Shown here: piece by piece, positions 1 to 37,978 of the stretch
Numbering within the stretch: position 1 is the first letter of the stretch
Layout of the letters: each line of letters opens with the position of its first letter
DNA from: Acidobacteriota bacterium
Lineage (GTDB): Bacteria; Acidobacteriota; Terriglobia; Acidiferrales; UBA7541
DNA length: 37,978 bases
Direction: 5' to 3'
NCBI GenBank assembly: GCA_003223215.1
Contig: QHYH01000133.1
Span: 1-37,978, forward strand
Position numbers and translations under genes: made by a program
The notes under the pieces: model-generated
Told to the model about the DNA's origin: nothing
Database searches by the model: none
The model's input: the letters and a program-made list of their open reading frames with translations, nothing else

Positions 1-30
1 GTTCTCCATTTCCGAAAAGCGTTCTGCCAT
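1..30 (-). CDS. Start of a gene leaving the window (10 codons visible)
   Basis: On the minus strand an ATG at 28-30 opens a frame MAERFSEMEN that runs off the left edge. A strong Shine-Dalgarno sequence, AAGGAG (reverse complement of 38-43), sits 7 nt upstream, which is what makes this call credible. It lies downstream of, and in the same direction as, the TPR protein gene (260-1279), 229 bp away. Ten residues are too few to suggest a function. Confidence 0.5.
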   Translation of the reverse strand, partial: MAERFSEMEN

Positions 31-259
31 GGGGTTCTCCTTGAGATGGATTTACCCATATTGACTTAAACAATTCTGAAGGATTTGTCCAGCCTAAACC
101 CTCGGGGAGAATCTGCAAAGGTACCCCCGTTCAACCCCCGTTCAGCCTCCGTTGCACAGAATTGACTCGCACTTTCAATTGCACCCCAGGTCCTTTGGAA
201 TAGCTGGCGTCCGCTCCTGCGAGGTTTAGGTTTACTCGAGGAAACCAAATGACTGTCAT

Positions 260-1279
260 TCAATTGGGCGTGCTTGCCCCTTGCAGTTTCTCTATCATTT
301 GACGAACTCCCTGAGCCATGGAGCCGTTTGGATCGAGCCGTAAGTATTCCTGGTATTCGTGAACAGCGCCCTGGACATTGCGTTCCCGAAGTAGAATGTT
401 TCCAAGAAGAACATGAGGCGATGCCAGGTCCGGCAGGTCGGCGACTGCCTTCCGCGCATGAGGAGCTGCTTCCTGCCATCGGCCCAGCGCCCAGTAGGTC
501 TTGGCCAGCTCGTAGTGGCCTTCCGGCGCGTTCGGGTTCAGCTCGAGTCCATGAAGGAGAGCCGTTTCTGCCTGGCGGTAGTTTTGGGTTTGATTGAAGA
601 CTGCACCCAAACTCAGATACGCAGCTGCGGACTTTCGGTCGAGGGCAGCGGCCCTCTCCAAGGCGGCTTGGGCGTCCTTCCAGTTCTTCTGCTCCAGATA
701 GGCCGTTCCGAGAAGAGTGTACGCCAGCGGGAAGCTCTCATGGAATCTGATGGCCTTGCGGAGATGAGAAATGCCGGCATCCAGTTTGTTTTCTCTCAGG
801 GCACTTTCGCCTTTCTCAAACTCCCTGCGCGCATGTTCTGGAACGCTTAAGTCGGCCGCAGACACCGTGTCTTCGAATGTGAAATCAGTCGAATCTGTTG
901 GAGTCGGTCCTGGGAGGGGCCTCAGATCCAAGGTTACATACTGTTTCGAACTGTCAACGAGGTTTACTACCAGCGAGACTTCTTTGTACCCAAGTTGACT
1001 GATCCGCACAACGTACATTCCTGTAGAATTGGGATGAAACTGGCATTTACCTCCCTGCTCGGTTACGCAATCGTCTGCTGAGCCTCCTTCGGCGGCTTCC
1101 AAACGCACATGAATTCCCCGTGGACCCGCCGTGCCGTCCGCATTGCGAACCTGAATGCCGATCTCCATACTCACCCCTGAACGGGAGCTCGATGTAGGGC
1201 CACGTTGTGCCCAAAGAAGAGATGGGCAGGAGAAAAATGGGGGAGCGAGAAAAAGAGTTATAAGAGAGAAACATTTCAT
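260..1279 (-). CDS. Secreted TPR protein with N-terminal carboxypeptidase-regulatory-like domain
   Basis: The 339-residue product starts with a signal peptide (about residues 1-24, ending ...LLWAQ). A beta-sandwich-like segment follows (about 38-118) with a phrase typical of carboxypeptidase-regulatory or Big-type domains (GMYVVRISQLGYKEVSL). After a Pro/Thr-rich linker there are about five tetratricopeptide repeats (about 148-325; YLEQKNWKDAQAALERAAALD, trimmed, is one). TPRs mediate protein-protein contacts, so a scaffold role at the cell surface is likely. I chose the ATG at 1277-1279 because GAGGA lies 8-9 nt ahead; a TTG one codon earlier is also possible. The gene follows the Oar-like receptor by 65 bp in the same direction, with a terminator in the gap. 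A partnership with the receptor is inference from position and the shared domain type. Confidence 0.85.
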   Translation of the reverse strand: MKCFSLITLFLAPPFFSCPSLLWAQRGPTSSSRSGVSMEIGIQVRNADGTAGPRGIHVRLEAAEGGSADDCVTEQGGKCQFHPNSTGMYVVRISQLGYKEVSLVVNLVDSSKQYVTLDLRPLPGPTPTDSTDFTFEDTVSAADLSVPEHARREFEKGESALRENKLDAGISHLRKAIRFHESFPLAYTLLGTAYLEQKNWKDAQAALERAAALDRKSAAAYLSLGAVFNQTQNYRQAETALLHGLELNPNAPEGHYELAKTYWALGRWQEAAPHARKAVADLPDLASPHVLLGNILLRERNVQGAVHEYQEYLRLDPNGSMAQGVRQMIEKLQGASTPN

Positions 1280-1291
1280 CAATGCTTCCTC

Positions 1292-1328
1292 AAAAGGAAA
1301 AGGGAGGGTGCTGCTGGAGCGCCCTCCC
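1292..1328 (-). terminator. Rho-independent terminator after the TonB-dependent receptor gene
   Basis: On the minus strand a GGGAGGG arm (1322-1328) pairs perfectly with CCCTCCC (1302-1308). The stem continues with three more pairs after one C-A mismatch, closing a short loop. TTTTCCTTTT follows directly (1292-1301). It lies 16 bp after the receptor stop codon, and its T-tract runs into the leader of the TPR gene, so it could act as a full stop or set a ratio between the two genes. Confidence 0.7.
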
Positions 1329-1344
1329 GGGAAAACAGCCTTGA

Positions 1345-4300
1345 TTAGAAAACGAGGCGCAGACTCGCTCGGGAAGTGAACGGCGGTTGGAAGAAATAGC
1401 TGTTAAGTCCGGGCAGCGCGAAAGGCTTCTGGAAGTCTCCGTTGGGAATTCCAAAGCCCTGGTCGCCGTTCTGGTTAAGGAGCGTGGGCCGTTTGGTATT
1501 GGCAATATTAAACGCATCGAATCCCATTTTTAGTGTAAAGCGGTCGCTTAGCTTCCAAGGATACTCTATGTGAGCATCCACCGTACCGATGACGGGAGCG
1601 CGGCCGAGGTCGCCGCGGCCGAACAAGGGCACTTCGCCGGGATTCTGGTACGCTTGCTGGGCAACGAGCGTGGTGAGCGGCACACCGGATTGAACCCTTA
1701 CGCCAGCGCCGAAGGTCATACCCTGTAGGCGGCTGCGGTCCAACACGTACGTCGTGTAGACATTGACGACGTGGCGACGATCGGTGTTGAGCGGTCCAAT
1801 CCCCTGCTGCTGACCGAGAAGACCAAACTTCCCTTCGGTCAGGTCAAACAGCGAGCTGATGCCTGGATCGGCCTGGCCATTGTCATTCCGGAATGCGCCC
1901 TCGTAATTGCCGCGAAGGCGAGCGATGCGCCAGTTCGCGACGAGAGCCCAGTTGTGGCTGAAGCCTTTGTTGACTTCGATTTCCACAGCTTGGTATTCGC
2001 GCTTGGGATCCTTGTAAGTATCGGGCTTCCCATCGGGTTGAAATTCTCCGCCGAACAGTGCACCCGCTAACGGAATGTACTTCGGACGGCTAGGATGATT
2101 CACCGGATCATAATCCGGATTAAGCATCATCCACGCAGCATCATTCACTGATGGAAAGCAAGCGCTGCCCAGAACGGTTCCAAACGTGTTTGCAACGTTT
2201 GGCGCGACATACGGCGTTGGTTGATGATTGGTGTCTACGCAACTGGCGGGGAGACCCATATTCTGGACTGCGGCAGCGTTGGCCGCCGACGGATTATTGA
2301 TTGCGTTCCTAAGGGCGCAATCGAAGGCACCATGCTGATTCCCATTGGCCAGAGTGTCGCCAAACGCTGCACAGGTTATCGGCGATTCGTCCACGGCCAC
2401 AAAGGTTTGCTCATTGGGGTTTACAAAAATGTCGGACTTGGAGTTCGGATTCCCGATGAAGTAATTGAGGCCTCCTCCGTTGAAGGCCAGCGCGTTGAAC
2501 TGCTCGACCGAAATGCCGCCTTCGTCTTCGACGACACGCTTCAGGCGCCGGTCGATGTATCGCCCGCTGAGGATGATACCGCCGCGGAATTCGTGCTCAG
2601 CACCGACAACGAATTCATCGGTGTATTCCATGCGCACGCCGGGTTGGAAAGGCTCAAAGCCGCTGACGCCAATCACCACGCCGCTTCCGATCCCGCCGGC
2701 TGCGTTGTTGAGCAGATGAGCTGAATCGGGAACAAACATGGAACCGAAATTCGGCGTGCCATCTGAGTTGGTCACCACACACGGGGCCGCGGCGGGGGTT
2801 CCAGCTGGGCATCCAGTAGTTGTCGAAGCCGGGGCCCAATACGCGCTGAGAACATCATCCTCCGAGCTGAGCTCGCGAACAGCCGCGTCGAGGGGCAGGA
2901 TGAAGGCATACCGGCCGTAGTTCGCATAGATTTTGGATTTGCGGTCGCCTTTGGGGTCCACGATGAATCCAACACGCGGGGACCACATATCATTGAACAA
3001 TTTGCTGGCCACGTTACCTTGCAGGCGCTGTTGTTCCCAGCGCAAGCCAACGTTCAGAGCGGCGTGCTTGCCCATGGCCCAGGAGTCGTTTATGTAAGCA
3101 GAATGGTACTTTCCTGTGCTCCGTGTCACACCGCCATCAAAACGGCCGCGCGACTGGAGGAGCACAACCTGTTGTGGGCTGCTGAATCCCGGCACGCTCA
3201 TGAAGGGGCAAAGAGAGCAGTTTGAGGAATTGGGAACGTTCGAGACAAGCTGCAGGTTTAGAGCAGCGTCGCTCTGCTTGCCAGCAACCGTTGGATTCGT
3301 CGCGTTAGCATAGCCCGGGTCTCCCCCAGCAGCATTCGTTTGCGGAAGAGTGAATTTCGGCCCACTGTAATTGGTGATGTCGTTGTAGATGGGAAACTGC
3401 CAAATGTAGCCCAAACTCAAAGTGTGCTGGTTTCCGAGGAAGCGGAAAGTTTTCGTTGTGTCCGCTGAGATTCCCCTGGTATTCGAGTCGTACGGCTCGT
3501 GGAACCCAAAACCCTGAGCCGTGTACGTACCAGCCTGGCCTGGCAAGCCAGCAGTCTGCGTGTTGTCGACAATCTGGACAACGTCTGCCGAAGGCGTTTC
3601 GGAAAACTTATTCCAGCTCCAGGTAAAAGCTCCATCCACCGTCCAGGTAGAGGTGAGCGCACCGTCGTAGCGGGCCGACCAGTTCCGCGTCCCATAGCTC
3701 CATTGAGAGTTCACCGTCGAGTTTTGTGCATTCAGCGTGGCCCACGGCACGTGATTGGTATATGCCGGGTCGCCAAAAACAGAGGATTCAAATGTATGTG
3801 AGTTTCTGAGTTTGAAAGTCAGTTTGCCGGCGTAGTCCTTCGAGTTGGTTATCCGGTCGACGACACCCTGAGTGCTACCGTAGTTGGCGGCGATACCGGA
3901 ACCAGGAACCGTAGCGACATACTGGTGATTGAAGCTTGGGTTGAAGTTTCCGAAGTAAAAGAGCCGATCTCGCAACCCGCGCAATGGAACATATCCGCCC
4001 AACTCCACATCGGCTTCATAATTGACAGTCTCCAAGCGCCGACCAAAGGCGTTCTGAAGTTGGAAATCGTCAGCGTTGGCGGGGGTATCCTGCATGTCTC
4101 TGGCCTTCGCATACCCCGAGATCTCGCCATGCGTTTTGGTGCCGCCGGACTTCGTTACAATTTGAACGATGCCCCCGCTAGCGTGACCGTACTGTGGCTC
4201 GAAGCCACCGGTCTTTACTTGCACTTCCTTTACGAACGTGAGGTTAATGCCGGATCCCAGAGCGCCATAGGAGCGCGACCAAACACCGAGGCCGCCGAAG

Positions 4301-4893
4301 GCTGGGTCGTTGATGGAAACGCCATCGGCTATGTAGGAGTTCTCCAGTCCGCTGGAGCCTGAAATCGAAGGATTGTTCGAGCCAGTTTGCAGGCCATCCA
4401 CTGCCCCCGGACTAAGGTAGAACAAGCTGGACACACCTCGCTGCACGGGGATGTTTTGATAGAACGTATCCGCAAATTCGGAATTCAGAGAGGAGGAGGA
4501 AGTATCAACCGTGACCGACGCGGCGCTGACTTCCACGGTTTGCGTAATTTCACCGGCTTCGAGGATTACCTCAACGCTGGTGGTCTTGTTGATGAGAACT
4601 TCAGCGCTTTTGATATTCGCGACTTTGAAGCCGGACTTTTGCACCTTGATGGAATACATGCCCGGGATCAGGGTCGAAAACAGAAAGGACCCTTCTTCCG
4701 TAGTTGTCTGGGTCAGGCTGCCGATGGGGCCAGTGATCGTGACTTGGGCCCCCGGGACCACGGCCTTGGTTGTGTCGTAGACCAAGCCGCCAAGATTGCC
4801 GCGGGCCGAACTTTGGTCTTGTGCAGAGGCTGAGGGATGGACGGCTCCCCCGAGGATCAAGACTGCGACGAAGCAAAACCACCGATTCTTCAT
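1345..4893 (-). CDS. Oar-like TonB-dependent outer-membrane receptor with N-terminal carboxypeptidase-regulatory domain
   Basis: The product has 1182 residues. A signal peptide (1-24, ...PSASAQ) precedes a carboxypeptidase-regulatory-like domain (about 31-115; VPGAQVTITG and GMYSIKVQKSGFK are typical). A plug region follows (about 120-250; SGSSGLENSYIADGVSINDP, GGIVQIVTKSGG), then a long beta-barrel ending in a C-terminal phenylalanine (RASLRLVF), the usual outer-membrane assembly signal. Proteins of this architecture are strongly expanded in Acidobacteriota and are thought to import large substrates or, as Oar in myxobacteria, take part in secretion and adhesion. The substrate cannot be read from sequence. 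AAGGAG lies 11 nt before the start. The gene appears transcribed alone up to the terminator at 1292-1328. Confidence 0.92.
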   Translation of the reverse strand: MKNRWFCFVAVLILGGAVHPSASAQDQSSARGNLGGLVYDTTKAVVPGAQVTITGPIGSLTQTTTEEGSFLFSTLIPGMYSIKVQKSGFKVANIKSAEVLINKTTSVEVILEAGEITQTVEVSAASVTVDTSSSSLNSEFADTFYQNIPVQRGVSSLFYLSPGAVDGLQTGSNNPSISGSSGLENSYIADGVSINDPAFGGLGVWSRSYGALGSGINLTFVKEVQVKTGGFEPQYGHASGGIVQIVTKSGGTKTHGEISGYAKARDMQDTPANADDFQLQNAFGRRLETVNYEADVELGGYVPLRGLRDRLFYFGNFNPSFNHQYVATVPGSGIAANYGSTQGVVDRITNSKDYAGKLTFKLRNSHTFESSVFGDPAYTNHVPWATLNAQNSTVNSQWSYGTRNWSARYDGALTSTWTVDGAFTWSWNKFSETPSADVVQIVDNTQTAGLPGQAGTYTAQGFGFHEPYDSNTRGISADTTKTFRFLGNQHTLSLGYIWQFPIYNDITNYSGPKFTLPQTNAAGGDPGYANATNPTVAGKQSDAALNLQLVSNVPNSSNCSLCPFMSVPGFSSPQQVVLLQSRGRFDGGVTRSTGKYHSAYINDSWAMGKHAALNVGLRWEQQRLQGNVASKLFNDMWSPRVGFIVDPKGDRKSKIYANYGRYAFILPLDAAVRELSSEDDVLSAYWAPASTTTGCPAGTPAAAPCVVTNSDGTPNFGSMFVPDSAHLLNNAAGGIGSGVVIGVSGFEPFQPGVRMEYTDEFVVGAEHEFRGGIILSGRYIDRRLKRVVEDEGGISVEQFNALAFNGGGLNYFIGNPNSKSDIFVNPNEQTFVAVDESPITCAAFGDTLANGNQHGAFDCALRNAINNPSAANAAAVQNMGLPASCVDTNHQPTPYVAPNVANTFGTVLGSACFPSVNDAAWMMLNPDYDPVNHPSRPKYIPLAGALFGGEFQPDGKPDTYKDPKREYQAVEIEVNKGFSHNWALVANWRIARLRGNYEGAFRNDNGQADPGISSLFDLTEGKFGLLGQQQGIGPLNTDRRHVVNVYTTYVLDRSRLQGMTFGAGVRVQSGVPLTTLVAQQAYQNPGEVPLFGRGDLGRAPVIGTVDAHIEYPWKLSDRFTLKMGFDAFNIANTKRPTLLNQNGDQGFGIPNGDFQKPFALPGLNSYFFQPPFTSRASLRLVF

Positions 4894-5196
4894 AAGACCC
4901 GGTACTCCTTTCTCCAGAGCGGTTCAACAAGAATTTAGAACTGGATTATGAATGGAAGAACCCGCAAGCAAACCCGTGGAAACTGCTCAACTCTCTCCCA
5001 AGATCGAACAAATCCCGCTGGAAGTATGCACAGAATCCTCCAAAGTTCAGGAGAAATCGACTTATGCTAAAGACTTTTGATTCATCGGCCTATACGCACA
5101 GATTCCAAATAGGCAGGCAGTTTGGCAGGGTGTTATCCAATTTATCATATGAATATTCGTAAATATGGATTCTTAACTGAACAGCTAGTTCTAGCA
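4894..5196 (-). promoter_or_regulatory. AT-richer intergenic region upstream of the receptor gene
   Basis: This gap of about 300 bp contains no credible gene and is clearly AT-richer than its surroundings, especially 5140-5180. On the minus strand a TTGCTT (plus 4966-4971) followed after 15 nt by CATAAT (plus 4945-4950) is a possible sigma70-type promoter about 50 nt before the receptor start. The spacing is short, so this is a weak call. The receptor ribosome binding site is AAGGAG at about 4905-4910. Confidence 0.3.
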
Positions 5197-7314
5197 CTAC
5201 CTGTTAGAAGTTCTTAATGACTTGGCCTTTTGAGTCAGTTCAGCTGCTTTCTGGGTACTCCCGATCTCACTGTAGTATTGGGCAAGAGCCAAGTAAAGGG
5301 GACCCTGTTCTGGATGAGATGCCACGGCTTTCTCAAGGACCGAAATTGCTTGCTCTGTTTTCCCATTCTTATCCAGACTGGTAGCTATGCGAAGGAGCGT
5401 TTCGGAATCCGTATGTTCGGTGATTCCCGCATCGGAATAAAGACTGACCACCGCTGCGTAATCCTTCTTCGAGTAGTAGGCATCCACAAGCCGCGCCCTA
5501 GCAATCTCGTTAGAGTCGTCCGTTTTCAGTGCCCGGCGGAACCAGGCCCGGGCCTCATCGACTTGGCCGAGCGCCCAATAACAGAGACCGCGCTGTTGGT
5601 CAAGGACACCCCTCCCAGCGTCCTCGGCAATCCCGGGTTCAAGCACGTCCCAAGGCTCCGGACCAGGGGGGGTATCGAGGACTTTGAAGTTCAAAGTGCC
5701 AAAGCTGTTCTGTTTTGTTTCGAAGCTGCTGACAGACACGGTAAGGATATAGTTGCCATTCGCTTGGTCGAGAGAGAGCTTTTTTCCTGTGGTCAGCGAC
5801 CCGCCGGCATCGAACTGCTCCATGCCGACTTCTTCCTGGATTTCTTTCGCGCTGCCGGGGACGGCGGGTCTCCCGAGGGCGTACCGCACATCTAGTTTCT
5901 TTCCGAGATTCTGGCGGGGGTCCTTCGCCGGGGCCCAGATTTGATACATCACTTGAAGACTTGTTTCCGGTCCAAGGGTGGGGTCCTTTTCGACGAGTGG
6001 CGTAAATTGGACTCCGCCAACAGCAAAAGGCGTTACATCGGCGAGGCTGGGATCTATGTCCGCCGCGGCCCGGAAGGGCAGCACGCTCGGTACAATCACC
6101 CCTTCTTTCAGCGGAGCGGGAACTTCCACTTCCCGGGTCGTATGGTGCGAGGCTTTTTGGGTCCAGTCCGTAAATTGGAAGTCCAAATGATATTTTCCCG
6201 GCGGAAGGGGCACAGTGCCCTCATAACCAAAGACTCTGTCCTTAACCTCTTCGAATCGGGCTTTCGTAATGGAATCCGTGAGTTTTTTCTCTTGCGTGAA
6301 GATGGGCCGGTTGTCTTTCCCGAACACGACTACACGCACTTCGACGGCATAGCTGTACCGCCCGTCCGGCTCCGCGGTCATGCTCAAATCCCTTGGATGG
6401 TGAAGGCGAACCGCGTAGTCCAATCGTGTAAGTCCGCGCGAATCGCGGGCCGGGAAAGTTACGATGTCCAGATTCCGGCCTTCCAGAAGCAGGCGCGAGC
6501 TGACACTTTCCTTCAGAGTTCTCCTGCGAACGATTTCATCGCGGTTGACCGGCAAATTAGCGAGGTTCCTGATGCTGTTCAACAGGATGTCGGATTCCAG
6601 GCTGACCGCTGCGGTGGTCTCGTCGACAGGCTCGTCCGGCAAGAGACTCAACGAAACACGTGCCACCTCGGGCCCGGCGGAATCCCGGATCATCCTGAGA
6701 GCCGCGGACCGGGAATTGATGGCCTCCACGCCAGTCACCAGCTTATCCGGACCATCGGTATAAGGACTGTAAAAGCGGTAGTCCCCGCTCCCTTCGCGTT
6801 GATAAAACATCACGTAAAAGAAGGGAGGCAGTGCCGCATTCGTGCTGCTGTAGAACCAGATCTCAATGGGGTACAGATTCGCGGAATTGCGGAATATCTC
6901 CTTTTGCTGCGGGGGGCCCAACGTGATGTACGTGCGCCCGCGATCGGTCCGCCAGCCCTCTACGCCCGAGCCAATGCCGAAGCGCGCGTTGGCAAAGGCG
7001 ATGCGCTGGTAGATTTCGTCCTTGTAGGAGTTGGATGGTGATCCGGGATTGGGATTTCGAATGGCCCAAAAGTCTTCGATGAACTTGTCCCGAGCTTCGT
7101 TTGTGGTGAGCCGCAAGAACGCGTCCTTTTCGTCTTTCGTGATGATGTAAGCGACGTCTCGCGCGAGCCACTCGCGATAGTTTTCTTCCAGCTTCTGCTT
7201 TTTCTGGCAAAGGGCGGCCTGTTGAAAACAAAAAAGGGCGCTTGCCAGTGCTGCCAAAACGCGGAGGGACATTCTTGCGCTGCTGCAGGCCCCATTCAGT
7301 CTGAATCGATGCAT
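5197..7314 (-). CDS. Secreted GWxTD-domain protein with C-terminal TPRs
   Basis: The product has 705 residues. A hydrophobic signal-like segment (about 15-36, ...ALASALFCFQQAALCQ) precedes the GWxTD domain; the defining motif GWRTD is at 120-124 within GVEGWRTDRGRTYITLGPP. A long beta-rich middle part follows, then TPR-like helices (about 575-700; RGLCYWALGQVDEARAWFRR and QGPLYLALAQYYSEIGSTQK). GWxTD proteins are nearly confined to Acidobacteriota and relatives and have no established biochemical role. The gene is the last of a minus-strand run with ruvC and the secreted protein at 7352 (37 bp gap). The ATG at 7312-7314 is used; an internal ATG at 7270-7272 would give a tighter signal peptide, and neither has a clear ribosome binding site. 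Confidence 0.85.
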   Translation of the reverse strand: MHRFRLNGACSSARMSLRVLAALASALFCFQQAALCQKKQKLEENYREWLARDVAYIITKDEKDAFLRLTTNEARDKFIEDFWAIRNPNPGSPSNSYKDEIYQRIAFANARFGIGSGVEGWRTDRGRTYITLGPPQQKEIFRNSANLYPIEIWFYSSTNAALPPFFYVMFYQREGSGDYRFYSPYTDGPDKLVTGVEAINSRSAALRMIRDSAGPEVARVSLSLLPDEPVDETTAAVSLESDILLNSIRNLANLPVNRDEIVRRRTLKESVSSRLLLEGRNLDIVTFPARDSRGLTRLDYAVRLHHPRDLSMTAEPDGRYSYAVEVRVVVFGKDNRPIFTQEKKLTDSITKARFEEVKDRVFGYEGTVPLPPGKYHLDFQFTDWTQKASHHTTREVEVPAPLKEGVIVPSVLPFRAAADIDPSLADVTPFAVGGVQFTPLVEKDPTLGPETSLQVMYQIWAPAKDPRQNLGKKLDVRYALGRPAVPGSAKEIQEEVGMEQFDAGGSLTTGKKLSLDQANGNYILTVSVSSFETKQNSFGTLNFKVLDTPPGPEPWDVLEPGIAEDAGRGVLDQQRGLCYWALGQVDEARAWFRRALKTDDSNEIARARLVDAYYSKKDYAAVVSLYSDAGITEHTDSETLLRIATSLDKNGKTEQAISVLEKAVASHPEQGPLYLALAQYYSEIGSTQKAAELTQKAKSLRTSNR

Positions 7315-7351
7315 GTGAGATCCGACTTAGGCAGATTTCCGAGTCTGCCTC

Positions 7352-8014
7352 TCAACCCTGATGCCGTATTCGTTCTGCCAGGGAGCGCGAGCGCTGCCTG
7401 GCGATATCCACAAACTTCGCATCGGCGGCGATCTGCTCGAGCATGGGCAGGAGGCGTATGGGTTCCGGGAGCAGGCTGCGGTTCAGGTCCGATTCAAATT
7501 GCAGCAGCGCATCATTGATGCCCAGGCGGTCGTACTTCATGCGCCGGGAAATCAGGTCGGCGTCTTCCTGCTGGCGCGCCAGGCCCTCGAAAATCTGCAA
7601 CAGCTGAGATGCCGCGGGGTTCATGGTGTAATTGAATTTTGTTTCATGGGTTTCCGAGCCGCAGTCCCAGCGAAATGTTTTTTCCCCGAGATAGGCAATC
7701 TTGCGGTGAACGTCGAGGTCCTGCCCCTGAAAATGTTTCAGCTCGCCAGCGAGCGCAAACATTTTGCTGCGCAACGGTGCTCCAACCTGGAACGGGGTGG
7801 CCCCGGGGTCTTCGTCAAGCTGGCGGATTTCATACGAGCCCAGGTCCGAGTTCTCGTGTACGCTGATTTCGATGAATTCTGGAGAGCTACCTTTGAAAAC
7901 CCGTCGAAACGTCATCTTCGCTGCGCAATCCGCGGGGGCGGGAAGCGCCGAACTAGCCATCAAGCAGGCTGCCCCAATCGTCAGCAAAAACCGCCAGGAA
8001 AAAGTTCTCATCAT
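7352..8014 (-). CDS. Secreted protein of unknown function in the ruvC run
   Basis: The 220-residue product begins MMRTFSWRFLLTIGAACLMA, a clear signal peptide with cleavage near ...ALPAPADC. I do not recognise a domain. The first half is beta-rich with short charged strands (FKGSSPEFIEISVHENSDLG); the second half is helical and ends in an Arg-rich helix. The ATG at 8012-8014 (or 8009-8011) is chosen because the signal peptide begins there, with AGAAG just upstream. The frame stays open into ruvC, but that extension only reads antisense-like, Arg-rich sequence. The 19 bp gap to ruvC and 37 bp to the GWxTD gene suggest co-transcription. Acting in the envelope alongside the GWxTD protein is more likely than a role in recombination. 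Confidence 0.75.
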   Translation of the reverse strand: MMRTFSWRFLLTIGAACLMASSALPAPADCAAKMTFRRVFKGSSPEFIEISVHENSDLGSYEIRQLDEDPGATPFQVGAPLRSKMFALAGELKHFQGQDLDVHRKIAYLGEKTFRWDCGSETHETKFNYTMNPAASQLLQIFEGLARQQEDADLISRRMKYDRLGINDALLQFESDLNRSLLPEPIRLLPMLEQIAADAKFVDIARQRSRSLAERIRHQG

Positions 8015-8033
8015 CACTTCTGCAAATCGCTCA

Positions 8034-8708
8034 CTAAGCCGTTTGGATGCGTGGCGACGCGCCACGCGTTGCGCGGCCCATTCGAAGGGAAGCCCCTCGA
8101 CCGGCGGAATGCGGATTCGCTTCAAGCGGCCGCGGCCTGGCAAGTTCCGCTTCCCGCGGCAACCGGAAGCATCGCCGCACCCGCTCCATTTGCAAGTGGC
8201 ACAAGGCCAGCGCCAAAGCGTCGGCAGCGTCCGGCGGCTCGGGAGTGGCATCCATCGAGAGCAGCGCGCGCACCATGATTTGTACTTGCCGCTTGTCCGC
8301 TTGCCCTTGGCCGGCGATGCTGGCCTTCACCTCCCGCGGCGCATAGCTGTGAACCTCGACGCCATGCTGCGCCGCGGCCAGTAAGACCACACCGCGCACT
8401 TCGGCGAGGCGCAGCGCGGTTCTCACATTTAACGCGGAAAAAATGCTTTCCACGGCCATCACGTCCGGCGCAAACTCTGCAATCAGATTCGAGAGCAGAG
8501 TGTGCACCTCTGCGAGCGCCGCCCCTTCGCCGTTCTTGATTTTGCTGCTCCTGACTTTCAGCGCTCCATAATGAAGCATCCGGCACTGCCGCCCGTCGCC
8601 TTCGACGATTCCGTAGCCGGTTGGTCCGGCCGCGGCCGGGTCGACTCCCAGGACGCGGATCCAGCCCTTCCTTGATAAATTTTCGCGCGAAGCCGCGGCT
8701 CGCATCAT
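8034..8708 (-). CDS. ruvC: Holliday junction resolvase RuvC
   Basis: RuvC cuts four-way DNA junctions with RuvAB in recombination repair. The RNase-H-like catalytic residues are visible in a 224-residue product: Asp23 in VLGVDPAAAG, Glu87 in AVESIF, and Asp160/Asp163 in PPDAADALALALCHL. The Lys/Gly-rich loop (REVKASIAGQGQADK) matches the family. The start at 8706-8708 leaves an 18-residue leader before the first strand, and the next ATG one codon later is equally possible. After the last conserved helix (about 173) there is an unusual Arg/Pro-rich tail of about 50 residues not found in classical RuvC. ruvA and ruvB are not in the window. Confidence 0.9.
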   Translation of the reverse strand: MMRAAASRENLSRKGWIRVLGVDPAAAGPTGYGIVEGDGRQCRMLHYGALKVRSSKIKNGEGAALAEVHTLLSNLIAEFAPDVMAVESIFSALNVRTALRLAEVRGVVLLAAAQHGVEVHSYAPREVKASIAGQGQADKRQVQIMVRALLSMDATPEPPDAADALALALCHLQMERVRRCFRLPREAELARPRPLEANPHSAGRGASLRMGRATRGASPRIQTA

Positions 8709-8872
8709 GGTCCACAATTCTACGGCGAACGAGGTCTCGCTGGCCACCCCTTTGTAGTCGCGCAGTCTCGCCAAGCCTTTTTCGCTGCCTGCTCTTAGCC
8801 GGAAAATTCGCTCTTATCCCGGGCGCTCCAGCCGCCCGAGCTTAAGCCTGCGGTTCTGGTGTCTCCGGAGCA

Positions 8873-8911
8873 TCAAAAACAAGAGCGGCCATTGCTTTTC
8901 CGCCATGGCCG
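8873..8911 (-). terminator. Probable terminator after yebC
   Basis: On the minus strand CGGCCAT (plus 8905-8911) and ATGGCCG (plus 8886-8892) form a 7-bp perfect stem with a 12-nt loop, followed by CTCTTGTTTTTG. It lies 37 bp after the yebC stop codon and separates yebC from ruvC. Confidence 0.55.
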
Positions 8912-8947
8912 TTTGGAGAGTGCACGGATTTGTAGGTTCGCTCGACG

Positions 8948-9703
8948 CTAGTTCGCACCCACCGCCGCTTGAATCTCCGACTCATCGATGTCGAAGTTGG
9001 CGTAAACATGCTGCACGTCGTCGTGCTCTTCGAGCGCCTCGACCAACCGCACCATCTGCACCGCCTGCGGACCAGTGAGCTTGATGTAATTCTGCGGCAC
9101 CATTGCGATTTCCGCCGAAGTTGGCTTGATTCCCGTTTTCCCGAGCGCGTCTTTCACCTTGTCGAGCGCTTCCGGCGGCGTCACGATGTACCAGGAAGAA
9201 CCGTCATCCTTCAAATCTTCCCCGCCCGCATCGAGTACCAGGTCCAGCAGCTTGTCTTCGCTCGCCGCTTCTTTGGGAACGGAAATTTCGCCTTTGCGAT
9301 GGAACATCCAACCCACCGCGCCCGCTTCTGCCAGGTTCCCGCCGTTCTTGCTCATCAAGTGGCGGAACTCGCCAACCAACCGGTTCCGATTGGTGGTCAC
9401 CGCCTGAATCAGCATGCCCACGCCGCCCGGTCCGTACCCTTCAAAAGTCACTTCCTCATACTGCTCACCTTCGAGCTGGCCCGTGCCGCGAAGGATGGCG
9501 CGCTCGATGTTGTCGTTCGGCATGTTCTCGTTTTTCGCCGCGAGAATCGCTGTGCGCAAGCGCGGATTCGAGTTTGCATCGCCTCCTCCGATGCGCGCCG
9601 CAATCGTGATTTCTCGAATGATTCTGGTGAACACCCGGCCGCGTTTCGCGTCAGTGGCCGCTTTCTTATGCTTAATGGTGGCCCATTTGGAATGCCCGGA
9701 CAT
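8948..9703 (-). CDS. yebC: YebC/PmpR-family protein (TACO1 family)
   Basis: The 251-residue product opens with the family hallmark MSGHSKWATIKHKK. It continues with the conserved GGDANSNPRLRTAI and MPNDNIERAI segments, then EGYGPGGVG, the usual three-domain YebC layout at normal length. Family members were first described as transcription regulators (PmpR); more recent work on YebC and mitochondrial TACO1 points to relief of ribosome stalling at proline stretches, in the cytoplasm. The ATG at 9701-9703 is preferred over an open frame 40 codons longer because of the conserved N-terminus and the GAGGA ribosome binding site 7 nt upstream. yebC next to ruvC is a common bacterial arrangement, but a terminator separates them here. 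Confidence 0.95.
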   Translation of the reverse strand: MSGHSKWATIKHKKAATDAKRGRVFTRIIREITIAARIGGGDANSNPRLRTAILAAKNENMPNDNIERAILRGTGQLEGEQYEEVTFEGYGPGGVGMLIQAVTTNRNRLVGEFRHLMSKNGGNLAEAGAVGWMFHRKGEISVPKEAASEDKLLDLVLDAGGEDLKDDGSSWYIVTPPEALDKVKDALGKTGIKPTSAEIAMVPQNYIKLTGPQAVQMVRLVEALEEHDDVQHVYANFDIDESEIQAAVGAN

Positions 9704-10075
9704 GATAAATCCTCGTTTTTTCGTGTGACCCGGCGCTGGCCTGGGCCATCGATGAATGAAATTTCGCGCCGCAATGGCGTCGCACAAAGCCGCCCATTCA
9801 CGGTCGCGCAAAGGAAACGACACCAGTGCGGAAATTGTCGGTGAACCGCAAACCCCTGCGGAACTGGCCTAGTCTAGCATACCCGTCTGCCTTCGGAAAC
9901 GCCATCGTTTGGCGTGTGTGGCGCTTCGCGCACGCTCGGGCCACGAGTTTCCGGAAGCGTATTTTTACCGAGAAGCGCCGTAAGGCTCCGTTCTTGAGAA
10001 CGGGGATATAAGGCGCAGGTTTTGGTGTGTGGTTCTTTTGTCGCAAGACCTAGGGCCGGGCCGGCCCGATCCGAA
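9704..10075. other. Gene-free stretch upstream of yebC, with a nested palindrome
   Basis: No credible coding frame is visible. At 9891-9957 CTTCGGAAAC and GTTTCCGGAAG form a 10-bp stem with one bulge, enclosing smaller hairpins (GCCA/TGGC at 9901-9913; GCGC-TTC-GCGC at 9921-9931). On the minus strand this would lie about 190 nt upstream of yebC, so it could be a leader structure or a small RNA. In GC-rich DNA some such structure is expected by chance. Confidence 0.3.
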
Positions 10076-10183
10076 GCCTGCGGAGACGCGGGGCAGTAAG
10101 GCCGATCGATGAAACAGGAACCCGCCGAAAGTGCTCTGGTTGAAACCAAACCAGGCTTCGTAGGAATCCTCGCCCCCTTTTAA
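10076..10183 (+). pseudogene. Decayed 3' end of a TnpB gene (IS200/IS605 family)
   Basis: Read from 10076 the frame gives ACGDAGQ, a stop, then GRSMKQEPAESALVETKPG and a final stop at 10181-10183. A C-terminal CG followed by a basic stretch and the SMKQEP signature is characteristic of TnpB proteins of the IS1341/IS605 type, RNA-guided nucleases whose genes end just inside the element's right end. The catalytic part is missing and there is an in-frame TAA at 10097-10099, so this is a relic. I could not follow convincing TnpB sequence further upstream. Confidence 0.55.
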
Positions 10184-10194
10184 GGGCGGGAGGA
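10168..10194 (+). mobile_element. IS200/IS605-like right-end hairpin
   Basis: CGCCC and GGGCG pair around a short AT-rich loop, flanked by CCT and AGG, directly over the stop codon of the TnpB relic. This is the position and shape of the subterminal right-end hairpin in IS200/IS605 elements, which also forms the 3' part of the omega RNA. No matching left end was found. Confidence 0.5.
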
Positions 10195-10666
10195 ACGAGG
10201 ACTGGCCGAAGAAAGGGTCTTCCCACAATCCTCGCTCGGACGGGTGCCTGCGGTGCAATTCCTCTGCGTCTATGGGTTGCCGGACCGTAGGCCCGGGCGA
10301 TCCGGTTTCTCCGAGGGAGGCAAACCAGTCGCGTCGATGCCCTCGGGCCGCGGCAGACCGATTAGCCCGAAGTTCCACCAGTAGGCGTGGAACTTCGGAT
10401 TAGCTCGCTCCGACTCGCGAGGATTCGTTCAGAGTGCCGGTCTTGGAAGCCAGGGCCTAGCGGCTTCCCGTCATCGCCTCCGTAATTGATTGCGGGCGTC
10501 TCGCAAATCCTAAACAGGAAACGCCGGTCGAGAATGCCAGGCGAAAGGCCGTACGTTGTGCGCTCCTTGCCGATAAGTCCCTTTGTTTTTTGTAAGATGC
10601 AAGTCTGTTGGCATGAAAACCTCCAGCGGCCAAACCCCGGGCGAGTCCTGGCTCTAGCGATTCAAA
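10195..10666. other. Gene-free stretch before pstS, with a perfect 12-bp inverted repeat
   Basis: I see no credible coding frame here. The notable item is CCGAAGTTCCAC at 10367-10378 and its exact reverse complement at 10387-10398, separated by 8 nt. ATTAG occurs on both sides (10361-10365 and 10400-10404), in direct orientation. It has no T-tract, so it is not a classical terminator. It may be an intergenic palindromic repeat or part of the decayed mobile DNA next to it. Confidence 0.4.
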
Positions 10667-10681
10667 AAACTCTCTCGCAAT

Positions 10682-10699
10682 TGTAACAATTCCGTAACA
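10682..10699 (+). promoter_or_regulatory. Pho-box-like direct repeat upstream of pstS
   Basis: TGTAACA (10682-10688) and CGTAACA (10693-10699) are near-identical 7-mers exactly 11 bp apart. PhoB/PhoP sites are pairs of 7-mers with one helical turn between them, lying close to the -35 region. The repeat lies 49 bp before the pstS start at 10748. This suggests phosphate-starvation control of the pst operon; phoB and phoR themselves are not in the window. Confidence 0.55.
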
Positions 10700-10747
10700 T
10701 GCGGAAGCGAGACTCGGTTTAAAGGCCAAGTTTATACGGAGATGCAT

Positions 10748-11773
10748 ATGAAGCGCATCGTAGGAATCGTTCTGGTAGGACTCGGCATCGCTAGCGTCCT
10801 GGCAGCTGGCTCTTTGTCCATAACTGGTGCGGGGGCCACTTTCCCTTACCCCATGTATTCGAAATGGTTCGACGTATACCACAAGGAAAACCCCACGGTC
10901 GAAATCAACTATCAATCGATCGGTTCTGGCGGCGGCATTAAGCAGATCACCGAGGGTACCGTCGATTTCGGCGCCACCGATGGCCCCATGAATGACGATC
11001 AACTCAAAACTTTCCAGGACAAACACGGCTGCGCCGTCCTTCATTTCCCGACCGTGCTCGGTGCCGTCGTTCCCACCTACAACCTTCCCGGAGTCACCGC
11101 ATCTTTGAACTTTACACCGCAAGCCCTGGCGGGCATTTACCTTGGCAAGGTGACCAAGTGGAACGATCCTCTGATCGCTGGCGCAAACCAGGGAACGAGC
11201 CTCCCTGCCGATGACATTATCGTCGTGCATCGCGCGGAATCGAGTGGCACAACTTACGTCTGGACCGACTTTCTTTCCAAGGTCAGCGAGGAATGGAAGA
11301 CCCAGGTTGGCAAGGCCACCGCGGTCAAATGGCCCGTGGGCCTGGGAGGCCAAGGGAATGAAGGTGTCACCGGAACCGTGAAGAACACCCCCGACTCCAT
11401 TGGCTACGTTGAGCTGATTTACGCGGAATCCAACAAGATTCCTTACGGCAACGTGGGGAATGCTGCCGGCGTTTTCGTCAAGGCCTCGCTTGCCGGGGTG
11501 ACCGCTGCCGCTGCCGGCGCCGCGAAAGCAATGCCCGACGATTTCCGCGTGTCGATCACCAACGCTCCCGGCAAGGAAGCCTATCCCATTTCTAGTTTTA
11601 CCTGGCTGCTTATTCCTGCCAGGATCTCGGATGCTGCCAAGCGCGACGCTCTTAAGAACTTCTTGTCCTGGATGCTTGCGGACGGACAGAATTACGCCGA
11701 AGCTCTATCCTACGCGCGGCTTCCCAAGGAGGTCGTCGCCAAGGAAAAGAAAGCTCTGGCCCAGATCCAATAA
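10748..11773 (+). CDS. pstS: Phosphate-binding protein PstS
   Basis: PstS is the periplasmic (or lipid-anchored) phosphate receptor of the high-affinity Pst transporter. The 341-residue product has a signal peptide (MKRIVGIVLVGLGIASVLAA), then the typical mature start SITGAGATFPYPMYSKW. Phosphate-loop segments are visible: YQSIGSGGGIKQI, DFGATDGPM and HRAESSGTTYVWTDFL. There is no lipobox cysteine, so it is probably soluble. The ATG at 10748 is chosen because GGAG at 10738-10741 lies at proper distance; an ATG at 10742 would touch it. It is the first gene of pstSCAB-phoU, behind a Pho-box-like repeat. Confidence 0.96.
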   Translation: MKRIVGIVLVGLGIASVLAAGSLSITGAGATFPYPMYSKWFDVYHKENPTVEINYQSIGSGGGIKQITEGTVDFGATDGPMNDDQLKTFQDKHGCAVLHFPTVLGAVVPTYNLPGVTASLNFTPQALAGIYLGKVTKWNDPLIAGANQGTSLPADDIIVVHRAESSGTTYVWTDFLSKVSEEWKTQVGKATAVKWPVGLGGQGNEGVTGTVKNTPDSIGYVELIYAESNKIPYGNVGNAAGVFVKASLAGVTAAAAGAAKAMPDDFRVSITNAPGKEAYPISSFTWLLIPARISDAAKRDALKNFLSWMLADGQNYAEALSYARLPKEVVAKEKKALAQIQ

Positions 11774-11775
11774 GC

Positions 11776-12765
11776 GTGGCAACCACAACTACAACCGTTC
11801 CAGGGGCGGGCCCCCTTGCGGGCTCGCGTTCGTTTCTATCTCGTCTGCGCGATGGTGATGAAATCGCGCGGCTCGGCACTTTTTTGTTTGCAGCTTCCGT
11901 GGTGCTGATCACCATCCTGCTGGTTTATGAGTTGTGGCAGGGGTCCGCTTTGCCTCGTCATCAATTTGGTTTCAGTTTTTTCCGCACCTCCGTATGGGAC
12001 CCGGTCTTTGATCAGTTTGGGGCGCTCCCCTTTATTTATGGCACCCTGGTCACCTCCGCGCTGGCCTTGTTGATCGCCGTGCCTCTGGGTGTCGGCGCGG
12101 CCATTTTCCTGGCGGAACTCGCACCACTAAGAGTCTCGGACACGCTTGAGTTTTTCATCGACCTTCTCGCTGCCATTCCCAGCGTCATTTACGGGCTCCT
12201 CGGCATTTTCATCGTCGTGCCACTGATGCGCCGGGTTATTCAGCCGCAACTCAAGCACTATCTTGGCTTCCTTCCTCTCTTTCAAGGACCGGCCTTCGGG
12301 CTGGGATTCCTGACCGCGGGCGTCGTCCTGGCAATCATGATTATTCCTTACATCATCTCTGTCTCCCGGGAGATTCTCCTGTCGGTGCCCCGCGACCAGC
12401 GGGAGGCGGCCCTGGCTCTTGGCGCGACCCGCTGGGAATCGACTTGGAAAGTCGTTGTGCCCTTTGCGCGCAGCGGCATTTTTGGCTCCGTGTTTCTGGC
12501 GCTCGCCCGGGCTCTTGGCGAGACCATGGCCGTCACCATGGTCATCGGCAACACGCCGGTTATCAGCGCCTCTTTGCTTTCACCGGGCGACTCGATCGCG
12601 TCGGTAATCGCCAGCCAATTCAAGGAAGCCACCGGAGAACTCTACACGCAGTCGTTGATTGAATTGGGTCTCGTGCTTTTCCTGCTGACTTTTATTCTTA
12701 ACGGTCTCGCTCGCATCATGATCGTGGTCACTTCCAAGCGCGGCACCGGACTGGGGCAGGCATGA
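11776..12765 (+). CDS. pstC: Phosphate ABC transporter permease PstC
   Basis: This is one of the two membrane subunits that form the phosphate channel. The 329-residue product has about six membrane segments. The ABC permease EAA-type loop is visible as REAALALGATRWESTWKVVVP, here trimmed to its key residues (E-A-A, G, P), and IPSVIYGLLGIF is typical of PstC. The start is GTG at 11776, two bases after the pstS stop, so translation is probably coupled. It overlaps pstA by 4 bp. The order and coupling support one transcript from pstS. Confidence 0.95.
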   Translation: MATTTTTVPGAGPLAGSRSFLSRLRDGDEIARLGTFLFAASVVLITILLVYELWQGSALPRHQFGFSFFRTSVWDPVFDQFGALPFIYGTLVTSALALLIAVPLGVGAAIFLAELAPLRVSDTLEFFIDLLAAIPSVIYGLLGIFIVVPLMRRVIQPQLKHYLGFLPLFQGPAFGLGFLTAGVVLAIMIIPYIISVSREILLSVPRDQREAALALGATRWESTWKVVVPFARSGIFGSVFLALARALGETMAVTMVIGNTPVISASLLSPGDSIASVIASQFKEATGELYTQSLIELGLVLFLLTFILNGLARIMIVVTSKRGTGLGQA

Positions 12766-13613
12766 CGAGACGCCTCCGCTGGCGCAAATTCGTAAGCGCT
12801 TTTATGCTTTCGATGACCGGTGTTTGCGCCGTGGTGGCCGTCTCCGTGCTTTTCTTGATCCTCGGTTACCTGATCGTCCACGGCGGGGCTTCCGTGAGCT
12901 GGAACTTCTTTACCAAGCTGCCCGCCCCGGTGGGCGAACCCGGCGGTGGTATGGCCAACGCCATTGTCGGCAGCGCTAAGCTGCTTATGCTGGCGATGCT
13001 CGTGGGCGTGCCGATCGGCTTTCTCGGCGCCATCTATCTTGCGGAGTTTAGCGGCACCGCCACCGCCTTCATCGTGCGCTATGCGGCTGATCTGCTGAAC
13101 GGTGTGCCCTCGATTGTCATCGGGATCTTCGCTTACAGTCTTGCCGTTCTGCCTTTCAAGCATTTCTCTACCTTTGCGGGCGGATTTGCTCTCGGCCTGA
13201 TGATGATTCCCATCACGCTCCGCAGCACCGAGGAGTTCCTCCGCTCCGTTCCGGTCTCCCTCCGCGAAGGTGCCATGGCCCTTGGCGCTAGCAAGTGGAA
13301 AACCATCGTTACCGTCATCGTGCCTTCCGCGTATCGGGGCATTCTGACAACCATTCTGCTGGCTTTTGCCCGCGTCGCGGGCGAAACCGCTCCGCTTCTG
13401 TTCACTGCTCTTGGCAATCGCTTTTGGAGTCCCGGCTGGGGTCAGCCCACGGCGTCTCTGCCGGTTGCGATCTATAACTATGCCATCTCTCCTTACGAAG
13501 ATTGGCATCGTCAAGCGTGGGCTGCCGGGCTAGTATTGCTCGGTCTGATTCTGGTCGTAAATATTGTCGCCCGTGGGGTGCTTGCCCGGGGTATTTCGGT
13601 GTCGAGGTCCTAA
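12762..13613 (+). CDS. pstA: Phosphate ABC transporter permease PstA
   Basis: This is the second channel subunit and pairs with PstC. The 283-residue product has about six membrane spans. Recognisable features are the PstA-type NGVPSIVIGIFAY segment and the EAA-loop equivalent REGAMALGASKWKTIVTVIV. The ATG overlaps the pstC stop (ATGA at 12762-12765), a standard translational-coupling arrangement. The length is normal for the family. Confidence 0.95.
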   Translation: MTRRLRWRKFVSAFMLSMTGVCAVVAVSVLFLILGYLIVHGGASVSWNFFTKLPAPVGEPGGGMANAIVGSAKLLMLAMLVGVPIGFLGAIYLAEFSGTATAFIVRYAADLLNGVPSIVIGIFAYSLAVLPFKHFSTFAGGFALGLMMIPITLRSTEEFLRSVPVSLREGAMALGASKWKTIVTVIVPSAYRGILTTILLAFARVAGETAPLLFTALGNRFWSPGWGQPTASLPVAIYNYAISPYEDWHRQAWAAGLVLLGLILVVNIVARGVLARGISVSRS

Positions 13614-13616
13614 CCG

Positions 13617-14444
13617 ATGCACGCTTCTGTGAGGCCCGCTTTGTCCGTCAACATTCCGCAGACTGGAACCAATACCGCCGCCCGGGAGTCCGCCGCGGCC
13701 CTCTCCATGCGCATGGCCATTTCCAAGGTCAATTTTTTCTACGGCAACAAGCAAACGCTGTTTGACATCTCCATGGGGATTGCCACGAACAAAGTTACGG
13801 CTCTCATTGGTCCCTCCGGTTGCGGGAAGTCCACGCTTCTCCGCACTCTCAACCGCATGCACGAAACGGTTCGCGGCGCGCGCCTGGAGGGCGAGATCGT
13901 TTTGGATGGCAACAGCATTTTTGGCCAGGATGTGACTTCTCTTCGCCGCCGCGTCGGCATGGTCTTCCAGCGCCCCAACCCTTTTCCCAAGTCTATCTTC
14001 GACAACGTGGCCTACGGGCTGAGAATTAACGGTTCGAAGGTCCCTATCGCTGACGCGGTAGAAAAAAGCCTGCGCCGTGCCGCCCTTTGGGAGGAAGTCA
14101 AGGACCACCTTCACAAGTCCGCCTACGAGCTTTCCGGCGGGCAGCAGCAGCGCCTGTGTATCGCGCGCGCCCTTGCCGTCGACCCGGAGGTGCTGCTTCT
14201 CGACGAGCCTTGCTCGGCGCTCGATCCCATCAGCACCGCAAAGATCGAAGAGCTCCTCGTGCAATTAAAGGAGTTTTGCACCATCGTTACCGTGACGCAC
14301 AACATGCAGCAGGCAGCGCGCATCAGCGATTTCACCGCCTTCCTGCTGATCGGCCAGCTTATCGAATTCAGCCCCACGCCGCAGCTGTTTACCACGCCCG
14401 GCGATCCGCGGACGGAGGCTTACATCACCGGACGGTTCGGGTGA
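13617..14444 (+). CDS. pstB: Phosphate ABC transporter ATP-binding protein PstB
   Basis: PstB hydrolyses ATP to drive phosphate import on the cytoplasmic face of PstCA. The 275-residue product shows Walker [10 protein letters not shown] (65-73), the Q-loop in VFQRPNPFP, the signature LSGGQQQR (172-179), Walker [13 protein letters not shown] (from about 193) and the switch His228 in THNMQQ. RPNPFP and PCSALDP are PstB-specific spellings. The first 30 residues are not conserved; an internal ATG near 13707 would give the canonical length, but GAGGT ahead of 13617 supports the longer form. Confidence 0.96.
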
Positions 14445-14526
14445 GTTTCTCCAGGGGCTCGCACACTTCGAGCGGCCCGGGAAAGCTGTTTTTTCGCGGT
14501 AGCGGGGGATTCAAAGAAAGGCTCTG

Positions 14527-15192
14527 ATGGAACGCCACTTCGAAAAAGATATGAACCTTCTCAAGGAGCGCCTGCTGTGGATGGGCAGCCTTGCCGAGCG
14601 CTCCGTGCATCAAGCCGTTCACGCCGTTTTGGAATCGGACGAAGCCTTAGCCAACCGTGTGCTTGAAGAAGAAGACGCCATCAACGAACTCCAGATAGAA
14701 ATCGACGACCGTGTCGTGCAGCTTCTGGCTCTGCACCAGCTTATGGCTACCGACCTCCGCTTCGTTCTGGCCATCTCGCGGATCAACAACGATCTCGAAC
14801 GCATCGGCGACCAGGCCGTGAACATAGCCCAAGGTGCGCTACGCATCCTCCGCCACCCGCGGGTGAAGCCCTATGTCGATCTTCCGCGCATGAGCGATCT
14901 CGTCGAGGAGATGGTTCGCAACGCCCTCAACGCCGTGGTGCGGCGCGACGTCGAATTGGCGCAGAAAGTTCTTGCGACAGACGACCAGGTGGATCACTAC
15001 CGCGATCAGATTTTCCGCGAGTTGCTTACCTACATGATGGGCGATTCGAGCGTGGTGTTTCCCGCCTTTGAGCTGATCATGGCGGCAAAGAATCTGGAAC
15101 GCATTGGCGACCACGCCACCAACATCGCCGAGGACGTCATCTACCTCGTGCAAGGCCAGGACGTGCGCCACCCGACCGTCGACCGCCGCTAG
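14527..15192 (+). CDS. phoU: Phosphate transport/signalling regulator PhoU
   Basis: PhoU links the Pst transporter to the PhoR sensor kinase and damps uptake when phosphate is plentiful. The 221-residue product holds two homologous three-helix units. The metal-binding helices appear as LERIGDQAVNIAQ and LERIGDHATNIAEDV, as in all PhoU proteins. AAAGG lies 5 nt before the start. It follows pstB by 82 bp and ends the operon; its stop codon abuts the stop codon of the convergent M48 gene with no base between. Confidence 0.95.
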   Translation: MERHFEKDMNLLKERLLWMGSLAERSVHQAVHAVLESDEALANRVLEEEDAINELQIEIDDRVVQLLALHQLMATDLRFVLAISRINNDLERIGDQAVNIAQGALRILRHPRVKPYVDLPRMSDLVEEMVRNALNAVVRRDVELAQKVLATDDQVDHYRDQIFRELLTYMMGDSSVVFPAFELIMAAKNLERIGDHATNIAEDVIYLVQGQDVRHPTVDRR

Positions 15193-16638
15193 CTATTCGA
15201 TTCTCACCGGCCCCAATGCATCATGCATCGAGTCGAAGGCTGCCGTATTGACGCGTGCCCCATCGAAATGGTGATCCGGATACTGTTTCATGAGCTGTAC
15301 CGTGAGGAAGCTGCCGCGCAGCAGCGCCGAGTCGTGATTGGACCAGAGCTTGCTCGTCGAGCGGATCCCGTAGCGCTCGATAATAATCCTCATGAATCCC
15401 GGTGCTGGACGCGGATCGTAGCCGTGCTCGATCACGTTCTGCAGCCCCAGCCGGTCGGCTTGGTTTTCAAGCTCCCGCTGATGCCCGTTGATCACCGAGA
15501 TCATCCCAAGCTCGGCCATAAACACTCCCAGGTCGCCGATGAAAGCGCCGGCGGCAATCCCGGCGACGAGAAGACCGATACGTTGCTGTCTGGTCTCGTG
15601 CACCTCCCGCCAGTAGTGCACTTGCAGGACGTGCGAGATTTCGTGGCTCAAGATGAAGGCGAGCTGCGACTCATTTTCAATGGCCCCCAATAACGCAGTG
15701 TTCACGAGAATCGTGCCGTCCGGGAGGGCCGCCGCATTGATGCTGGAATCTTCGATTACGAAGAAGCGGAATTCCAGCGCCTTGGTGGTACCCTTCGTCC
15801 CCGCGGGAAGGAGCGAATCTCCCAGGTCGGAGACATAGGTTTGCACGGTCTTGTCGGGAAACAGTTTCATCCGGCCATCCACTTTTTTCCCCCGGCGAAA
15901 CTCCAGAATGTCAATTCCCGTTTGCGGGTCTTTTGCGCGTACCACTTCCAGCCCGTGCGGCATCTTGTAGGCGTCCGCCGGCGCCGGCGCGCCCAATGCG
16001 ACTTTTTCGGCAGAAATCTTGCCGTCAGCAAGCCGCGTCCCGTGGTATTCCACGCGGTAGCCTGCGAGGTTCCCTGGACTGGCCGAGTCTGCCGCTGCGT
16101 CTGGCGTTTTTCCGCCGCTCGTGTCATTGGCGTTCACGACAGCGGGCGCAGGCGCCGCCCAGGAGCGCTTTGTCTTGGGGTCCACCAGGAGCCATTCCCC
16201 GTCCACTTTCAATTCCGCGGGCGCGCCATTCTTGATTCTTTCGGCGTCCTTCGGTTCCTCCTGGAGGTAGGCGGCGTAGTGGATTTGCTTCTCAAGCAGT
16301 CCAGCGTCCACCGTGACCCTCTCTGCAGTGAATTGATGATGACCCGTCCAGCTCCCCTCGGCCTCGACTAACATGCCGGTTGCCAGCTCCCCGCCCGTTA
16401 TGGGCCGGTCCCCGGAGCTGTCATGGGCCACGATCTTTGCGCTGGTACAGTGAATCTGGTCGTCAAGGATGGCCACAGTCGTGTCGTCCACCCGCGCCGT
16501 AAGATACCCGCGCACTTTTAGTTTCGGCGGCGGTGCCGCTGCCAAGTTCTCCGGCGGCGTTCCGGCTTGTAACAACAGCCAAGAAGCCAGGAATGCTCGA
16601 ACCGTGTGCCATCCACGGTTCCGTTTGTGGTCGCACAT
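15193..16638 (-). CDS. Exported M48-family zinc metallopeptidase
   Basis: The 481-residue product has a signal-like N-terminus (hydrophobic 13-25), a beta-rich region (about 40-115) resembling DUF5666-type small beta domains, a Pro/Ala-rich linker, and a C-terminal M48 (BepA/Oma1-like) peptidase domain. The zinc site is HEISH (332-336), and the third ligand is probably Glu391 in ENQAD (391-395). LPDGTILVNTALL is the usual M48 strand ahead of it. Family members degrade or refold outer-membrane and periplasmic proteins. It is the last of three exported-protein genes in one direction (36 bp gap). There is no terminator between it and convergent phoU. Confidence 0.88.
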   Translation of the reverse strand: MCDHKRNRGWHTVRAFLASWLLLQAGTPPENLAAAPPPKLKVRGYLTARVDDTTVAILDDQIHCTSAKIVAHDSSGDRPITGGELATGMLVEAEGSWTGHHQFTAERVTVDAGLLEKQIHYAAYLQEEPKDAERIKNGAPAELKVDGEWLLVDPKTKRSWAAPAPAVVNANDTSGGKTPDAAADSASPGNLAGYRVEYHGTRLADGKISAEKVALGAPAPADAYKMPHGLEVVRAKDPQTGIDILEFRRGKKVDGRMKLFPDKTVQTYVSDLGDSLLPAGTKGTTKALEFRFFVIEDSSINAAALPDGTILVNTALLGAIENESQLAFILSHEISHVLQVHYWREVHETRQQRIGLLVAGIAAGAFIGDLGVFMAELGMISVINGHQRELENQADRLGLQNVIEHGYDPRPAPGFMRIIIERYGIRSTSKLWSNHDSALLRGSFLTVQLMKQYPDHHFDGARVNTAAFDSMHDALGPVRIE

Positions 16639-16674
16639 AGGTGCAATCCTTGTCAGAAGCCTATCGAGCCCTGC

Positions 16675-17187
16675 CTATTTCGCTGGGTCCTTGTCTTTGA
16701 GTGCTTTCTTAAGCTCGTTGACAATTTGGTGTGCGGCTTCCTTCGCCAGCACCTTGTCCTTCCACCGCGGCGAAGCTCGTACGTGAATCTGGGGGCTCGC
16801 GACGACGCTTTGGTCGCTGCGCCGTTTGATGGTGGTGTCCACCTTCATGCTGCGCCAGCCGGCTGTAAATCCGATCAGGGCATCCTTCGCGACGCTGCCC
16901 TTCTTATATTCCGTGATGTTGCCTTCGATAATGATGGAAGACGGGGCGTCCGCGGCATCCACGACTTCGCCTTCCCCGAGGACCTGGCCGAACAGCTTCG
17001 CCTTGGTCAATTCCGCGCGCAGCTCGGCGTAGAGATAGTCGGTAAACTCGGGCGACAGTTCGACCCCTTCGGCCCGCTCGAAATGTTTCGCTTCCACGGA
17101 CTTGAACTGTGCTTCCTTGTCCTTGGCAAACCCGGGCAGCGCCGCCACAACAAAAGCAACCACCATGGTCATTCGAATGAATTGCAT
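16675..17187 (-). CDS. Small exported protein, possibly DUF4410-like
   Basis: The 170-residue product starts MQFIRMTMVVAFVVAALPGFA, a signal peptide, with AGGAG 7 nt before the ATG at 17185-17187. The frame is open upstream into the previous gene, but that part is antisense-like. The mature part has the rhythm of DUF4410-type envelope proteins: a helix with YLYAELRAELTKAKLF, then a strand IIIEGNITEYKKGS, a glycine-containing turn and a strand pair VDTTIKRRSDQSVV. That assignment is by eye only. It sits between two other exported proteins with 34-36 bp gaps. Confidence 0.7.
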   Translation of the reverse strand: MQFIRMTMVVAFVVAALPGFAKDKEAQFKSVEAKHFERAEGVELSPEFTDYLYAELRAELTKAKLFGQVLGEGEVVDAADAPSSIIIEGNITEYKKGSVAKDALIGFTAGWRSMKVDTTIKRRSDQSVVASPQIHVRASPRWKDKVLAKEAAHQIVNELKKALKDKDPAK

Positions 17188-17221
17188 TTCGAGTCTCCTT
17201 TCAGAATCCCTTCGCTGATCC

Positions 17222-17908
17222 TCAACCGATCGGTGTCCCAATTGGTTTGTCGGAGCCCGGTGGCGTCGTCGTGGCAGGCGCTTTGGTATCGGGCGGCACA
17301 TCCAGCGCCGTGATTGCATCCCGCAAATTTTGGCCCCGCAAAAAATTCCGCAAGGCATCGCCGAAAGCATTGTTAATGTCCTCCAGCACATGTTTCTGGA
17401 TGTTCTTCTTGCGCAGCGCGACACCCGAGATGGAGGTCCCCGCCGCGGAGACCTGTTGGGATTTCCCGGTCTTCGGATTTTTCACCACCACGGCAAGTTC
17501 CACCTTGCCGAAGAAGTCCATCCCCGAGCTGTCGGTCAGCCCGAACCGGAATAGGTAAACCGTCAGCAGGAAGTCAGCCGACTCCCGGTCAGGCGCCAAC
17601 ATATCGGCGGACTTCAAGCAGTTTGAGAACGCCTCTCGCGTGATTTCTACTGGCGTCCGGTCGAGGAAGATTCCGTTCCTCGGTTTGTAGACCAGCATCG
17701 GCTGGGCGTTGCCGGAGCGATCGGTCACGTCGGTTAAAGAAAATTTGAGCGGGCGCGCGAAAGCCTGAGGCTTTACCGGTTCGGTCAATTCCACGTGAAT
17801 CGTGTTGTCTGGCGTGGGTTTTGGCTCATCCGCGAACGCCACGGTAGTTTCCGCGGAAAGAGCCAGCAGCGCTACCGTTCCGAAGCCAAGAATGACCCGG
17901 GAAACCAT
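17222..17908 (-). CDS. Exported protein of unknown function, YajG-like pattern
   Basis: The 228-residue product has a signal peptide (MVSRVILGFGTVALLALSA, cleavage near TVAFA). The ATG at 17906-17908 is chosen because GGAGGAA lies 7 nt upstream; a start 7 codons earlier is possible. The body alternates strands and helices (FLLTVYLFRFGLTDSS, VELAVVVKNPKTGK), a layout also seen in YajG-type lipoproteins, but there is no lipobox cysteine. The C-terminus is Pro/Thr-rich and disordered-looking. First gene of the three-gene run ending in the M48 peptidase. Confidence 0.7.
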   Translation of the reverse strand: MVSRVILGFGTVALLALSAETTVAFADEPKPTPDNTIHVELTEPVKPQAFARPLKFSLTDVTDRSGNAQPMLVYKPRNGIFLDRTPVEITREAFSNCLKSADMLAPDRESADFLLTVYLFRFGLTDSSGMDFFGKVELAVVVKNPKTGKSQQVSAAGTSISGVALRKKNIQKHVLEDINNAFGDALRNFLRGQNLRDAITALDVPPDTKAPATTTPPGSDKPIGTPIG

Positions 17909-18083
17909 GCGGACGTTCCTCCGTTCCACCGTTTTTTAAGACTGCTGTTCCATTTACCGGGAGCGCACCTTGTGGTTAGCTTTCCAAATTGCTGTGAGGC
18001 TACGCCGAACTGGATTGCTTGGCAAGCGACATGGAGCGACACGTTGCGACATCTGCTACCTGGCCAGGCGTCGCAGCCGGCCA

Positions 18084-19838
18084 TCAGCTGGATTGGTCTC
18101 GGGAGTCCTCTAGACGCGGTCTTGACCTTCTCCCCGCCACCCCCCAAAGTGCCGCCAGGAGGGCAAATGCGCTGACCCCGGACAGCACGTTGCCAAGATC
18201 CCGGTCCAGGGTGCGCTTAAAACTTAACCTAATTCGGGCTCTGCCTGCCGGTAGAGGCAAGATCATCTGAGCCGTCCCGTTACGAGACTGTGGAGTAACC
18301 GATTGGCCATTCACCTCCACGCGCCAAGCCGGGTAATCTAGCAATCGAATCGCCAACCGCAGCGGCCGAGGTGAGGTCACGCTGAGTTCCTTTTCTTCCG
18401 CCGTCCATCGCACAATCCGAATTTCCGCCTTCGGTGCGGATGATTGCGCATCTTTCGCGGGCAGGATTTGCACCTGTGGCGCTTTGGCAGGCAGATCGGT
18501 GTGATCGTCGCTTATCGGATCGTATTCGTCGGTTCCATCAAAACCCTGGCCGCTGGCAATGGCATCCTCGAGCACGGGAATATCGTCGGAATCCCACCAG
18601 GCTTTGCGAACCAGGAAGGTGGCCGTCCCCGCAACGGCGAGAATCACCACGCTCGCCCAGATCCAGCGCACACGCGCCCTGCCTATCGCTCCGGCTCCGA
18701 AAAAGGCATAAGGCACGGCAACGATGCCCGTCCACCGCCAGGGAAATTGTATGAAGCGCAGTTCCGGCAGAAGCTCCCAGAGAAGCGAGCTGGGAGGAAT
18801 CATCAAAACAGCGGCCGCGACGCCCAGCAGCGCCATCACCCGCCAAAGTTTTCCGGCAGCTTTTCCGTTGTCCCGATTCTCGGAAGCGCTCCTTCCGAGG
18901 AGCGCGGCAATCGTGGTTAGCGCCATTAACAGCATGGCCACACTCGAAGCGACCCAATTGAAGGCGTTGTGTTCCGGATCTCCGAGCGTCGTGTAAAGAA
19001 AGTTTTGCGCCGGCTCGAGTCCGGGCGAAAGGGCCTGGCGGATATTGACCCAGCGTTGCTCGTACAGGGCCGGCACCAAATAGAATCCCGCGAGCCCGAA
19101 TCCCAGCGTCAAACCACAAGCGCCCCGCCACACCGGAGCGAGAGATTTTGCTCGAATGGCCGCCCACACAAAAAGCAGTGCCATGCTGTAGCTCGCGATT
19201 ACGCCCGCTGGCGCGTTGCAGAGCCATATGCACGCAAAAAGGAAGGCAAAGATCGCGGCCACGCGGGGCGTCGATCTCCGGCAATTCTCCATGAGACCGC
19301 ACAACTCGACTGCAGCCAACACAAGCATCGGCAGCAGCGCGCACGCCAGCAGCTCCGCAAAATCGCTTCTCAAGTACACCACCAGCAGCGCGTACGGATT
19401 GCCGGCGTAGCAGGCCGCCGAAAACATTGCGGCCGCCGGGGAAAAAAATCGCCGCGCCAGCGCGAACATGGAAATCCCCCCGAGCGTTTGCGCCAACACG
19501 ATGAGGAGGCCGGGCACCGCGCTCCACGGCGCGACGAACCCCAGCGCCGCCCCCAGCATCCACGACAGGGGCGGATAAAAAATGAAGCGCGGCTCTCCAA
19601 AGCCGTTATTGGCCCACTGGCACCAGCGCGGATAAACAATTCCTTCTTTCCATTGCTCCGCCACGTCCAGCCAGGAGGACGCGTGAAAGGCAATGTCGTG
19701 TCCCGAGGCGTTTCCCCGCCAGAAAAACGGCGTGACGACCAGGATGGCTGTTCCCAGGGAAACACCCAACGCGGAGAACCATCGGCGTAGGCCGGCGCGC
19801 GCGTCCAATGGGTTTGGGCCTTGTCGAGGAAATGTCAT
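18084..19838 (-). CDS. Multi-pass membrane protein with PTPS-related domain
   Basis: The 584-residue product has about ten membrane segments and a soluble C-terminal beta-rich part (about 470-545; VNGQSVTPQSRNGTAQ), ending in one more membrane helix. The N-terminal signature GHDIAFHASSWLDVAEQW, followed by YPRWCQWANNGFGEPRF and FYPPLSW, is the hallmark of the '6-pyruvoyl-tetrahydropterin synthase-related' membrane family. The name is historical: members look like GT-C-type integral-membrane glycosyltransferases, and the early Asp in GHD fits the first catalytic acid. No substrate can be assigned. It is divergent from the ABC transporter gene at 19938. Confidence 0.85.
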   Translation of the reverse strand: MTFPRQGPNPLDARAGLRRWFSALGVSLGTAILVVTPFFWRGNASGHDIAFHASSWLDVAEQWKEGIVYPRWCQWANNGFGEPRFIFYPPLSWMLGAALGFVAPWSAVPGLLIVLAQTLGGISMFALARRFFSPAAAMFSAACYAGNPYALLVVYLRSDFAELLACALLPMLVLAAVELCGLMENCRRSTPRVAAIFAFLFACIWLCNAPAGVIASYSMALLFVWAAIRAKSLAPVWRGACGLTLGFGLAGFYLVPALYEQRWVNIRQALSPGLEPAQNFLYTTLGDPEHNAFNWVASSVAMLLMALTTIAALLGRSASENRDNGKAAGKLWRVMALLGVAAAVLMIPPSSLLWELLPELRFIQFPWRWTGIVAVPYAFFGAGAIGRARVRWIWASVVILAVAGTATFLVRKAWWDSDDIPVLEDAIASGQGFDGTDEYDPISDDHTDLPAKAPQVQILPAKDAQSSAPKAEIRIVRWTAEEKELSVTSPRPLRLAIRLLDYPAWRVEVNGQSVTPQSRNGTAQMILPLPAGRARIRLSFKRTLDRDLGNVLSGVSAFALLAALWGVAGRRSRPRLEDSRDQSS

Positions 19839-19921
19839 CTCGCGTTCATGTCACAGCCATGGCAGCGGAAGCGCCCCTTTGCGCGCTCGAGCGGCCGGGT
19901 GCGCCCACCTGGCAGTTGAGC

Positions 19922-19927
19922 GATAAT
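19922..19927 (+). promoter_or_regulatory. -10-like box for a leaderless ABC ATPase transcript
   Basis: GATAAT ends 10 nt before the ATG at 19938. A transcript started from it would have only a few bases of leader, and no Shine-Dalgarno sequence is present. No convincing -35 box is visible. Confidence 0.4.
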
Positions 19928-19937
19928 ACACGCGCAC

Positions 19938-21266
19938 ATGAGCACTGCAAACACCACTGACGCCGCGCCCGAACCAATCATTGAGGCTCGTCAGTTGGAG
20001 AAGCACTATCCGCAGGCCGATGGCAGCCGCATCCAAGTCATTGCGCCCATTGATTTGGCGATTTACCCGGGACAAATCATCGCCTTGCTCGGGGCATCCG
20101 GTTGCGGGAAATCCACGCTCATGCGCATGCTCACCGGCCTTTCTCCCGCCACCGGGGGCGCGGTTTACTGGCACGGCCAGCCGGTTGACGGAAGATTTCG
20201 CAACGTTTCCATTGTCTTCCAGAGTTTCGCGCTCTTTCCCTGGCTTACGGTCATTGAAAACGTCGAAGCTCCGCTCGAAGCCCGCGGCATCCCTCCCCTT
20301 GAGCGTCGCAAGCGCGCTTTGCGCATCCTGGACGCCGTCGGGCTGGACGGTTTCGAGTCGGCTTACCCCAAGGAGCTTTCCGGCGGCATGAAGCAGCGCG
20401 TAGGCGTGGCCCGCGCATTGGTTGTCGAACCGGAAGTGCTCTTCATGGACGAGCCGTTTTCCGCGCTCGATGTGCTTACGGCGGAAACGCTGCGCGGCGA
20501 ACTGCTCGAGCTCTGGCTCGGCCACAAGATCCCCACGCGCGCCGTGTTCATCGTCACCCACAACATCGAGGAAGCCGTCGTTCTGGCGGACCGCATCATC
20601 GTCCTCGGCCGCCATCCCGCGCACATCCACGCGGATTTTGCGGTTGCCCTTCCTCATCCTCGCGATCGCAAGAGCCCGGAGTTCCTCGACCTTGTGGATT
20701 CCATTTATCGCGTACTGACGCGGCCGGAACACAAAGACGGTTCCGTGCCGCCGCGCACGCGAATCCCGGGTGTCGCTCCGAAGTCCAAGGCGGTCATGCT
20801 CCCGCACACGCGCCCCGGCGGAATGGCGGGCTTGCTCGAAATCCTCGTCGACCGCGGCGGGCGCGTAGACCTACATCGCCTCTCCGAGGAACTCAGTATG
20901 GATTTGGAGTCTCTTCTGCCCACGATCGACACCGCGGTTCTCTTAGGTTTGCTTCGCGTGGAGGAGGGCGATGCCATTATCACGCCGGAAGGCTATGCCT
21001 TCGCCCAGGCCGACATTCAGACCCGCAAAGCCATCTTCCGCAAGACCGCCCTCGCCAATGTGCCTTTGCTCCGGCAAATGGAACAAGCCCTCAAGGCCAA
21101 ATCCAACCGCACGCTCAGCGAGGACTTTTTCCGCGATCTGCTCGACGAGCACTTCAGCCAGGAGGAATCCCGCCGGCAGCTCGAAACCGCCATCCAGTGG
21201 GGACGCTATGCCGAGATTTTTGATTATGATTCGCAATCCGGCAAACTGACCCTCACCGAGCCGTGA
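19938..21266 (+). CDS. ABC transporter ATPase (NitT/TauT type) with C-terminal AAA-associated domain
   Basis: The 442-residue product is an ABC ATPase (1-260) plus an extra domain (about 290-430). Visible motifs: Walker A GASGCGKST (52-60), Q-loop VFQSFALFPWLTV, signature LSGGMKQR (147-154), Walker B VLFMDEPFSALD, switch His208 in VTHNIEEA. Spelling such as QSFALFPWLTV fits the nitrate/sulfonate/taurine importer group. The C-terminal part matches the 'AAA-associated C-terminal' domain found on ATPases that pair with duplicated permeases; it contains a winged-helix-like stretch (GRVDLHRLSEELSMDLESLL). It drives the permease encoded 7 bp downstream. The substrate, probably a small anion, is not readable. 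Confidence 0.9.
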   Translation: MSTANTTDAAPEPIIEARQLEKHYPQADGSRIQVIAPIDLAIYPGQIIALLGASGCGKSTLMRMLTGLSPATGGAVYWHGQPVDGRFRNVSIVFQSFALFPWLTVIENVEAPLEARGIPPLERRKRALRILDAVGLDGFESAYPKELSGGMKQRVGVARALVVEPEVLFMDEPFSALDVLTAETLRGELLELWLGHKIPTRAVFIVTHNIEEAVVLADRIIVLGRHPAHIHADFAVALPHPRDRKSPEFLDLVDSIYRVLTRPEHKDGSVPPRTRIPGVAPKSKAVMLPHTRPGGMAGLLEILVDRGGRVDLHRLSEELSMDLESLLPTIDTAVLLGLLRVEEGDAIITPEGYAFAQADIQTRKAIFRKTALANVPLLRQMEQALKAKSNRTLSEDFFRDLLDEHFSQEESRRQLETAIQWGRYAEIFDYDSQSGKLTLTEP

Positions 21267-21273
21267 GCCCACC

Positions 21274-23049
21274 GTGCCCGCGCCTGCGCTCCCCGCCGTT
21301 CACCCCACACCGCATCCTCCCGCCGCGCCGCGCCCGGCCGGTGCGCGCTCGGCCTGGGCTCTGCTGATCGATGTCGCTGTTTTTCTGTTTGTATTTGCCA
21401 CCATTTTTGGAGTCTACGCCATTGGCCACACCTGGCTCGGTCCCGCTCATCCCCAGGCGCAAATTTCGCAGAATCCGCGCGACCTTCCTCTTTACGCCTT
21501 GTACTCGCTGGTGCGCATGGTCATCGCCTACGCCATCAGTCTGGTCTTTGCTTTGGCTTTCGGCTATCTCGCGGCCAGCTCGCGCCGCACCGAAATGGTC
21601 ATGATTCCTCTGCTCGACATTTTGCAGTCGATTCCCGTGCTCAGTTTCCTTCCCGGCGTGATGCTGGCCATGGTCGCCCTTTTCCCGCACAGCCAGCTGG
21701 GCATCGAGCTGGGCTCGATCCTGCTGATTTTTACCGGCCAGGCCTGGAATATCTCCTTCAGCTTTTACTCTTCGCTGAAAACCATTCCGCGCGATCTACG
21801 CGAAGCCGCCATCATTTACCGCTTCAGCCGTTGGCAGCGCTTTGCTGAACTGGATCTTCCCTTCGCCACCATCGGCCTGGTCTGGAACTCCATGGTCTCT
21901 GTCGCCAGCGGCTGGTTTTTTCTGATGGCCTGCGAAATGTTCGTGCTTGGCAAACGGGACTTCCGATTGCCAGGCCTCGGCTCCTTCCTCGAAACCGCCG
22001 CGAACCACGGTGACACGCGCGCCATTTTGTGGGGTGTCGCGGCCATGATCGCGGTTGTCGTCCTACTGGACCAGCTGGCCTGGCGTCCCATCATCCTCTG
22101 GGCGGACAAATTCAAATTCGAGCAGGTGGAAAGTTCCGGCGCCGCGCATCCCGCGCTGCGCGATCTGATCGGTCGCACTTCTCTCATCATCCGGCTGTAT
22201 CGGCGCCTCTTTCATCCCCTTGTCAGCCGGCTGACGCTTCTGTTCACTCGGAGCGCTCGCCGGGCCGCCGAATCCTTTGCCGCTCCGAAGCAGCATCGCC
22301 TCCGCCGCGGAATGGCCTACTTGCTGGCTGCGGGAATTTTGGTTGGCCTGGCGTTCACCGTATTCCACACCTTCCGCGAACTCTCCGATCTTCATCCCGA
22401 AGATTACCTCGAACTCTTGCGCAGCGCCGCGCTTACTTTCCTTCGCGTCAATTCCGCTCTGCTTTTGAGCGCGCTCTGGACCGTTCCTGCGGGCGTGGCC
22501 ATCGGCTTCAGTCCGCGGCTTGCCCGCATTGCTCAGCCGCTTGTTCAAATAGCCGCCTCGGTCCCGGCCACGGCGCTCTTCCCCGTCATTCTTTTGTTCT
22601 TCCTCCGCCTTCGCGGCGGCATGGAGCTCGCGGCCATGCTGCTCATGCTCCTGGGCACGCAGTGGTACATCCTTTTCAACGTGATCGCCGGCGCCCTGGC
22701 TATTCCCACCGACCTCAAGGAGGCGGCGCAAGTCTTTCATTTCGGCTCGTGGGATCGCTGGCGTTTTCTGATCCTGCCCGGCATTTTTCCCTATCTGGTC
22801 ACCGGCATGGTGACCGCGTCGGGCGGCGCGTGGAACGCCAGCATCATTGCCGAGTACTTCCACTTTCAGGGAAAGATCGTTTCCGCGCCGGGACTGGGCA
22901 GCACCATCAGCAGCGCCACCGACGCTGGTCGCTTCGATATGCTGCTTGCTGCAACGCTGGCCATGGCCTTGATCGTGGTGCTCATCAACCGCCTGGTTTG
23001 GCGTCGCTTCTACCGCCTCGCGTCTTCCCGCTTCAAGCTCGAAAGCTAG
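21274..23049 (+). CDS. Duplicated ABC transporter permease (NitT/TauT type)
   Basis: The 591-residue product contains two complete binding-protein-dependent permease units fused head to tail (about 25-270 and 340-590). Each has its own EAA loop: REAAIIYRFSRWQRF in the first, KEAAQVFHFGSWDRW in the second, each followed by a Leu-Pro segment. One polypeptide therefore supplies both halves of the membrane channel, as in the 'duplicated permease' anion transporters (COG4986 type). The GTG at 21274 follows the ATPase stop by 7 bp, so the genes are co-transcribed. The first 25 residues are Pro/Ala-rich. No substrate-binding protein gene is nearby. Confidence 0.88.
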   Translation: MPAPALPAVHPTPHPPAAPRPAGARSAWALLIDVAVFLFVFATIFGVYAIGHTWLGPAHPQAQISQNPRDLPLYALYSLVRMVIAYAISLVFALAFGYLAASSRRTEMVMIPLLDILQSIPVLSFLPGVMLAMVALFPHSQLGIELGSILLIFTGQAWNISFSFYSSLKTIPRDLREAAIIYRFSRWQRFAELDLPFATIGLVWNSMVSVASGWFFLMACEMFVLGKRDFRLPGLGSFLETAANHGDTRAILWGVAAMIAVVVLLDQLAWRPIILWADKFKFEQVESSGAAHPALRDLIGRTSLIIRLYRRLFHPLVSRLTLLFTRSARRAAESFAAPKQHRLRRGMAYLLAAGILVGLAFTVFHTFRELSDLHPEDYLELLRSAALTFLRVNSALLLSALWTVPAGVAIGFSPRLARIAQPLVQIAASVPATALFPVILLFFLRLRGGMELAAMLLMLLGTQWYILFNVIAGALAIPTDLKEAAQVFHFGSWDRWRFLILPGIFPYLVTGMVTASGGAWNASIIAEYFHFQGKIVSAPGLGSTISSATDAGRFDMLLAATLAMALIVVLINRLVWRRFYRLASSRFKLES

Positions 23050-23253
23050 TAAACCGGAGGCCGGGCTTTCCCGGGGATTTGCCCTACAAGGCCGCCGATG
23101 GAATCGTTTTCCCGTCGGAGTTTGGAGCGAAACTCGAGTAACAGGCCAATTTGGAAACCAGCTTTGCCGGATGTCGCTCCCTTCTTCCGGGTTCCCAAGA
23201 GGAAGTGTGATAGAGTAAAAGAAGTTTCCATCTCACATTTTTTCCAAACCACT

Positions 23254-23706
23254 ATGGCCGATACGCATCTCGGCTCCGGCGTCCGCGCCTGGAGCGACCT
23301 AGACTTTCTCCGCGCATTCGAAAACCTTTCTTTTCCGCCAGACCAGTTTCGCCACCGGGAGCATCTTCGCGTCGCTTGGCTCTACTTGAAGTCTTCTGAC
23401 GCCACGCGCGCCGCCGAGCGTATGTCCGCCGGCATCCGTCGCTTCGCCAATCACCACGCCGCGAGCGAGAAGTATCACCACACGCTCACCTTGTTCTGGA
23501 TGCGCCTGGTCGCGGCGGCTCTTGTGGAAACCCCGGAAGGCTGCGCGTTTGAAGAATTTCTTACCGCCCACGCGGAACTGTGCGACAAGAATCTTCCCTC
23601 CCAGTACTATTCGCAGGATTTGCTGCGGACGCCGGCTGCGCGGGACGGCTGGGTCGAACCCGACCTCCGGCCGCTTCCCCATTTACGGGTTTACCGCTGC
23701 GGTTGA
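23254..23706 (+). CDS. Conserved hypothetical protein, small helical
   Basis: The 150-residue product is soluble and mostly helical. The stretches FRHREHLRVAWLYLK, IRRFANHHAASEKYHHTLT and FWMRLVAAALVE form a His-rich core that looks like a metal or cofactor site. I recall similar hypothetical proteins in many bacteria but know of no function. The ATG at 23254 is chosen because the conserved-looking part starts there; the frame is open 52 codons further up. A possible -10 (TAGAGT, 23211-23216) lies upstream. Its 3' end overlaps the convergent S9 peptidase gene by 24 bp. Confidence 0.7.
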   Translation: MADTHLGSGVRAWSDLDFLRAFENLSFPPDQFRHREHLRVAWLYLKSSDATRAAERMSAGIRRFANHHAASEKYHHTLTLFWMRLVAAALVETPEGCAFEEFLTAHAELCDKNLPSQYYSQDLLRTPAARDGWVEPDLRPLPHLRVYRCG

Positions 23707-25785
23707 TTTCTTTTCGTCTTTTTTGGGCTCGGCCGGTTTCCTTTCTTCCGGCTTTTCGCCCCAGATATATTGCCCGAACCACTTTTCATTTTCTTCCATG
23801 ACCGCGCGCTGTTGCTTCGGTTTGGTGATGCCGTGCCCGAATCCCTTGTAAACCGTCATCTTGACGGGAACGCCGCGGTCTTCCAGCGCTTGCCGCAGTT
23901 CGTAGGCATTCGGAATCGGCACGCGCCGGTCGTTCTCTCCGTGCTGAATCAGTGTAGGCGTCTGCGCCTTCGCGAGGTTGCTGATGGGCGAGGTCTTCCA
24001 GTAAATCTCCGGGTCGTCCCACGGCGTGGCGTGGAGGTATTGCCGGGTGAAGGGGGTAATGTCCGTGTTCACGTAATAGGTGGTCCAGTCGGAAATTCCC
24101 GCGCCCACCGACACCGCCCTGAAGCGGTCGCTAAACGTCGTGACGTAGGCAGAAATGTATCCGCCCTCGCTCCACCCCATCGCGCCGACGCGGTCCTTAT
24201 CAACAACACCCTTGGCGATAAGCGAATCCACCCCGGAAATCACGTCCGCATAATCTCCGATGCCAAGATTCCGCACGTTCAATGACCTGAATTTCTCTCC
24301 GTAGCCTGCCGAGCCGCGGTAATTTGGCCGCAGCGCCAGCGCGCCTTTGGCCACAAACCGTTCGATCGGATAGTAACGATCGGCGTTCAGGACCGGCTGA
24401 TCGGTTCCCGTCGGCCCGCCATGAATCACCACCAGCAGGGGATACTTTTTCCTGACGTCGAAATCCGGCGGTGTGTACAGCACTCCTTCAATCGTCGTTC
24501 CGTCCCCGGACTTCCAGGAAACCACTTCGCGGTGCGCCAGCGTGAATCCTTTGAGTTGCTCTCCCATCGCGGTCAGTTTCCTGGCCCGCCACGGCGTAAC
24601 GCTGGTTGTGTAGATCTCCCCATACTGGTTGTCGAGTGCCGCTCGATAGGCCGCCGTTTTGTAGTCCTGCGAGAAGGAAAAGCCGGATGCCACCATTTCC
24701 TCCGGCGCGCTTAGTTTCTCGATAGCTCCGTTCTCGGGGTTCAGCCGGAACAAATGCGACGCGGTCTTCTGTGCCGCGGCAAAATAAATTCCATCCGGTC
24801 CCCAGCCGACGAGCGATGGGTCTTCATCAAAAGATTCCGTCAGAATCTGCACTGCGCCCGCATCGGAGGGGACCACGCCGATCCTGCGATCCGTATAGAA
24901 GAAGAACTGCGACCCCGCCGCGGTTTCGAAGGCGATTTTCTTCCCGTCCGGCGACCAGTGCGGGTTGCGGTCCGGTCCTGGGGTGCTCACCATCTTTTTC
25001 ACGGCCTTGTCGTTCACGCTGATGACGTACAAATCTGCCGTGCCAAGGGAAATCAAGTCCGGATCCCTTTGCGCGCTGAACGCGATGCGCGTTCCGTCCG
25101 CCGACCAGGAAAAGTCCCCGACACTGAATTGGTCTCCTTCGGTCAGCCGCTTCGGCTCGGCCGCGCCAGGACTTCCGCTTGAGAACTCGACGGTCCAGAG
25201 ATGGGTCATCTGATAGTCGCCATGCACCATGGAATAGTCTCCGTACTTTTCCTTTCGGTCTTTCATGGCCTTGGTCTCGGGATCGGTCATGGAAAAGGCG
25301 ATGCGTTTCGAATCCGGGGCCCACGCAAAATCACTCACATCGTTTTCCACCTTCGTCACTTGCTGTGCTTCCCCTCCCTCCGAGGAAATCACATACAGTT
25401 GTTTCTTGCCTTCCGGCGTTCCTGCGATTTGCGCCGGCCGGTCAGAGAGAAAGGCGATCCACTTCCCGTCCGGCGACCACTCGGGATTCGTGCTCGACTT
25501 CTTTGCCGTCGTCAGCGCATGCGTTTCCCCGCTCGCGACGTCGCCGATCCACAAGTTCCGTTCGAACGCATTCTCCTCCCAGTTGGTTTTCTGCACCTCG
25601 TAAACCACGCGCTTGCCGTCGGGCGAAATCTTCGGGTTGAACGCGCTTTGCCATTCGAGCGACTGGTCGATGGTCGGCACCCTGGACGACGGCCCTTGCG
25701 CAGGCTTGGCCGTCTGCTCGGCCGGCAAAACCGCCAACATTCCGCACCACGCCACCCAAAGAGCCATCCAAGACACTTTGCACAT
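23683..25785 (-). CDS. Secreted S9-family prolyl oligopeptidase-like serine peptidase
   Basis: The 700-residue product has a signal peptide (about 1-22), an N-terminal beta-propeller of PD40/WD40-like blades (about 40-400; repeated WSPDGKWIAF, WSADGTRIAF, WSPDGKKIAF) and a C-terminal alpha/beta-hydrolase domain (about 420-680). The oxyanion segment is HGGPTG (455-460), the nucleophile Ser539 in GWSEGGY, with Asp619 in GENDRR and His651 in GFGHGI completing the triad. Such enzymes cleave short peptides after proline, alanine or acyl-amino acids, here probably in the periplasm. A Lys/Pro/Glu-rich tail follows the catalytic domain. An alternative start six codons in (25767) is possible. Confidence 0.92.
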   Translation of the reverse strand: MCKVSWMALWVAWCGMLAVLPAEQTAKPAQGPSSRVPTIDQSLEWQSAFNPKISPDGKRVVYEVQKTNWEENAFERNLWIGDVASGETHALTTAKKSSTNPEWSPDGKWIAFLSDRPAQIAGTPEGKKQLYVISSEGGEAQQVTKVENDVSDFAWAPDSKRIAFSMTDPETKAMKDRKEKYGDYSMVHGDYQMTHLWTVEFSSGSPGAAEPKRLTEGDQFSVGDFSWSADGTRIAFSAQRDPDLISLGTADLYVISVNDKAVKKMVSTPGPDRNPHWSPDGKKIAFETAAGSQFFFYTDRRIGVVPSDAGAVQILTESFDEDPSLVGWGPDGIYFAAAQKTASHLFRLNPENGAIEKLSAPEEMVASGFSFSQDYKTAAYRAALDNQYGEIYTTSVTPWRARKLTAMGEQLKGFTLAHREVVSWKSGDGTTIEGVLYTPPDFDVRKKYPLLVVIHGGPTGTDQPVLNADRYYPIERFVAKGALALRPNYRGSAGYGEKFRSLNVRNLGIGDYADVISGVDSLIAKGVVDKDRVGAMGWSEGGYISAYVTTFSDRFRAVSVGAGISDWTTYYVNTDITPFTRQYLHATPWDDPEIYWKTSPISNLAKAQTPTLIQHGENDRRVPIPNAYELRQALEDRGVPVKMTVYKGFGHGITKPKQQRAVMEENEKWFGQYIWGEKPEERKPAEPKKDEKKSTAAVNP

Positions 25786-25819
25786 CTCCGCCTACCCCCG
25801 TCCTTCAGGAAAAAGTCGT

Positions 25820-26026
25820 TCAGGATTTCCGGTTCCAGATGAGAAATACGACAAGAAGTACGACAGCGATAATGGCAAATCCCAGGTAGACGTGCCATCC
25901 ATGCAGTTCCTTTGCCGACACGATCGCCCCTAAAGCCGACAGAATCAGCAAAAGGGCGGCCTTGCCCTTGGTTAGTTTCTTCTGTTCGACCACTCGCGTT
26001 CCACTTCGCTCGCCGCGTCCGCCCAC
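25820..26026 (-). CDS. Small two-helix membrane protein
   Basis: The 68-residue frame encodes two hydrophobic helices (AALLLILSALGAIVSA and LGFAIIAVVLLVVFLIW) with a short linker and ends in a basic NRKS. It lies 31 bp after the DinB-like gene and 34 bp before the S9 gene, all on the minus strand, so it may share their transcript. The start is uncertain: GTG at 26024-26026 as given, or GTG at 25991-25993, which leaves a 57-residue protein with basic residues directly before the first helix. No family recognised. Confidence 0.5.
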   Translation of the reverse strand: MGGRGERSGTRVVEQKKLTKGKAALLLILSALGAIVSAKELHGWHVYLGFAIIAVVLLVVFLIWNRKS

Positions 26027-26057
26027 TCCGCGTTCCGGCGAGGCGTTCTTCCCGGCC

Positions 26058-26525
26058 TTAAGTTCTCGCCAGCTCTCGGCTCAGGTAGATAATCTGCCCC
26101 ACGTGATGATAAGCGTGCCCCGCGCATCGCACGAAAATCTGAAAGCGACTTTTGGCTTCAGGCTCGCGCTCTGCGGTGTACCCCTTGCCCCAGTCTCCCT
26201 CACTCTGCTTTTGAATCGTGTCTACTACCATGGCGACGGCCTTATCAAATGCCTCGAGCGCCGCCTCCTTGTGTGGTGGATAGGGATCGCTGAACTCACG
26301 GTCCCGGTCCCGCACGTACCCCGTTTCCGCGACGCATCTACCGATGTAATAACTCAGATTGCCGGTCAAATGCAGCACCAAGTGCCCCACGCTGTTTCCG
26401 TACGGATATGGTTTGCGCCAGAACTCGTCGTTGGTCAGCGGGTCCACCCACTTGTGCAGATGTTCGGCGACAAATTCGTAATACGCCGCCAGTCCATCTG
26501 CAACGGTTTCATCGAGCGCCGCCAC
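26058..26525 (-). CDS. DinB-like/DUF1572-type four-helix protein
   Basis: The 155-residue product fits the DinB/YfiT fold, a four-helix bundle with a three-histidine metal site. The expected histidines are seen in SVGHLVLHLTGNL and in HAYHHVGQIIYLSREL near the C-terminus. Family members include thiol transferases (bacillithiol, mycothiol) and stress-induced proteins; the substrate here is unknown. The GTG start at 26523-26525 has GGAGG about 6-7 nt upstream. It is divergent from the gene at 26701. Confidence 0.8.
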   Translation of the reverse strand: MAALDETVADGLAAYYEFVAEHLHKWVDPLTNDEFWRKPYPYGNSVGHLVLHLTGNLSYYIGRCVAETGYVRDRDREFSDPYPPHKEAALEAFDKAVAMVVDTIQKQSEGDWGKGYTAEREPEAKSRFQIFVRCAGHAYHHVGQIIYLSRELART

Positions 26526-26700
26526 GCCACGCCTCCCCGCGCGAACCGTTTCCTTATTGTGACCGAGACAATATCGCGCCCCGAGGAAAAGTCAAGCACT
26601 CGCCTTCCGCCTTGTGCCGTCTCCGCGGTAGGGGTCGGGCCGGGGGAGACCGTTCGTACTATTGCGTCTGTTACTGCCAAGTGACGACACTAGGAAAAGG

Positions 26701-27078
26701 ATGGCCCGCTACTCGTCCTTTCTCGGTCGACGTGTGGAAGTGCAATATCGCGCCGGGGACATTCTGTTGCCTGCTTCCGGAGTTTTTGTTGGCGATTCGG
26801 GCCGCTCCATTTTCCTCGAGCAAAGCTTCGAGCAACGCGGGAAGAACGGGCACTTCCGCTGGGAGATTCCCTATCAGTGTCTGGTCCGCATCGAAGAAAA
26901 ACCGGACCCCAGCGCAAACGCAACCGCCGGCCCGGTTGCCCTGAAGCCCGCCTCCAGCCCGGAAGCTCCCGACGCTAGGAATGCTGCGGGCAAGCCCCGC
27001 GGTACAGCTTTGGCTGCCGCGGCTTCGACTCGCGGCGCACGTGCCCTCCCCCTCGACGAGGGCTCCAAAACCGCCTGA
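26701..27078 (+). CDS. Hypothetical protein with N-terminal beta domain and disordered tail
   Basis: The 125-residue product has a compact N-terminal part (1-65), MARYSSFLGRRVEVQYRAG then FVGDSGRSIFLEQSF, that reads like a small beta-barrel of five short strands. The rest (66-125) is Ala/Pro/Ser-rich and probably unstructured. AGGAAAAGG directly precedes the ATG at 26701, which supports this start over one 13 codons upstream. I do not recognise the family. A nucleic-acid-binding barrel is one possibility suggested only by size and strand pattern. Confidence 0.65.
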   Translation: MARYSSFLGRRVEVQYRAGDILLPASGVFVGDSGRSIFLEQSFEQRGKNGHFRWEIPYQCLVRIEEKPDPSANATAGPVALKPASSPEAPDARNAAGKPRGTALAAAASTRGARALPLDEGSKTA

Positions 27079-27104
27079 ATTTCTCCTGGACTCCTCCCGC
27101 CTGC

Positions 27105-27132
27105 TTCCTGTAAAACAAAATTCGGCTACAAT
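27105..27132 (+). promoter_or_regulatory. Possible promoter for the oxidoreductase gene
   Basis: TTCCTG (27105-27110) and TACAAT (27127-27132) are spaced by 16 bp, about 60 bp before the TTG start at 27196. The -10 is good and the -35 poor. Confidence 0.35.
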
Positions 27133-27195
27133 AATCTTTTTTCTTGTGGCCAATTGCTCGCGTCCGAAAGCCAACCGCCGTCGAGGAGGGCTCTC

Positions 27196-28071
27196 TTGAA
27201 TCTCGCCGCCAAACAGATCGGGCTCATCGGTCTCGGCCTGATGGGCCGTCCCATGGGCATGAACCTCATCAAGGCCGGCTACCCGCTCACCGTTTGGAAC
27301 CGCACGCCTTCGCGCGCCGATGAACTGGTTGCCGCCGGGGCCAAACTCGCAAAATCTCCCGGGGAGGTGGCGGCCGCTGCGGACTTCTTGCTCACCATCG
27401 TCAGCGATCCTCCCGCCCTCGAAGAAGTGCTTTGGGGCAACTGCGGCGCGATGGGCTCGCTCAAGCGCGGCAGCATTTATGTTGACTCCAGCACCGTCTC
27501 CCCCGGGCTGGCTCGCAGAATCGCCGCCGCTTGTTCCGAGCGCGGCGTGCGTTTCCTCGACGCGCCCGTCACCGGCGGGGATTGGGGCGCCAAAAAAGGC
27601 GAACTCGTGTTTATGATTGGGGGCGAGGAAGAAACTTTAAAAGAAGCCGAGCCCGTTCTCCGGGTCATGGGCAAGAAACTGTTTCACCTCGGAAAGAACG
27701 GCGCCGGCCAAACCATCAAGCTGGCCATGAACCTCATCCTGGCTCTCCAGGTAGACGCCCTCGCCGAAGCCCTGGCCCTCACGAGTTGCGCCGGGATCCC
27801 CGGCGAAAAGCTCGTCGAAGTCATGCAATCCAGCATGGCCCGTTCCGGCGTTCTGGACGTCAAAGCTCCCAATTTGCTCAAGGGCGAGTACGTCCCGAGC
27901 TTCCCGCTGCGCCTCATGCACAAGGACCTTGGTCTTGCGCTTGACCTTGGCAATCAGCTGGGCGTCGCTCTGCCCGCCACCGCCGCCGCCCGCGAAGTCT
28001 ACAACGCTGTCAAAGGCGCCGCCAAGGAAGACCTCGATTATTCCGCGGTGATGAAATTCTGGAAGCGCTGA
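27196..28071 (+). CDS. NAD(P)-dependent beta-hydroxyacid dehydrogenase (3-hydroxyisobutyrate dehydrogenase family)
   Basis: The 291-residue cytoplasmic enzyme has a Rossmann nucleotide site at its N-terminus (GLGLMG, 12-17), the substrate-binding signature DAPVTGGDWGAKKG (from 122) and the catalytic Lys175 in GQTIKLAMNL. The family oxidises 3-hydroxyacids or reduces short semialdehydes such as glyoxylate or succinic semialdehyde. NRTPSRADEL after the second strand, with Asn-Arg-Thr, favours NADPH and a glyoxylate/succinic-semialdehyde-reductase-like role; that is inference. The TTG at 27196 is preferred because GAGGAGGG ends about 7 nt ahead and the protein then starts just before the first strand; a TTG at 27154 is open too. 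Confidence 0.88.
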   Translation: MNLAAKQIGLIGLGLMGRPMGMNLIKAGYPLTVWNRTPSRADELVAAGAKLAKSPGEVAAAADFLLTIVSDPPALEEVLWGNCGAMGSLKRGSIYVDSSTVSPGLARRIAAACSERGVRFLDAPVTGGDWGAKKGELVFMIGGEEETLKEAEPVLRVMGKKLFHLGKNGAGQTIKLAMNLILALQVDALAEALALTSCAGIPGEKLVEVMQSSMARSGVLDVKAPNLLKGEYVPSFPLRLMHKDLGLALDLGNQLGVALPATAAAREVYNAVKGAAKEDLDYSAVMKFWKR

Positions 28072-28112
28072 ATTTTCCTGGTCGCCCCGCTAGGAATCCT
28101 GGCCGAGCTTGA

Positions 28113-28149
28113 CCTCCTCCCCTCCCTGAAGGGTCCCTGAAGGGAGAGG
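28113..28149 (-). mobile_element. IS200/IS605-like right-end hairpin with duplicated arm
   Basis: On the minus strand CTCCCT and AGGGAG form a stem. Inside it CCCTTCAGGGA occurs twice in tandem, itself a near-palindrome. It is preceded by GTAGGAACCTC, matching the GTAGGAATCCTC that precedes the hairpin at 10168-10194. It ends the TnpB relic next to it. Confidence 0.45.
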
Positions 28150-28162
28150 TTCCTACGGGTCT

Positions 28163-28352
28163 CATGCTACGCACGAATACAATGCGGTTCTCGGCTGATA
28201 CATGGCCGCAGTTGGGGCACGAGCGGCTGGTGTTCTGGGGAGGAACGGCTATCAACAACCCTCTCCCCGCCACAACGCCTTGTACTCCAACTGGCGGCGC
28301 AACTCGAACGGCGAAGCATCCAGAATGGCGCGGTTCAATCCAGACTTGGAGT
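28163..28352 (-). pseudogene. TnpB (IS200/IS605) C-terminal relic
   Basis: Reading the minus strand from about 28352, one frame gives SKSGLNRAILD and ELRRQLEYKALWRG, then two stops. A shifted frame continues LLIAVPPQNTSRSCPNCGHV and SAENR. These are consecutive conserved segments of TnpB: the helix before the zinc ribbon and the first half of the ribbon (CPNC). The second CxxC pair and the terminal catalytic segment are missing; the sequence jumps straight to the right-end hairpin. A frameshift plus an internal deletion make it non-functional. It lies between two intact genes and has the opposite orientation to the relic at 10076. Confidence 0.75.
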
Positions 28353-28439
28353 GGTGCGGGCTCGCTCGAAGCTGCCGGCTACGAAGTTCCGCCCGAAGGC
28401 TATTGAGCGGTCCGGGCGCAACGGGCGCGATCGCTTTGC

Positions 28440-28445
28440 TATACT
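28440..28445 (+). promoter_or_regulatory. -10-like box for a leaderless DUF1801 transcript
   Basis: TATACT ends 7 nt before the GTG start at 28453, and no Shine-Dalgarno sequence is present. A transcript from it would start at or next to the start codon. Confidence 0.4.
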
Positions 28446-28452
28446 CTCCGGT

Positions 28453-28854
28453 GTGAAAAAGAAGAAAGCAGGCAGCGCGACGGCCAAAGGCAAAGCCGCT
28501 CCAAGAAATGTGGCCGAATACCTCGCTCGTGTTCCAGCACCGGCCCGCAGCGCTCTAAGCAAAATGCGCGCGGCGATCCGCCGAGCAGTGCCTCGCGAAG
28601 CTAGGGAAACCATCAGCTACCGGATGCCGGCCTTCAAGCACAAGGGGATCCTGGTGTGGTTCGCCGCATTTTCCGACCATTGCAGTTTATTCCCGACGGC
28701 CGCGGTCATCGAAGCCTTCAAGAAAGAACTCAAGAGCTTTTCGACCTCGAAAGGGACTATCCATTTCCCCCTAAACAAGCCGCTTCCGCTTGCCCTGATT
28801 GAGAAAATCGTCAAGGCCCGCGTCGCCCAGCTCGAAGCCAAGCCGACCCGCTGA
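28453..28854 (+). CDS. DUF1801-family protein (YdhG-like)
   Basis: The 133-residue product has the DUF1801 pattern: VAEYLARVPAPARSALSKMR, then AIRRAVPREARETISYRMPAFKHKG (trimmed core ETISYRMPAF), LVWFAAFSDHCSLFPTA, FSTSKGTIHFPLNKPLP and a final helix. The fold resembles iron-chaperone-like YdhG/frataxin-type proteins, but the function is unproven. The first 17 residues are Lys/Ala-rich. I take GTG at 28453 because the sequence upstream belongs to the TnpB relic region and a -10 box lies just before it. It ends 19 bp from the convergent M28 gene. Confidence 0.8.
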   Translation: MKKKKAGSATAKGKAAPRNVAEYLARVPAPARSALSKMRAAIRRAVPREARETISYRMPAFKHKGILVWFAAFSDHCSLFPTAAVIEAFKKELKSFSTSKGTIHFPLNKPLPLALIEKIVKARVAQLEAKPTR

Positions 28855-28873
28855 CCGCTTTGCCGGGAAGGGG

Positions 28874-30559
28874 TTAGTTCTGTCGATGTTCGTTGGCTTG
28901 GCTGGCAGCTTTGCCGCCGGGGTTGGCGATGAATCTAGGCGGGGCGGCTTCGTTCGCGAATCGGAATCCGCTCAAGTAGGCCAGGCGCAGGATCTTGGCC
29001 ATTTTCGCGTAATTGATTTTGTCCGCGGTGTCGGTGGTGTGGTGGTAGTCGGGGTGAAAGCCGGTGAACCACCAAAACGAAGGAAGGTTGTGCAGCACGA
29101 ACGGGAATTGATCGCTTCGGAAGAAGATATTCAGGGCGTAGTCGCGGTCGAAACGGTAGTCCAGATCGAGGCCGACGTACTTGTTTTCTTCCTCCACGAT
29201 GCGATCGTAGTCGGGGCTGTACGATCGGCCGATGAGGTTCAGCCGGTTGGTGGTATCAGCGGGAATTTCGATCAAGCCTTTGGTCTGGTCGCTCGCGGTT
29301 TCGTTGCGGCCGATCATGTCGAAGTTGATGACCGCGCGCGTGGTCTCAAGCGGGCGCAGCGGATGCGCCGCCATGTAGAAGGAGCCGAGCAAGCCGCGCT
29401 CCTCGGCGGCAAACACCACGAAGAGAAGCGACCGTTTTGGTTTTTCGCCATGCGCGGCATTGGCGGCGAACGCCTGTGCCAGCGCAACCACACCAACAGT
29501 ACCGGAGCCGTTGTCGTCCGCGCCGTGCCAGATTTGGTCGCCACTGATGCCATCATGATCGTGGTGCCCGGAGAAAATGATCGTCTCCGCCTTGAGCTGC
29601 GGGTCGCTGCCCTCCAACAATCCGGCAACATTGTAGGATTTGCCGGTGCTCACGGAAACGTTCCGGTAATGCAAGGTGGCTTGCGTGTCCGGCAGCGGGC
29701 GCGATTGCGGCTTCAGGTCGCGGTCGATGGCCGCTTGCAGCTCCGAAGGAGCTGCTCCCGCGGTGGCGAAGATTTCCTTGGCCGCCGCGTCCGAAATAAT
29801 GGCCGCAGGCGTATGGAGTTCGTCCTCAGCCAGCGCCTGCGAAGGAAGCGGCACCGCGCGTGTAATGGATCCGCCAATTCGGGCGACGCGCTCCTGATTC
29901 GACGGATGCTTGCGGTTGGGTTCCGCTGCGATCAGCACGCCCACCGCCCCATGCGCTTGCGCGTTCAGGATTTTCACGCGCCCGGTGGCGTAACGCGTGT
30001 TGCCGGTGCCGTTGAAGATGGAGTTGGGATCGGTCTCCTGCGGCTCGTGATCGAAAATCAGCACGATTTTTCCGTGCGCGTCGATGTCCTGGTAATCGTC
30101 GTAAGCAAGCTCGGGCGCGGTGATGCCGTAGCCAGCGAAGATTACCTCCGCGGTCACATCAACATCGGAATGGTAAGAGCCCAACGCGTCGGGAAATTTC
30201 CATTGCTTCTCGCTTCCGCTGCGCTTCAGCGCCACGTAACTCTGCGCGCGGTCCGCGCGGTATTCGATGAGCTCGACGGGCTGCAAAAAGCTGCCATTCT
30301 CGGCCGGTTGCAGTCCGGCCTTGGCAAACTCGGAGGCAATCCATTGGATGGCCACCGCGTCGCCATTTTGCAATGACATTCGGCCCTCGAGCGCGTCCGA
30401 GGCCAGAAACGTCAGGTCCGCGCGCAGCGTGTCTTCGCGGATCAAGTTGAATCCGGTCGCCACGCTGGCCGGCATCGGCTGCTGGGTTTCGGCGAGACCC
30501 GCCAAGCGGAAAGAAACCAGGAGAGCCAGAACTACCAGGAGCATTTTGCTCAGTTTCAT
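28874..30559 (-). CDS. Secreted M28-family zinc aminopeptidase with PA-like insert
   Basis: The 561-residue product has a signal peptide (MKLSKMLLVVLALLVSFRLA), a PA-like insert (about 140-265; KIVLIFDHEP, AHGAVGVLIAAEP) and the M28 catalytic domain (about 300-550). Two-zinc ligands are visible: His332 and Asp334 in GHHDHDG, Asp348 in GADDNGSG, the catalytic Glu386 and ligand Glu387 in FAAEERG, Asp414 in NFDMIGRNE, and a late His in DYHHTTDTAD. Such enzymes remove N-terminal residues from peptides in the periplasm. The ATG at 30557-30559 is chosen for the signal peptide; the frame is open 26 codons further up. Confidence 0.92.
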   Translation of the reverse strand: MKLSKMLLVVLALLVSFRLAGLAETQQPMPASVATGFNLIREDTLRADLTFLASDALEGRMSLQNGDAVAIQWIASEFAKAGLQPAENGSFLQPVELIEYRADRAQSYVALKRSGSEKQWKFPDALGSYHSDVDVTAEVIFAGYGITAPELAYDDYQDIDAHGKIVLIFDHEPQETDPNSIFNGTGNTRYATGRVKILNAQAHGAVGVLIAAEPNRKHPSNQERVARIGGSITRAVPLPSQALAEDELHTPAAIISDAAAKEIFATAGAAPSELQAAIDRDLKPQSRPLPDTQATLHYRNVSVSTGKSYNVAGLLEGSDPQLKAETIIFSGHHDHDGISGDQIWHGADDNGSGTVGVVALAQAFAANAAHGEKPKRSLLFVVFAAEERGLLGSFYMAAHPLRPLETTRAVINFDMIGRNETASDQTKGLIEIPADTTNRLNLIGRSYSPDYDRIVEEENKYVGLDLDYRFDRDYALNIFFRSDQFPFVLHNLPSFWWFTGFHPDYHHTTDTADKINYAKMAKILRLAYLSGFRFANEAAPPRFIANPGGKAASQANEHRQN

Positions 30560-30796
30560 GGCAAGAACATACGCAATGCTGCCTCGATGCGCAACCGCAG
30601 AATCCCCTGCTGCCAGGGCCGCATGCGACTTGCCCATGCGTTGTAGGTCCAGACAACCCGTGGGACTTCGCGAGAGGTCCCTCCACGCTTTTCCCTAACT
30701 TACTCCTATGAAAATAGCTGCCTATCGCGTTGAAAACAAAGCATAGGTGCCTGGGTCCATTTTCATCCTTCGTTGTGGCTCTCCGAGAGCCATGAG

Positions 30797-32071
30797 TTAC
30801 TCGTAGCGGAGCGCCTCAACCGGATCGAGCCGCGCCGCTTTGATCGCCGGATACATTCCAAAAAACAGGCCCACGCCCATCGACACGGCGACCGCCAGCA
30901 CGATGGCCCAGAGCGGAACATAGGAGGGCAGGGACGGCACCGCCAAATTGATCAGCAAGCTGATGCCTGCGCCGAGCAGCACGCCGATGACGCCTCCCGA
31001 CCCGGTCAGCACGATCGCTTCGGTGAGGAATTGCCAGATGACGTCGCTGCGCCGCGCTCCAATTGCTTTGCGCACGCCAATCTCGCGCGTGCGCTGCGTC
31101 ACCGACATCAGCATGATGTTCATCACGCCGACGCCACCCACCAGCAGACCGATCGAACTGATCGCAAAAATCAGCAGCGCCACGGACGACGTGATTTGCC
31201 GGAACTGGTCCGCGACTTGTTGCGCGCTGGCCATCCCGAAATTATCCGGCTTGCTGTACGGCACGTTTCTCCGCCGACGCAGCACACCGCGAATCTGGTC
31301 CTGGGCTTCCGGCATGCGCCCAGGATAGGCAACCGCTCCGACCAGGTTTTCGTCGTCCATCGGCAGATGCTTTTTGTAAGTACGGTACGGCACCAGCACG
31401 GCCTTGTCGGCAGATTGGTCCTTTACTAACTGGCCTTTGCGAGGCTCCAGCACGCCGATCACCTCGTAGGACACGCCGTCAATCAGGATCGCTTTCCCGA
31501 GAGGATCCATGTCCGGATAGAGTGTCTTGGCGATGTCCGAACCGATGAGCGCGATGTCCGCACGGTGCTGATTTTCCGCTTCGCTGAAAAATCTCCCGCG
31601 CGCCGGCCGCGAGTTGAACACTTCTTCGGTTGCCGGGAGAGTTCCGTTGTAATCGATCCCGGAAACTTCCTTACTCAGGTAGCGCGCCGTGACCGGCCCG
31701 CGCGCCGGCCCTTCTTCCTCGAACCGCGGATACACGCTGGCGGTCACCGCGCGCACCGCCGGGCACAATTCCCGGATCGCTTCGGCATCCTCCAGCGTTA
31801 GCGGCTTGCGGGCCCGGTCCTCCGGCGTCAGGCGCCCTGTGTGGATGCCCGGGTCGAACCGAAAAAGAAACAGCGTGTCCGGCCCGTAGTCCGAGAGGTA
31901 GGCATTCACGTCTGCATACACTCCCATGAGGATGGACACGACGGAAAGCAGCGCGGTAATGCCGATGACCACGCCGAGCACGGTCAGGAAGGAACGCATC
32001 TTGTTTTCCCGCAGCGTGGTCAATGCCATGTGCGCGTTCTCCCCCAACTGCATGTGCGCGGTGATCCTCAA
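30797..32071 (-). CDS. MacB/FtsX-type ABC permease (second of tandem pair)
   Basis: The 424-residue product has the MacB layout: one N-terminal membrane helix (about 28-50, ending MRSFLTVLGVVIGITALLSV), a long periplasmic core (about 55-285) and a C-terminal FtsX domain with three helices. The conserved segments VGGVGVMNIMLMSVTQRTREIGVRKAIGA (trimmed core NIMLMSVTQRTREIG) and DPVEALRYE are clear. Such proteins do not move a substrate through the membrane but transmit ATPase strokes to periplasmic partners, exporting peptides, toxins or lipoproteins. It follows the paralogue at 32077 by 5 bp. No MacB-type ATPase is fused or adjacent. Confidence 0.88.
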   Translation of the reverse strand: MRITAHMQLGENAHMALTTLRENKMRSFLTVLGVVIGITALLSVVSILMGVYADVNAYLSDYGPDTLFLFRFDPGIHTGRLTPEDRARKPLTLEDAEAIRELCPAVRAVTASVYPRFEEEGPARGPVTARYLSKEVSGIDYNGTLPATEEVFNSRPARGRFFSEAENQHRADIALIGSDIAKTLYPDMDPLGKAILIDGVSYEVIGVLEPRKGQLVKDQSADKAVLVPYRTYKKHLPMDDENLVGAVAYPGRMPEAQDQIRGVLRRRRNVPYSKPDNFGMASAQQVADQFRQITSSVALLIFAISSIGLLVGGVGVMNIMLMSVTQRTREIGVRKAIGARRSDVIWQFLTEAIVLTGSGGVIGVLLGAGISLLINLAVPSLPSYVPLWAIVLAVAVSMGVGLFFGMYPAIKAARLDPVEALRYE

Positions 32072-32076
32072 GAGCG

Positions 32077-33324
32077 CTAAACCTCTTGCCGCAAGGCTTC
32101 AATAGGCTGCAACCCGGCGGCCTTCTTGGCGGGGTACACGCCGAAGAAAATTCCCACGGCTGCGGAAATCGCTTCGGCGATCAGTACGGCAATGAACGGT
32201 ACGTTCATCGGCACGGAAATGGCTTTCGCGACTCCTGCGATTCCATAAGCCAGCGCAACGCCCACCACCCCGCCAATGGCTGCCATCACGGCGGACTCGA
32301 TCAAAAACTGCAGCAGAATATCACCGCGCCGCGCACCCAGCGCCTTGCGGATGCCAATCTCCCGCGTTCGCTCGGTGACCGTCGCCAGCATCACGTTCAT
32401 GATGACCACGCCACCGATGACCAAAAACACCGAGACAATTCCAACCATGGCCTTGGCGATTACTCCGGTCAGGTTCTTCCACAGCTCCATCAGCGAGGCC
32501 TGATCGAAGATGCCGAAATTGTCCGGCTCGTTCGGCGGCAGGTGCCGTCGCGCCCGCATCATCGCCCGCGCCTCATCCTGCGTACGTGCCATCCACTCCG
32601 GCCCGCGCGCCTGGATGTTGAGCCAAATGGTGTCTTGCGTCCCGTACATCTTGAGATAGGTTTGGATCGGAATGTAGGCAAAATTGTCCTGAGACTGCCC
32701 GAAGGCCGTGCCGATGACTCTTGCAACTCCTACCACCTGAAACGGACGCCCCTCGATCAGAATCTCCCGCCCGATGGGATCCACGTTGGGGAACAGCTTG
32801 GTAGCCAGGTCGTTGCCAATCATGGTCACTTGGGAGCGGCTCTCGTCGTCGCCGTCGGAAATGTACCGTCCATCGCGGGGGGTCACCGGATCGATGTCGC
32901 CCATGTTGGCGGTCACGCCGCGAATGTTCACGTCAGTGATGCTTTCCGTGCCTCGGCGCACTTTTCCGTCCGTGCGCAATTCCACGCCCACGCGCAGCGG
33001 CAGCTTCAGGTTCTCGCGCAGCGCTTCGTAGTCGTCCCAGGTCACCTTTTTGTTGCGCCGGTTGGCTTTTACGTACTCTTCCACGTCGGTGATAAGCGGG
33101 AAGCGCGTCAACAGAAACACGTTGGAGCCGAGATTGGCCACGCGGTCGGCGATGTATTGGTTCACACCGGAAATCAGTGAAATCACGACAATAAGGGTCG
33201 CAACCGACAGGATGATGCCAAGCAACATCAGGAAGGAGCGCATTTTGTGCTGGCGCAGTGTCTCAAGCGCCACCCCGACGGGTTCGCGAAACAACACGCC
33301 GCGTTTCAACACGCCCCTCGTCAT
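32077..33324 (-). CDS. MacB/FtsX-type ABC permease (first of tandem pair)
   Basis: The 415-residue product has the same architecture as its downstream neighbour. The first membrane helix is about 26-52 (MRSFLMLLGIILSVATLIVV), followed by a periplasmic core (about 60-270) and the FtsX helices. Family segments are NVMLATVTERTREIGIRKAL and LQPIEALRQE. The two paralogues are clearly different sequences, so a heterodimer is a fair inference. The ATG at 33322-33324 has GGGAG about 12-13 nt upstream. The 286 bp in front (33325-33610) shows no gene and separates it from a divergent gene. Confidence 0.88.
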   Translation of the reverse strand: MTRGVLKRGVLFREPVGVALETLRQHKMRSFLMLLGIILSVATLIVVISLISGVNQYIADRVANLGSNVFLLTRFPLITDVEEYVKANRRNKKVTWDDYEALRENLKLPLRVGVELRTDGKVRRGTESITDVNIRGVTANMGDIDPVTPRDGRYISDGDDESRSQVTMIGNDLATKLFPNVDPIGREILIEGRPFQVVGVARVIGTAFGQSQDNFAYIPIQTYLKMYGTQDTIWLNIQARGPEWMARTQDEARAMMRARRHLPPNEPDNFGIFDQASLMELWKNLTGVIAKAMVGIVSVFLVIGGVVIMNVMLATVTERTREIGIRKALGARRGDILLQFLIESAVMAAIGGVVGVALAYGIAGVAKAISVPMNVPFIAVLIAEAISAAVGIFFGVYPAKKAAGLQPIEALRQEV

Positions 33325-33598
33325 TCGGGCACACGCTCCCTGGCCATTCTACGCACAAGTCACGGCAATTGTTTCGCTCGCTTGATGGCGCGGGGCCCAC
33401 AGTCTAAAGAAAAGAAGATAGGTAAAGAAGGAAGTATCAGCCGGAGATCACGGCGGCAAAGAGAAAAGGCGACAGCAGCCGCCATGTGCCGTCGTCCGCG
33501 GTTTCTCTCGGGCCTTTTATTGCTCTTGGCGAGGTTCGACAGCCCACCTATGAGCCCGGGTGGAACTGGTCGGTCGAGCGTTTGGCTCAGCTTCCACG

Positions 33599-33604
33599 TA
33601 AAAT
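33599..33604 (+). promoter_or_regulatory. -10-like box for a leaderless membrane-protein transcript
   Basis: TAAAAT ends 6 nt before the ATG at 33611. The only purine-rich stretch (AGGGA) touches the start codon, too close to act as a ribosome binding site. Confidence 0.35.
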
Positions 33605-33610
33605 CAGGGA

Positions 33611-34204
33611 ATGAGCGTTCGACTCCTCGCCGAGCCCTGGTGGGTCAACCTCCTTCTAGCGGTTCCGCCGCTCGGCTACTTTTCCTGGAAGCGCGGGGGC
33701 GGCCTTGCGCTTGCGCCCAAGCAACTGCTCTCGAGCGGCGTGTTTGCGGCCGCATTCGGATTTGTCGAAGCTGCGGTGGTCGCTTACCTTCGGGCCGCCA
33801 CCGGCTTGCTCCCCGGTTATCAGGGAACCCTCGCCGACGTCATGCGCAGGTCCGGCGAGTTTTACCAGCAATCGCAGGCGATCGACCAGTTCCCGCCGAG
33901 CCTTCTCACTCTCGAACTCTTTCGCGAAGCTGCCACCATGGTCATGCTTCTCAGTGTGGCCTTTCTCGCGGCAGCGAAGATGAGCTCCCGGGCCGCTGTT
34001 TTCCTGTGGACCTTCGCCATCTGGGACATCACTTATTACGGTGCGCTTTGGGCCACGGTGCGCTGGCCGCTCTCGCTCCGCGACGCGGATGTTTTGTTCC
34101 TGATTCCGCGGCCGTGGATTTCGCCGGTTTGGTTTCCGCTGATGGTCAGCGTTTTGGCGATCCTTGCGGTGCTCTTCGCGCGTGACTCCGGCAGGGGCGG
34201 ATAA
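33611..34204 (+). CDS. Integral membrane protein of unknown function
   Basis: The 197-residue product has five probable membrane helices (about 12-24, 38-62, 104-124, 130-148, 165-190), with a soluble loop at about 65-100 containing DVMRRSGEFYQQSQAIDQF. Short conserved-looking phrases are FGFVEAAVVAYLR (an acidic residue inside a helix) and FAIWDITYYGALWATVRWP. I have no family name for it. It precedes the flavoenzyme gene by 96 bp in the same direction. Confidence 0.7.
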   Translation: MSVRLLAEPWWVNLLLAVPPLGYFSWKRGGGLALAPKQLLSSGVFAAAFGFVEAAVVAYLRAATGLLPGYQGTLADVMRRSGEFYQQSQAIDQFPPSLLTLELFREAATMVMLLSVAFLAAAKMSSRAAVFLWTFAIWDITYYGALWATVRWPLSLRDADVLFLIPRPWISPVWFPLMVSVLAILAVLFARDSGRGG

Positions 34205-34300
34205 AACGGAAAGCCGCGAAGCGCGCACCAGTTTTTTGGGCGCGGGAATCTTCGTCGCGTCCTGGTGCCCGGGAAGCAGGCTTCGCATCAAAGAGGTGCC

Positions 34301-35488
34301 ATGTCCCGCCAAACACATCCTTGGGGCGTACCGCCCTGGAGCGTGGATTTCCGTCCTGCGCCGGGACCGCTGCCGGACCGCGTGGATTTTGCCATCGTGG
34401 GCGGCGGCTTCACCGGGCTTTGCGCGGCAGCGTGGTTGGCCAGGCTGGCGCCAAAAAAATCCGTGCTCGTGCTCGAGGCCAGCGCACTTGGCGAAGGCGC
34501 GAGCGGCCGAACCGGCGGCCTGGCACTCGAGGACACCGCGGCCGGGCCGCTCCCCGGACTCGGCGACGTGCTCGCCGGATACCAGAAAATCCTACGCACC
34601 TTGCGCATCGACTCCGGCCTGGAACTCCCAGGTGTGTACGAGTTGGGACGCGCGGATCCCGCGAAGGATTCGCCGATCTGCTGGAGCGATTCCGGGGACT
34701 TGAAAGTGGTGCGCACCGTGCCCGGCGGCGCCGTCGATCCCGGAAAAGTTGTCGCGGGGCTGGCCCGCGCAGCCGAAAAAGCCGGCGCGCACATCATCGA
34801 GCACGCCGAGGTTCAAGCCATCGAGTCTTCCGATCCGCCGTGCCTGCGGGTTCGCCGCAACGGTCGGGGCCGTGTCCAACAGAAGAACATCCGTGCATCG
34901 CAGATCCTTCTCGCTGTGAACGCCTTCTCGCTCGAACTTTCCGGCTTGCGCGGTTCGACGCAGCCGAAACTGACTCTTGCCATGGCCACCGCGCCGCTCT
35001 CCCGGGCGCAGCTCCAAGCCATCGGCTTGTCCTCCCGCCGGCCGTTCTATACCGTGGACCTTCCCTACTTGTGGGGCCGGCTGCTCGATTCGAACGGCAT
35101 GGTTTTCGGCGCGGGCCTGGTTCCGGCGCCAACCACGATCGCCTCGCTGTTTGGGAAGCCAGCTCGGAAACGCTCCCCGCGCTACGCTGCGCCGGATTTG
35201 TACCGCTTTGATGTGCGCGAAGGAGAGGCCGCGGAGAGCTTTCGCTGGCTTGAAGATCGCGTCCATCATTTGCATCCGGCGCTCGCGTCTGTGCGCATCA
35301 CGCACCGCTGGGCCGGCCCGATTTTGTTCACCGAAGGGATGCGCCCCGTTTTTCGCCGCCATCCGCGCTCGAAAAACGTGGCGGTCCTCGCCGGATACAA
35401 CGGCCACGGCGTCGCGCTCTCCGTGTATCTCGGTCAATGGGCCGCCGAAGTCCTCCTCGACTGCCGGTCACTGCCCACCTGGGGCTAG
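34301..35488 (+). CDS. FAD-dependent amine/amino-acid oxidase (DAO family)
   Basis: The 395-residue product has an N-terminal FAD site IVGGGFTGLCAAAWLA (32-47), with the family's second motif EASALGEGASGRTGGL close behind, and a late FAD segment VAVLAGYNGHGVALSVYLG. The group includes gamma-glutamylputrescine oxidase, glycine oxidase and sarcosine oxidase, all oxidising secondary or primary amines. The opening WSVDFRP and SGRTGGL are closest in style to the PuuB-like branch. The start at 34301 has AGAGGTG ahead. Amine oxidation would link it loosely to the diaminopentanoate-type dehydrogenase further on, but the genes are not one operon. Confidence 0.88.
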   Translation: MSRQTHPWGVPPWSVDFRPAPGPLPDRVDFAIVGGGFTGLCAAAWLARLAPKKSVLVLEASALGEGASGRTGGLALEDTAAGPLPGLGDVLAGYQKILRTLRIDSGLELPGVYELGRADPAKDSPICWSDSGDLKVVRTVPGGAVDPGKVVAGLARAAEKAGAHIIEHAEVQAIESSDPPCLRVRRNGRGRVQQKNIRASQILLAVNAFSLELSGLRGSTQPKLTLAMATAPLSRAQLQAIGLSSRRPFYTVDLPYLWGRLLDSNGMVFGAGLVPAPTTIASLFGKPARKRSPRYAAPDLYRFDVREGEAAESFRWLEDRVHHLHPALASVRITHRWAGPILFTEGMRPVFRRHPRSKNVAVLAGYNGHGVALSVYLGQWAAEVLLDCRSLPTWG

Positions 35489-35571
35489 CGGCTTTTTAAG
35501 CGGCTTTTTTCTTTACCTCGTATTTCGCTCGGGCAGTGGTAGAATGCGCGGCGCTCCACTGGAGGAGAAAC

Positions 35572-36525
35572 ATGCGCAAGAGGATGCGGGTCGCGATGAT
35601 GCTCGTGATAGGGGCGATGGGCGTGCTTGCGAGCCGGGCGGCGTCGGCCCAGGGGCAGGATTTTTCCAAGGTGCAGATCAAGGTCACCAAGGTTTCCGGA
35701 AACATTTACATGCTGGAAGGCGCGGGCGGAAATATTGCCGCGTCGGTCGGCGAAGACGGCATCGCGATTGTGGACGACCAGTACGCCCCGCTTGCGGAGA
35801 AAATTCAGGCGGCGCTCAAAGATTTGGGGGTCACGACAAAGCCGGTGCGTTTTGTCATCAACACGCACTACCACGGCGATCACACCGGCGGAAACGAGCT
35901 GTTTGGCAATGCGGGGTCTACCCTCATCGCGCACGCGAACGTGCGCAAACGTCTGGAGACGGGCGGCACGGCGGGCAACGGGGGGTCGATCAAGGTGGAG
36001 CAAAAGCTGGCGTCAGGAAACGCCCTGCCGATTATCACCTTCGAGCACGACGTGACCGTGCACCTGAACGGCGAGGACATTCGCGCGCTGCATTTTCCTT
36101 CCGGGCACACCGACGGCGATTCCATTATCTTCTTCCCGAAGAACAATGTTGTGCACATGGGCGACGATTTCGTGCGTTACGGCTTTCCGTTTATTGACGT
36201 GTCGAGCGGCGGCGGCGTCGAGGGCATGATCGCCGCCACGGAAAAGGTCGCGGCGGAGTTGCCTGCCGACGTAAGAGTGATTCCCGGACATGGCGCGCTT
36301 TCGAATATGGAGGACCTGAAAGCGTTCACGAAAATGCTGAAAGAAACCTCCGCGGTGGTCGAGAAGGCGCTCGGCGGTCGCAAAACGCTCGACCAGATGA
36401 AGCAGGAGAAGATTCTCGCGCCCTGGGAAAAGTTTTCCGGCGGGTACATCAACTCGGACGCGTTCATCGAGACGCTCTACAATTCGCTGACGCGCCACCA
36501 AGGGGAGTTCATGAAGCACAACTGA
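35572..36525 (+). CDS. Exported metallo-beta-lactamase-fold hydrolase
   Basis: The 317-residue product has a signal peptide (about 1-27, ...ASRAASAQ). The metal site is NTHYHGDHTGG (His99, His101, Asp103, His104), with further ligands in HTDGDSIIFFP and VIPGHGAL, giving a full two-metal set. Its style is that of the SoxH/quinoprotein-relay and cyclase-like group, not of antibiotic-degrading enzymes, and the substrate is unknown. GGAGGAG at 35561-35567 precedes the ATG, the best ribosome binding site in this region. It follows the flavoenzyme by 83 bp and ends 70 bp from the convergent dehydrogenase gene. Confidence 0.88.
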   Translation: MRKRMRVAMMLVIGAMGVLASRAASAQGQDFSKVQIKVTKVSGNIYMLEGAGGNIAASVGEDGIAIVDDQYAPLAEKIQAALKDLGVTTKPVRFVINTHYHGDHTGGNELFGNAGSTLIAHANVRKRLETGGTAGNGGSIKVEQKLASGNALPIITFEHDVTVHLNGEDIRALHFPSGHTDGDSIIFFPKNNVVHMGDDFVRYGFPFIDVSSGGGVEGMIAATEKVAAELPADVRVIPGHGALSNMEDLKAFTKMLKETSAVVEKALGGRKTLDQMKQEKILAPWEKFSGGYINSDAFIETLYNSLTRHQGEFMKHN

Positions 36526-36595
36526 AAGGGATGGTCGGGAGCCATCCCTGGCAAAGGACAGATTCCGCCCGCATCTCCTGTTTCTGGGTTTCGCT

Positions 36596-37612
36596 TTACG
36601 GTTTCGCGCTAGGCGAAAAGAAGCCGATGGGCAGATCGCGCGAAGTGCGCAGACCGGCCGGCGCATCGAGGATCACCGGGATGGAATTCACCACCACCGA
36701 GGCGGTGGCGATGTCGCCGTGCGAGCCGCCCGGGATGGTTAGGCTGATGTTGGGGTGGCCGGTGAGGGTGATGGTGTCGGAGGGATCTTTTGCCCCGACG
36801 TACATCTGCAATTCGAGATGAACCAGCTCCTTCCCGTCTTTCGAAAGGCCGCGTGCGATTTGATGAACGCCGGCGGCCTGTCCCTTCTCGACGGTGAGGT
36901 ATTCGGTTGCGACGCGTTCGCTGGCCACTTTTGGCTCGATGGTTTCGCTGATGTTTTCGACGGGCAGATTCAGGCTATCTGCGACCATGGCAACCGATTC
37001 CGGCAGGCCGACGTGCTTGATGGCGCCCGCCTTTACCTGCGTACGAAATTCATCCACACTCAGGCCCGCGCCGATTTTTTTCTGTAGCGGAAGCCGCCGC
37101 TGCGAGGCATCCACAATGCGCAGCGCCTTGGCCTGCTCGATGCGTTGCGAAACCGCCGCCAGCGTCAGGACGAGTTTGTCCATCACGAATCCGGGATTCA
37201 CTCCGGTTCCCACGAGCGCCACGCCCCATTCTTTGGCGGCGGCGTCGAGCTTGGCGGCGAGTTCCGGCTGCGTGCGAAACGGGTAGGACAATTCCTCGCA
37301 GGTTGAAACGATACAGCACTGCGCTTCCAGGCACGCCAGCAATTGATCCATCACTTTGGCAAGCGACGAAGAAGTCGCGTGGATAACCACGTCGGCGTTC
37401 AGGTCGAGGGCTTGTTGGGGATCGGCGAACACTTTGACGCCCCAGGGCGCGTCGCTCGCGCCCACAACTTCTCCCAGATCGCGTTCCGCCTTGGCGGGAT
37501 CCAGATCGATTGCGCCGATGATTTCGATGGCCTGCTTGTCCCGCATCAACTTCGCGATGGATGCGCCGATGGGGCCGACACCATATTGGATGGCGCGAAT
37601 CTTCTTTTTCAC
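36596..37612 (-). CDS. 2,4-diaminopentanoate dehydrogenase-like NAD(P) enzyme (DapB-type fold)
   Basis: The 338-residue product has a DapB-type Rossmann domain (QYGVGPIGASIAKL, 9-22; VVIHATSSSLAKV; STCEELSYPF) and the C-terminal domain seen in 2,4-diaminopentanoate dehydrogenase (GTGVNPGFVMDKLVL, then SGTL-like PGGSHGDIATASVVVNSIP). It is longer than true DapB (about 270 residues), so lysine synthesis is unlikely. Ornithine-fermenting bacteria carry the enzyme beside ornithine aminomutase, which is not seen here, so the substrate may differ. The GTG at 37610-37612 has GGAG 6 nt upstream. Transcription is towards the MBL gene. Confidence 0.85.
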   Translation of the reverse strand: MKKKIRAIQYGVGPIGASIAKLMRDKQAIEIIGAIDLDPAKAERDLGEVVGASDAPWGVKVFADPQQALDLNADVVIHATSSSLAKVMDQLLACLEAQCCIVSTCEELSYPFRTQPELAAKLDAAAKEWGVALVGTGVNPGFVMDKLVLTLAAVSQRIEQAKALRIVDASQRRLPLQKKIGAGLSVDEFRTQVKAGAIKHVGLPESVAMVADSLNLPVENISETIEPKVASERVATEYLTVEKGQAAGVHQIARGLSKDGKELVHLELQMYVGAKDPSDTITLTGHPNISLTIPGGSHGDIATASVVVNSIPVILDAPAGLRTSRDLPIGFFSPSAKP

Positions 37613-37819
37613 GAATGTCTCCGTTTTGTAGCGGGCGTGCGCTTACCGCCTTTTTGGACTGCTAAGGAAACCCCTACAATAGAGGATTTTGCGGGCGCAT
37701 TCAACGACAGAAGCGGCGTTGCCAGGGTGAATTCGTCCAGCCAGCTAACGGCCATAAAACTTAAACGGTTATAGATTTTCCTGGACATCTCTACCCTGCC
37801 CCTGTATCGTCGCACTTGA

Positions 37820-37978
37820 ATGCGTCCCGAGAGCAGTGACTCTGCTGCGCGTACGGAACTGCGCGAGATGGTGGTGCGGCTCGTTCATTCCAGCGAACAG
37901 CCTCGCTACCAGGAGCTCATGCGAGAGCATCACTACCTGGGCCATTTGCCCAAGATTGGAGAAACGCTTTGGTACGTG
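37820..37978 (+). CDS. N-terminal part of a DUF4338/DruA-like protein (cut by window edge)
   Basis: The ATG at 37820 opens a frame that runs off the right edge (53 codons), with an in-frame stop just before it. The visible part has a helix ELREMVVRLVHSS followed by RYQELMREHHYLGHLPKIG and ETLWYV. The phrase LMxEHHYLG...GETLWY is characteristic of the DUF4338 domain. That domain forms DruA of Druantia anti-phage systems and also the N-terminal part of some DDE-type transposases, so defence or mobile element cannot be settled here. A possible promoter upstream is TTGGAC (37654-37659) and TACAAT (37675-37680), spaced 15 bp. Confidence 0.6.
   Translation, partial: MRPESSDSAARTELREMVVRLVHSSEQPRYQELMREHHYLGHLPKIGETLWYV

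Follow-up and report, generated by a model that had tools for sequence, protein, structure and literature searches.

The window, meaning the whole stretch of 37,978 nucleotides that was analysed, is the entire contig C269 of a genome assembly of 8.8 Mb in 279 contigs. At its right edge lies an open frame of 53 codons, with an in-frame TGA just 5′ of its ATG, that runs up to the last base of the contig (Table 1). Searched alone, this frame matched no Pfam model at E 0.01 and none of the PADLOC or NCBIfam models at E 0.001. The sequence-only reading had reported the core of DUF4338 in the 53 residues from a motif alone, and the claim proved to be right. A frame on contig C115 of the same genome contains the identical 53 residues followed by 31 more and matches PF14236 at 31.2 bits (cut-off 27), and the longer sister copies on contigs C242 and C60 match it at 89 and 93 bits, respectively. 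The HMM comparison that had been proposed thus stays short of E 0.01 with the 53 residues and passes the cut-off with the extended sister frames, whose scores rule out a chance similarity to DUF4338. Moreover, the final 256 bp of the window are repeated, in part, on C115, C156, C64, C242 and C60, which gives seven matches in the genome when the window is included.

Table 1. Features at the right edge of the window (positions are those of the 37,978-nucleotide stretch).
Feature	Position	Strand	Description
Target-site duplication GCGGCGTTGC, left copy	37713..37722	.	Identical 10 bp follow the right end on C165 (L054/L178)
Left terminal inverted repeat CAGGGTGAATTCGTCCAGCC	37723..37742	+	Agrees with the right end on C165 at 14 of 20 positions
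Insertion sequence (~2.1 kb when complete), left 256 bp	37723..37978	+	Cut by the contig end; repeated on five other contigs
Start of ORF A, first 53 codons	37820..37978	+	Predicted beginning of a DruA (PF14236, Mom-like GNAT) domain; sister copies continue into an ISAs1-type transposase (N-terminal part)

The gene to the left of the insertion is 2,4-diaminopentanoate dehydrogenase-like. The first 18 bp of the left end, CAGGGTGRATTCGTCCAG (from 37723), occur exactly at five places in the genome, and a sixth match with two mismatches is found at C37:58464. The right end, AGAACAAATTTACCGTG, occurs nine times (eight exact and one with a mismatch), and its reversed control does not occur. Each of the five exact left ends is paired with one of these nine right ends by an identical 10-mer (C115 with C20, C64 with C242, C156 with C249, C60 with C37, and the window with C165), and the 40 other left-right pairings differ at 4 to 9 positions. 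For the window itself, the 10-mer shows no mismatch with the right flank on C165 and 5 to 9 mismatches with the eight other right flanks. The similarity of the two ends was not reached by chance, as none of 10,000 random pairs agreed at 14 or more of the 20 positions. In the assembly, no left end pairs with the right ends at the start of C60 and on C116, C148 and C42. On C148, the right end of the frameshift element lies ~100 bp before a second and different DruA-ISAs1 gene (L019/L179, 190-2369), which has no shift at the usual place.

The relatives of this genome provide both the occupied and the unoccupied state of such a site. Genome G016 carries an intact copy of 2,116 bp with a 10-bp duplication. 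In G008 (L185), the two flanks of the window's element lie ~125 bp apart without the element and thus represent an empty site, and G006 has the same flank order with a gap of ~440 bp. Both flanks are visible in two of the 11 relative loci around the C165 gene, the other nine having no window-side flank within the stretch that was read. We consider it very probable that an insertion sequence begins at the 3′ edge of the window and encodes an ISAs1-type DDE transposase, fused to a DruA domain and divided by a -1 frameshift, where the ORFs of the window's own copy, whose middle is missing from the assembly, are inferred from its sister copies. As a place, the locus is ordinary, being a contig broken by an insertion sequence. 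The suggestion that a defence or mobile island starts here did not hold as far as the sequence was read; what begins is a single insertion sequence of ~2.1 kb.

In the sister copies on C242 and C60, ORF A runs through the DruA domain into DDE_Tnp_1_assoc (PF13808) and then stops, and the remainder of the transposase follows in the -1 frame as ORF B. ORF B of C60 matches DDE_Tnp_1 (PF01609), and at E 0.01 that of C242 has no match in Pfam. The NCBIfam model for ISAs1 transposases, NF033564, gives 126.3 bits (cut-off 70) with ORF B of the G016 copy, and ORF A alone remains below this cut-off (42.8 bits for C242 and 47.7 bits for G016). The aspartate of LAIDGKT, which we take to be the first catalytic residue of the DDE set, is found in ORF A; ORF B supplies the acidic residues that come after it. 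Because the catalytic residues are divided in this manner, neither frame alone should be active. Among 18 hand-chosen loci, pN/pS was 0.30 for DruA compared with 0.33 and 0.34 for the transposase; these ratios indicate that the DruA domain is as constrained as the transposase and that both frames are under purifying selection.

The ends of ISAs1 elements begin with CAGGG, their target duplications measure 8-10 bp, and the family usually has a single transposase ORF without an extra domain, a habit that is not strictly defining. The element described here has the transposase model, the inverted ends and the short duplication of the family, and it departs from the single ORF without an extra domain. 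Because of the DruA fusion and the -1 junction, we regard it as a variant of ISAs1. A one-frame DruA-ISAs1 protein is encoded on a Candidatus Thiodictyon plasmid, where it is annotated merely as an ISAs1 family transposase.

To describe the junction, we used the best 80 of the 492 loci that a DruA-domain scan of the species-genome collection returned. Eleven of the 80 lack one visible half, and the 69 usable loci fall into 48 assemblies when grouped by accession prefix. The halves join by exactly -1 in 64 of the 69 loci and in 43 of the 48 assemblies, and the heptamer AAAAAAG occurs in the phase A_AAA_AAG at all 64 loci with a -1 junction. The zero-frame stop lies within five codons of the heptamer in 39 of the 43 assemblies, either directly after it (12) or five codons on (27). 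Three other conserved lysine codons of the gene mix AAA and AAG (11:44, 35:20 and 23:31), and the heptamer is therefore kept as DNA and not merely as Lys-Lys. The overlapping ORFs accordingly carry, in the required phase, the X XXY YYZ heptamer by which a programmed -1 frameshift is recognised. The departures from -1 are L081 (broken upstream), L092, L099, L117 and L132. At L117 (4001-5731), A8 replaces A7 and both halves lie in one frame across the junction.

Insertion sequence copies often degrade, and the two frames might be read as decay, the copies being pseudogenes without a programmed frameshift; the five loci of the 69 that are off the -1 junction and the copies that are broken elsewhere, such as L077, L085 and L094, are in keeping with this. 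However, an identical -1 shift at an identical heptamer in 43 of 48 assemblies and the purifying selection on both frames make decay a very improbable account. It is less far-fetched, and still improbable, that the shift arises by transcriptional slippage on the run of A instead of on the ribosome. Seven A are found at 64 of the 67 junction loci, and a search of the 50 bases 3′ of the heptamer, where a stimulatory structure is frequent in programmed frameshifting without being required, yielded no conserved hairpin (mean z -0.40, 48 sequences). Nevertheless, at L086 the run is six A long with an unchanged -1 junction, the phase of the heptamer is the one needed for tandem tRNA slippage, and the stop codon directly follows the heptamer in 12 of 43 assemblies. 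In addition, seven A is a short run for polymerase slippage. We therefore favour a programmed ribosomal frameshift.

The hosts of the best 80 of the 492 loci include Acidobacteria, Nitrospirae, many Proteobacteria, Desulfobacterota-type bacteria, a Chlorobiaceae MAG and one archaeal MAG contig. The last of these, a Methanococcoides contig (L140), has the same element and heptamer with an in-frame TGA in the DruA domain, and its archaeal label may be a binning error. A duplication of 9-10 bp outside CA[GC]GG ends was found at 35 of the 63 searchable related loci, 18 of which come from one Accumulibacter genome, and was not found at the other 28; none of 273 mismatched pairs showed one. The match at L082 in this search has poor ends (8/20). 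Twenty DruA-ISAs1 loci (L102-L116 and L118-L122) are present in Candidatus Accumulibacter sp. ACC003. Eighteen of them, L102 included, match L102 at no fewer than 1,876 of 1,908 positions and have a 9-10 bp duplication, whereas L108 and L122 diverge part way. The near-identical copies represent a recent burst. Within the phylum of the window, the element is sparse: its signature occurs in one of 396 sampled genomes, namely the window's own (the element-bearing G016 lies outside the sample), and DNA matches to the element occur in six of the 36 genomes of the genus, the window's own included.

The association of DruA with transposases extends to other kinds of element. PF14236 was found in 19 of the 101 genomes of the class sample, and 27 loci of this sample were read for ~1.5 kb on each side and sorted by eye (L168/L175 and L165/L176 are the same genes counted twice). 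The neighbours were clearly IS66 at nine loci, weakly IS66 at four and weakly ISAs1 at one; two loci were Tn5/IS4-type fusions, and 11 had no such neighbour. In the two fusions (L156, 1-2310, and L157, 1-2298), DruA precedes a transposase of the Tn5/IS4 type (PF14706 and PF02281) as its N-terminal extension. The window's own genome contains two IS66-type elements (L020, 1187-3826 on G000:C171, and L021 on G000:C214) in which a stand-alone DruA gene lies behind the transposase, and the element on C171 has an apparent 8-bp duplication, GGTTTAAT, identified by eye. Adjoining this element, at 3799-6999 of L020, are subtilase-like genes, again identified by eye, with GSGAVWGSGAVWG-type repeats.

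The sequence-only reading had left a choice between DruA of the Druantia defence system and a DUF4338-transposase fusion. The second part of this choice stood and the first did not, as inverted ends, a DDE domain and target duplications of 10 bp are all seen in the sister copies; the DDE domain and terminal inverted repeats, which it had named as the features to look for, were found as the DDE domain of the sister copies and the 14/20 match of the ends. The other feature, a DruE-type helicase to the right, did not appear in 12.3 kb of C165, where the longest frame measures 643 aa and none of the seven frames scanned matched a Druantia model. A reading of the gene as druA, with a Druantia anti-phage system opening a defence island, is suggested by the name of PF14236, which was taken from DruA and which the longer copies match, and by several PADLOC matches nearby: an ABC ATPase on C165 matches mad3/mad8, AriA and others, the window protein at 19938-21266 matches mad3/mad8, and two adjacent window proteins match LolE-type CARF-fusion models (E 2e-6 and 2e-8). 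However, these flanking matches include no Druantia model and look like common ATPase and permease domains, and the inverted ends, the target duplications and the fused DDE transposase of the sister copies also speak against Druantia. None of 20 proteins matched a Druantia model (seven of the 18 C165 frames of at least 200 aa, and 13 window proteins), and PADLOC at E 0.001 gave no match for five proteins, four of them with a complete or nearly complete DruA domain. At this locus, Druantia is ruled out by the target duplication shared with C165 and by the relative whose site is empty, and we give that reading practically no credence. The gene at 10603-11409 of L178 (C165), which matches mad3/mad8 in PADLOC and ABC_tran in Pfam, is probably not a defence gene because it is an ABC transporter ATPase in Pfam.

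A 2024 paper annotates DUF4338 as a GNAT domain (PMC10853773). For a closer comparison, we built a profile of the DruA domain (A2) from 55 of the 80 loci (best 80 of 492), leaving out near-duplicates and L140 with its in-frame TGA. The Pfam family Mom (PF25680) matches 33 of these 55 fused domains at E 0.01 (best E 2e-8), and besides DruA and Mom the only family reaching this threshold among the 55 domains is AEP-like, with one member. The individual DruA scores inspected against PF25680 were 25.9-26.5, just below its curated cut-off of 27.1. In HHalign, a profile of seven phage Mom sequences matched the 55 DruA domains at E 1.1e-6 (probability 91%) and a profile of six DruA sequences, two of them IS66-linked, at E 4.1e-7; the reversed controls gave E 0.24-0.25. 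RimI as a control against the DruA profile gave E 0.67, a weak control with its fragment of 105 residues. A profile of Mom is needed for this match, as one Mom sequence alone reached a probability of 9.7% against A2 (E 0.0033). The identity between Mom and DruA is ~15-19%, and the aligned motifs are N121-x-E-S124, D149 and G156-V-V-Y-Q-A-S-N163 in Mom and N110-x-x-S113, D143 and G149-T-V-Y-R-A-A-N156 in DruA. All 55 domains have S or T at residue 113 and all have N156, and 54 of the 55 have D143. The title of PDB entry 8bv8 describes an inactive mutant, S124A, of Mom, and the aligned serine of DruA is therefore a likely functional residue. A search by sequence with profile A2 for a solved DruA structure gave no match at E 1; for the AF2 model of the domain (pLDDT 86.6), VIA placed Mu Mom 8bv8 first (Z 15.1, rmsd 3.5, 162 residues; the next Z was 13.9), and in Foldseek Mom (E 1.5e-7) came second to the protein acetyltransferase RimI (E 7.3e-8). 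According to these profile and model comparisons, the DruA domain and phage Mu Mom, an enzyme that modifies adenine in DNA, appear to be homologues.

Enzymes of the Mom family are reported to transfer an acyl group from acyl-CoA to the N6 position of adenine (PMC7824862). Because of the Mu Mom fold and the active-site motifs, the most likely reading of DruA is an acyltransferase that targets DNA bases of the element or close to it, and we give this about an even chance. Somewhat less probable, and still a serious alternative, is that the domain is catalytically dead and contributes DNA binding or dimerisation to the transposase, or else that it acylates a protein. Its frequent position inside or beside a transposase would suit such a role; proteins are common substrates of GNAT folds, and the best fold matches include protein acetyltransferases, with RimI first by Foldseek. 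However, the motif residues (113, D143 and N156) are nearly fixed, and the relative identified by sequence is Mom and no other GNAT family, the RimI fragment having reached only E 0.67.

We propose the following course of events. In the sister copies, ORF A encodes DruA and the N-terminal part of the transposase with its first catalytic aspartate, and ORF B, in the -1 frame, the rest. A ribosome that slips back one base on A_AAA_AAG would produce the complete DruA-transposase, and ribosomes that do not slip would stop, mostly within five codons, and yield the shorter ORF A protein, which is probably the more abundant product. The complete protein would cut and join the imperfect inverted ends (CA[G/C]GG...) and leave the 10-bp duplication; the ends and duplications are observed, and the act itself is deduced from them. 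By modifying bases at the ends or the target, DruA might control cutting, timing or copy number. That its mark regulates transposition in this way, for example by marking ends or strands, is a guess, and a rather unlikely one. A counter-restriction role is also possible and is less natural for an insertion sequence that is already inside its host. On a wider view, DruA may be a Mom-type nucleobase-modifying module taken up independently by DDE transposons of the ISAs1, IS66 and Tn5/IS4 kinds, which would modify their own bases to control transposition, and DruA of Druantia may be a sister of this pool or drawn from it. We advance this idea tentatively and with more doubt than belief.

In the literature consulted, DruA is a component of an anti-phage system, with no chemistry described for it. 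The kinship with Mom suggests a DNA-base acyltransferase. The literature that we searched, mostly open-access, yielded neither a prior account of DruA-transposases or of a DruA-Mom kinship nor a description of widespread elements of the ISAs1 type that combine a Mom-like domain with an invariant signal for frameshifting. The presence of DruA inside or beside three kinds of transposase offers a compact system for experiments: an element of 2 kb that carries its own frameshift. Furthermore, an isolated match to PF14236 can be a transposon and not a defence gene, an error that the PADLOC models avoided.

Among known systems, DruA of Druantia has the Pfam domain PF14236 in common with the element; however, here the domain is joined to a transposase part, and a Druantia partner gene such as druE was not found beside it among the 20 proteins scanned. 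Phage Mu Mom (PF25680, 8bv8) shares the GNAT fold and the H-Y, N-x-x-S, S/T-x-x-D and G-x-x-Y-x-A-x-N motifs, but it is a free protein, whereas DruA, at ~15-19% identity, is fused to a transposase. The transposases of the IS1 and IS3 families belong to lineages other than the ISAs1 type and are not known to have a DruA domain. Like the present element, these families have a two-frame transposase joined by frameshifting (PMC3281130). A further known system is the ISAs1 family, with which the element shares the DDE core (NF033564, PF13808 and PF01609), the CAGGG ends and the 10-bp duplications, and from which it differs by the additional N-terminal DruA domain, a two-frame transposase with a -1 shift and a length of 1.9-2.1 kb.
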